This document shows, one piece after another, positions 1 to 43,894 of a stretch of DNA of 43,894 nucleotides. This DNA is from an uncultured archaeon (GTDB lineage Archaea; Nanobdellota; Nanobdellia; Woesearchaeales; CAIVOO01). The notes under the pieces are model-generated. The model saw nothing but the letters and a program-made list of their open reading frames with translations, made no database searches and was not told the DNA's origin. A program made the position numbers and the translations under genes. The stretch is from the NCBI GenBank assembly GCA_903904885.1, contig CAIVED010000034.1, positions 1-43,894 on the forward strand, written 5' to 3'. Position 1 is the stretch's first letter; every line of letters begins with the position of its first letter.

Positions 1-1029
1 AAGAATAAATATTAAAAATAACTTTAGTGGTAATGCAAAACGATAAAATTGCGGAATTGTAAATAAAAAATGACTAAGTGAGAAAGTTATGATTAGTGCA
101 CTAATAGCAACACTGGCTCTTAGAAATTTATCCTTTTCTTTAATTAAAAAAATAAAACCTAATAAAGATAAAAAGAGTAAATCTATATAATATTTCAATG
201 TGTTAACTTCATAAGTTGATGACCCGGAAGCAATAATTCCCTTTTGAAATTCAAAAAAAGTTTGGTATAATATCGTGAACCAATTATAAAACGGCCATAA
301 CAAACCAACAATAGCCACAGAAATTAATAATATTATGAGAATTGATAATGGATTAACAGATTTTTTCTTAAAAGATTCTTGTAGGAATAATATTCCTATA
401 AAAAAAACAAGTATAAAATAATTTAGAATGTGGATATTAAATAAAAAATTCATTAATATAAATGAGATTAATACAAAGGTAATCTTATTTGTTTTCATAT
501 ATTTTAAAAGAAAATTGATTATTAGTAAGAGAAATATAAAACCAATTATTTGATAACTAAATAATCTTAATGAAAAATCGAACATGTTAAACAATCCCAC
601 TCCTATTGATTGCCTGGTTGTATCAAATTGAAATAGCACTAATGATAAAATTGTCCCAATTAATGATTTTGATGAATCTACAAAATTCCTTAGCAACAGG
701 AAGATGCCCAAAACAAGTAATATAGATAAAAAAATTGAAATAACAAACGTGATATCAATGTAATCTAAATTTAAAAATAATTTTAAAATATAAACGTCAA
801 CAGTCATAAAATTAACGTGTGGTGTAAAAATTAATAAGTCAGGGAAAAGATTGTAATCCGTTTTATTTTGAAAATAATGTTCCATCGAATTAAATGTACC
901 TAAAAAAGTGTAGTAATCATAATTTTTATTTTTTACAGGAGCATCAAAAAAATATAAATTAATAAAATTAAGCAGGATTAAACTAAAAATTAATAGGGAT
1001 AATACGAAGATTATTCTTTTTTTAGACAT
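1..1029 (-). CDS. Multi-pass membrane protein of surface-glycan cluster (partial, C-terminus off left edge)
   Basis: The reading frame is open for 343 codons from an ATG at 1029 to the edge of the window. The start lies inside the last 19 bp of the upstream glycosyltransferase gene, which suggests translational coupling. The protein begins with a Lys/Arg-rich stretch and a hydrophobic helix, then a polar loop containing acidic and aromatic residues (NYDYY), then at least eight strongly hydrophobic segments. This layout fits GT-C type glycosyltransferases or polysaccharide polymerases and ligases, but no family signature is clear enough to name one. The gene is last in a run of four very AT-rich genes for glycan assembly, so a role in polymerising or transferring a lipid-linked glycan at the membrane is an inference from context. 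The C-terminal end is not in the window. Confidence 0.75.
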   Translation of the reverse strand, partial: MSKKRIIFVLSLLIFSLILLNFINLYFFDAPVKNKNYDYYTFLGTFNSMEHYFQNKTDYNLFPDLLIFTPHVNFMTVDVYILKLFLNLDYIDITFVISIFLSILLVLGIFLLLRNFVDSSKSLIGTILSLVLFQFDTTRQSIGVGLFNMFDFSLRLFSYQIIGFIFLLLIINFLLKYMKTNKITFVLISFILMNFLFNIHILNYFILVFFIGILFLQESFKKKSVNPLSILIILLISVAIVGLLWPFYNWFTILYQTFFEFQKGIIASGSSTYEVNTLKYYIDLLFLSLLGFIFLIKEKDKFLRASVAISALIITFSLSHFLFTIPQFYRFALPLKLFLIFIL

Positions 1030-2087
1030 TTTTCAACCCTCAAAAGAATAGAATTATTATAATTGTGATTTATTTTATTGATACTCTCATGAATATCCTT
1101 CTCTTTATCTTTAAAGCTATTTACTAGCTTATCAAACTTTTTTATTAAATCCGCAAGATTATTAGATCTAAATATTAAGTCTTGGTCATTTAAAATTAAT
1201 TTACAATCACCAACATCTGATACTAGTGGGATGTTTCCATTCTCCATTGCTTCAAAAATTGTGTTTGGGGTATTTTCTAAATAAGATGTGCTAATAAATA
1301 TATTAGTATCTTTAAGTATCTCTTTCACCTTCTCGAATGAAGTCTTTCCTAAAAAGAGAGTATTTGGGTATTCTCTAAGTTTTTTTATACCTACTACAAT
1401 AAAATAAATATTGCTATATTCTAGAAAATTATCTAAATAAAGATAGTCCAAAAATTTTTTAAGTAAGTCTGTTCCTTTAAACGGATCATCTCTTGCTATG
1501 ATAATAATTTTTATTTTCTTTCGAGAAAATTTATTTATCTTAAATTTAATTCTCTTTTCGAGGACATTAGGTATATAAATCTTTTTATTACTCTTAATCA
1601 TAAAAAATATACTTTTTGATATGCACACAATCTCATCAGAAGTTTTTATACGATATTGATCTAATGGTATTAACATAAAATGAAATAACTTCAGTAATAA
1701 AAAACTAAGCTTTATTGGAGTTTTTGTGAATACAAACTGTTTATGCAGACTATGAATTACCTGGATAATCTTAGAATCTTTTATTGTGCTTTTTGGTATA
1801 AATACGGGGTAGTTACTTATTATAAAATCAAACTTTTTAGAATGAAAAAAAATAATACCATAAAGAAAGAACAGAAATTCTTTTAATGGCCAAATATTGA
1901 TTATTCTCGGAATTTCTATTTGAAAATCTTTTTTAATGTCATATTGTTTAATGAATTTTTTATCTATTTTATCTCTTGAAAGTACACAAACTTCATAAGT
2001 TTTATTAAGTTTAGGTAATAATTTTTGAGTATACCTGCCTATCCCACCATAATTAAACTCATTAGTAATTATTAAAATATTTTTCAT
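1011..2087 (-). CDS. GT4-type glycosyltransferase (GT-B fold)
   Basis: This 358-residue protein has the two-domain GT-B layout. The N-terminus carries the donor/acceptor loop GGIGRY (residues about 15-20) and the C-terminal half ends in the retaining-glycosyltransferase signature with a Glu, EAMENGNIPLVSDVG, near residue 280. Family knowledge says such enzymes transfer an activated sugar to a growing lipid-linked glycan on the cytoplasmic face of the membrane. The specific donor cannot be told. It starts 3 bp after the methyltransferase gene and its end overlaps the next membrane-protein gene, so it sits inside one operon. The gene is strikingly AT-rich and Lys/Ile-rich compared with genes from 3717 onward. 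Confidence 0.88.
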   Translation of the reverse strand: MKNILIITNEFNYGGIGRYTQKLLPKLNKTYEVCVLSRDKIDKKFIKQYDIKKDFQIEIPRIINIWPLKEFLFFLYGIIFFHSKKFDFIISNYPVFIPKSTIKDSKIIQVIHSLHKQFVFTKTPIKLSFLLLKLFHFMLIPLDQYRIKTSDEIVCISKSIFFMIKSNKKIYIPNVLEKRIKFKINKFSRKKIKIIIIARDDPFKGTDLLKKFLDYLYLDNFLEYSNIYFIVVGIKKLREYPNTLFLGKTSFEKVKEILKDTNIFISTSYLENTPNTIFEAMENGNIPLVSDVGDCKLILNDQDLIFRSNNLADLIKKFDKLVNSFKDKEKDIHESINKINHNYNNSILLRVEKCLKKE

Positions 2088-2090
2088 ATA

Positions 2091-2651
2091 TCATAAACCC
2101 CTTCGTTTTTTTAAAATAACTAATTGATTACAAAATAATTCAAATTGTTTATACTTAATTAAGTTTAAACTATATTTTCTAGCCATTTTTAAAAAATCTC
2201 TTTTTGATAAGATTGTTACGTGATCATCTCTTGCCTCTTTTGAAAATAAACCAATTGTTGCTCCAATGTAATGAACTAGATTCCCAAATTTTGTCGGGGT
2301 TGTGATTATAATTTTCCCACCTTTTTTTAGATTTAAAATTGCTTGTTCTATTGGATGTTCATATTTAGCAATATGTTCTATAAAAGCTATCATTAAAACC
2401 ATGTCCACTTTTTCAGGTAGAATTATATTTTCTTTTTCTAAATCTTTGGAATAAAAAGTAACAGATGGGTATTTTTCAGATAACCTTAAAACAGATTCTT
2501 TTTTAAATTCAACACCATAGTATCGTTTAACTGAAGGATAACTTATTGCTGTTGCTGGACCACAACCTATATCTAAAATAATGCCTTTGATATAATGTTT
2601 AACTTCTTTTTCTCTTTTTCTTTCAAGATATTTAGTTAGCAATCCCATCAT
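2091..2651 (-). CDS. Class I SAM-dependent methyltransferase
   Basis: This 186-residue protein contains the class I methyltransferase glycine-rich motif ILDIGCGPA near residues 26-34, an acidic residue at the end of the second strand (GVEF) and a motif of the IAFIEHI type after strand four. It lacks extra domains. The start overlaps the end of the upstream GT4 gene by 20 bp. Placed between two glycosyltransferases, it probably methylates a sugar or lipid-linked intermediate of the surface glycan; the substrate is inferred only from position. It shares the low GC of its neighbours. Confidence 0.85.
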   Translation of the reverse strand: MMGLLTKYLERKREKEVKHYIKGIILDIGCGPATAISYPSVKRYYGVEFKKESVLRLSEKYPSVTFYSKDLEKENIILPEKVDMVLMIAFIEHIAKYEHPIEQAILNLKKGGKIIITTPTKFGNLVHYIGATIGLFSKEARDDHVTILSKRDFLKMARKYSLNLIKYKQFELFCNQLVILKKRRGL

Positions 2652-3720
2652 AAACCTCCATTGTCATCTCAGCAATCTTCTTCCAGGAAAATTCCTTTGC
2701 TTTTTCCTTTGATTCATTTTCTAATTTTTTCAAATTGTTTAGAGCATAAACTATTTTTTCTTTTAAATCTTTAGACTCATTAGGTTTTGCGATTACCTTT
2801 TTATCTTTAACTAAATCGGTTAAACCTCCCACCCTAGTTACAACTAATGGTTTTCCATAGGCTAAAGCCTCAGCTCCGGCAGCACTTGAAGCATCAAAAT
2901 ATCTGTAAGGATAAACTACCAAGTCCGCAGAGCTGAAATATAAACTAACTTCTGAGTTGCTGATGAAACCTCCAGAATAAATAATCATTTTATTGTTCTT
3001 TAATGATTCAACAATCTTTCTATCCCAACATTGACCTGCAACCACCAAAAAGATATTATCTTGTAAATCTTTTAAAGTTGCTATTAAAACATCTAATCCC
3101 TTATAGTCCCTAATATTCCCAAAAAAAAGGATTATCTTTTTATTGTTTGGTAATTTTAATTGTTTTCTGGCAATTTCTTCATTAATCGTTGATTTTGGAT
3201 ATAGGCCTATTGGAATAACATAAACTTTTTTTTGTGTCTTAAAATTTTCTAAAAATGTCTTTTTATTATCCGCATTATGAATAATATACTCATCGGCAAG
3301 GTTTATGATAGAATTATTAAGCCAGTTTTTAATAATGGATTTTTCATGAGGTTTAACATTATGCAAGGTAATTATTACTTTTTTCCCCCTTAATTTTGCT
3401 ATTTTTAAGATTGTATAGTAAACTGGTGCAAGAAACCAGCTCCACCATTGGGCATGAACTATGTCTGTTTCTATCTGAAAACCTGCTTTTACCCAAGAGA
3501 AAGGATTATACCATGTCAGATAATTATGAATATTAACATTTTTTATTTTTGGTTGCTCCTCATTCGTTTTGGTGCCCCCAGGATATAGAAATTCAGGATA
3601 TATTGATTTAAATCCATAGAAATCAATTTCACAGCTTTTAGAAAGTTCATGTACCAAGTCAAGGGTGTAAGGACTCATCCCTTTTATGGGTGGAAGCGTA
3701 CTTAACATAGAAATTTTCAT
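2632..3720 (-). CDS. GT4-type glycosyltransferase (GT-B fold)
   Basis: The 362-residue product has a GT-B fold pattern: an N-terminal PPIKGMSPYTLDL segment that forms the acceptor-binding loop, a linker with FFGNIRDYKGLDVLI near residue 200 that is typical of GT4 donor-binding domains (G-x-x-x-x-Y-K-G), and a C-terminal EALAYGKPLVVTRVGG signature. It should transfer a sugar from a nucleotide donor in the cytoplasm. Its start codon overlaps the stop of the GT2 gene in an ATGA arrangement (3717-3720). This is the first of the very AT-rich genes, and the composition changes sharply at this junction. Confidence 0.9.
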   Translation of the reverse strand: MKISMLSTLPPIKGMSPYTLDLVHELSKSCEIDFYGFKSIYPEFLYPGGTKTNEEQPKIKNVNIHNYLTWYNPFSWVKAGFQIETDIVHAQWWSWFLAPVYYTILKIAKLRGKKVIITLHNVKPHEKSIIKNWLNNSIINLADEYIIHNADNKKTFLENFKTQKKVYVIPIGLYPKSTINEEIARKQLKLPNNKKIILFFGNIRDYKGLDVLIATLKDLQDNIFLVVAGQCWDRKIVESLKNNKMIIYSGGFISNSEVSLYFSSADLVVYPYRYFDASSAAGAEALAYGKPLVVTRVGGLTDLVKDKKVIAKPNESKDLKEKIVYALNNLKKLENESKEKAKEFSWKKIAEMTMEVYDGIAN

Positions 3721-4655
3721 CTCCCATAAATCTCCTTCTTCTTCAAATATAACTGCTCTTCTATCAGCTTCCTATTGATTCCGATCAAATCAGCCAAAAC
3801 ACCAAGACTGAACATCAGACCTCCCAGGAAAAACAGTATTCCCGAAATAATCAAGGATTGAACATGCCCCGAGCCAATTCCTTGAAAATAATAAAAAAAG
3901 TATCTTATCAATAAAATCAAAGCAGGAACAAAGAATACCAAGGATAAAATCATAAATGTCTTGAAGGGTTCATAGACCGCATAGCATCTCAAAATGTTTG
4001 AAGCTGATTTCTTCATGTGCTGGAACATGTTCTTGAACAATCTTGACTTCCTTGTAGGTGCGTTTGTTGAGATTGGAACAGAAACAATAACAAGCCCTTT
4101 CTTGGATGCCTGGACTATGGTGTCCAAAACATAGGAAAACTGCGTTGTAACATTCAGCCTGAGCATTGCCTCCTTTGAATACGCCCTGAATCCTGAAACA
4201 GTGTCAGGAACATCAGAACCAGCAATGTATCTCGTAAGCATATTGCCAAAATACTGCAAGAATCTTTTAACAGGAGAAAAATGCTTGACTTTCCAAGGAA
4301 CTCTGTTCCCTATCACCATGTCTGCTTTTCCTTCAAGAATTGGCTTAACAAGATCAGGTATATACTTTGAAGGGTATTGGTTGTCTGCATCAGTATTGAC
4401 AAAAATATCAGCTCCGGCCTCCAAAGCAGCATCAATCCCTGTTTTGAAGGCTATGCCAAGACCCAGATTCTTCTTATGCCTCACAACCCTAGCGCCAAAT
4501 TTCTTGGCAATCTGGATAGTTTTGTCTGTGCAACCATCATCAACTATCTGCACTTCAATGGAAGAAACTCCCTTAATTTTCTTGGGAAGCTCTTTCAGCA
4601 CTAAAGAAAGTGTCTTTTCTTCATTAAAACAAGGTATGTTTATTAAAACTTTCAT
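3717..4655 (-). CDS. GT2 glycosyltransferase, dolichol-phosphate sugar synthase-like, with two C-terminal TM helices
   Basis: From the ATG at 4655 the protein has 312 residues. It shows the GT-A signatures of dolichyl-phosphate mannose synthases: IPCFNEEKTL at the N-terminus, VDDGCTDKT near residue 38, the metal-binding NTDADNQYPS near residue 90 and VSGFRAYSKEAML near residue 155. Two hydrophobic helices follow (about residues 230-255 and 265-295). A TTG at 4718 extends the frame, but the added residues are not conserved-looking and the sequence from 4655 starts exactly at the first beta strand. It probably makes a polyprenyl-phosphate sugar for surface glycosylation. Base composition is that of the bulk window, unlike the four genes downstream. 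Confidence 0.9.
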   Translation of the reverse strand: MKVLINIPCFNEEKTLSLVLKELPKKIKGVSSIEVQIVDDGCTDKTIQIAKKFGARVVRHKKNLGLGIAFKTGIDAALEAGADIFVNTDADNQYPSKYIPDLVKPILEGKADMVIGNRVPWKVKHFSPVKRFLQYFGNMLTRYIAGSDVPDTVSGFRAYSKEAMLRLNVTTQFSYVLDTIVQASKKGLVIVSVPISTNAPTRKSRLFKNMFQHMKKSASNILRCYAVYEPFKTFMILSLVFFVPALILLIRYFFYYFQGIGSGHVQSLIISGILFFLGGLMFSLGVLADLIGINRKLIEEQLYLKKKEIYGR

Positions 4656-4760
4656 GAATATCCCCCAAACAAACACCCGGCTTAGACGTCTTTTAAAATG
4701 TTTCTTTTTAACTATCAAGTAATGAAAACCATTTATAAATGTATTCTTTCTTCAGAAAGC

Positions 4761-4768
4761 TTTATAAA
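4761..4768 (+). promoter_or_regulatory. TATA box for the 4791 gene
   Basis: TTTATAAA lies with its centre about 26 bp upstream of the ATG at 4791, the spacing expected when the start codon is also the transcription start. A second TATA-like site at 4732-4740 could serve the minus-strand GT2 gene with a leader of roughly 50 nt. Confidence 0.55.
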
Positions 4769-4790
4769 CAAGCGATATTTTTGTAATAAA

Positions 4791-5219
4791 ATGTTTAAGA
4801 AGATTGTGGGGAGTTCTGTAACTGTCTTGGTGATTTTAACATTGTTCTTACTCGGCCCTATTAATCTTAAAGACCCTGCAAAGACATTAACCCAGACAAA
4901 TGCCTATGGTTACGGCACAAGCCATCATAGTGGTGGCGGAAGTTCATTTTATGTTCCATTTGGTGGCAGTGCTTCTATTCCACCAGCATCTGCACCTAGA
5001 GAAGAGGTAGGAACAGTGGGAACCGCAGGAACAGAAGTTCCAGCTACTGCACCAACTGTTACAAATCCTCCTGCAGAAGTAAATACGCCACCTGAAAATA
5101 ACGGAATGAATGGGATAACTGGTGCTGTTACTGGTCCTGGAAACGGATCAAATCCTTTCTCAGGGATAGGCAGATTCTTTGGATCCATATGGTCTTGGTT
5201 TGCTGGACTGTTTGGATAA
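4791..5219 (+). CDS. Small exported Gly/Pro/Thr-rich protein with aromatic C-terminal segment
   Basis: I chose the ATG at 4791 because a TATA box sits 26 bp upstream and a signal-peptide-like sequence begins there (MFKKIVG then VTVLVILTLFLLG). The 142-residue product then becomes low-complexity, rich in Gly, Pro, Thr, Ala and Ser, with a HHSGGGSS stretch. It ends in a short hydrophobic and aromatic segment (SIWSWFAGLFG). It is probably exported and loosely anchored. The segment ITGAVTG before the aromatic tail resembles TGAATHFLSF...WSW in the large exported protein at 24628-26781. No known family was recognised. It converges on the toxin gene with a 1 bp gap. Confidence 0.7.
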   Translation: MFKKIVGSSVTVLVILTLFLLGPINLKDPAKTLTQTNAYGYGTSHHSGGGSSFYVPFGGSASIPPASAPREEVGTVGTAGTEVPATAPTVTNPPAEVNTPPENNGMNGITGAVTGPGNGSNPFSGIGRFFGSIWSWFAGLFG

Positions 5220-5220
5220 T

Positions 5221-5556
5221 TCAGAATATTTTTCCAATTTCTGATTTTATCTCTTCAAATGTTCTGTCATTAATAGCACCTATTCTCAGAATTATGATGC
5301 TTTTGTCCACTGCCAATATCTTGTCCGCCCTTGCCCGGCTGGGTTTGATTAATTTGCCAAACGCCAAATTCTCCTGTTTGATTAAAACTGAATATGACTC
5401 GTCTTTTATCACTCCGGTTAAAGGGACCATGACGCAGTCTTCAGATTTCATGTTTAAATCGTTGTTAGAAACGACAATTGCAGGCCTTACCTTTTCGCCT
5501 TCAAAATCAGAGAACGGATAGGGCAGCAATACAACATCCTTTTGGCAGACATTCAT
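5221..5556 (-). CDS. MazF/PemK-type toxin, predicted endoribonuclease
   Basis: The 111-residue protein matches the MazF/PemK fold: it opens with QKDVVLLPYPFSDFEG, followed by KVRPAIVVSN, where the Arg-Pro and the following strand are the classic toxin signature, then VMVPLTGVI and LIKPSRARADKI. Family members cleave single-stranded RNA and are held inactive by the partner antitoxin. The start codon overlaps the stop codon of the AbrB-type gene upstream (ATGA at 5553-5556), the standard antitoxin-first order. Length is normal for the family and no key region seems missing. Confidence 0.92.
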   Translation of the reverse strand: MNVCQKDVVLLPYPFSDFEGEKVRPAIVVSNNDLNMKSEDCVMVPLTGVIKDESYSVLIKQENLAFGKLIKPSRARADKILAVDKSIIILRIGAINDRTFEEIKSEIGKIF

Positions 5557-5816
5557 TTTTTCAGGTATTTTTTCCAGATTTTTTCATCTGTCCTGTTGTC
5601 CCAGACTTTTTTGAGGGTTTTTTCGCTGAGTTTTGCCAGGTCCTTAAAATCGTCTTTCATCCTTGATTCAACCTTTTCTGATTTTTCCAAAAGTATCCCT
5701 TCTCCCATTTGAAACAAAACCAGGCTGTCTCCCTGCTTGAGCTTCATTTTCTCTCTCATTAACCGGGGGATTGCTATCTGGCCCTTTTCCGAAACCTTGA
5801 CTGTTGCAACTGCCAT
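5553..5816 (-). CDS. AbrB/MazE-type antitoxin and autoregulator
   Basis: The 87-residue product starts with a SpoVT-AbrB DNA-binding domain (VKVSEKGQIAIPRLMREKM, then GDSLVLF), followed by a charged helical tail likely to wrap the toxin. As antitoxin it should neutralise the downstream MazF-like protein and repress the shared promoter. A perfect 11 bp inverted repeat sits immediately upstream, overlapping the TATA element, which is where a swapped-hairpin AbrB dimer would be expected to bind. The ATG at 5816 lies about 27 bp from the TATA centre. Confidence 0.92.
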   Translation of the reverse strand: MAVATVKVSEKGQIAIPRLMREKMKLKQGDSLVLFQMGEGILLEKSEKVESRMKDDFKDLAKLSEKTLKKVWDNRTDEKIWKKYLKK

Positions 5817-5819
5817 TCC

Positions 5820-5847
5820 ATAAGTAAGAATTTTCTTACTTATAAAT
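5820..5847 (-). promoter_or_regulatory. Palindromic operator and TATA box of the mazEF-like operon
   Basis: ATAAGTAAGAA (5820-5830) and TTCTTACTTAT (5833-5843) form a perfect inverted repeat with a 2 bp spacer. Its distal arm overlaps the minus-strand TATA element (GATTTATAAG, 5838-5847). Binding here would block both TBP and transcription start. This is consistent with autorepression by the AbrB-type antitoxin, which is an inference. Confidence 0.65.
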
Positions 5848-5854
5848 CTTTCGC

Positions 5855-6799
5855 TCAGGTATATCTCGGCCTTCTCATCTCCCCAATAACCTTCTCTGCC
5901 AGAGAGGTTAACCTTTCATTTGATGCGCTGTATCTGCCGCGCAAATCGGAATATGCATCGTCCCTCTGCCTGGGGGATATTTCCATTGCAGACATCTGCT
6001 CTGTCAGTTCCCCAACCCAGGAAGTCATGACATCCGCAAGCCTGCCGGTTTCCTCTGCAATTTTCTGGTCCTGGACAATAAGGTCTATTGTTTCAATTGG
6101 TTTCCTGCCCATTCCCACAAGGGGGGCAAGCCGCATTCTTTCAATCCTGGACTTGAGATAGTTCTTCTGCAGCACAGAGCTGTAAACCTGGACTGATACA
6201 AGGGAATTTTGAGATGCTTTTATGAATGCCTCAGATTCAATTATCCTTGAGGCAAATTCAGTCTGCTCCCGCTGGTATCTCCTGATGTCCTGGTTTGCCT
6301 TTATTATTTCGCTGTCTATTTTTGAGATTACTTTCCCGGCATTTTCCGCTGCAGGATTTTTTTGCATTCTCCCGCATATTTCCTGCCTTTCCTCCTCAAG
6401 CTGCTCCGCTTTCAGGGTGGTTTCCTCGATTTGCCCCTTTCTTTTTTCATAGCAGAAAATGCAGTCCCTTAATTCAGTCTCCTTGTCTGCAATCAGCCGC
6501 TCCTGCTGCCTTACTTTCTTTTCAAGCTGGGAAATCAGGACCCGCTGCTTTATGCAGGACTTGTCAGACTGCTTTATCCTTCCGGAAAGCCGCTGGTCAG
6601 GCGATGTTATGCCAAGATAATCTGTTGCCATGTAAACATATCTCAGATATTCAGGCAGGCCCTCAAGCGATTCCTCATTGATTTTCCGAGTATAAACCCT
6701 GGCGCTTTCTGCAACTGTCTCTGAGGAAGTTCCGGGCTCCAGAAGCTGGCGCTCCCTTTCTTCTGAAACAGCAGGGGTTTTATTTGCCGAACCTGTCAT
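5855..6799 (-). CDS. Coiled-coil protein of unknown function
   Basis: The 314-residue protein has no signal peptide or membrane segment. From about residue 80 to 200 it is dominated by Glu, Lys, Arg and Gln heptads (QLEKKVRQQERLIADKETEL, then LEEERQEI), which predicts a long coiled coil. A CIFC pair lies near residue 110. The N-terminus is polar and the C-terminus (LTSLAEKVIGEMRRPRYT) is basic. Its start overlaps the preceding small membrane-protein gene by 20 bp, so the two are probably co-translated and may form a membrane-tethered complex. I do not recognise the family. Confidence 0.75.
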   Translation of the reverse strand: MTGSANKTPAVSEERERQLLEPGTSSETVAESARVYTRKINEESLEGLPEYLRYVYMATDYLGITSPDQRLSGRIKQSDKSCIKQRVLISQLEKKVRQQERLIADKETELRDCIFCYEKRKGQIEETTLKAEQLEEERQEICGRMQKNPAAENAGKVISKIDSEIIKANQDIRRYQREQTEFASRIIESEAFIKASQNSLVSVQVYSSVLQKNYLKSRIERMRLAPLVGMGRKPIETIDLIVQDQKIAEETGRLADVMTSWVGELTEQMSAMEISPRQRDDAYSDLRGRYSASNERLTSLAEKVIGEMRRPRYT

Positions 6800-7025
6800 T
6801 TTCAGCCCTCACCAGTTTTATTTCCCGTTCAACGCCTTCCAGGCGGTACTCCAGGGAGCCCAGCTGGAAATCATTGCTTATAGGCTCGCACAGGTTTGCT
6901 GATTTTTTGCACAGGTAATGGATTCCCTCTGCCTCTTTTACATGATACTCCCTGTCGTGAAAGGCCAGGGCTGCCGCCCCAAAGCCGATTGCCGCTGCCA
7001 TTATGTATGGAATTATCTTTTTCAT
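6780..7025 (-). CDS. Small single-pass membrane or exported protein
   Basis: From the ATG at 7025 the product has 81 residues. I preferred this start because a ribosome binding site (AGAGGTGG) lies just upstream on this strand. The N-terminus is a Lys-Lys plus hydrophobic helix (MKKIIPYIMAAAIGFGAAAL), followed by an extracytoplasmic-like region with two Cys (HYLCKKSANLCEP) and a helical C-terminus. It heads a two-gene operon with the coiled-coil protein. No family recognised. Confidence 0.7.
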   Translation of the reverse strand: MKKIIPYIMAAAIGFGAAALAFHDREYHVKEAEGIHYLCKKSANLCEPISNDFQLGSLEYRLEGVEREIKLVRAENDRFGK

Positions 7026-7046
7026 GATTGCCACCTCTTGCATAAC

Positions 7047-7065
7047 ATACTAGCGCAGCTAGTAT
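7047..7065. promoter_or_regulatory. 8 bp perfect palindrome in the divergent intergenic region
   Basis: ATACTAGC (7047-7054) and GCTAGTAT (7058-7065) are perfect inverted copies around a 3 bp centre. The element lies just upstream of the small membrane-protein gene on the minus strand and about 67 bp before the divergent plus-strand gene. It is a likely operator for the minus-strand operon. Confidence 0.5.
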
Positions 7066-7100
7066 TTGAATTTTAGACGTGGCGGCCGCGACGGCGTTAG

Positions 7101-7110
7101 GTTTATAAAT
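7101..7110 (+). promoter_or_regulatory. TATA box for the 7132 gene
   Basis: GTTTATAAAT is centred about 27 bp upstream of the ATG at 7132. This selects that codon over the in-frame ATG at 7123 and earlier alternatives, and implies a leaderless mRNA. Confidence 0.6.
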
Positions 7111-7131
7111 AAAAAATCAATCATGATTGCT

Positions 7132-7854
7132 ATGAAGGGAAAGAAAGGCATTGTGATGTCACTTATGATTATAATTGGACTCATAATCCTCGCGCTTATG
7201 TTTTTTGCCTACGCAATAAGGAGCCAGAAGATGGAATCAATGGCCCCGAAAGTCGAGGGCACCTCTGCTGTCCAGACCTATGTTGAAACCTGCATTGACG
7301 CGGTTTCGCAGTACGCAGTTTATAAAACCGGCAAGCGGGGCGGAAGCCTTTCGCTGAGCCCTGTTTTTTTCAGCGCCCCTTTTCTTGACACAAACTACGC
7401 CTTCAACGGGGCCAGGACATTTGCCAGCGAAGATGAGGTAAGGACAGAAATAGAAACTTTTGTGAATGAAAACCTCAAGAACTGCACTGCAGGATTCAGG
7501 GGATTCGGGCTCCAGGGCGTTTCTGTTAAAGAAGGGTATGCGAATACAAGCATAATTTTCGGGACAAAAAACATGATAGTGACCGTGGACTACCCGCTCG
7601 AAATAAGCTTCCAGGACAGGAAAGTTTCCCTTGACAAATTCCAGAGGGACCTGCCGGTTGCGCTTAAAAAAGTCCACTCCCAGACAGAGGGTTTCATTTC
7701 AGGATTTGACAGAAGATACAATCTTACATACCTAAGGTCGATGAACGCAAACGTGTACATTTCGCCTTCCCAGGACAGCGACCTTTTTGTGCTGGAAAAC
7801 CTTGACTCAAGGGTATTCAGCGAGAATTATCTGTTTGTTTATGCAGTCAGGTAG
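7132..7854 (+). CDS. Pilin-like membrane protein, paralog A of the FIIIG family
   Basis: The 240-residue protein starts with a Lys-rich tip and one hydrophobic helix (GKKGIVMSLMIIIGLIIL), then an extracytoplasmic domain. It shares with three other proteins in this window an ordered set of elements: V-Q-x-[YF]-V-x-x-C-I-[DE] just after the helix (VQTYVETCID), a GG, a second Cys in NENLKNCTAGF, then VDYPLEIS, and an aromatic C-terminus (LFVYAVR). It is the most divergent paralog at its N-terminus because it lacks the QI-A/T element. Its end overlaps by 8 bp the end of the convergent exported protein at 7847-9658, so the module arrangement differs from the two plus-strand modules. Pilin-like or scaffold function is inferred, not known. 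Confidence 0.8.
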   Translation: MKGKKGIVMSLMIIIGLIILALMFFAYAIRSQKMESMAPKVEGTSAVQTYVETCIDAVSQYAVYKTGKRGGSLSLSPVFFSAPFLDTNYAFNGARTFASEDEVRTEIETFVNENLKNCTAGFRGFGLQGVSVKEGYANTSIIFGTKNMIVTVDYPLEISFQDRKVSLDKFQRDLPVALKKVHSQTEGFISGFDRRYNLTYLRSMNANVYISPSQDSDLFVLENLDSRVFSENYLFVYAVR

Positions 7855-9658
7855 AAACTTCAACATTTACCTTTGATTCTCCCCTTATTTTGCTTATGAC
7901 GTCAGCAAGGTCTTTCAGCGCCAGTTTCATTTTCAGCCAATCAAGGAATTTATTTGATTCCTCCTGGTTTGGGGTGAACATTATTGTTGACCGGTTTTCC
8001 CCAATCTCTACCAGTTTTTTGTTTTCAATTTTTATCAGCGGCTCTCTGTTGTAACTGTAGTCTGAAATATAATCAGGATAGGTCATATTCCTGTTGAAGT
8101 TCGCAAACCTGGAATTCCCGATTTGCCTGATGTTGAAATAGCCGGAGTTGATTTCTTCATCAATATCTTCTGTTCCGTTTGTGTTTTTTGAGGCTATTTT
8201 TATTCTGCTTCCCCCGGAGATTGAGGTCCTTGTTTTTGCGTCGTAGCCGGCGTAGACCTTTTTGAAATCGAGAGGCAGGGAGCTGTATTCTTCCTGCGAA
8301 ATTGCGGGGAAAAGGCCCTTTTCAGGATAGCGGTCATATTCAATGTTGCCGTTCAGCGTGATGTTTTCGGTTATGAAACCGTAGCTGTCCGAATTCCTGT
8401 TTGCCGAAAATAAATCATTGAAAACCTGGATGTTCTTGTTGAAAACAACATAGTAAGCAGACTTGCCTATATTATATATGGAGTATGAATTTTCCTTCTC
8501 TGCGTATAGCCGGTTGTATCTCGCTCCGGGGCAGATAAAAACCCCTGTTTGGTAATTGTTAAAAAGCATGAGCGCCAGCTTAAGGAACCCGCTTGTAAAG
8601 TCCAGATCAACAAGAGAGTAATCCCCGCAATTTCCCTCCAGCTGCTCCGTGAATGCTGGGGCAATGTAGCTTAAAATCCCATTTTTGACTGAAAATGCGC
8701 CGTTCGGCTTTATTATTAAAGACGCGCCTTTGGAGGCATTGAATGTTATGTTTGCATAGGCGCCCTGGAGAAATACGCTCATGTTCTCGGACAGGTTGAA
8801 AACGATTTCATTTGCTTTTTCCCTGTAGGCAACTGAGTATTTGCCGGAATCATCGCAGCTTGATGTGAGGAAAGCCGATGTTCCTGCGATGAGATTCGGG
8901 AATTTTGTTTTGGAATTGTTATTGGCGCATTCTATGCTGGCTGAGAGAAGATTGCCGCTGCTTACACTGAAAACAGAATTGACGATTTTGTCAAAGGTCA
9001 TTGTTTCAACAATGACTCGGTCTGCGGACTTGACGCTGAAAGTGCCTGACTGTCCAGAGAAATCTATTACCTTATTTAGCGTCGGGCCATGCCAGGAAAC
9101 TGAATCTGCGCTTGCAATTGTGAGAGACAACCCATTATAATCGACGCCCCTCGCATTAAAGAATGAAACCCCGTTGTTGTTGGAGAAGGATTTTATGGAG
9201 CCGTCGTTTGCCGCTTCAACTTCGTATTTCTGGCCAGTTTTAGCATTAAGTCTTGAACCGTCACCAAAAACCAAAACATCTCCATCAAAATGAGCCCCTT
9301 TAAGATCCTGCCCGATAATTTTAGGGTCATAACCCTGAGCAGAAAGAGCAGAGTTTAGTGCTGTTCGGTCATAATCACCAAGATTGCCCATATTTGAAGG
9401 GCTAGTTTGGGACAACTGGCTCGCAGTCAGTTCGGACCTTCTTTCACGAGGAATGTCATTAATATGCTGAGCAACAGCAGAAGGGTCATTAATAGTAGCT
9501 AGGTCTCCATTCTGCCAATCAAACTTCTGAGGGTCAGTTTTGTAGTCGCAAACACCTTGATCATCGTCTACGTTTGATCCACTTCCCAAATCAACTCTGC
9601 AAGCAATTGCTTGAAAAGAAAATAATAGAATGAATAATAAAAAAAGCGCTCTCTTCAT
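7847..9658 (-). CDS. Large exported protein with beta-solenoid-like repeats
   Basis: The 603-residue product starts with a clear signal peptide (MKRALFLLFILLFSFQAIAC); the Cys at its end could be a lipidation or disulfide residue. The mature region alternates short strands of the type VLVFGDGSRLNAKTGQKYEV and VSFFNARGVDYNGLSLTIA, suggesting a stacked beta-strand or beta-helix architecture, and ends in a charged helical tail. A TATA-like GATATTTAAATATTG centred about 28 bp upstream supports the ATG at 9658. It converges on pilin-like paralog A. The first 150 codons are more AT-rich than the rest. No enzymatic motif was recognised. Confidence 0.8.
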   Translation of the reverse strand: MKRALFLLFILLFSFQAIACRVDLGSGSNVDDDQGVCDYKTDPQKFDWQNGDLATINDPSAVAQHINDIPRERRSELTASQLSQTSPSNMGNLGDYDRTALNSALSAQGYDPKIIGQDLKGAHFDGDVLVFGDGSRLNAKTGQKYEVEAANDGSIKSFSNNNGVSFFNARGVDYNGLSLTIASADSVSWHGPTLNKVIDFSGQSGTFSVKSADRVIVETMTFDKIVNSVFSVSSGNLLSASIECANNNSKTKFPNLIAGTSAFLTSSCDDSGKYSVAYREKANEIVFNLSENMSVFLQGAYANITFNASKGASLIIKPNGAFSVKNGILSYIAPAFTEQLEGNCGDYSLVDLDFTSGFLKLALMLFNNYQTGVFICPGARYNRLYAEKENSYSIYNIGKSAYYVVFNKNIQVFNDLFSANRNSDSYGFITENITLNGNIEYDRYPEKGLFPAISQEEYSSLPLDFKKVYAGYDAKTRTSISGGSRIKIASKNTNGTEDIDEEINSGYFNIRQIGNSRFANFNRNMTYPDYISDYSYNREPLIKIENKKLVEIGENRSTIMFTPNQEESNKFLDWLKMKLALKDLADVISKIRGESKVNVEVST

Positions 9659-9666
9659 AACTTGAA

Positions 9667-10218
9667 TTAATCTAGGCTGATATTTAAATATTGTGCCAAT
9701 TTCTTAAGTTTGTCTTGGCTCATATTCTCTACGACAGCGTAAACGCTATGTGGGCCATATTTCTTAATCTCTGAAGGATTTGTGCCTGTTATATTAGTAA
9801 TTTTAGTATCAAGTGTCAAAATTCTAAAACCTAAGGCATTACCCCAAAATAACAAAGAACCAAGCTCTTCATTTTTAATTTCGTCATCCATCAACTTTGG
9901 AAATAACTTTTCCATTTTCTTAGGATCTTTGAACAATGAATAACCTTGCGCAAATGAGTCCAGGGTAAATTTATCCTTACTAACTATCTTTTTAGCTCCA
10001 GGCACCACCCTATCTTTATCATTATAAATATCATCCCAAGGATACGCATACATTGCAGGTTTTTCTTCTTCCTTCTTGTCTTCCGCCAGAATCACTCTTG
10101 GCACTGCAAGAACTATGCCTGAAGCTGTTGCTCCGCTTACTAGTGTATCCAGGAATTGCCGCCTGTTCATAAGGCGAGAGAATCCTCTATTCTTTATAAA
10201 CTTTTCGTATGTTGTCAC
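9667..10218 (-). CDS. Tat-exported protein of unknown function
   Basis: The 183-residue protein carries a twin-arginine signal (MNRRQFLDTLVSGATASGIV, near residues 17-36), with a cleavage-like VILAED. After it comes an acidic and lysine-rich domain without a recognised family (AYPWDDIYNDKDRVVPGAKK, then SVYAVVENMSQDKLKKLAQYL). The GTG start at 10218 lies about 28 bp from a TATA box shared with the divergent GGDEF gene; an internal ATG at 10170 would give a more typical Tat signal length. Tat export implies the protein folds, perhaps with a cofactor, before secretion. Confidence 0.75.
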   Translation of the reverse strand: MTTYEKFIKNRGFSRLMNRRQFLDTLVSGATASGIVLAVPRVILAEDKKEEEKPAMYAYPWDDIYNDKDRVVPGAKKIVSKDKFTLDSFAQGYSLFKDPKKMEKLFPKLMDDEIKNEELGSLLFWGNALGFRILTLDTKITNITGTNPSEIKKYGPHSVYAVVENMSQDKLKKLAQYLNISLD

Positions 10219-10241
10219 GTTTTAGTAACAAAAATAGTAAG

Positions 10242-10251
10242 ATTTATAAAT
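10242..10251. promoter_or_regulatory. Shared palindromic TATA box between Tat-protein and GGDEF genes
   Basis: ATTTATAAAT reads as a TATA box on both strands. Its centre is about 28 bp from the GTG at 10218 (minus) and about 25 bp from the ATG at 10272 (plus), so a single symmetric TBP site could drive both leaderless genes in opposite directions. Confidence 0.6.
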
Positions 10252-10271
10252 GACCGGCAATTAATATGACC

Positions 10272-11171
10272 ATGACAAAAAGAATTAGTGCTCGTTTAGA
10301 AGGCAGAGACCCAAGAACCGGCCTTTTAAGAGGGGATGACCTCACTCAAAAAGTTTTGTCAACATTCAATGAATGTGCGGTAAAATTTGATATGCAAACA
10401 GAAAGCAAAACTCCTTACTCCCTGATTATTTTTGACGTAGATTATTTCAAGGCTCTAAACGATATGCTGGGCTATAATTATGGGAACACTGCGCTAAGAG
10501 GCATCGGAGAGATATTGCTTGAGCGAGAGTCACGCAGCGAATTTATCGGTGTTCTGGGAAGGTATGGCGGCGAAGAATTTCTTGTTGCTCTGCCATACAC
10601 CCCAAGTAAAAGAGCAAAGTATATAGCAGATGAAATAAGGGAAGCCATAGAAAATTACTCGTTTTTAGATCCAAAAACCCAGAAAAGGTCTCTTAAAAAA
10701 TTCATAACATCCAGTTTTGGCGTCAGGACAATCGACATAGGCTGCCTAGTCAAAAGGCTAAGAAAAATTCCTCAAGAAGAAAGGGAAATTGAGTTGAAAA
10801 AAACTTTTGAAAAACTTATGGACGATTCAACCTGTGCTCTGGAATATGCAAAATTCATGGGCAAGAACAGGGTTGCTGTTTTTAGCAGGTACCTTGAAGA
10901 AGAAATGAGAAATCTAAGCACCATCAGAAATTTTTACTTTCAGAATTCATCAAAAATGCCAAGAAACTTAAAAATGATGTTTGATTCTGATTACTGCTCA
11001 CAAAATCCCGAAATTGCTGGCATGATAAAAACACATTTCAGGATAATAAGAAGGGAAATAAACCCTAAAGACACAAGAACAAAGGCGTTATTTGCCGACA
11101 ATTTATACAGAATGGCTTCTGAAAACGCAGACAAAAGAGAATTCCTGGAATTCGCCCGAGAATTTTCCTAA
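10272..11171 (+). CDS. GGDEF-domain protein, predicted diguanylate cyclase
   Basis: The protein (299 residues from 10272; an ATG at 10266 adds two) contains a GGDEF domain in its first 210 residues. IIFDVDYFKALNDMLGYNYG provides the metal-binding Asp (D-x-D), the F-K and the N-D contacts, and RYGGEEFLVAL is the catalytic loop in the active GGEEF form. NRVAVFSR is the usual final strand. The RxxD inhibitory site is not present at its normal position (EFIG there). A helical C-terminal region of about 90 residues is unrecognised. There is no membrane segment or sensor domain. Active homologs condense two GTP into cyclic di-GMP; such domains are uncommon in archaea. It is divergent from a Tat-exported protein. 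Confidence 0.88.
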   Translation: MTKRISARLEGRDPRTGLLRGDDLTQKVLSTFNECAVKFDMQTESKTPYSLIIFDVDYFKALNDMLGYNYGNTALRGIGEILLERESRSEFIGVLGRYGGEEFLVALPYTPSKRAKYIADEIREAIENYSFLDPKTQKRSLKKFITSSFGVRTIDIGCLVKRLRKIPQEEREIELKKTFEKLMDDSTCALEYAKFMGKNRVAVFSRYLEEEMRNLSTIRNFYFQNSSKMPRNLKMMFDSDYCSQNPEIAGMIKTHFRIIRREINPKDTRTKALFADNLYRMASENADKREFLEFAREFS

Positions 11172-11530
11172 TGTTTATATCCTTTATGATGGGCGGCTAT
11201 CCTATTCCAGCCGGGTCCGAGGATATCATCTTCTGTCCCGAATGCGATTACAGGCTCCTGAGCAAAGTAATCTTTATGCCTTGAAAAGTATTGTTCTATC
11301 CGAGAAACTAACCTTCTAGGGTAAGGACCCCGCGCATACAAAAACGGCCCTTCCCGGTCAAGGGGGAGTGCCCCTTTACTTGACATCAGCATTCTGTTCA
11401 GTTCTGTTAAGACTCTTTGAGCATATTCTTGTTTAGGCTGCGCCATAATGCCATACCATTTTCTGTTATCCACAAGAAGGTCATTTACCAAAACCCCCAG
11501 TTCGGGCAAAGTATCTGTTGCGTTTCTCAT
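11168..11530 (-). CDS. Hypothetical protein, 120 residues
   Basis: The ATG at 11530 has a TATA-like ATTTAAAT centred about 27 bp upstream, which supports it as a real leaderless gene. The product is soluble, with a helical N-terminal half (LPELGVLVNDLLVDNRKWYG) and a basic aromatic second half (FLYARGPYPRRLVSRIEQYF). It converges on the GGDEF gene with a 4 bp overlap of the two ends. No family was recognised; the spacing to other minus-strand genes leaves it as a single-gene unit. Confidence 0.65.
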   Translation of the reverse strand: MRNATDTLPELGVLVNDLLVDNRKWYGIMAQPKQEYAQRVLTELNRMLMSSKGALPLDREGPFLYARGPYPRRLVSRIEQYFSRHKDYFAQEPVIAFGTEDDILGPGWNRIAAHHKGYKH

Positions 11531-11712
11531 AAGCTAGTTAATGAGTTCCTCCTATTTAAATATTTGTAATATATTTTATAATCTATATTTTCGTGTTTAA
11601 TACATCTGCTTTGCCCTATTTAAGCCTTTCTATTTTTTACCATGCTGTAGTGACAAAATATGCCTAAACTACAATCAAAAGTTTTATATATCTTGATAAA
11701 CTAAGCACGGGC
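11531..11712. other. Intergenic region with outward promoters
   Basis: This AT-rich stretch holds TATA elements for the minus-strand gene (11553-11560) and for the plus-strand RelB-like gene (GTTTTATATATC, about 11681-11692, 26 bp before the ATG). No further gene, repeat or RNA structure was seen. Confidence 0.5.
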
Positions 11713-11868
11713 ATGGCAGAAACAATTTGCATACCAAAAGAAGAATTTAACCTTATGAAGGAAGAACTAAAAACTTTAAGGGAATCGCAAATATACCGGC
11801 GCCTTCTCGAATTTGAGCAGAATATTGTAAAAGGAAAAAAACTAACACGTGCTGATTTAGGATTTTAA
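11713..11868 (+). CDS. RelB-like small antitoxin
   Basis: This 51-residue gene has a TATA box 26 bp upstream of its ATG. The sequence begins ICIPKEEFNLMKEELKTL and continues with a helix ending NIVKGKKLTRADLGF. That resembles short archaeal RelB-type antitoxins, in which an 'I-x-K-E-E-Y-x-x-L' helix is followed by 'L-E-x-x-E-x-x-x-x-G-[KR]'. Its 3' end overlaps the 3' end of the RelE-like gene by 12 bp in convergent orientation. Toxin-antitoxin partners are normally co-directional, so either this is a convergent pair or the antitoxin belongs to another toxin. Confidence 0.6.
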   Translation: MAETICIPKEEFNLMKEELKTLRESQIYRRLLEFEQNIVKGKKLTRADLGF

Positions 11869-12174
11869 CCTTATCTTATTTATTGTATTCTTTTGTTTCC
11901 CTTTGCTTGTTTTCATCTCGTACTCAAAAACATACACCTCCTGGGAATATTCAATTATTTTGAAGTAAAGCCTTATTGGCGGGCGCAGATTCTTGACCTC
12001 ATAAATATGCAATTTTGAATCCAGCAGCTTGCCTGCAAAAGGACCGAGAAGCTCTATCTTATCGAGCAGGCGGGAAATGATATTCTTTAAATTATTATCC
12101 CTTGCCAATCCCTTTAGCTGTGAAATCATCACCTCATCAAAAACCAGTTTCCATTTTTCTTCCATAGGCTTCAT
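11857..12174 (-). CDS. RelE/ParE/HigB-like toxin-family protein
   Basis: The 105-residue protein resembles the RelE superfamily: an N-terminal helical part (FDEVMISQLKGLARDNNLKN), then strands carrying LLDSKLHIYEVKNLRPPIRL and YFKIIEYSQEVYVFEYEMKT, then a Lys-rich end (SKGKQKNTINKIRLK). The 'H/L-Y-E-x-[KR]' strand and following 'R-x-Y/F' are typical of phage-derived Gp49/HigB-like members that cut ribosome-bound mRNA. Its ATG overlaps the stop of the membrane-protein gene upstream (ATGA), so it appears to be transcribed with the giant envelope operon, which is odd for a toxin. Confidence 0.65.
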   Translation of the reverse strand: MKPMEEKWKLVFDEVMISQLKGLARDNNLKNIISRLLDKIELLGPFAGKLLDSKLHIYEVKNLRPPIRLYFKIIEYSQEVYVFEYEMKTSKGKQKNTINKIRLKS

Positions 12175-12836
12175 TTTCTGTGGGTCTTAAAATATAAAAC
12201 CTTCCTCCCAATGTAGAGGGAAAAGAAGCTTAGAAAAAGCCCGATTACGACCAGCCTGACAAAGTCAATGTTGGCCACGTACATCAGCAGGGATGCTGCA
12301 ACAAAAAGAACAGCCACCACAAGATAGGGCAGCAAAAGATGCCTTATCTTAACAGTGCCAAAATAAAACCCCTTCTTAATTCCGAGAAAAACCCGCCCTT
12401 CCAGGGCTGTGAAAAAATAAACCAGGTTGAAAAAATGGACCATCAGAACCGTGGTTATTAAAAACACCAGCAGGGCGGCAGGATTGCCGTCCGAGAAAAG
12501 CCGGCTAAAAAAAAGCACAGGAATCGTGAAAATCAGGGCCATCAAAACAAATGAAAGCATGTACCTCGGCCACAGTTTAATCTCAAGCTTCTTTTCCGCA
12601 GCAGTCAGGTAAGCCAGCATGGTCAAAACAGTATAGGACAGGAAATTCAGCGCCAGCAGCCCGATAAAGATGAAAAATATCAGGAACGCCTCCCTTGCGC
12701 CTGCCAGTTCAGTCAAAATCGTTGAGGAGAAAAAAGAGAGAGCATTGGCTGAGAAATAAAAAACCGCCAGGAAAATTGCATAGCAGCAGAAAACCTTCAG
12801 ATATTCAAAAAGGGAAAACCCGAAAAATTTTTTCAT
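12171..12836 (-). CDS. Polytopic membrane protein, about six TM helices
   Basis: The 221-residue protein is almost entirely hydrophobic with about six helices (for example YLKVFCCYAIFLAVFYFSA near the N-terminus and RLVVIGLFLSFFSLYIG near the C-terminus) and short basic loops, ending FKTHRK. No transporter or enzyme signature was found. It begins 1 bp after the stop of the large exported protein gene and overlaps the RelE-like gene by ATGA, so it is a coupled member of the operon running from 21696. It could be an assembly or export partner for the large envelope proteins; that is inference from context. Confidence 0.8.
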   Translation of the reverse strand: MKKFFGFSLFEYLKVFCCYAIFLAVFYFSANALSFFSSTILTELAGAREAFLIFFIFIGLLALNFLSYTVLTMLAYLTAAEKKLEIKLWPRYMLSFVLMALIFTIPVLFFSRLFSDGNPAALLVFLITTVLMVHFFNLVYFFTALEGRVFLGIKKGFYFGTVKIRHLLLPYLVVAVLFVAASLLMYVANIDFVRLVVIGLFLSFFSLYIGRKVLYFKTHRK

Positions 12837-12837
12837 T

Positions 12838-15120
12838 TTATATCACTATCTCGCCTGTGGATGAACCGCCGGCAGCTGGGCCCGCACTGGCTCCTGCTGC
12901 GGCTGCAGCAGCAGGGGCTGCTGACCCGGCAAGCGGGGCAACGTAAACTGCAGGAACAAATGCATCCACCACGGTATTGCAGACCCTATTGCCGTTTTTT
13001 CGCAGATACTCGCGTACAAAAGGATCCAAATCGCCCGTATCCTTGAAATCTATGCATGCCTTGCTAAACACCCTTGTTGATTTGATAATAATCGGAAGGG
13101 AAGACGTGCCTGTTGAAGACAGGTCCTTATCACTGCATTTCCCTACGCAGAGGTCAATAACACCAGTTATATTAATCCCGTCAAGAAGCACTACTATTGA
13201 AAACTCCCGTTTTTCAAGCGGCTTGCCCTGCATGTCATAGGCGCTTACCTTCTTTACAATTGCGGGACCGTTCACGGTGTAGGTAACTTTATACCGGTAG
13301 AATGATGTCTGGTTTAGTGTTGTTGTGTTTATTTCAGTCACCAAAAATCTTGTTGCCTGTATGTCTGCGCCCGCCTCGCCGCTGCTTGTAGGCAGGAACC
13401 CGTCCTTAACAAGGTCTTCATAGGCTGTGTCAATCTCGCAAAGGTACCTCTCAGGGTCGGTTACCTGCTTGAACCAGATGTTGTCCTCAAACCATTTATT
13501 AAACATAAGGAAATTGTCATCAACCTTCCACCAGCCGTAGGCCTTTGCCATGTCAAAAAACTGCCCAATTTGGTCAGCTGCTTCCAGTCCCTGAGCTATC
13601 CCGTCTGACACTCTCTTCCTCTGGAGCTGGTGGTCAAGGTCGCCGCTTTTTTGGATGTCATTCAGTTTGGCTTTTGTTTCGTCAGTGCAATCACCATAGG
13701 TGTTTCCTCCGCTTTTTGTGGTCCCTGTCTTGCACTCGAAACTAGTGCCGTCATATTTGAATTCATATAATTTTTTGTCTTTTGCGTCATAAAATGACAT
13801 CTGGGCGGTTCCTGCATAGTCAGTTACAACGCCGTAGCAGTTTCCGTCTGCGCCGTAGGCCATTGTGACTTTCCCTGCAAAGCAGCTGTCCTTGAGAATG
13901 TCTCCCCACAGGCCCTTGCCGGTCATTATGATTGCCTGGTTGCTGTCACCATAGCAGTTCAATGTTTCGTCTCCTTGGCATGCAACGAGATTTTGGCATG
14001 CGCCGAGATTCAGAATTGGATTGCAATAGTACACTTCATTGCCCTTGCTGTCCCACACCTTCTGGCTGTTTGTCTTTTCATTTTCAATGACAGTCATCCC
14101 TGCAGCAGGATGGGAAACGAATTCTGTGCCTGCGCCGAACAGCCCGCCTGAATGCGAGAATCTGTAGTAAGGTATCCCGTTCTGGCTTTCGCAGTTTACT
14201 GTCCAATCCCCCTTGTCAAGGGTTGTTGTGGATGAAGCTTTCTTGTCGATTGTGAACTTGAACGAGCAGCCGTCGCCTTCAAAGGCGCCAATCTTGGTGG
14301 GGTCCATTTTTCCCAGCATGAATTGAGGGATTACAACAGATTTTGATTCGTCTGCCTTGTTTACAAAAATGTAATTTCCATTCCCATCTTGTGCGACATT
14401 ATAGGTAGAAGGAGGGGCTGCTGCGGCGGGATTATTATAATTGCTCATCAGGTAGCTTACCCCTGGCCTTTTCATTTCATCTGGGGTCAAAATCCTTATA
14501 CTGCCTCCCTTGGGATAGTACCAGGTTCCTGTGCCAGGATTGGCTGCATCAAAAACAATAAGATTTCCATCTCCGTCATTATAAACTACCGGTTTTTCAA
14601 AAAGAGGCGGAGTTTTAAGGAAATTGATTATTTTGTCGTCATATTTGGCTGGGTCAACAAGGGTATAAGTTACTGGTGAAGCCGTTTTGTCAGTTGGAGT
14701 GTATTTCAGTGAAGCCTGGGGCCCTGCCGGCGGTGCCGGTGCAGATGGAGCAGCCGTTGAACCAGGCGATGTTTCTGTTTTTGGGGCAACCCCTGAATTT
14801 GTTGCGACATACTTGATATTGGGAGGCGCGTTACTAAGCGTATAACTTTCAACGCTTGAACCTTCAATATAATCCAACTCTCCGTTTGGTAAAATTACAA
14901 TATAATTGCTCGCTGAATCTTGGTAAACAAACGCCCCTGCCAGTTCTGCAGGCGATGCAATAGATGAAGGAACAGCTGCATTATCCACCAGGGTGTAGGT
15001 TATGGTTTTGCCGTCCGAAGTTGTATATGAAATTGACTTCTGAGCGTCAGCTGCAAAAACAGCCGCAGCTAGCAAAACCACCAAAACTGCTCCAAGTCCA
15101 ATCATTATTTTTTGCTTCAT
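12838..15120 (-). CDS. Large exported cysteine-containing protein
   Basis: From the ATG at 15120, coupled by ATGA overlap to the upstream gene, the product has 760 residues. It starts with a signal peptide (MKQKIMIGLGAVLVVLLAAA). The N-terminal part holds two or three repeats of a short unit of the type ISYTTSDGKTITYTLVD and SLKYTPTDKTASPVTYTLVD, joined by Ala/Pro linkers. The middle is rich in Cys (CNPILNLGACQNLVACQGD), suggesting disulfides outside the cell. The C-terminus is Ala/Gly-rich (GSAAPAAAAAAGASAGPAAG). No catalytic motif recognised. Its repeat units suggest a stack of small beta domains. Confidence 0.85.
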   Translation of the reverse strand: MKQKIMIGLGAVLVVLLAAAVFAADAQKSISYTTSDGKTITYTLVDNAAVPSSIASPAELAGAFVYQDSASNYIVILPNGELDYIEGSSVESYTLSNAPPNIKYVATNSGVAPKTETSPGSTAAPSAPAPPAGPQASLKYTPTDKTASPVTYTLVDPAKYDDKIINFLKTPPLFEKPVVYNDGDGNLIVFDAANPGTGTWYYPKGGSIRILTPDEMKRPGVSYLMSNYNNPAAAAPPSTYNVAQDGNGNYIFVNKADESKSVVIPQFMLGKMDPTKIGAFEGDGCSFKFTIDKKASSTTTLDKGDWTVNCESQNGIPYYRFSHSGGLFGAGTEFVSHPAAGMTVIENEKTNSQKVWDSKGNEVYYCNPILNLGACQNLVACQGDETLNCYGDSNQAIIMTGKGLWGDILKDSCFAGKVTMAYGADGNCYGVVTDYAGTAQMSFYDAKDKKLYEFKYDGTSFECKTGTTKSGGNTYGDCTDETKAKLNDIQKSGDLDHQLQRKRVSDGIAQGLEAADQIGQFFDMAKAYGWWKVDDNFLMFNKWFEDNIWFKQVTDPERYLCEIDTAYEDLVKDGFLPTSSGEAGADIQATRFLVTEINTTTLNQTSFYRYKVTYTVNGPAIVKKVSAYDMQGKPLEKREFSIVVLLDGINITGVIDLCVGKCSDKDLSSTGTSSLPIIIKSTRVFSKACIDFKDTGDLDPFVREYLRKNGNRVCNTVVDAFVPAVYVAPLAGSAAPAAAAAAGASAGPAAGGSSTGEIVI

Positions 15121-18100
15121 TTTAGATTTTTGTATGCCTCGGTGAACGGCTTGCACATGTCCGCCTTGTCGAAAGGATTCTGCTTCGCCTCAATCTGTTT
15201 CACTATTGTCTGGATGTCAGTGTACATCTTGAATATCTGGGTTATCCAGTTGAGGATGTTCGTCATGATATTTGTTACTGCGCAGATTGAATAGGCCACA
15301 TTGCCGCTGGGGGTGGGCGGGAATAATTTGCAGGCAATATTGGCTGAAAAAAAGACGAATGAAACCGGGTCGTGGAATATTATCTCAAAAAATTTCCCGA
15401 GGCTCTGCATTGATCTCCCGTAGGGTATGAAATTGAAAACCTCCCCGTAGACCGCAAGGCACAGCTGCACCTTGTAGGTCTTCTCGCAGCCCTCCATCGG
15501 GCCGCCGCCGCTTGCCATCTGGATAAGGCAGAGGCCGTAGGCGCATTTTATCTGCCGGTATTTTTCAAGATTGTAAATAACTCCCGGCACGCAAAGGAAA
15601 ATTGTGCTTAGCACAAGGCTGCTCTTCATGTCCTTGGGCCAGAACTGGATTATGTTGTCAGACAGGCCCTGCAGGGTATCCTGTGCTTTTGACGATGCTG
15701 AAGTTGAAGTTTTTGATGAAGAGGATGGGGAAGGCGCTGGATTGCTTGAAGCCGGAGTACCGGCTCCTGCTTCAACCCCGCCAGTTGCTGGTTCTGGCGA
15801 ACCTCCTGCAGGAAGTTCAGCACCTGCGCTTCCTTCAGCCAAACCTGTGATGAACCTTGTTGCGGCAGCAGCAGGGTTAGCCTCAGGGGGGAGAGCTTGA
15901 TTAGTATCAACCTTATCAGAGCTTTTTCCAGAACCTGCATTTGCCTTCGCATCCTTTATTCCGCCAAGCATTTTTGTAAAATCCGGGGACATCCTGTCCC
16001 TTATGAGCTTGTATTCAGTCTGCCAGCCTGGCAAAGTGCATGTTACAAACTGGCAGGTTCTCTCGGCAACTTTTGAAAACCCTCCAAGTGCATCATTAAG
16101 GCCTTTCTGGCCAACTTTTACGACATTTGAAAAAGAATAGCACGATTGTGCAACTCCCGCGCCTATAAGCGTTCCAACCCCTGCAGTAGGGATTGCTGTG
16201 ATTGCCGCTCCAGCTTTGGCGGTTTCTACACATGCTTCTAATGCTGCATGCGCACCCCCTGCGGCTACATTGAAAATCGCCATTATTCCCCCAATCATCT
16301 TTAAAATGTTACAAAGCTGGGTCATTACGTCAAATGTTTTCTTAAGGAAATCCTGGATTTTTTGCCAGTCTCCTGTAACATCCTTGTACACCACGCCAAT
16401 CTTGTTCTTTACTTTCTTGTCAAACTTGCCGAGTGGCATTTCATACAGCCCGACGCCTATTGTTACATTGCTGATTTCCTTTTGGGTTATTTCCCCGTTT
16501 GCTATTGAAACGATTCCTATCTGGCAGAGATACCTTAGAGAATCAAGAGTGGCGTAATTGCCGTTAAGGATTTTCAGCTCAATGTTTGATGCGTTGGGAA
16601 TATTCGGGAAGATGTTTATTTCAGAGGCGCTGCCGTCGTTTTCGCATTTTTCAAGGGTCACCTCAATTATGTCAGCAGTGCCCTGCAATGGCGTGAAAAC
16701 AAGGGGAACATAAACATAGGGGGACACTGCAGTCAAAAGCTGCCTGTCCAGGGATATGGGTATTGTGGGCCCCATATCAACCCTCCAGTAATTTGAGCCA
16801 TTTGCCTGGGTGGGAAGAATGTCAAATGACGATACCGGTTTGTATGTGAAATTGCCTATTTTTGGCTCCATGTATCCAATATAAAGATTCGGTATGCTGG
16901 TGTACAGCTGTTTGTTGCCTGCTATGTCTGATGCGTTAATTATAGGCACCCATCCTGAGAATGCCTTCAGCCCCTTGACAATCCAGCTGCACATCCACTG
17001 GGAGCCATTGTAATCCAAACCAACATAGGTCTCATTAATCAGCTCGCAGCTGTCCGCCTTTCTCAGCTCCTTCCCGCCCTCAATAAATGAAAGGTCCATG
17101 TAGGCGTTGAAGCTTCCGTCAGGCGAAACCATTGCTGAATTTTCGGTTATGTTTGCCCTTATTACAACATTCTCCCCTGCGCCGATTGCAGGATAGGCAT
17201 TCTGGGTGTCCATCTCAACGCTTACTATTTCAGGAATCGCTGTATCAACTATGACCTTGTTTGAAAACTCTATCTTGTTGCTGCTATCATCATAGGCCTC
17301 GAAAGTAATCGTGGCTTTTCCTGAGGAAGCTGACTTAAGGTCTATGCCCGGCAGGCTGCATGTCCACAGCACACCGGACTTTGTGCAATTTGCCCTGTAA
17401 AGGTTTGTGGCTCCTGCGCTGTAAACATCAAACAAATTCTGAAGGTCCCTTGCGTAGACCATGTTTTTTGAGAATCCTGACTGGGTTTCAGCTAAATCAA
17501 CTGCAATCTGGTTATTCTTTGGTCCGAAGAAAGTGAAATTCTTGAACATGTAGTTCGTCCTAAAAGCCGCAAGCTGGGGTGCTGTGCTGTCTGCCTGAAG
17601 CCCGAAAGAAAAATCAGTTTTCCCTGTGTTTTCTGCATCATCCAAAACTGAAATGGAAACTTTCTGGGAAGTTGAGTCCGGTGTCAAGAGCGCATAAAAC
17701 TGAGCAGTGCAGTTCCATATCCTGCTGTCATTCTGCTTTGCGCAGGCCATTGACTGCTGCGGCAGCTGGAATGCTGACAAGTCGGCAGTGGCGCTGGTCA
17801 GGTCAGCATAGTTGGAAGTAACCTGGGCAAGTATTTTCGCAGTGACCCCCCCACCCGGAATATATGTGAGAATATTTCCCTGCTGGTCAGTTATTGCCGG
17901 AGTGGCGACAGAGGGCGCTTCCCTTGCAACCACAAGATTTGAGCATTTTTCCTGGGAAAAATTCATATTGCCCGCATTGTCCGTGGCTGCTATGCATATT
18001 GAGTAATTTCCCGAGGCAAGATCTGAAACCGGCACTGCCAGTGTTCTTGCATCTGCACAGCCGGAAGGCGAATCAGGGGACTGGTTGACCTCTATGGCTG

Positions 18101-18683
18101 CAAGAACCTTTGAATAATCATTCGAAGGGTAAATCTTAGCTGCCTTTATTCCCGAGCATTTTTCTCCGCAGCTTTCGCAGGCCCTGTCAGATGCTTTGTA
18201 TGAAATTGTTACATTGGGCTTGTTTGTCTTTGCAGGAGTTATTGAAAACTCTGAGAATGAAGGAGGCAAGGTGTCAATGGTCAATGACATGGACAGGCTG
18301 CACACCGTGCAGGGAACTGCGTCAATGTAAACCCTGCCGTTGTAATTCCCCGGGACCAGGTCTGAAAGCTGGCTCTGGTACTTGCATGTGTACCAGCCAG
18401 AGCCGGATTCGTTGCAGCTTGTGAACTGCTCCCCTGAGCCAAGGTCAACAAAAACCCTTTTCGCAGCGTCGGCAGCCGCAATCCCTTCGAGCCGAAGGTT
18501 AACAAAAATCGTAAGCGTGTCCGAAGACATCATGAAACCAGTTGCATTGTTCACTCCCGAAGGGGACGGGTAAATAATCCTGTCCATGGTTGAGTCGGCA
18601 AATACGTCTGCAACATAGAAAGGTATTGTAACAACTAGGAAAACCATTGCGAATGCGGCTGCCCACAAAAATTTTGCCCTCAT
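15117..18683 (-). CDS. Giant Ig-like-domain envelope protein with C-terminal membrane region
   Basis: The 1188-residue protein starts with a signal-like segment (MRAKFLWAAAFAMVFLVVTI). About 750 residues follow that look like several Ig-type beta-sandwich domains, with recurrent elements such as LSMSLTIDTLPPSFSEFSIT, ATDNAGNMNFS and KVIVDTAIPEIVSVEM. From about residue 785 there are hydrophobic helices, a Ser/Ala/Pro linker near residues 930-1005, and then further helices with conserved Cys (YGLCLIQMASGGGPMEGCEK). The C-terminal part resembles membrane-embedded channel or scaffold segments, but no named family was clear. ATGA overlaps tie it to both neighbours, so these proteins are probably made in fixed ratio as one surface complex. 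Confidence 0.85.
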   Translation of the reverse strand: MRAKFLWAAAFAMVFLVVTIPFYVADVFADSTMDRIIYPSPSGVNNATGFMMSSDTLTIFVNLRLEGIAAADAAKRVFVDLGSGEQFTSCNESGSGWYTCKYQSQLSDLVPGNYNGRVYIDAVPCTVCSLSMSLTIDTLPPSFSEFSITPAKTNKPNVTISYKASDRACESCGEKCSGIKAAKIYPSNDYSKVLAAIEVNQSPDSPSGCADARTLAVPVSDLASGNYSICIAATDNAGNMNFSQEKCSNLVVAREAPSVATPAITDQQGNILTYIPGGGVTAKILAQVTSNYADLTSATADLSAFQLPQQSMACAKQNDSRIWNCTAQFYALLTPDSTSQKVSISVLDDAENTGKTDFSFGLQADSTAPQLAAFRTNYMFKNFTFFGPKNNQIAVDLAETQSGFSKNMVYARDLQNLFDVYSAGATNLYRANCTKSGVLWTCSLPGIDLKSASSGKATITFEAYDDSSNKIEFSNKVIVDTAIPEIVSVEMDTQNAYPAIGAGENVVIRANITENSAMVSPDGSFNAYMDLSFIEGGKELRKADSCELINETYVGLDYNGSQWMCSWIVKGLKAFSGWVPIINASDIAGNKQLYTSIPNLYIGYMEPKIGNFTYKPVSSFDILPTQANGSNYWRVDMGPTIPISLDRQLLTAVSPYVYVPLVFTPLQGTADIIEVTLEKCENDGSASEINIFPNIPNASNIELKILNGNYATLDSLRYLCQIGIVSIANGEITQKEISNVTIGVGLYEMPLGKFDKKVKNKIGVVYKDVTGDWQKIQDFLKKTFDVMTQLCNILKMIGGIMAIFNVAAGGAHAALEACVETAKAGAAITAIPTAGVGTLIGAGVAQSCYSFSNVVKVGQKGLNDALGGFSKVAERTCQFVTCTLPGWQTEYKLIRDRMSPDFTKMLGGIKDAKANAGSGKSSDKVDTNQALPPEANPAAAATRFITGLAEGSAGAELPAGGSPEPATGGVEAGAGTPASSNPAPSPSSSSKTSTSASSKAQDTLQGLSDNIIQFWPKDMKSSLVLSTIFLCVPGVIYNLEKYRQIKCAYGLCLIQMASGGGPMEGCEKTYKVQLCLAVYGEVFNFIPYGRSMQSLGKFFEIIFHDPVSFVFFSANIACKLFPPTPSGNVAYSICAVTNIMTNILNWITQIFKMYTDIQTIVKQIEAKQNPFDKADMCKPFTEAYKNLK

Positions 18684-20830
18684 GAAATCACCGGCTTGTA
18701 CTGCGGATAGTTAAGGTTGTTATTAAACATGCCGAACATTGCAGGGATTGTTTTTAAATCATCATGCCTTGACGGCGGGCTGGTGTATGCAGTGAAAAAT
18801 TCAACTTCGCTTGACCCGAACAGCTCCTCTGCTGAAACATCCCACTCATATTCAAATGTGGGGAAGGAATATGGCTTAAACACCAGTTCAGGAATCTTGG
18901 AGCATTGTTTGCCGATTCCAAACGGCCCTCCGCCAGAGCATATTTCTTCCTCCGGGATTTTGACTGTCTGGTTAAGGATGTATGCTAAAGTGACTTTATA
19001 TTGCCCCGGGGAAAGTGTTATCTCCTGCCTTGATGAGTTGATGCCGGCGCCAAATGCCGCCATTGAAACAAGCGGATCCTCTCCGGGAGACTGGTTTATT
19101 TTCTCAATGCCAAGTATGATTATGTCGTTCGGGCCCAGTGCTTCAGGCGCGCCCAGCAATCCTGCTGAAAACCCCAAGCCAATTATCCTTTTCTTTGTTA
19201 TTGTTGCATTCAATATTTTCAGGGGCGCAAGGTAGAATGTTTTTTCGTCAGAAGCGTCCACAGAGGTTGCAAACATTTCATTTATGTTCACATAGCCGGG
19301 CTTTGATATAATCAATGTCCCTATGCCCACAGGGAACTTCGCAGTTATTGAGGCGGTGCCGTAGGTTTCGCTGAGCTCATTGTAGTCAACTTCGGTAATG
19401 CCCACGCTGCACTGCTGGCTTGACTTGAAAATAACATTCACACCTTCAAGAGGCTGGCCTGTTTCCGCATCATAGGTTTGGACGGATATGGGGCCGGAAT
19501 TCCTCTGGCTGTCGCTGCAGAACTCGCTTGTTGAAATAGCCTCCCCGCCTATGGCAGGAAATGTTACAAATTCGTCGCTGATAGCGTCATTGTTCCTTAT
19601 ATTTGTCTCCATTGCAAAGGCAAATGTGTAGCCCTTCCTGCTGAATGCGCTGGGGTCTGAGACCCTTACAATTACCGGATAGGACAGGTCGTATACAGAA
19701 CGGTAGTCCTTGAAAGGAAGCAGGTTAAGCACGGGCATCTCCAGTGTTGAAGGCCTTAGCGTATCCCCGCTGGCTCCCTTGAAATCAAGATATATTGGCC
19801 ATCCAAGATACATGAAATTGACATTGAGATTTGTAACCCTCTGGCCGGGAAGCACCATCTCCCCGTAAAGGCCGTTCATTATTGGGTCATCAAACCTTGC
19901 AGGGCTGTTGAAATTCTTTGTTCCCTCCATCTGGATTGCGGGAACATAAACCTCAAGCATCTGCGCAAGCAGTTCCTTGACCGCCTTCTTGCTCCAGGTA
20001 ACGCTTTCGGTGCTGAATTTCAAATCGCCAAACGGAGGCAGGGAATCAGGGTCAACGCTTGAAAAGCCGGATATCAGATTAAGCGTGTTCATCCCCAAAA
20101 ACCTTGATTCCGCTGATATGTCAATTATTCTTTTCGCCATTTCATAAACATTTTTCAATCCAACAGGAAGGGCTGCCTGGTAAAGGGACATCGTGATTTT
20201 TTCCCCCTCGCCCTTTGAAACATCAAGCGAATAATTCAGCATAACAAGAACATCATTCTCCCTCACAAATGTTGTGGCTCTCAGGCCCCCTGCCTCGGTT
20301 ATTGAATAGCCCTCTTTCCTGAAACTGGCAAAATTATTAAGGCACATCCTCAGGTTTGCCGCCACATACTTGTCAACCTGGGACTCAATTGAATTTGCTC
20401 CTTCGGTCCGATAAAGAGGAGGCCTCCAGGAACTTAGATAGCAGACTTCGCAATTGTCAGGCTTTGCCATGTATTCCCAGTAGGGAACATAATTTTTTGT
20501 GCTCGGAGGAAATGCAATCACATCTGCTTCTGTAGGACTAAGGTCGTTTTTTTCAAATGTAAAACCGCTGTATTCCCTGCTGTCAACAGAAACATAGCCG
20601 CCGTGGGCACCTATAAGAACCAACGCCTCTTTTGAAACGCTTTCAAGGCAGTCTGTTACAAACTGCTGGACAGGCTGCACCTCATTCGGAACCTTCTCCA
20701 CAGCAACCTTGACTTCCCTGGCAGGAGCGCTGACCTGGCCTTTGATGTAAAGCACAAGGGCTGTTGAAAAAAGAAGCACAACCCCTATTATTATGAACGC
20801 GGTTATCTGGGATTTTTTGCTTTTTATCAT
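18680..20830 (-). CDS. Pilin-like membrane protein, paralog B of the FIIIG family (extended)
   Basis: Starting at 20830 (ATGA overlap with the upstream gene), the product has 716 residues. The N-terminus is SKKSQITAFIIIGVVLLFS, the clearest form of the family start. It is followed by VQQFVTDCLESVSKEAL, a GG, AANLRMCLNNF and MLNYSLDVS, matching paralogs A, C and D in order. Unlike them it continues for over 400 residues, including a region with beta-domain character (VQTYDAETGQPLEGVNVIFK, like a carboxypeptidase-regulatory fold) and more Cys. It is probably anchored by its N-terminal helix with the bulk outside. It is the third protein from the top-down order of a coupled operon of giant envelope proteins. 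Confidence 0.85.
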   Translation of the reverse strand: MIKSKKSQITAFIIIGVVLLFSTALVLYIKGQVSAPAREVKVAVEKVPNEVQPVQQFVTDCLESVSKEALVLIGAHGGYVSVDSREYSGFTFEKNDLSPTEADVIAFPPSTKNYVPYWEYMAKPDNCEVCYLSSWRPPLYRTEGANSIESQVDKYVAANLRMCLNNFASFRKEGYSITEAGGLRATTFVRENDVLVMLNYSLDVSKGEGEKITMSLYQAALPVGLKNVYEMAKRIIDISAESRFLGMNTLNLISGFSSVDPDSLPPFGDLKFSTESVTWSKKAVKELLAQMLEVYVPAIQMEGTKNFNSPARFDDPIMNGLYGEMVLPGQRVTNLNVNFMYLGWPIYLDFKGASGDTLRPSTLEMPVLNLLPFKDYRSVYDLSYPVIVRVSDPSAFSRKGYTFAFAMETNIRNNDAISDEFVTFPAIGGEAISTSEFCSDSQRNSGPISVQTYDAETGQPLEGVNVIFKSSQQCSVGITEVDYNELSETYGTASITAKFPVGIGTLIISKPGYVNINEMFATSVDASDEKTFYLAPLKILNATITKKRIIGLGFSAGLLGAPEALGPNDIIILGIEKINQSPGEDPLVSMAAFGAGINSSRQEITLSPGQYKVTLAYILNQTVKIPEEEICSGGGPFGIGKQCSKIPELVFKPYSFPTFEYEWDVSAEELFGSSEVEFFTAYTSPPSRHDDLKTIPAMFGMFNNNLNYPQYKPVIS

Positions 20831-21696
20831 GCCTGCATGCAGCTGAGCCTGTAAAAGTCGGACTGGATTTGGCTGCACAAATCCTGGCGCCCCAATTTTA
20901 TGGAAACTATCAAAAGGCAGAGGTCTTTCTGCTGGTTCAGCTTTGAATCGCAAATCTGAATCTGCTCATCGGGGTTTTTTTCGCTGAGCTCGCTTATCAT
21001 TGAATCTGCCTGGTTTATGTTGGACCGGTAAAAATCATAGCCAAGAAAAGAGCCGATTGATATGGTGGCCACAAGGAAGATTATCAGTGATGCCACAAAA
21101 ATCTTGTCAACAAGAGCCGGCCTTTTCTGCACAAAAATCCTGGCGAAAAAATAGTTCTTCTCTGATGCAATGTAAAGGATTGCCAGTATGTCTATCACAA
21201 AAACGGTAACCGATGAGAGGATCAGGAAACTTCTTGTGAAAGATGCAACCTCGGGCCTGAGAAGAACAAGCGAAACCAGCGAGTTTGCTATGCCGAATGA
21301 AAACCAGGCAAGGGCAAAGTAATAGCTCCATCTTTTCCTTTTAATGATTCCCGCAATGAGGACAATAACAGCAACAATAAGAGCCATTACCAGGAAAAGC
21401 GCGGGAAGGCCCCCTATTACCTGGCCGAATACGATTGCCAGCGGGGATTTTACACCGAGGAAAAGGTAGAAAAAATAAAAGCCGAGCACTATGAAAAGGT
21501 ATCCTGAAAGAACCTTTATGCCAATTGGATGCGAGCTTTTTGCGCTTTTTTCAGCGCCGTAGGCTTCAAGTTTTTTGGCCCGCCCTTCATAGTTGTAGGA
21601 GATTTTCTTTACATGGTCCTTCTGGCTTAGGGCGTGTTCGTGAGATTTTTTAGCATGATTTGCCCTAGAAATCCTGTTCAGCCTCTTCTTAACCAT
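20827..21696 (-). CDS. Membrane protein with basic N-terminus and small C-terminal Cys domain
   Basis: The 289-residue protein begins with a very basic cytoplasmic segment of about 55 residues (RISRANHAKKSHEHALSQKD), then four or five hydrophobic helices between residues 60 and 230. It ends in an extracytoplasmic-like helical region with three Cys (IQICDSKLNQQKDLCLLIVS, DLCSQI, SCMQA). It is the first gene of the operon running to 11857; a TATA box lies about 28 bp upstream. No known family recognised. The basic N-terminus could bind nucleic acid or membranes; this cannot be decided from sequence. Confidence 0.8.
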   Translation of the reverse strand: MVKKRLNRISRANHAKKSHEHALSQKDHVKKISYNYEGRAKKLEAYGAEKSAKSSHPIGIKVLSGYLFIVLGFYFFYLFLGVKSPLAIVFGQVIGGLPALFLVMALIVAVIVLIAGIIKRKRWSYYFALAWFSFGIANSLVSLVLLRPEVASFTRSFLILSSVTVFVIDILAILYIASEKNYFFARIFVQKRPALVDKIFVASLIIFLVATISIGSFLGYDFYRSNINQADSMISELSEKNPDEQIQICDSKLNQQKDLCLLIVSIKLGRQDLCSQIQSDFYRLSCMQA

Positions 21697-21883
21697 ATTG
21701 GGGAATTAAAAAGGAATTTTATTTATAAAGGTTTTGGTAGCGAAAACCCAAAATGCCCGTGGTTAAATCTCCTGGTTTTAACATCCGAGTTTTCTGGCTC
21801 AAAATTTCACCAGGAAACGCTAAAAGCTTCGGAACAGCGAAATTTTGAGTAACATTTTTAAACTTCCTTTTAAAAATAAGCCT
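21697..21883. other. Divergent intergenic region with promoters
   Basis: It contains a TATA box serving the minus-strand envelope operon (TTTATAAAGG, about 21721-21730) and a separate plus-strand TATA (TTTTTAAACT, about 21854-21863) 26 bp before the metG start. Between them lies a 31-codon open frame (ATG at 21753) and a GTTAAA/TTTAAC hairpin. I saw no further evidence that either is functional. Confidence 0.45.
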
Positions 21884-23833
21884 ATGAAAAAGTTCTATAT
21901 CACCGCAGCCATTGACTATCCCAATGCTGAGCCGCACATAGGCCATGCTTACCAGAAAGTCATAGCAGATGTTATTGCAAGATGGCACAGGCTTAGGGGA
22001 GAAGATGTTTGGTTTTTGCTTGGAACAGATGAACATGGCAAAAAAATCCAGGAGGCTGCGGAAAAATCCGGCAAAGCAACACGGCAATTTGTTGATGAAA
22101 TGGCCAAAAAGTTCAAGGAGGCATGGAAATCGCTGAACATTGAAGAAAACAGGTTTATCAGGACAACTGACGAGGACCATCAAAAACTTGTGCAGGAAGC
22201 CATAAAAAAATGCGACCAGGCAGGGGACATATACAAGGGAAACTATGAGGGGCTTTACTGCACCGGCTGCGAGGCTTATTACACGGAAAAGGAACTCATT
22301 GACGGAAACAAATGCCCCGTCCATCACAGGCCTGTTGAAAAACTTCAGGAGGAGTCATATTTTTTCAGGCTGAGCAGATACCAGGATTTTTTGCTTAGCC
22401 TTTACAAGGAGCATCCAGAATTTCTTCTCCCGAATGAAAGAAGAAATGAAATAATAAACAGGGTTAAGGAAGGGCTGCATGATTTAAGCATTTCAAGGAC
22501 AAGCTTCAGCTGGGGCATTCCATTTCCCCTTGACAATAAGCACATTGTTTATGTATGGTTTGATGCGCTCTTCAATTACATAAGCGGAGCCGGGAAAAAC
22601 GGGGAATACTGGCCTGCTGACTTGCATCTTCTCGGGAAAGACAATAACTGGTTCCATTCTGTTTACTGGCCTTCATTCCTGAAATCCGCAGGGTACAAGC
22701 TTCCAAAAACAGTTTTCGTCCACGGATTCCTGACATTCAACGGCCAGAAAATATCCAAATCGCTCGGGAACGTGATTTCGCCAAAGTTCCTGGCGGAAAA
22801 ATACGGCGCTGACCAGCTGAGATATTTTATGTGCAAGAATTTTATTTTAGCCGAGGACGGGGATTTCTCGGAAGAAGTTCTTGTGGAAAAGATAAACAAC
22901 GAGCTCGCCAATGACCTGGGAAATTTATTGATGAGGGTTGCTGTCCTGACAGAAAAGAATTTTGGCGGGAAAATCCCAAAGCAGGGAAAACTTGAGGCCG
23001 TTGATGAGAAATTGATTGAAAATTCAAACATTGCAAAGGACGCTGACAATCTTATGCTGAATTATGAATGCAATAAAGCAATCGAGAAAATATGGGAGTT
23101 TGTAAGGAACTGCAACAAGTACCTCAATGAAACAGAGCCCTGGAAAATGAAAGAAACGGAGCGGATTGGGACAGTTTTGTACAATTTGATTGAGTCGTTG
23201 AGAATAATTGGAATACTGCTATCGCCTTTCATGCCGGAAACCGCTGAAAAAGTGCTGAAGCAGATGGGCCAGAAAAACGGGAAGCTGAAGGATGCGGAAT
23301 TTTCATCAAAAACAAAGGGAGCTGTTGCAAAGGCAGAGATTTTATTCCCAAAAATAGAGAAAAAGGAATCTGATTTGATTCAAAAGTTTGATTTCCGCAT
23401 TGCAACGGTTGAAAAGGTTGAAAACCATCCCGATGCTGAAAAATTGTATGTCCTGAAAATTGACCTTGGCGGCGAGAAGAGAACACTGTGCGCAGGGCTG
23501 AGGAATTATTTGAAGCCCGAGGAAATTCTTGGGAAGAAAATAATAATGATCTGCAACCTAAAGCCCGCAAAGCTGAGAGGAATTGAAAGCCAGGGGATGC
23601 TGCTTGCTGCAGAAAAAAACGGAAAAGTGAGGCTGCTTTCCTCAGAGAAAAGCGATGCGGGAGACAGGGTTTATGCAATGGAACCGAAACCAGAAAGGCA
23701 GGTGACTATTGATGATTTTGCGAAAATAAAGCTCGACGTGAAAAGCAGGAAAGTTTTCTACAAAGGGCAGGCACTAAGGACCGAAAAAGAAGAGATTTCT
23801 GTTGATATTGAGGACGGGGCTGAAGTTAGATAG
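21884..23833 (+). CDS. metG: Methionyl-tRNA synthetase, bacterial-type with C-terminal tRNA-binding domain
   Basis: The 649-residue enzyme charges tRNA-Met. It has the class I signatures PHIGHAY near residue 18 (HIGH) and KISKSLGN (KMSKS variant) near residue 295, with a single zinc knuckle C-x2-C ... C-x2-H (YCTGCEAYY to KCPVHH) as in Thermus-type enzymes. An anticodon-binding helical domain follows, then a tRNA-binding OB domain (KFDFRIATVEKVENHPDAEK) and a short extension. Archaeal MetRS usually carry more zinc ligands and a separate or absent OB domain, so this gene looks bacterial in type. A TATA box 26 bp upstream picks the ATG at 21884. Confidence 0.95.
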   Translation: MKKFYITAAIDYPNAEPHIGHAYQKVIADVIARWHRLRGEDVWFLLGTDEHGKKIQEAAEKSGKATRQFVDEMAKKFKEAWKSLNIEENRFIRTTDEDHQKLVQEAIKKCDQAGDIYKGNYEGLYCTGCEAYYTEKELIDGNKCPVHHRPVEKLQEESYFFRLSRYQDFLLSLYKEHPEFLLPNERRNEIINRVKEGLHDLSISRTSFSWGIPFPLDNKHIVYVWFDALFNYISGAGKNGEYWPADLHLLGKDNNWFHSVYWPSFLKSAGYKLPKTVFVHGFLTFNGQKISKSLGNVISPKFLAEKYGADQLRYFMCKNFILAEDGDFSEEVLVEKINNELANDLGNLLMRVAVLTEKNFGGKIPKQGKLEAVDEKLIENSNIAKDADNLMLNYECNKAIEKIWEFVRNCNKYLNETEPWKMKETERIGTVLYNLIESLRIIGILLSPFMPETAEKVLKQMGQKNGKLKDAEFSSKTKGAVAKAEILFPKIEKKESDLIQKFDFRIATVEKVENHPDAEKLYVLKIDLGGEKRTLCAGLRNYLKPEEILGKKIIMICNLKPAKLRGIESQGMLLAAEKNGKVRLLSSEKSDAGDRVYAMEPKPERQVTIDDFAKIKLDVKSRKVFYKGQALRTEKEEISVDIEDGAEVR

Positions 23834-23848
23834 AAAATATTATATATT

Positions 23849-23867
23849 CCCTCAGTTTACCTGAGGG
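23849..23867 (+). promoter_or_regulatory. Perfect 7 bp inverted repeat between TATA box and start of the 23873 gene
   Basis: CCCTCAG (23849-23855) and CTGAGGG (23861-23867) flank a 5 bp centre. The repeat follows the TATA element ATTATATATT and ends 5 bp before the ATG at 23873. It could be an operator at the transcription start or the remains of a terminator for metG. Confidence 0.5.
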
Positions 23868-23872
23868 TAACA

Positions 23873-24631
23873 ATGTTAAAAAAAGGGCAGATTGCAATAT
23901 TCATAATAATTGGCGTGATTATTCTTGCGGCAGTATTATTCTTTTTTTATTACAGCAACCAGCTGACAGCTATCAAGCCATCGTCTGCAGCAGACATTGG
24001 CGCTGTGAATGCATTCGTTGAAAACTGCGTAGAGCAGACTGCCCAGGATGATGTAATAGAAACCAGCCTAAGCGGAGGGGATGTTTTCTCAGGCAACTAC
24101 ACATACTTCCTCTGGAAGCCAACTGCGTTATATTTTTACAACGGAGTTGACCTGGCGCCATCAGATGATACAATAAAAAATTCCCTTAAATATTACATGG
24201 ACAACGCCCTCCAGGCCTGCACAAACAAATTTGAAAAGCTAAAGGCAGCAGGATACACCATAGAAGAAGGGGATGTAAACTCAAAAGTTACTGTAACCAG
24301 CGAAAAAGTCACATTTGAAGTAGAATATCCGCTTAACATAACAAAATCAGGCTCCACAACAGCAGAATCAAAATTCAGCGCAGACGTAAAGGTCAATATC
24401 CCAAAAATGATAAACGCATCAAGGGCATACATAAATTTCCAAACGCAGAATCCTGACGCACTCAGGCTCGGAAACCTCATGGACATCTGCAATGAAAGAG
24501 GGTTAATGTTCCGAGTCTACAATTCGCCAGAAGGAGACACATTGATAACCCTGATAGACAACAGCACACTGGTAAGAAATGAGCCCTACGTTTACGCATT
24601 TGCTTTATGGTACAATTGGACAGCAATATGA
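23873..24631 (+). CDS. Pilin-like membrane protein, paralog C of the FIIIG family
   Basis: The 252-residue protein opens with MLKKGQIAIFIIIGVIILAA, a class III (type IV pilin) signal-like start in which K-G-Q-I is followed by a hydrophobic helix, but the usual Glu at +5 is absent. Then come VNAFVENCVEQT, a GG, MDNALQACTNKF, VEYPLNIT and an aromatic C-terminus (YVYAFALWYNW), the same ordered elements as paralogs A, B and D. Its stop overlaps the start of the exported protein gene downstream (ATGA), so the pair is co-translated. A scaffold or fibre role is inferred. Confidence 0.85.
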   Translation: MLKKGQIAIFIIIGVIILAAVLFFFYYSNQLTAIKPSSAADIGAVNAFVENCVEQTAQDDVIETSLSGGDVFSGNYTYFLWKPTALYFYNGVDLAPSDDTIKNSLKYYMDNALQACTNKFEKLKAAGYTIEEGDVNSKVTVTSEKVTFEVEYPLNITKSGSTTAESKFSADVKVNIPKMINASRAYINFQTQNPDALRLGNLMDICNERGLMFRVYNSPEGDTLITLIDNSTLVRNEPYVYAFALWYNWTAI

Positions 24632-26781
24632 AAAAAACAATTTTGATTTCAATTGTTCTGATGGTTTGCCTAGCTTCTGCTGCATTTGCCATCAGCTGCG
24701 CTGCTCCATATGAATCAAAAACAGTAAGCGGCAAGGACTACTGCCTGAAAGGAGGCTACACAACAGACGGATACAATCCTGCTCAAAATCAATGGAAATC
24801 TGGGAGCATCATACCTGCAACATTCCAGGGAGAAACAACCTGCGGGGATAAGGGTTATGTGCTAGATACCTTGTGCAAGCTTCCTGACGGCTCATCATTC
24901 TACGGCAAAGTCAAGATATCAGGTGCAACTGTAACCGTTGAAGGAGGGATGTACAATCGAGGCAAGATGAGTGTTGACGGCTATGCTGTATGCAAGGGAG
25001 GAAAGTGCGATATAACAGACCCGCCTGGAAAAGCACTCATAAACGGCGTATACAGCGTATCCAATGCCATAGGTGTCCAAGCTGATACCGCCACAGGGAT
25101 TATAAGCGGGACAGCAGGCAATAATTGCCAGGTTAGCGGCCTTACTTTCAAAAAAGGGGATCCATTTGAGCTAAGGTTAGGCGAAGAAGACGGCTGGCGT
25201 GCACTTCACATAACAAAGGGAAATGCCCAGATTTTTGAGGGAAGAGGAGAAACCGGCCCGGTGAGCAGTTTTAAAGGCAATATCCAGGTAGACAACGGCG
25301 CAAAATTAACCCTCCCTAACGGGGCAGTGCTTGAGGGAGGGCTGGCGGAAATAAGCGGCGACACTGTAAAATTTTATAGCGGAAAATATAATTCTGCAAA
25401 TATTTCAGGCATTGACATTGACGGCGATGGAAAAAAGGATAAAATAAATCTCCCATCCTCGCTGTTGTTTGGCCCGAATCCAAGCATGCTAAGCATGAAT
25501 GTATTTGACACATATAATAAGAAATTTAAGGGAACCCTGAACCTTGACTTCGGAGGAGATGGCACAACAGATATGCGGGTACAAACACCCTCCGATGCAG
25601 GCAGCAAGGAAATCAATCTATTAAGTTCGAGCCCGCACGCTGGAGCGGATTGTGACGCGAATGACCGCATCAATACACTGGGATGCAATAAAGAAAACTA
25701 CCTTGTGGTTGGCTCCGGCTACCTCCCAAACGGCAAACTTGACGGCAAACGATATATGTCCGTGCATGGGGACGGCAGCACAAACCTCAAAATCATGCTA
25801 AACAAAGATGTAACTGGAATGTTTGAAAGAATCAGCACCGATCTTTTTTCAGGAGGCCCCCTGCGCGGAGACAAGCTTGTAGTAAGTGAAGGTTCCTTCG
25901 ATAAGACACAAACAGCAGCATTCTACGCATCAAAAACATACACCCTGCAGCCTCAGGTTATTGACGTGAAAGGAGCCATCCAAAGCCTGCTGCCTGAAAC
26001 AGGAACCGGCCCGGAACAGGGTCCCGGATTTAGCACAATAAAAAAATGGTCCATAACAACGGATGACAACTTTGCTGAAACAAAGCATCTCTCAATGAAC
26101 GACCGCGGAGAAATGGAATGCAGAACAGGAGACTGCCCTGAAGAGGGAGCAACAGGCGCAGCAACCCACTTCCTCAGCTTCACAGGCAAAGCCTGGTCAT
26201 GGATGACGGGAAAAGTGGTTGTAACAGAACTGCGATGCAGTTTTACCGGGCAAACAGTTTTGAATAATATGATACCTCGCACATCTTACCTAAAGGACTA
26301 TATGGCACAGAAGGAATATAATTTTGAAAATGTTGAATTTTTGGTAGATGACCCCGGCGGGAAGCTGGCAATCTGCAAGCTAAAAGGATGCGAAGGCCTT
26401 TATTACGGCATAATTGTTGACAAAAACGGCAAGCCAATAACTGAAACAAGAGAGGATGGCGTAAAATACACTTATTACTACTACCAAACCGGCTGCCCTC
26501 CTGGTATGAGATGCCCGGACGGCAGGTTTATAAGAGTGCCATCGAGCACACGGCCCTCAGATTTTGAAAACATACTGGTTTCTTTAAAAATAACCGGGCG
26601 CCAAATCAGCGATACTGAACTGCTGAGCCCATATGTAATTTCTGATGCGATCTCCCCTGCATGGTGCACCAACGAAAAAAAAGGCCCATGCGCAGGGACA
26701 CCAGTTGCCTGCAACAAGCTTTGCAGCGGAAAAAGCGACTGCAAATGCACAAAGATTCCGGAGAAACCAATAAGTCCTTAA
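24628..26781 (+). CDS. Large exported Cys- and Gly-rich protein, partner of paralog C
   Basis: From the ATG at 24628 the product has 717 residues. A signal peptide (MKKTILISIVLMVCLASAAF) is followed by Cys-containing beta-rich repeats. The centre has units such as VDNGAKLTLPNGAVLEGG and GGLAEISGDTVKFYSGKYN, which look like beta-helix turns, then a calcium-loop-like stretch, IDIDGDGKKDKINL. A segment TGAATHFLSFTGKAWSW occurs near residue 515. The C-terminus is a Cys-rich tail (CAGTPVACNKLCSGKSDCKC). No enzyme motif was found. Translational coupling to a pilin-like membrane protein suggests that the two act together outside the cell. Confidence 0.85.
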   Translation: MKKTILISIVLMVCLASAAFAISCAAPYESKTVSGKDYCLKGGYTTDGYNPAQNQWKSGSIIPATFQGETTCGDKGYVLDTLCKLPDGSSFYGKVKISGATVTVEGGMYNRGKMSVDGYAVCKGGKCDITDPPGKALINGVYSVSNAIGVQADTATGIISGTAGNNCQVSGLTFKKGDPFELRLGEEDGWRALHITKGNAQIFEGRGETGPVSSFKGNIQVDNGAKLTLPNGAVLEGGLAEISGDTVKFYSGKYNSANISGIDIDGDGKKDKINLPSSLLFGPNPSMLSMNVFDTYNKKFKGTLNLDFGGDGTTDMRVQTPSDAGSKEINLLSSSPHAGADCDANDRINTLGCNKENYLVVGSGYLPNGKLDGKRYMSVHGDGSTNLKIMLNKDVTGMFERISTDLFSGGPLRGDKLVVSEGSFDKTQTAAFYASKTYTLQPQVIDVKGAIQSLLPETGTGPEQGPGFSTIKKWSITTDDNFAETKHLSMNDRGEMECRTGDCPEEGATGAATHFLSFTGKAWSWMTGKVVVTELRCSFTGQTVLNNMIPRTSYLKDYMAQKEYNFENVEFLVDDPGGKLAICKLKGCEGLYYGIIVDKNGKPITETREDGVKYTYYYYQTGCPPGMRCPDGRFIRVPSSTRPSDFENILVSLKITGRQISDTELLSPYVISDAISPAWCTNEKKGPCAGTPVACNKLCSGKSDCKCTKIPEKPISP

Positions 26782-27201
26782 TCAATCTGAATCTTCTTTC
26801 TTTTCCTTCATCTTCTTTGTTATGAGAATTGTCTCGCCGCATTTCTCGCAGCTGAATTTCAATGCGTCCATTCCCTGGACCTTTTTTCTCTTGAAAGGAA
26901 TTCCTATTTCCCCCTTGTACCTGCATTTCGGGCAGATGTATTCCACATTTGCTGTCAGGCTTTCCTCATAGGCCTTTTTCTCAACAGCATGGCCGCAGTC
27001 AGGGCATATATAATCAGGAGACCTTATCTTTACCTTGCCGGTTTTCTCGTCCCTGGGCTTGCCCATAAGGCCCTTCCCGCATTTCGGGCATTTCTGCCTG
27101 TAAACCCAGGCAGCCGCATGGCCGTTCGGGCGTATCTTTCTCTGGGTGTAATAAACCAGCTTTTCAATTTCCGCATCTGTTTCCGGCTTTTTCTCAAGCA
27201 T
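26782..27201 (-). CDS. Zinc-ribbon protein with four CxxC motifs
   Basis: The 139-residue protein contains CPKCGKG, CPDCGH, CPKCRYKG and CEKCGE, which would form two zinc ribbons, embedded in a Lys-rich sequence. The ribbons are separated by 20-30 residues. No catalytic domain is present. Such proteins usually bind RNA or DNA or act as small adaptors; the exact role is unknown. A TATA-like element lies about 25 bp upstream of the ATG at 27201. It ends next to the convergent large exported protein. Confidence 0.8.
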   Translation of the reverse strand: MLEKKPETDAEIEKLVYYTQRKIRPNGHAAAWVYRQKCPKCGKGLMGKPRDEKTGKVKIRSPDYICPDCGHAVEKKAYEESLTANVEYICPKCRYKGEIGIPFKRKKVQGMDALKFSCEKCGETILITKKMKEKKEDSD

Positions 27202-27245
27202 GGCTGCAGGAAGCTTGTTTTATTTATATTTCTTTCGATATAACT

Positions 27246-27803
27246 TCAGAATTTAATCTGCCCGCTTGAGACCTTGCTGGCTATTTCTATGGTAATCCAC
27301 CGCCTGATTAAACTCTGCCGGTCAGGGGCGCTTTGCGTTTTGAAATCTATCTGGCCCAGCTCTCCGCCGGTCATCAAAATAACAGTTTTCCCGCCTATTA
27401 CCGCATAAAGCGGCTTTTTTAAATCATATTTGCCCCGGGCCATCTGCGATGCGGCATCTTCAACAGCAACATCAACCTCCGGAGGGATGTTTATGCTTTT
27501 GATTTGAGCGGAAGTTTGGACTATCTCCTGGACTTCCACAAGTTTTTTATCTATCTCCCCCCGGTCCTCGGGAGGGGCATTTGCCTCATTTTCTTTTATG
27601 GCTGCTGCGGCGCCTGCAATTCCCTGGACAAGCTTCTGCTCATTTGCCTGGGTTGCAGATTTTTGGTAAACCTGCGCAGCCTTTTCCATTTTTTTTAATT
27701 CTGTTGTAATCTGGGGGCTGTTTGAAAAAAGCAGAACCTTTGCTGCCAGTGCTGCGGTCAGCGCAAATGCTGTCAAAAGAAGCTTTAGTTTTCCGGAAGC
27801 CAT
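27246..27803 (-). CDS. Membrane-anchored or secreted helical protein, unknown function
   Basis: The 185-residue product starts with a signal-anchor (LKLLLTAFALTAALAAKVLL), followed by a helical, Ala/Glu/Gln-rich region (residues about 40-110) and a beta-rich C-terminus (PLYAVIGGKTVILMTGGELG). The ATG at 27803 has a TATA-like GATTTAAAAATTT about 26 bp upstream. It is divergent from the paralog D module, so the two may be co-regulated. I do not recognise the family. Confidence 0.75.
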   Translation of the reverse strand: MASGKLKLLLTAFALTAALAAKVLLFSNSPQITTELKKMEKAAQVYQKSATQANEQKLVQGIAGAAAAIKENEANAPPEDRGEIDKKLVEVQEIVQTSAQIKSINIPPEVDVAVEDAASQMARGKYDLKKPLYAVIGGKTVILMTGGELGQIDFKTQSAPDRQSLIRRWITIEIASKVSSGQIKF

Positions 27804-27888
27804 GAAAACAGTAATTCATGCTGATTTAAAAATTTAACCCAACTCCATAGTAATGTTTATATATTATTTAGGGTTAATCAGTACATTG

Positions 27889-28656
27889 ATGAGAATCACA
27901 GGCAAAAAATCTCAGATTGCTGCTTTTATAATAATTGGGGTCATAATTCTTGCTGCTGTTTGGTATTTTTTTAGCTTTAGGACGCCGGTAATTGGAACCC
28001 CCGCCCAAACAGGGATAAATGAATACGGCTCGGTCCAGGAATTCACGCAGAAATGCGTTGAAAGCGCAGCAAGAAGGGCGGTAAAAGAGGCGGGGTATGA
28101 AGGCGGCTATTACAAAAACGACACCCTTTCGGTCTATGAAAGAACAAGCAAACTTGATTTCATTATTCCTCTATATTTTCTAAACAGAACTGTTTTTGCT
28201 CCGGCAAAAGAAACAGTTGAAAGGCAACTGGGCGAGAGGTTCAATGACGACCTTGTTGAATGCACAGATGCGTTCATGTCTTTCAAAGGAATAGAAATCA
28301 ATGAAACTTTTCCTTCAACAAATGCCACAATAGACGGAGACAGGATAGTTTTTTTAGTTAATTACCCTATTAAAATAAGCAAGCAGGGCGCGTATGCAGA
28401 GCTGGACAGTTTCAATGCCCAGGTGAATGCCGAGCTTATGCCAATGATAGACGCCGCAGGCGAATACATGGGCATGCAGAAGGATGTGCCCGGCAGCTTC
28501 ATGTTCAGCCTCATGGGCGAAATCGCAGCAAGAAACAACTACACCTACACAAGCGTCTTCTTTGAAGACAAAAAAAGGGTGCTCATAACATTTGTGAAGA
28601 ATGAATCGGTTTTCGGAGAGCCCTACCAGCTCTGGTTCGGACTGGACTATGGATAA
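27889..28656 (+). CDS. Pilin-like membrane protein, paralog D of the FIIIG family
   Basis: The ATG at 27889 is chosen because a TATA box (GTTTATATATTA) is centred 28 bp upstream; an in-frame ATG at 27853 would fall on the TATA element. The 255-residue protein begins GKKSQIAAFIIIGVIILAAV, nearly identical to paralog C, then VQEFTQKCVESA, GG, NDDLVECTDAF, VNYPIKIS and the aromatic end YQLWFGLDYG. It overlaps by 8 bp the start of the lytic transglycosylase gene. This conserved order across four proteins argues for a family, even where identity is low. Confidence 0.87.
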   Translation: MRITGKKSQIAAFIIIGVIILAAVWYFFSFRTPVIGTPAQTGINEYGSVQEFTQKCVESAARRAVKEAGYEGGYYKNDTLSVYERTSKLDFIIPLYFLNRTVFAPAKETVERQLGERFNDDLVECTDAFMSFKGIEINETFPSTNATIDGDRIVFLVNYPIKISKQGAYAELDSFNAQVNAELMPMIDAAGEYMGMQKDVPGSFMFSLMGEIAARNNYTYTSVFFEDKKRVLITFVKNESVFGEPYQLWFGLDYG

Positions 28657-30685
28657 AAAAAAATTCAGCATTGTTTTGAAATCATTCTTGCTTATTTCAG
28701 TTCTAGTGTTCACTTCATGTTTTGCAACTGCCCAGGCAGCGCCTAAACCTGACCCAAAGGTGCAGGATGCGGCAAGCCTAATCATTGGCCCTCCCCCGGG
28801 AAAATCTTCATCTGAGATGTATGAAGAGGCAAAGGCAAAGGACCCGCATATTATAGAAAAAATTGCCCGGCAATACCCTGCGCTCTACGAAAAGATGATA
28901 GCACAGGACATAAAGATACTTAATGAAAATCCATTAGCATTCAGGCAATATGCTGCAGCATCTCCGCGAATGGTTGATTTTACTCTTGGCGGGAATATTG
29001 CTTCCTATGACCCGAAGACGGGCATTTTTACAACAGCCGGAGCAGGGTCCACAAAATTCTCTCTCAATGAACTTCCAGCAATGACCTCTGAAAGCTTCAT
29101 TGTCCTGGGCGATGGAAGCCTGAAAGTCATATTCCCCGGCCCAAAGCCTACGGTGCCTGGAACCCAGATGATAATTAGCAACGCTGACATTGCTGGCAGC
29201 GCCCTGTCATCGATAGGCAATAAGCCTGCAAAAATACAGTTCAGCGGGGAAACCCTGAGTTTTAGCGGGAATAATGCAGCATCATTTAGCAGCGCAGGCT
29301 TAACATTCGTTACGGGAACAACTGTAAATGTGATAACCGGAAACAATGTAAAGCCTGATTTGTCGTTCACGGTCACCTCCCCGCAATGGGCGACTTACAC
29401 TTCAGCCCCCTGCGCAAACCCCGCAGAGAACTGCCTGAGCGTAAATCCCTCGGAGCCGGACTCTGATGAAAAAACGCTTTCTGCCTCTGGCTCAGGAATT
29501 GACATAACAAGGCAGGTGGATGCCAAAGGCAATCCCACCGGGGATATAAGAAGCATGGATATTCATCCGAAAAGCGAGCTGTTTGACCCGACAAAGGTGA
29601 GCGCAGACAAATACCCCCATGAAATAATAGTCAGTGACAAGATAGGTGATAAAACCCAGACAGTCCTCTACTTCAACGGGCTGGGAATGAATTTTGACAT
29701 GGACAACTCCAAAACACCCCCGAAAGGATGGGAAAGCATAAATGTTTTTGCAAGAAAAGATATTTTTGTCCCAAGAGAAAATGCCTTTGTGCCAACAGAG
29801 CTAAAAAAAACCTATGAAGAGAAAAAATCATACTTCATCGCCCCTGCGGATTTTGAATACACCTATGGTTTTAGCGGCAGCTCAGTAAGCGCAAGCATAT
29901 GCCAGGACCCCATTTCCCGAACCGCAACCACCGCAGGCTATGTCAGTCATTACTGCACTGATGTAGGCCGCTCAATAGCCTCAGCGACTGACTTCCAAAA
30001 GTACATGGTACTAACCGGAGTTGTCAGAGACTGGACCCAGACGGTCAACTATGCAATAAACAATGCCGATGCAACATCATCCACAGGAAAAAAGTACGCG
30101 TTTATAACGCCTGAGCTTCTTCTGGCACAGATAGCCCATGAATCCGAGGGTGACCCCTATGCTGTAGGCGGCAAGGGTGTCGGGCTATTCCAGTTTGACT
30201 CATCTTCGGCAACTCCATTTGCCTATGGACTTTGCGGAGACCGTAATTGCCAAACATCAGATTATAGAACAGACCCTGCCAAGGAGGCAACCGCTGCTGT
30301 AAGATACCTCTCTGATTTATACGAGCACTACAAAAAGGTGCCGAGCATTGCCGATGAGCAGAGCAGGATTTATTTTACGGTTGCGGCATATAACACCGGC
30401 CAGAGCAATGTTGACGCGCTAATTGCAGCTGCACCGCACACCAGGGGAAAGGTAAGCTGGACAGATGTATGGAGCAGCGGAAACGATTATGCTGTAATAA
30501 GAGCGCATGGCTATAAGCCCAATAATGAGAAAGTGGTTATACGATACGCCCCAAACATAATCTTCAATGAAGGGATTATAAACAAAAAAACAACAGGAGC
30601 CCTGGGGCCGATGAGCCCCGAAGACTGCCAGCTGCTTGCGCCGGATTTAAGGGATATCTGCCTGAAATATTCTGAAATAGCATGA
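28649..30685 (+). CDS. Exported protein with C-terminal lytic transglycosylase (SLT) domain
   Basis: The 678-residue protein starts with a signal peptide (VLKSFLLISVLVFTSCFATA), then about 400 residues of beta-rich sequence (residues to about 450). The last third holds a lysozyme-like SLT domain: LLAQIAHESEGDPYAVGG with the predicted catalytic Glu near residue 498, GVGLFQFD in place of the usual GAMGLMQ, and the AAYNTGQSNVD motif near residue 580. Family members cleave peptidoglycan or pseudo-related glycan chains between MurNAc and GlcNAc. An archaeon has no murein of its own, so the target may be a bacterial partner or a surface glycan. It is co-translated with pilin-like paralog D. Confidence 0.88.
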   Translation: MDKKKFSIVLKSFLLISVLVFTSCFATAQAAPKPDPKVQDAASLIIGPPPGKSSSEMYEEAKAKDPHIIEKIARQYPALYEKMIAQDIKILNENPLAFRQYAAASPRMVDFTLGGNIASYDPKTGIFTTAGAGSTKFSLNELPAMTSESFIVLGDGSLKVIFPGPKPTVPGTQMIISNADIAGSALSSIGNKPAKIQFSGETLSFSGNNAASFSSAGLTFVTGTTVNVITGNNVKPDLSFTVTSPQWATYTSAPCANPAENCLSVNPSEPDSDEKTLSASGSGIDITRQVDAKGNPTGDIRSMDIHPKSELFDPTKVSADKYPHEIIVSDKIGDKTQTVLYFNGLGMNFDMDNSKTPPKGWESINVFARKDIFVPRENAFVPTELKKTYEEKKSYFIAPADFEYTYGFSGSSVSASICQDPISRTATTAGYVSHYCTDVGRSIASATDFQKYMVLTGVVRDWTQTVNYAINNADATSSTGKKYAFITPELLLAQIAHESEGDPYAVGGKGVGLFQFDSSSATPFAYGLCGDRNCQTSDYRTDPAKEATAAVRYLSDLYEHYKKVPSIADEQSRIYFTVAAYNTGQSNVDALIAAAPHTRGKVSWTDVWSSGNDYAVIRAHGYKPNNEKVVIRYAPNIIFNEGIINKKTTGALGPMSPEDCQLLAPDLRDICLKYSEIA

Positions 30686-31164
30686 GATACTACAATTCCA
30701 TTTCTAAAGGATACGACGAACTGCACTCAGAGGAGCAGCTGAAGAAATGCAGGATAATTGCAGAGAACTTTGACTCAAGAAGAAAGAAGATTCTTGATGT
30801 TGGCTGCGGCACCGGGATTGCGGCTGATTTTTTCAGGTGCAAAATCGGGATTGACCCCTCTGCGAAACTTCTGAAAATTGCCAGGGAAAAATTTCCCAAA
30901 ATAAAATTCATTCTTGGAAAAGCAGAGGATTTGCCGTTCAAGGAAACTGAATTCGATGCTGTGATTTCTTTGACAGCAATCCAGAACTTCGATGATGCTG
31001 AAAAAGGGCTGGGCGAGATAAAACGGGTTGGAAAGGAATTTGTTTTGACTTTCCTGAAGCGCTCTGAAAAAAGGAAGAAAATTGAACTGCTGATAAAAAA
31101 ATTGTTCAAAGTGAAAAAAACAATCGAAGAAGAAAAAGATTTTATTTATTTCTGCAAAAAGTAG
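30682..31164 (+). CDS. Class I SAM-dependent methyltransferase
   Basis: The 160-residue enzyme has the UbiE-type fold: ILDVGCGTGIAADFF near residue 33, an acidic IGIDPS after strand two, AEDLPFKETEFDAVISLTAI, and a Lys-rich C-terminus. It is short for the family and lacks obvious accessory domains. The start overlaps the stop of the lytic transglycosylase gene (ATGA), so it belongs to that transcript. The substrate cannot be told. Confidence 0.88.
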   Translation: MRYYNSISKGYDELHSEEQLKKCRIIAENFDSRRKKILDVGCGTGIAADFFRCKIGIDPSAKLLKIAREKFPKIKFILGKAEDLPFKETEFDAVISLTAIQNFDDAEKGLGEIKRVGKEFVLTFLKRSEKRKKIELLIKKLFKVKKTIEEEKDFIYFCKK

Positions 31165-31171
31165 ACAGACC

Positions 31172-31363
31172 TTATCGGAAAGTCAGGTCAAGCTTCGAAT
31201 AGTTGCATAAGTATGCCCCCCTAAATTTTTCATGATCTATGCTAAATCTCAAGTCGCAGGGAACTTCCGGATCCTTATTGCACTGCCTTTGGTATTCTGT
31301 GTCCTTGAAGTGGGAAGAATTAGTTTTAGCACATTTGACTTTGCTGTCTATTGTTTCATTCAT
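31172..31363 (-). CDS. Small four-cysteine protein
   Basis: This 63-residue product has four Cys (KCAKT, QCNKD, PCDLR, LCNYS) spread over the chain and no hydrophobic leader, so it might bind a metal. A TATA-like AGTTTAAATAG centred 28 bp upstream of the ATG supports transcription as a leaderless gene. It is squeezed between the convergent methyltransferase and the VIT1-type transporter. Not recognised. Confidence 0.6.
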   Translation of the reverse strand: MNETIDSKVKCAKTNSSHFKDTEYQRQCNKDPEVPCDLRFSIDHEKFRGAYLCNYSKLDLTFR

Positions 31364-31408
31364 ATTAAAGAAAAAAGGAACTAAGTTTAAATAGCTTCTT
31401 AAAAAGAG

Positions 31409-32104
31409 TCAGAGTTTTCCAAGCAAATAACCGATAACATATCCGGCGATTGCTGCTGAAACCCCGACGATTACCATCACAATTCCCTCTTTTTTCCAGT
31501 CGCCAACTGTAATCTTTGCCTTGTATGCCCCTGCAAAGAAGAGGATTATGCAGCAGATTAGGACTGAAACGTACATGCTCAGCCTGACCGGCAGGAAAAG
31601 AAACGGGATTATGGGAATGAAAGAGCCGATAACCGAGGCAAGGCCTACAACAAATGCTGCCTTTGCCGGGGACGTTCTGTCCTCTTTCGGAAGGCCAAGC
31701 TCGTCTGTAAGCATAATATTAAACCACAGCTTCTTTTTTGCGACAATGGTTTTTACGATTTTATTGAGGATGCTGCCGCTGAAGCCTTTCTTACGGTATA
31801 TTTCATATATTTCCTTTGCTTCTTTTTTCGGGAGATTTTTGATTTCCCATTTTTCCCTCTCAACCACTGATTTCCGATAGTCAACCAGCGCCTTTTTGGA
31901 AGTGTATGCGACAGCAGCCATTGAGATTGATTCTGCAAATAATGCCGCGAAGGCAGCTATTAGCACAACCTTGCTGGAGCTGGTTGCGGTTGCTATTGCA
32001 AGCGTAATGCCAAGAACATTGACAACCCCGTCCTGGCCCCCGAGAACGATGTCTGCCAGAAGCCCGCCGCTAATTCCTCGCCTTTTTTTGTCATAGTTGG
32101 GCAT
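31409..32104 (-). CDS. VIT1/CCC1-family iron or manganese transporter
   Basis: From the ATG at 32104 the protein has 231 residues. It shows the family features: GGLLADIVLGGQDGVVNVLG at the first helix, SISMAAVAYTSKKA after the second, a Glu-rich cytoplasmic metal-binding helix pair (EKWEIKNLPKKEAKEIYEIY), then three C-terminal helices. Family members pump Fe2+ or Mn2+ into a vacuole or out of the cytoplasm. The start is supported by a TATA-like GTATTTAAAT centred 27 bp upstream; a longer frame from 32161 would begin with a Phe/Lys-rich extension that the family lacks. Confidence 0.9.
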   Translation of the reverse strand: MPNYDKKRRGISGGLLADIVLGGQDGVVNVLGITLAIATATSSSKVVLIAAFAALFAESISMAAVAYTSKKALVDYRKSVVEREKWEIKNLPKKEAKEIYEIYRKKGFSGSILNKIVKTIVAKKKLWFNIMLTDELGLPKEDRTSPAKAAFVVGLASVIGSFIPIIPFLFLPVRLSMYVSVLICCIILFFAGAYKAKITVGDWKKEGIVMVIVGVSAAIAGYVIGYLLGKL

Positions 32105-32190
32105 TTTGCCTATAATTTCCTTGGAGTATTTAAATTTTATTGGGAAAAGCAATAGAGCCAAATCGCTTTTATTTTTAGAAAACTTTAAAT

Positions 32191-32214
32191 ATTAAGCTTG
32201 AAAACTAGCTTAAT
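32191..32214 (+). promoter_or_regulatory. 8 bp perfect inverted repeat upstream of the 32219 gene
   Basis: ATTAAGCT (32191-32198) and AGCTTAAT (32207-32214) flank an 8 bp spacer. The pair lies after a TATA-like CTTTAAATATT and ends 4 bp before the ATG at 32219, a good position for an operator. Confidence 0.5.
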
Positions 32215-32218
32215 AAAG

Positions 32219-33031
32219 ATGAGAGGCGAGTACGGATTCTTCAGGACTTTGGGCGACAGCTTCAGGCCGTCGGCATACGAAGGGCTGTCTGAGGAGAAAA
32301 TCCCGAAATCAGGAAAATACTTCCTTTTGCTGATGGTTGTTGCAACCATAGTGATGTTTCTTGCTGCAATTCCGGCATTCATTAGCTTTTCAAAGAACAT
32401 TGACACGGTGATTGACAATTTCAATTCGCTGAGCATAAAAATGAATGCCTCCTCAAAAGGGCCGATTATTATTTTCCCGGGCGACAGCATGAAGGAAGTG
32501 ACAATTGACTGGGACAGCAATGCAACTGAAATTGACAGCGGCAAGCTTCTACTTGCAAAAGACAGGTTCGTCAAAAAAACCCTGTTCGGCTCCCAGTACA
32601 CCAATCTTACCGGCTATTCCAACGTGCTCGAGCACAGGGCAGTTTACAAAAGTGCCATAATAACACTTGTGATATTCCTCATCCCTTCAATGGTTGTAGG
32701 AGCTTATGTTTTCTTCGGGATAAAATTCTTCATTTTCATACTGCTTACTGCTTTCCTCGGGTTTATCATAGCAAGGGCGGTAAGGTTCAGCATTGAAGCC
32801 AAGAACTGCTTTAACCTAGCGGTCTACTCGTGGACCATCGCAATCCTGATTGAGATGATAACATTCTCCTACAACATAAGGATACCCTACTTCAGGATTG
32901 AATGGGCTGGCTACATAATATCGTTAGTATACTTCGTGCTTGGCCTGAAAAAGTGCGGCTACTTCGAGGCAAAGCGGGACAGGCACGGCGATCTGGTTCA
33001 CAGGAAGAAATATTACCAGATAAGGGAATAA
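32219..33031 (+). CDS. DUF1189-like membrane protein
   Basis: The 270-residue protein starts MRGEYGFFRTLGDSFRPSAY, then a hydrophobic helix (FLLLMVVATIVMFLAAIPAF), a beta-rich extracytoplasmic domain of about 110 residues and four further helices after about residue 140. The 'FF-x-x-[LF]-x-x-S' start, one helix, outside domain and helix bundle follow the DUF1189 layout, but this call rests on pattern memory. A soluble cytoplasmic tail ends YYQIRE. It is followed after 2 bp by the flavin-reductase-like gene. Confidence 0.7.
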   Translation: MRGEYGFFRTLGDSFRPSAYEGLSEEKIPKSGKYFLLLMVVATIVMFLAAIPAFISFSKNIDTVIDNFNSLSIKMNASSKGPIIIFPGDSMKEVTIDWDSNATEIDSGKLLLAKDRFVKKTLFGSQYTNLTGYSNVLEHRAVYKSAIITLVIFLIPSMVVGAYVFFGIKFFIFILLTAFLGFIIARAVRFSIEAKNCFNLAVYSWTIAILIEMITFSYNIRIPYFRIEWAGYIISLVYFVLGLKKCGYFEAKRDRHGDLVHRKKYYQIRE

Positions 33032-33033
33032 GA

Positions 33034-33429
33034 ATGCAGGGAACGTTTCTTACAGCAAGGGCAGATGTGGAGGTTCTTGGGAAGCTTATGACTAAAGATG
33101 ACCTTTCCCCGCTGGAGAGCCATATGGAAGTGGACAAGAATTACTACGCAGCATCCATCAGCAGGAACAGCTTCATACTTGACCTTATCAAAAAATCAGG
33201 GGTTTTTGCAGTCAATTTCTCATCTTTAAAGAATGCGGGCAAAGCAGGGGTTGACGGCAGGTATTTTGACAAATTTGAGAAGCTCGGGATAGCAAAAAAG
33301 GAAGCTGAAAAGATAAACTGCCCGCTGATTGGCGGCGCGGATGTCCTGGAGTGCGCATTGGACAGAATCATCGACATGGGAGAAAGGTCGCTGGTGATAG
33401 GCAGCATTGTCAAAAAACACAAAGTATAA
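33034..33429 (+). CDS. Flavin reductase-like (FMN split-barrel) protein, short
   Basis: From 33034 the product has 131 residues. The stretch YYAASISRNSFILDLIKKSG followed by VFAVNFSSL matches the flavin-reductase-like domain, as do the later GRYFDKFEKLGI and LECALDRIIDMGERSLVIG. The N-terminal strand region of the typical 170-190 residue family member is missing, so it may be a reduced form. It starts 2 bp after the membrane-protein gene stop and is probably co-transcribed. Flavin binding is likely but reaction and substrate are unknown. Confidence 0.75.
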   Translation: MQGTFLTARADVEVLGKLMTKDDLSPLESHMEVDKNYYAASISRNSFILDLIKKSGVFAVNFSSLKNAGKAGVDGRYFDKFEKLGIAKKEAEKINCPLIGGADVLECALDRIIDMGERSLVIGSIVKKHKV

Positions 33430-33481
33430 ATATTAAGGGTGTTCTTTTCTACTATATAATAGTTTAAAGAGGTGTTTAATG

Positions 33482-34003
33482 ATGGACATAGAGAAGATGA
33501 AGCGGGTCAACGCCCTTGCAAGGGAGCTCAAGGACCACGGCATAGCTTCTGATTTTGATGATGCTTACAAGCAGGCTGAGAAAATGGTTGACAGTGGAAT
33601 GGGCGCTCCGCAGCCGGCTGCCAGCGAGGAAATTTCTGTAAAACCCTATGCACAGCAGGATGAGCAGCCTAAAGCAAGCACAACAAACACCGGAGGTTTT
33701 GGCATGATGGGATTTGACGCTTTGGAACTGAGAAACATGAAGGAAAAGCTTGAGGCCATGGAGCAGCAGATGAGCATGGTCTTCATGAAGATGAATGAGA
33801 TAGTCACAGAGATAAACAGGCTTGACAAGAAGCGAATGGACTCACCAATTGAAATGAGGAGCCAGAAAGAGGTTGAGGAAAAGCAGCGGGAAATGCAGAC
33901 CAACCTCAAGAAGCAGGAAGTCGAGTCGCACCCGAGAAGCGGGGACTACAAGTCTTCGGACGTCTCCATAGAGAAGATGTTCTATTTCGGAGGGGGACGG
34001 TAA
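33482..34003 (+). CDS. Coiled-coil protein of unknown function, 173 residues
   Basis: The protein starts MDIEKMKRVNALARELKDHG, has a low-complexity linker (residues 45-75, Gln/Ala/Pro/Thr) and then a heptad-rich helix (LRNMKEKLEAMEQQMSMVFM). Its last residues (DVSIEKMFYFGGGR) form a short C-terminal peptide that could bind a partner. A TATA-like ACTATATAATAG is centred 27 bp before the ATG at 33482, and a GAGGTG-type ribosome site lies 6 nt upstream. No domain recognised; the layout resembles a scaffold or adaptor. Confidence 0.75.
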   Translation: MDIEKMKRVNALARELKDHGIASDFDDAYKQAEKMVDSGMGAPQPAASEEISVKPYAQQDEQPKASTTNTGGFGMMGFDALELRNMKEKLEAMEQQMSMVFMKMNEIVTEINRLDKKRMDSPIEMRSQKEVEEKQREMQTNLKKQEVESHPRSGDYKSSDVSIEKMFYFGGGR

Positions 34004-34068
34004 ATTCTGTTTTATTTTTTTCACTTTTAATAAAGCCCTCTACTCCGTTCTTTAAAACAAAACGCCGG

Positions 34069-34242
34069 TTGCTGGTTCTTGCATTAATTCAGACGTTGTT
34101 TCAGCTTCCTCTGCTTGATTGCCATGCAATAAGTTGATTATTACTTGCCGAGCGCGATTAAGCGAGGCAAGTTAACGCAGGCCTGGCAGTGAAAGCAAAC
34201 CACTAAATCAAGGAGCATAAATAAGGCCTGCCCAGAAAATGG
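34069..34242 (+). ncRNA. Putative structured RNA, copy 1 (pseudoknotted)
   Basis: This intergenic segment is homologous to 37526-37691 and shares blocks TTGCTGGTTCTTG, TGCCATGCAA, TGGCAGT-AAAGCAA and CCAGAAAATGG. Helices: CTGG (34072-34075) with CCAG (34232-34235); TTCTTG (34076-34081) with CAAGGA (34209-34214); AGC (34103-34105) with GCT (34113-34115); ACTTGCC with GGCAAGT; GCAGGCCT (34177-34184) with AGGCCTGC (34224-34231). The TTCTTG and GCAGGCCT helices interleave, which makes a pseudoknot. G-U pairs work only on the plus strand. Ends are approximate. Confidence 0.6.
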
Positions 34243-34270
34243 GATTTTGCCAGGGGGAGGGGTTTCACTC

Positions 34271-34328
34271 CATATATTTATATATGTAATCCACTCCAGA
34301 GTAGTTAATGAACGAAAGGTTTATATAT
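34271..34328 (+). promoter_or_regulatory. Tandem TATA elements upstream of the surface-protein gene
   Basis: A palindromic CATATATTTATATATG (34271-34286) and a second TATA site GTTTATATATC (34319-34329) lie upstream of the ATG at 34396. With TSS about 26 bp further on they give leaders of roughly 90 and 50 nt. The start has a G-rich AGGGGGT ribosome site. Unlike most genes here it is not leaderless, as expected for an abundantly made protein. Confidence 0.5.
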
Positions 34329-34395
34329 CAGAGGCGTTTTTTAAGCATAATCGGGGGCGGAATTCAGATAACCAATTGCGTATAGGGGGTTAAAA

Positions 34396-36495
34396 ATGAA
34401 GAAAATTATTGCCATATTGCCGATAGTCATTTTCTTGGTTAGCGTAGCGTTTGCTTCAGCTTCTTTGAACATTAACGAGACAAACATCAACGCCACCGCA
34501 AATCCAGGGGCAACATTCTCAAAACAAATCACTCTGATAAACACAGAAAGCTCCCCCCTTGCTGTCACATTCAGCGGGCTTGACCTGTTCTGCGGTTCGG
34601 AGAAAATAACCGCAACCACAAGCGCAATGACAATCCCAGCAAATTCAACAGCCAAATCCTCAATACTGTTCTCAATACCAGCAAACAAGCTTGCATGCGC
34701 TTACCACGGGAACATAATCGCACAGGCAGGCAGCTTTGCAGACGGGGTTACGGCGGACATAACAGTAACTGCTGTTCCAAACATTGACGTTTCAAACAGG
34801 AGCGTTACACTGATGAAAAACCTTTCATCAATTGTTTTCCTTAATGCTGCTGTAAAGAACACCGGTAACGTGCCATTAAACATAGTATACCAGTATTCAA
34901 ACTTCAGCCGCTCAGGAAAGGTCCTTGAGATTGGAAGCGTAGGCTCCGATGTTGTGCCGATTGGAGACATTCATTATATTTCTATACCGCTGGTCACTCC
35001 AGACAACAGTTTTGGTGACGGCGATTTCACCTCGATTTTGAAGATAAACGGAACCATTGACAGGCAGTACGGGCTTACAGCAACCGTGAAAACACCTGCT
35101 CTGACAGTTTCATTGCCGGACTTCACGATGCCTGAAGCAGACAGGAACACAACCGTAACAGGCACTTTCACAATAAAAAACAACGGGGACTTCCCGCTTA
35201 GCGGAATAACACTTTCAACAGACGCAAACAGCAAATATCATGTTGAAATAGTGGACGTTCCTGACGCACTGTCACCGGGCGAAGAAGCTACAGTTTCAAT
35301 AACTGTTTTCATACCAAAAGACGAGAAAACAACTGCCCATGAGATAGGAAATCTTTTGTTCAAAAGCGACCTGCTTTCAAACACTGTGCCGCTCAGCATT
35401 AATGTTACAGGAAAGCTGAAGATTGAAGAGATTTCTGTAACCATTGACGGCTCCAAAAAGACCATAAAAGAGAATGGGGGTTCTATCACCAGCGACAGTA
35501 CGCAGCCAGGCTCTACTTTTGATGTTGATGCCAAGGTCTGCAACAAATATGATGACAAGGATGACAGCATTTCAGACATCGAGGGAACACTAACCTTTGA
35601 GGGAGTTGACGAGGGCAGCGACATAGACGGTGAAGTTTCATCCTTTGACCTTGACGGGAACAACAACTGCAAGACCGTAACTGCAACCTTTGATAAGAAC
35701 CAGATTTCCTACCTGACCGGGGATGGGGATTATGACTTGACAGTTGAATTCACAGGAAGTGATGACAATCATAAAAACATTGACCAGTCTGATGAATGGA
35801 CAATATCAATCAGGGTTTCCAGGGAGACAAGCACCAAAATATTGCTAAATGAGGTTTCTCTCAGCCCATCAGCCATAGGCTGCGGCTCCAGCGTAAACCT
35901 TTATGTTCTAGCCTACAACATAGGCGACAGGGACAGCGATGCAAAGATGACAATCTCAAGCTCTGCTCTTGGAATTGACATGACCAAATTTTTCAAGATA
36001 GGAGACGTTGTTGACGACAACTGCGACGCAATTGAAAACCCTGATGACAAGTGCGTAGGCATAGACCACAGTTTCTCATTGAGCATACCTGTGGGAATTT
36101 CAGCAGGAACATACCCGATAGATGTGGCAGTTTACAAGGGAACCAATGCTCAGACAGACAAGAAAACAGTTAATCTGGCTGTCAGCTGCAACGGATACTC
36201 GCCTCTGCCAACCAACAATACCAATACTGGGAACACAAACACCGGAAATACAAACACAGGAAATACCAATACTGGAAATACAAACACTGGCAATACAGGA
36301 ACCGGCAGCACAGGCGGGGTAATAATCCAGCCAAGCCCAAACAGCGGCTCCTCAACAGCAGGAACTCCTGTAAAGGTAGTGAGCGTTTCAGGCACAAACG
36401 GGCTCTGGGTTGCAGGGCTGATTGCAGGAAACGTATTGCTTGTGATAATAATAATCTTGGTATTGCTTGCGATATTCAGGAGCAAGGCAGCTTAA
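34396..36495 (+). CDS. Surface protein with CARDB/NEW3-like domains and C-terminal TM anchor
   Basis: The 699-residue protein starts with a signal peptide (MKKIIAILPIVIFLVSVAFA). The mature part is a chain of beta-sandwich modules with phrases typical of CARDB/NEW3 domains (VKNTGNVPLNI, FTIKNNGDFPLSGITLS, VLAYNIGDRDSDAKMTI). It is acidic and Asn/Thr-rich with many N-x-S/T sites. An NTNTG repeat (residues about 605-640) leads to a single C-terminal helix (GLIAGNVLLVIIIILVLLAI) and a basic tail. This is the architecture of an anchored S-layer or cell-wall protein. The leader and tandem promoters support high expression; that it is the S-layer subunit is inference. Confidence 0.85.
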   Translation: MKKIIAILPIVIFLVSVAFASASLNINETNINATANPGATFSKQITLINTESSPLAVTFSGLDLFCGSEKITATTSAMTIPANSTAKSSILFSIPANKLACAYHGNIIAQAGSFADGVTADITVTAVPNIDVSNRSVTLMKNLSSIVFLNAAVKNTGNVPLNIVYQYSNFSRSGKVLEIGSVGSDVVPIGDIHYISIPLVTPDNSFGDGDFTSILKINGTIDRQYGLTATVKTPALTVSLPDFTMPEADRNTTVTGTFTIKNNGDFPLSGITLSTDANSKYHVEIVDVPDALSPGEEATVSITVFIPKDEKTTAHEIGNLLFKSDLLSNTVPLSINVTGKLKIEEISVTIDGSKKTIKENGGSITSDSTQPGSTFDVDAKVCNKYDDKDDSISDIEGTLTFEGVDEGSDIDGEVSSFDLDGNNNCKTVTATFDKNQISYLTGDGDYDLTVEFTGSDDNHKNIDQSDEWTISIRVSRETSTKILLNEVSLSPSAIGCGSSVNLYVLAYNIGDRDSDAKMTISSSALGIDMTKFFKIGDVVDDNCDAIENPDDKCVGIDHSFSLSIPVGISAGTYPIDVAVYKGTNAQTDKKTVNLAVSCNGYSPLPTNNTNTGNTNTGNTNTGNTNTGNTNTGNTGTGSTGGVIIQPSPNSGSSTAGTPVKVVSVSGTNGLWVAGLIAGNVLLVIIIILVLLAIFRSKAA
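36217..36303 (+). repeat. In-frame 15 bp tandem repeat encoding NTNTG units
   Basis: About five consecutive copies of a 15 bp unit encode N-T-N-T-G pentapeptides, with codon-level variation between copies. They form the flexible, probably O-glycosylated stalk just before the membrane anchor of the surface protein. Confidence 0.85.
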
Positions 36496-36514
36496 TTTTT
36501 TTATTTCTTTTAAA

Positions 36515-36940
36515 ATGCCAGACTTGATAATCCACGAACAATTGAAAATAAAGGAATATGATAATTGGGACTTGTTCTTGCATGTCCAGCAATATCCCTA
36601 CATAGGAAGATGCTATGCCTGGGCAAAACGGGATGATGCGCAGAGTATCATAGGCATAAGCCCTGAGGAAGTTGTTGAACTCTTTGGGTTCGTGATTCCT
36701 GAATGGAACCACGCAGTCTCAAAACTGTTTAATCATGATTTGCCAAATGTGGCATTTTTGGGGAACAGGACCCCGCACTTGCATGCTCAGTTGATTCCAA
36801 GGTATAAAAGCCCAAGAGAATTCTGCAAAATAAATTTTACAGACCCTCGGCCCGGAGGCAACTTTGCGCCTTATCCAAAAAAAGAGATTCCTCTGGAAAT
36901 GCTTTTGCAGATTAAGACTGAAATCAAAAGAGCGATTTAA
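36515..36940 (+). CDS. HIT-family nucleotide hydrolase or transferase (HxHxQ type)
   Basis: From 36515 the protein has 141 residues. It carries HLHAQLIPRY near residue 90, the histidine-triad motif with Gln in the third position as in GalT/Ap4A phosphorylase branches, and an upstream NRTP contact. The N-terminal half (DLFLHVQQYPYIGRCYAWAK) supplies the usual first strands. Members act on nucleotide-phosphate bonds. It follows the surface-protein gene and converges on the TYW3 gene with a 17 bp overlap. Confidence 0.8.
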   Translation: MPDLIIHEQLKIKEYDNWDLFLHVQQYPYIGRCYAWAKRDDAQSIIGISPEEVVELFGFVIPEWNHAVSKLFNHDLPNVAFLGNRTPHLHAQLIPRYKSPREFCKINFTDPRPGGNFAPYPKKEIPLEMLLQIKTEIKRAI

Positions 36941-37475
36941 GCAGGTGACTTATCTTCTCTTCATTTCTTTTCATCTTCCTGTTTGCTTCAGCCATAATTT
37001 TCTTCAGGTAACTTTCGTTAACAGCCATCTTGCCATCGAAGGCAATGGGCGCGCTGATGAAATCGGTTCCGCGGATTTCGGCAATGATTCTCTTGCCAAG
37101 ATTCATTATCCCCGAATGCTTGAATCCCGCGGATTTGGCTGATTCCAGCAGTTTATTTGCGCTTTCAATTGAATCGCAGCAGACGTGGAGAATCATCGGC
37201 TCAAACTTGAACCAGACCGGCTGCTTAGGGATTTTTTTCAAAGCATTTTTCAGCTGCGAGAATGTGATTTTATCATGGGAAACAAAAATCCAGTCCGCAT
37301 CCTTCTTGGTTTTGCCCTCAGCCATGAGCATAATCCTGCCCGAGCATGAAGATGTGGTGTAATATTCCTTTTTTGAGTTGATTTTGCCGATTAAATGGAT
37401 TATCTTTTTGTCAACGCTGCCTTTTTTAGAGAAATCTGCCCTTGAAAGCTGGATTTGCTTGGATTTTTCGAACAT
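36924..37475 (-). CDS. TYW3-family wybutosine-pathway protein
   Basis: The product (183 residues from the ATG at 37475) shows the TYW3 pattern: FSKKGSVDKKIIHLIGKINS, EYYTTSSCSGRIMLM near residue 45, WFKFEPMILHVCCDSIESAN, and a C-terminal DGKMAVNESYLKKIMAEAN. TYW3 methylates the tricyclic guanosine at position 37 of tRNA-Phe and occurs in archaea and eukaryotes only, a useful marker for the host. The ATG at 37475 is 25 bp from a TATA centre near 37500, better than the ATG at 37481. That TATA also faces the structured RNA copy 2. Confidence 0.88.
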   Translation of the reverse strand: MFEKSKQIQLSRADFSKKGSVDKKIIHLIGKINSKKEYYTTSSCSGRIMLMAEGKTKKDADWIFVSHDKITFSQLKNALKKIPKQPVWFKFEPMILHVCCDSIESANKLLESAKSAGFKHSGIMNLGKRIIAEIRGTDFISAPIAFDGKMAVNESYLKKIMAEANRKMKRNEEKISHLLKSLF

Positions 37476-37525
37476 GCGCATTCATATTCACTTCTATTTT
37501 TAAAGTTTTATGCAAACAATCCGTT

Positions 37526-37691
37526 TGCTGGTTCTTGTGTTACATTTAATGTTGTTTTGGCTTTTTATGCCTGAGTGCCATGCAAGAAATAAAAAATTAA
37601 CCGCTTATGCAGTTGTTATTTACCGCAATTCTGGCAGTAAAAGCAACAATTGAAATCAAGAAGCAATCCTAAGGGTTGCGCCAGAAAATGG
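37526..37691 (+). ncRNA. Putative structured RNA, copy 2 (pseudoknotted)
   Basis: Homologous to 34069-34242 and about 7 nt shorter between shared ends, so not a conserved reading frame. Equivalent helices: CTGG (37528-37531) with CCAG (37681-37684); TTCTTG (37532-37537) with CAAGAA (37657-37662); GGC (37559-37561) with GCC (37569-37571); AACCGC with GCAGTT in the variable hairpin; CGCAATTCT (37624-37632) with AGGGTTGCG (37672-37680). Bases differ from copy 1 while pairing is kept. A TATA site (ATTTTTAAAG, 37496-37505) lies about 26 bp before the conserved core, and a T-rich run follows it. Confidence 0.6.
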
Positions 37692-37722
37692 TTTTATTTT
37701 TTAGAGAATTATAAGAAATAAA

Positions 37723-38529
37723 TCACCCTTTCCCTTCAACAATCCTTCCCATTCTTTCAACAAACTCTTCAGTATCTTTCAGGTATTTGGAATACTCTTC
37801 CCCAGAAATTTCCTTTATATCCCGGTGGATTATTTTCTTGTACAAATCAAACATCACTTTCATTATGTGGACGTATTTCATGTTCAATCCTTTTGGGACA
37901 AGCTTCTGCTCAAGCAAATCCGGAACATGCTCCGGCGTCGGCGGGATTTCTCCGTTTTTCATCAGCGCCGCGTGGGCAGAGTCTATTGCAGCCCAGTAAA
38001 GGTCAACCACCGCCTGCATAAGATGCCATTTGGAGTTGTGGATTGTTGTCGGAGCCCGGACATAGTACGACCAGATTGCCTCGCCCGTGGGCCTGATTCT
38101 GCCCCTCAGAAGCAAAACCTGCAGCGGGTCAAAGAATCCAGAATCAATAAGTGCAACTCCGTCCCTCAGGATATTTATTGCGACAGGGTCCCCTGCCTTT
38201 ACATATTCCCAGAATGATGTGAACTTTAATGTGGTCACGTGCAGCCTTGGCGACGTGTCGGCAATCTTTTTCTCCACCAGAACCCTGTAGGTTTCAATCA
38301 GCTCCTGGGTCAGGACAATTGTAACATCATCCACAATAATCAGGATGTCAATGTCACCGTGCTTTCCCTGGCTTTTCCTTGCCAGGCTCCCGAATATGAC
38401 TGCAGCCTTTATGAAATTGCCCAGCTCGTCATAGAGCCGCTTTACAAATGTCCTTGCGGTCTCAACATCCTCTTTAGAATACTTCGTCAGGTGTAATTTT
38501 TCCTCTGTTTTCGGGATTTTTATTTCCAT
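37723..38529 (-). CDS. Nucleotidyltransferase with C-terminal helical (HEPN-like) region
   Basis: The 268-residue protein has a minimal nucleotidyltransferase core, IFGSLARKSQGKHGDIDILI near residues 45-64, in which GS and the D-x-D triad are intact. After about residue 140 it becomes helical (WHLMQAVVDLYWAAIDSAHA), a layout like MNT and HEPN domains fused in one chain. In toxin-antitoxin pairs these are usually separate. No R-x4-H HEPN active site is clear, so the helical region may not be a nuclease. It could modify RNA or protein by AMP addition; that is inferred from the family. Confidence 0.75.
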   Translation of the reverse strand: MEIKIPKTEEKLHLTKYSKEDVETARTFVKRLYDELGNFIKAAVIFGSLARKSQGKHGDIDILIIVDDVTIVLTQELIETYRVLVEKKIADTSPRLHVTTLKFTSFWEYVKAGDPVAINILRDGVALIDSGFFDPLQVLLLRGRIRPTGEAIWSYYVRAPTTIHNSKWHLMQAVVDLYWAAIDSAHAALMKNGEIPPTPEHVPDLLEQKLVPKGLNMKYVHIMKVMFDLYKKIIHRDIKEISGEEYSKYLKDTEEFVERMGRIVEGKG

Positions 38530-38609
38530 AACTCGCCCCTCTTTTGGGGTATTTTTGTATTGCTCTGTTTTTATATCTTTCTATTTAAAAGGGCAGGAAT
38601 AGCAAAATT

Positions 38610-38618
38610 TATATATTA
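38610..38618 (+). promoter_or_regulatory. TATA box for the RHH regulator gene
   Basis: TTTATATAT sits about 28 bp upstream of the ATG at 38641. The palindrome TGTATTACA follows between it and the start, a possible binding site for the ribbon-helix-helix protein itself. Confidence 0.5.
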
Positions 38619-38640
38619 CTTTGTATTACAATGGCATACG

Positions 38641-38910
38641 ATGGAAGTTGTTACAGTAAAATTTGATGAAGACGTGCTGAGAAAAATTGACACAAGCATA
38701 TCCGAGCATAATTTCAACTCCAGGACAGAATTCATAAGAGAAGCCGTGAGGGACAAGCTGGCTGATCTCAGCAAGGATGATTTAATTAGGGAATTTCTCA
38801 AATTCCGGGGAAAGGCAAAGCATAAAACCAGCCGTGAGGAGAATAAAAAAACAAAGGAGATTGTTGGTAAGGAGATTATGGATGCCCTGCTCACTTTAAA
38901 GGGCAGCTAA
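38641..38910 (+). CDS. Ribbon-helix-helix (CopG/NikR-type N-terminus) DNA-binding protein
   Basis: From the ATG at 38641 the protein has 89 residues. VVTVKFDEDVLRKIDTSISE is the RHH beta strand and first helix, and SRTEFIREAVRDKL is the second helix with the conserved S-R-x-E-F-I-R. The Lys-rich C-terminus (KHKTSREENKKTKEIVGKEI) has no metal-binding or toxin domain. It should dimerise and bind short palindromes. It lies at the edge of the AT-rich island. Confidence 0.85.
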   Translation: MEVVTVKFDEDVLRKIDTSISEHNFNSRTEFIREAVRDKLADLSKDDLIREFLKFRGKAKHKTSREENKKTKEIVGKEIMDALLTLKGS

Positions 38911-38917
38911 CAATAGG

Positions 38918-38938
38918 AGATTTCACAAAGTGAAATCT
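38918..38938. terminator. Perfect 9 bp stem-loop downstream of the RHH gene
   Basis: AGATTTCAC (38918-38926) and GTGAAATCT (38930-38938) pair perfectly around a 3 nt loop. The hairpin is 8 bp after the RHH stop codon and at the boundary of the AT-rich island, so it may be a terminator or a recombination mark. Confidence 0.5.
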
Positions 38939-38983
38939 TAAGATGGCACACTCAAGTAAAAAGTTAAAGAATCGGGGGCTATA

Positions 38984-39229
38984 TCAAAAGAATTTTTTAA
39001 ATATTGCGATTAATCCACCTACAAATGCCAAAGTTCCTGCAACTCCAAGTAACATTAATGCGCCGTTTATACCTTGTTTTGAAGTTTCATCCATGGCACT
39101 AGATTTAATAATTTCTCCTGTTGTACCAATCATTAAATTTTCAACAATCCCCCCCACATAACTTTGAAATATGAATATGCTTATCGCTATGAAAAATCCA
39201 ATAATCCCAATAATAGTCAATCCTTTCAT
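38984..39229 (-). CDS. Tiny membrane protein, two TM helices
   Basis: The 81-residue protein has a hydrophobic helix at each end (LTIIGIIGFFIAISIFIFQS and ALMLLGVAGTLAFVGGLIAI) joined by a polar loop (GTTGEIIKSSAMDETSKQGI), finishing with KKFF. Its ATG follows the stop of the upstream mini-gene by 1 bp, so the two are likely co-translated. The opposite-strand frame here has no such pattern. Family unknown; holin-like or pore-forming partner roles are possible but not supported. Confidence 0.65.
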   Translation of the reverse strand: MKGLTIIGIIGFFIAISIFIFQSYVGGIVENLMIGTTGEIIKSSAMDETSKQGINGALMLLGVAGTLAFVGGLIAIFKKFF

Positions 39230-39230
39230 A

Positions 39231-39395
39231 CTAACCTTTTGAAAACATTATGCCCAACCAGCACAAACCGGCACCCAATAATGTCACAAGGAATTTATAT
39301 CCTAATCCTATTGAAATCATCCAAGGTGAGATGACTAAAACAACTCCAACTAATACTGCCATTGCAGTTCCTGTTATTTGTATTGCATTTACCAT
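39231..39395 (-). CDS. Tiny membrane protein, 54 residues
   Basis: This short frame runs from ATG 39395 to TAG at 39231. The product is nearly all hydrophobic (AMAVLVGVVLVISPWMISIG then FLVTLLGAGLCWLGIMFSKG), predicting two helices. A TATA-like TTTATTAAAT lies about 25 bp upstream. It is directly followed by the 81-residue membrane protein, forming a mini-operon at the end of the restriction-modification island. Not recognised. Confidence 0.6.
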   Translation of the reverse strand: MVNAIQITGTAMAVLVGVVLVISPWMISIGLGYKFLVTLLGAGLCWLGIMFSKG

Positions 39396-39451
39396 AAAGA
39401 ATAGCTAAGTTATTGTTTATTAAATAATTGCGTGAGAAGTAGGTGAATTCA

Positions 39452-40072
39452 CTACATCTTAATCTTATAAATATTAGTACTAGACAAATCTCTCGAAGAC
39501 GTGCTGATTGAACCTTTCTCAACAGAAACGACTTCAGATAAATCTTGTTCAAGTATATTCTTTAATGTGTTCTTGTCGCACTTACTTTCCTTTTTCCTTA
39601 CCTCTTTTAATAACCCAGAAAAGTTTCTTTCCTTTTCTTTTAATATATCATAAACCATTTGCGCTTTTTTTCTAAATTTCCAAACAACCTCTTTCCCCTT
39701 TGGTTTTTGGTTATAAGTCTTGATCATAAAACCAATGGTTGCTTTATTTTTATCTATGGCTATAGAACGGTCATCAATAAGTAAGAAAGTTACTAAGATA
39801 ATGTAGAAGGAGGAAAATAAAGATAACAAGAGGAAATATATACTTACCTTAACTAAAATTACAGAAAAAATAAGGATGATAAATGAAAGAATTGATAATC
39901 CAAGATATTTTTTTGGATTCTTCACCAACCATATTCTATATTTATGAAAAGAATTGCTCTTTTCTAATTCGGCTTCTTTAATCTCATAGAATTTCTTCAT
40001 CTTTTGTAATTGAGGTAAAGTCTTCGTTGATAGCTCATCACAACTTAATATTTTATCATGTAGACTTGCCAT
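39452..40072 (-). CDS. Two-TM protein with cytoplasmic helical flanks
   Basis: The 206-residue protein has a helical N-terminus (STKTLPQLQKMKKFYEIKEA), two adjacent hydrophobic helices at about residues 55-100 (YLGLSILSFIILIFSVILV and IYFLLLSLFSSFYIILVTFL) and a charged helical tail. This outline resembles membrane effectors of defence systems, but I see no signature that would assign one. It starts 1 bp after the Bro-N gene stop and is part of the same transcript as the restriction-modification enzyme. Confidence 0.7.
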   Translation of the reverse strand: MASLHDKILSCDELSTKTLPQLQKMKKFYEIKEAELEKSNSFHKYRIWLVKNPKKYLGLSILSFIILIFSVILVKVSIYFLLLSLFSSFYIILVTFLLIDDRSIAIDKNKATIGFMIKTYNQKPKGKEVVWKFRKKAQMVYDILKEKERNFSGLLKEVRKKESKCDKNTLKNILEQDLSEVVSVEKGSISTSSRDLSSTNIYKIKM

Positions 40073-40073
40073 T

Positions 40074-40928
40074 TTACTTCAAACTATCCAACTTTTTTCT
40101 TTTTACTGACTCCGCCTCTTCAAGGTAGTTCTCTTCTGAAACTACTCGTTCTCCGCTTCTTTTTTCAAGCTCTTTTCTTGCTACCTGTGCAACCGTACCC
40201 CCTTCTTTTGCAGCTTTTTTATTCTCAATAAATCCTTTAGCATCTTTCCTTCTTGCTATTTTTGTAGTTGAGGCTTCGCCAAGCATTGTAAAGATAATCT
40301 CTAAATCGTTCATATGATCTCTTAAATTTTCCTTTTTAAGGCCTTTAAGCTCTTTGTATTCGCTAGGAGTGAGACCAAATGTTGCCTTTGATATTTCTGC
40401 TGTTAGGATGGCATATTCTTTCTCGGTGTTTATTCCTCTTTTATCCCATTCGTCAGTTAGCTCATCCCTTATTGCTATGCCCCTTACCCTCTTTTCAACC
40501 CAATCATTAGAATAGCCTTTTGCCTTGAAAATCTCTTTCATTCGCTTTTGGGCAAGTTCGGGGTTTTCTATTTCTTGAACCCTCTCATAACCAACCTTTG
40601 CAAGCCAACGTTTAAATGGCTCCGCCTTTTTTGAAGGTATTGACTGAATAATCCTAAACATAGATTCAGTATCAGCGCAGTCAGTTTCGTAATATTTGCC
40701 ATCCGCTGACTGTAATTTCAGTTGTCGACAAAATGTCGATAACTCGATGCCACTTGATTCCAGCTCCCTTTTTTTAATCCTGTACCAATAGTCTTTTGGG
40801 TCAATGCTGTCTGTAAGCACAGAAACAATATCAACTACTGAAAAAAACCAGCGATTATCATGCCATGCCCTTCTGATGTGTTTTCCTTGAAATACCACTA
40901 ATGCATCTTTTGTGTCCATTTTAATCAT
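40074..40928 (-). CDS. Bro-N / DinD-like DNA-binding protein
   Basis: The 284-residue protein begins with a Bro-N domain: VVFQGKHIRRAWHDNRWFFS, VVDIVSVLTDSIDPKDYWY, and RIIQSIPSKKAEPFKRWLAK are its standard landmarks. The rest is helical and resembles the DinD group (GIAIRDELTDEWDKRGINTE, then LTPSEYKELKGLKK), ending in a Lys/Glu-rich tail. Bro-N proteins in phages act as antirepressors. Its ATG overlaps the stop of the restriction-modification gene (ATGA), so it belongs to the same operon and may regulate it. Confidence 0.85.
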   Translation of the reverse strand: MIKMDTKDALVVFQGKHIRRAWHDNRWFFSVVDIVSVLTDSIDPKDYWYRIKKRELESSGIELSTFCRQLKLQSADGKYYETDCADTESMFRIIQSIPSKKAEPFKRWLAKVGYERVQEIENPELAQKRMKEIFKAKGYSNDWVEKRVRGIAIRDELTDEWDKRGINTEKEYAILTAEISKATFGLTPSEYKELKGLKKENLRDHMNDLEIIFTMLGEASTTKIARRKDAKGFIENKKAAKEGGTVAQVARKELEKRSGERVVSEENYLEEAESVKRKKLDSLK

Positions 40929-43630
40929 TTCAAGCTATCCTCAATAATCTTCTTTTCTTCTTCGGTTATTCCATATAGTTTATAGACTTCTTCGTCTATT
41001 TCCGTATAGAGCTTTTGGATTTCTTTTTCTAATTGGGCTTTTTGGTCGGTTTGCTTGTCTTTAAATTCAAGCAATTTTTTATTTAATTGTAACAATTCTT
41101 CTACTGATTTCTTAATTTTGTTTTGATTTACTTTTGATATGTTTTTAATAGGTATTTGCCTTAACTCATTCAATTTGACATGAATTCCTTTAAATTGTGT
41201 GCCATACCAGAAGTTTATTAGTTTAGAATTCAAAAGTCCAAGGAGGTATTCAATATCAAAATCTTGTTTTACTTGATATAGAATGTTTACTGTATCTAAA
41301 GCAAAATATTGTTCAGTATCTAAAGTAGCAATTATTTTATCACCACTTATCTCTTGTAGAATAATCTTTTTTGGAACTTCAAAATACTCTCTTCTTCTTG
41401 GTCCAGCTCCTTTTCTTTTCATCATCTCATGTGGCTTATACCAAATCCATTCATCGTGATATTCAAAATTGTATCTTTTAATATATCTGCCTTTAATTAC
41501 TTTTTTTGAATCATTATCTTTTTTAGAAAGTGATACAAATTTGTCATTATCTGCGGATTTTATTCCTAATGAAAATAAAGCAATATCTCCTAATAAAACA
41601 CAATCTTTTTTTAATTTTTCAAATATGGTTTGACTCCCCAGAGTCCGTGAAAATGAAAAAATGTAACTTTGAGATTCCAAAAACAATTTTTGAGGTATTT
41701 CTTTATCTAATATAAATTGGTTATTTTCAAATTTTAGTATTTTTATCCTGTTTTTTAATATTGCTTTTTTATCACTGGTCTTTTTTACAACAAGAATAAT
41801 AGGAACAACTGTTGCGTCAGAAAACACACCTAATTCTAAAGGGACAATGTGTTCAACGATTGTGTTTTCTAATATCATTTTCCTTAAATTTTCAAAACTT
41901 TGAATAGATGTCCAAGTGTTAGAAATGATAAAACCTAAAATCCCATCTTCTTTTAGTAATTTGGTAAGAACTCTCTCTATGAAGAATGCATATAAATCTG
42001 ATTTGTTGGTTGCTGTGGTATAATTACTTTGGAAATAACTTCTATCTGGCTCTTTGATATTGAATATATTAACATAAGGCGGATTTCCAATCACAACATC
42101 AAAACCCCCCTCATTCATAATATCCTTAAACCATTCTTCCCATTTGAAAGCTTTATCTCCTGCAACAGCAGGGTCATCAATCAAAGAATTCCCAACTCTA
42201 ATATTCTCTTGAAGTGTCGGCAGCCTGTGTTTTTTCTCAGCGGCTTTCAATAAAAGGTTTAATTGCGCAATTTCAACAGCTTTTGGATCTAAATCTACCC
42301 CAAAAATATTATTTTTTAGTATTTCGACTTTTCTGCCATAAGTAGCAGATGTTCCTATTAAATCAAGCTTTGTCTGGTCAACTTCGCCGTTTTTCTTTTT
42401 GTCAAGCGTAACAAGATAATCAAAAGCTTTCATTAAGAAAGAACCAGAACCACAAGCAGGGTCTAATATCTTAATATTTTTCAAGTCAAACTTCTTATCT
42501 TTTGCAAGTTCCCCAACAGTATTCTTTACAATGTAATCGACTACATAAGTGGGAGTATAATATATCCCCTGCTCTTTCCTATGTGCTATTCCCTCGGAAA
42601 GTTTTGCTCGTTTATCCGTTTTTTTGAGTAGATGCCCTAAATATTGTTCATAGATATTTCCGAGAACATCTGCATCAATTGCTGAGAAATCATAATGAAC
42701 AACGTTATCGCTTGTGTTAAATAATCCATTGATTATCTTTGATAATATTTCATCATCTATATCCAAACTCTCGCATAAATGGGAGGTAAATAATTTGCTA
42801 TTGTAGATATCATCAATTTTCCTAAAAATCAGATTTAATTTTTTATAAATTCTCTTGTTTAAATCCTCTCTGATGACTGATTGCAGCATCGGAGCTTCTA
42901 ATTCCTTGTCTTCAAGAGTTCTGATAAATATTAATCTGTCAATTATCCTTTGTACTGCTTCATCCAATTCATCACCAGAAAGATTCTTGGAAGAGTTATT
43001 TTTAAGTATGTTTTTGTTAAGTAAATCTCTGAATTTTGTCAAATCGCTTAATAGTTGTTTATCAACGGGGGTTTTCTTGATTTTCTTACCCCACTTTTCT
43101 GCTTCCGTATCAAGTAATTTTTTTTCAAAACTTTCTCTTGATAAAAGCCATAAAGTATCAAATTTTTCTAAGAATAATTGACAAGGCAAGATTTGTCCAA
43201 ATTGTGCCTGTAAAGGATTGGCACTTCTCCATTCTGCATTAAAAATCTTTATTGCTTCAAAATCCGTAAGAACTGCCCAAGTACAACCTTTATGCCAAGA
43301 GTAATTAATAGCTTGTTCAACAAATTTAATATTATCTAAATCCTCTTTTAGTGCTTTTGCTTCCAAGAAAAATTTAGGAATTCCGTTAATCCTGAAAGAA
43401 TAATCTACCCTGCCTTTTGAAATTTTTTCTTCTCTTACAACTTCGTCATCATTCTCTGTGTTTCGGACATCCCATCCTAATGCTTCAAAAAGTGGCTCGA
43501 TAAATTCTGCTTTTGTATCTTCTTCGTTATATCTATTAATGCCCCCTGATTGAAGAATACGATTATATTTATCTACAAGTTTCTTAACTTCCTCTTTCGC
43601 TTGTTCCTTGGTTAATTGTCTTGAAACCAT
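40925..43630 (-). CDS. Type IIG restriction-modification enzyme (Eco57I-like fused nuclease/methyltransferase)
   Basis: From the ATG at 43630 the protein has 901 residues. The N-terminal nuclease domain is of the HsdR/PD-(D/E)xK type (VDYSFRINGIPKFFLEAKAL near residues 75-95). A helical linker follows, then an N6-adenine methyltransferase core with LDPACGSGSFLMKAFDYL (motif I, near residue 390), FGVDLDPKAVEIAQLNLLLK and VVIGNPPYVNI (motif IV, near residue 514). The C-terminal third is a target-recognition and coiled-coil region. One chain should both cut and methylate. A TATA box (TTTATATA, about 43653-43660) 26 bp upstream picks this ATG. Low GC marks it as foreign. Confidence 0.92.
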   Translation of the reverse strand: MVSRQLTKEQAKEEVKKLVDKYNRILQSGGINRYNEEDTKAEFIEPLFEALGWDVRNTENDDEVVREEKISKGRVDYSFRINGIPKFFLEAKALKEDLDNIKFVEQAINYSWHKGCTWAVLTDFEAIKIFNAEWRSANPLQAQFGQILPCQLFLEKFDTLWLLSRESFEKKLLDTEAEKWGKKIKKTPVDKQLLSDLTKFRDLLNKNILKNNSSKNLSGDELDEAVQRIIDRLIFIRTLEDKELEAPMLQSVIREDLNKRIYKKLNLIFRKIDDIYNSKLFTSHLCESLDIDDEILSKIINGLFNTSDNVVHYDFSAIDADVLGNIYEQYLGHLLKKTDKRAKLSEGIAHRKEQGIYYTPTYVVDYIVKNTVGELAKDKKFDLKNIKILDPACGSGSFLMKAFDYLVTLDKKKNGEVDQTKLDLIGTSATYGRKVEILKNNIFGVDLDPKAVEIAQLNLLLKAAEKKHRLPTLQENIRVGNSLIDDPAVAGDKAFKWEEWFKDIMNEGGFDVVIGNPPYVNIFNIKEPDRSYFQSNYTTATNKSDLYAFFIERVLTKLLKEDGILGFIISNTWTSIQSFENLRKMILENTIVEHIVPLELGVFSDATVVPIILVVKKTSDKKAILKNRIKILKFENNQFILDKEIPQKLFLESQSYIFSFSRTLGSQTIFEKLKKDCVLLGDIALFSLGIKSADNDKFVSLSKKDNDSKKVIKGRYIKRYNFEYHDEWIWYKPHEMMKRKGAGPRRREYFEVPKKIILQEISGDKIIATLDTEQYFALDTVNILYQVKQDFDIEYLLGLLNSKLINFWYGTQFKGIHVKLNELRQIPIKNISKVNQNKIKKSVEELLQLNKKLLEFKDKQTDQKAQLEKEIQKLYTEIDEEVYKLYGITEEEKKIIEDSLK

Positions 43631-43652
43631 GATATTAAAAAGAGAGATTAGA

Positions 43653-43660
43653 TATATAAA
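43653..43660 (-). promoter_or_regulatory. TATA box for the restriction-modification operon
   Basis: On the minus strand TTTATATA is centred about 26 bp upstream of the ATG at 43630, which argues against the longer frame that begins upstream at 43690. Confidence 0.55.
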
Positions 43661-43712
43661 GGTTATTACTGTTCTGCCTGTCACACACAAAAACTGAAAA
43701 GAGGAACAGAAT

Positions 43713-43894
43713 TCACTCCAGCGGCGTCTGGGACCATAAAGTCCAATCTTCTGAGGGCCTTATGTCTCCGACAATGTAATTTGGCCCGGATGTCTTTCCG
43801 AAATATGAAAACTGCACATCTGCCCACCTGTCCTTTCCGCCCCAGGGCATCAGCGCAGAGTAGATTGATGAGCCGAAATGCTCCCAGGCGCCCA
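43713..43894 (-). CDS. C-terminal end of an aromatic-rich protein (partial at right edge)
   Basis: Sixty codons are open from the right edge to a TGA at 43713. The fragment is rich in Trp, Tyr, Ser and Gly (HFGSSIYSALMPWGGKDRWA and DVQFSYFGKTSGPNYIVGD, ending DWTLWSQTPLE). Codon composition is that of the bulk window, not of the AT-rich island, and reads like the exterior part of an exported protein. The gene begins beyond the window, so no start or domain can be given. Confidence 0.55.
   Translation of the reverse strand, partial: GAWEHFGSSIYSALMPWGGKDRWADVQFSYFGKTSGPNYIVGDIRPSEDWTLWSQTPLE

Follow-up and report, generated by a model that had tools for sequence, protein, structure and literature searches.

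What are the two similar intergenic stretches in this archaeal DNA: a structured RNA that happens to be present twice, or a repeat of another kind? Within the window, that is, the whole stretch of 43,894 nt that was analysed, positions 34059-34248 and 37515-37697 can be aligned with each other, in agreement with the shared blocks reported by the first-pass annotation. In the long helix, GCAGGCCT:AGGCCTGC of copy 1 is replaced by GCAATTCT:AGGGTTGC in copy 2 with every pair kept, exactly as had been claimed, and the closing CTGG:CCAG is present in both copies. The blocks and the compensation were thus confirmed, but not the pseudoknot and the fixed strand that had been proposed along with them. 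The parts of the two copies are the following.

34059..34248, plus strand: copy 1, both terminal inverted repeats included (covariance model R1, 180 bits, E 3.6e-41).
34059..34075, plus strand: left terminal inverted repeat of copy 1, AAAACGCCGGTTGCTGG (pattern AAAATTCCGTTTGCTGG, 3 mismatches).
34076..34132, plus strand: hairpin A of copy 1, the left module, with its conserved loop.
34076-34084 and 34124-34132, plus strand: stem of hairpin A in copy 1, TTCTTGCAT:ATGCAATAA (30-copy pairing, RNAalifold).
34143..34172, plus strand: central hairpin P4 of copy 1, ACTTGCC (34143-34149) with GGCAAGT (34166-34172), from covariation.
34177..34231, plus strand: hairpin C of copy 1, the right module, an inverted relative of A.
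34177-34184 and 34224-34231, plus strand: stem of hairpin C in copy 1, GCAGGCCT:AGGCCTGC (30-copy pairing).
34232..34248, minus strand: right terminal inverted repeat of copy 1, CCAGAAAATGGGATTTT (minus-strand pattern match).
37515..37697, plus strand: copy 2, diverged, right end approximate (covariance model R1, 137 bits, E 9.7e-31).
37515..37531, plus strand: left terminal inverted repeat of copy 2, AACAATCCGTTTGCTGG (pattern, 2 mismatches).
37532..37588, plus strand: hairpin A of copy 2, TTCTTGTGT (37532-37540) with ATGCAAGAA (37580-37588), two wobble pairs.
37589..37624, plus strand: central-hairpin region of copy 2, pairing lost.
37625..37679, plus strand: hairpin C of copy 2, GCAATTCT (37625-37632) with AGGGTTGC (37672-37679).

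The scores in this list are those of members, as both copies belong to model R1 by construction. Copy 2 is a decayed element that has lost its central hairpin. In single-sequence folding against shuffles, copy 1 was no better than the shuffled sequences (z -0.45) and copy 2 was somewhat better (z -2.8). Copy 2 adjoins a TYW3 gene; this family, which we take to be archaeal and eukaryotic, together with the style of the genes, suggests that the host is a DPANN-type archaeon. The window also holds a tandem 15-nt repeat in five registers (36217-36312), which encodes the NTGNT-type linker of a secreted protein (34396-36495).

Instead of two copies, the genome from which the window comes (1,310,209 bases in 44 contigs, 98.7% complete) carries about 72. 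With copy 1 as the query, a BLAST-type DNA search gave 42 matches in this genome, and a covariance model built from 30 copies gave 95; about 72 places were left after reverse-complement matches of the same sites had been dropped, a count that, like the flank analyses, describes the stretches around copies and not a reading of the whole genome. The homologue search and covariance model, which the first-pass annotation had proposed as a check, produced nothing credible elsewhere. There was no other match in an order-level sample of 353 genomes, this genome and both same-family genomes included, nor in the viral contigs searched, and the only match in a phylum-level sample of 371 genomes, in a genome of the same class, was weak, lay inside coding sequence and is ascribed to chance. 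Weak matches in one same-order genome were likewise set aside as chance or coding sequence, as was the one match of a pattern scan of genome contigs, a chance match inside a Bacteroidetes electron-transport (rnf-type) gene. In the sets searched, where the window's genus was represented by this genome alone and the strict filters of the large searches could let distant relatives escape, the copy family is restricted to one genome. Literature searches on such repeats in DPANN or Woesearchaeota returned nothing relevant.

The complete element has about 180 letters and is nearly mirror-symmetric. Its terminal inverted repeat, with the consensus AAAATYCCGTTTkCTGG, is found at both ends, and between the left one and its counterpart CCAGAAAACGGGATTTT lie, in this order, hairpin A, a linker, P4 and hairpin C. 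The consensus stem of hairpin A is TTCTTGCAT:ATGCAAGAA and that of hairpin C is either GCAGGCCT:AGGCCTGC or GCAGTTCT:AGAACTGC, each enclosing a loop of 39 nt; P4 is exemplified by ACTTGCC:GGCAAGT. A module therefore comprises the 17-nt end, a stem of 8-9 bp and the conserved 39-nt loop, and each element has two inverted copies of it flanking the short central hairpin. Loop A and the reverse complement of loop C are of equal length, start with TAATYTT and end with CTTGAKTGCC. When stem-anchored profiles of the left and right halves were compared, identity was 11.3/18 as against 4.9 +/- 1.0 for shuffled columns (p<5e-5); this comparison is the decisive one, an unanchored per-copy alignment of the halves having given no clear result. 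Because the loops match in this way far above shuffles, the element is best described as an inverted pair of one module. Many copies are matched by the covariance model in reverse complement too, with up to 70 bits.

The secondary structure is conserved and covaries, and it is real. RNAalifold, given the MAFFT alignment as its sole input, returned hairpins A, P4 and C, a three-hairpin clover. Over 30 copies, hairpin A is 98.5% paired and shows two pairs with two-sided changes, hairpin C is 94.6% paired with such changes at four of its eight pairs, and the strongest covariation is that of P4, with two-sided changes at six of seven pairs. Overall, two-sided changes affect 12 of 28 pairs, as opposed to 6.0 in shuffled data, and the share of paired cells is 95.0%, as opposed to 87.6%. 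In an unsupervised covariation test with a tree-based null, pairs of P4 and C ranked at the top; three P4 pairs had an E of 0.17 or less, while those of C were non-significant (E 2 or more). Covariation within copies was not found for the outer end arms. When single sequences are folded, a long hairpin competes with the clover, with a mean minimum energy of -50.1 versus -43.1 when the clover pairs are enforced.

The pseudoknot that had been proposed, TTCTTG:CAAGRA, fares less well in this larger family. It is 86.6% paired over the copies and shows no two-sided changes at all, and its 5' strand pairs locally with ATGCAAGAA in hairpin A. As this competing hairpin is better kept (98.5%), the pseudoknot is the less supported alternative, and RNAalifold picks the three plain hairpins instead. 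Part of the long-range complementarity behind it follows from the symmetry of the element. In the small hairpin described as AGC:GCT in one copy and GGC:GCC in the other, the two conserved G-C pairs are retained, whereas the outer pair, which varies, is probably unpaired across the family. The statement that no RNA family fits was borne out by Rfam, where no model matched at its gathering threshold and nothing at E<=1 was credible, the one match (E=0.6) being far under its gathering score. Absent from the first-pass annotation were the other copies, roughly 70 in number, the inverted repeat at the ends, the inverted duplication of the module and the placement at gene ends.

Some copies are incomplete. 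Solo half-elements consist of the left end and hairpin A only (L086-L092) and mostly stop close to where the central hairpin would begin. At one locus (L023:1992-2287), adjacent partial copies are accompanied by a 24-nt duplicated flank, apparently the result of a local tandem duplication. The genome also contains a second repeat, a double hairpin of about 55 nt with the form CGCAAGAAAA-tip-TTTTCTGCGCGCAGAAAA-tip-TTTTCTTGCG, in 21 cores; none was found in the two same-family genomes. Its tips are hypervariable between copies yet self-complementary. This second repeat is often inserted in the first element (L022, L024, L030, L035, L069, L070, L072, L073, L076, L077, L079, L080, L081, L092).

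The position of the copies relative to genes is far from even. As judged from gene calls by a simple coding-score finder, a heuristic that places a few copies over short predicted genes, probably in error, 28 of 71 copies lie in convergent spacers, 43 in tandem spacers (25 along the gene strand and 18 against it) and none in divergent ones; one further copy, at the limit of the sequence fetched around it, is outside this count. Divergent spacers make up 32% by length of the element-free spacers at the same loci, and the absence of divergent sites has a p of about 1.7e-12. Copies adjoin gene 3' ends in either orientation; the flanking stop codon lies at a median of 30 nt from the element on its 5' side and of 30.5 nt on its 3' side. 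On both sides, the stop codon is usually separated from the element by a T-rich stretch, probably the native terminator.

Traces of a mobilising enzyme were sought in a survey that covered Y1, the TnpB-type domain, DDE_Tnp_1 and reverse transcriptase. The Y1 transposase (PF01797, RAYT) had no match in this genome, although control genomes gave matches, and neither a TnpB-type zinc-ribbon domain nor a reverse transcriptase was found in it. Two genes with a DDE_Tnp_1 domain are present (L095, L096), and the terminal repeats of the element were found at neither. The longest flanking direct repeats have a mean of 5.5, compared with 5.0 for mismatched flanks, and reveal no consistent target-site duplication.

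Four other explanations can be weighed against these observations. The independent plus-strand RNA with a pseudoknot, in two copies, draws on the covarying stems and the lack of an Rfam match, and its strand was thought to be fixed by G-U pairs. In effect, G-U cells slightly exceed A-C cells (37 to 22 over the three hairpins of 62 copies, in an alignment that leans toward the plus strand), which does not fix a strand. Some 72 copies, located beside genes in both orientations, a pseudoknot helix that is less conserved than the rival hairpin and does not covary, and the lack of any visible TATA-type or other promoter consensus before the copies, where one was looked for, make this explanation very improbable. 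Even less credible is descent from a family of protein-coding genes. Parts of some copies do contain short open stretches, but variability is not focused on one codon position, blocks are invariant at all codon positions and frames are broken across the central hairpin, and a coding origin was rejected on these grounds.

Two further explanations give the repeat a function where it stands. It could be a cis-acting, bidirectional 3'-end element whose hairpins, formed on read-through, would terminate, trim or stabilise mRNA, perhaps with a putative host protein that binds the conserved loop. Nearly all copies adjoin a gene 3' end and none lies in a divergent promoter region; a quasi-palindrome would serve both directions, the outward ends are T-rich, and stems and loops are kept in diverged copies, where the invariance of the blocks could also reflect a host function. 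By contrast, the T-rich tract usually precedes the element, only about 70 gene ends have a copy, related genomes have none, and purifying selection against insertions in promoters would yield the same placement, so that this explanation is rather unlikely. A role in chromosome structure, of the kind suggested for bacterial BIMEs, in which convergent gene ends would be candidate binding sites for proteins or topoisomerase, would suit a symmetric DNA element with 28 of its 71 copies in convergent spacers, and only 4 element-free convergent gaps >60 nt are left in the fetched loci. The compensated stems, however, suggest a folded single strand over a duplex binding site, and we regard such a role as improbable.

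A dispersed DNA repeat of the REPIN/BIME type is instead indicated by the high copy number, the inverted repeats at the ends, the inverted duplicated modules and the confinement to a single genome. Most probably, the element is a lineage-specific, high-copy, quasi-palindromic extragenic repeat of the non-autonomous MITE/REPIN/BIME-like kind; its past mobility we infer from dispersal, nesting and the one-genome restriction, and not from observed movement. Single-stranded DNA, exposed during replication or transcription, would fold into either one long hairpin or the three-hairpin clover. An enzyme acting in trans may recognise the end and hairpin modules and move or copy the element, which would insert mostly into, or survive only in, spacers just past gene 3' ends. 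The copies may also serve the host, for instance as hairpins at transcript ends. More specifically, and more tentatively, the repeat may be a REPIN-like element moved by an enzyme other than Y1/RAYT, or a domesticated two-way 3'-end hairpin at about 70 gene ends; the former would involve recognition of the folded module, with its end, stem and 39-nt loop.

How does such a dispersed repeat compare with known systems? Prokaryotic MITEs such as ERIC, RUP and Correia are short, gene-free, quasi-palindromic sequences with terminal inverted repeats and many intergenic copies. The archaeal element shares all of these characteristics, although neither an autonomous element that matches it nor a clear target-site duplication was found. 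The omega RNAs of TnpB/IscB and group II introns are also structured, occur in many copies and are linked to mobile DNA; in contrast to these, the genome lacks both the TnpB zinc-ribbon and a reverse transcriptase, and no Rfam model matches. REPINs are inverted REP doublets with compensatory changes in the spacer hairpin and with hairpin and clover folds (PMC3116915), and REPs are located near gene 3' ends, in the spacers of convergent or unidirectional genes (PMC3733652). These studies concern bacterial genomes, where REPINs are tied to RAYT transposases (PMC3116915, PMC3733652). The archaeal element has the same plan, in which two inverted conserved units flank a less conserved hairpin spacer with compensatory changes, the same choice of long-hairpin and clover folds, an extragenic location, a high copy number and solo units. 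As with BIMEs and REPs, its inverted dimers occupy convergent or tandem spacers near gene 3' ends, and one palindrome family is associated with another. In contrast, its units of about 73 nt are far longer than REPs, its loops are much larger than those of BIMEs and REPs, its ends lack the GTAG or CGTC tag of the REP superfamilies, and it occurs in a single genome of an archaeal host in which no RAYT/Y1 transposase was found. Because it has neither the transposase nor the tag, the element is REPIN-like but not a REPIN.

In our best reading, what is new here is a lineage-specific family of archaeal palindromes, while its general REPIN/BIME-like architecture and placement are known. The family also carries a caution for RNA discovery, since dispersed palindromic DNA repeats can yield strong covariation without being RNA genes. 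If the reading is true, REPIN-type dimers in an archaeon without a Y1 transposase would mean that a different enzyme mobilises them or that the system has been orphaned, and would suggest that the dimer architecture arose more than once.
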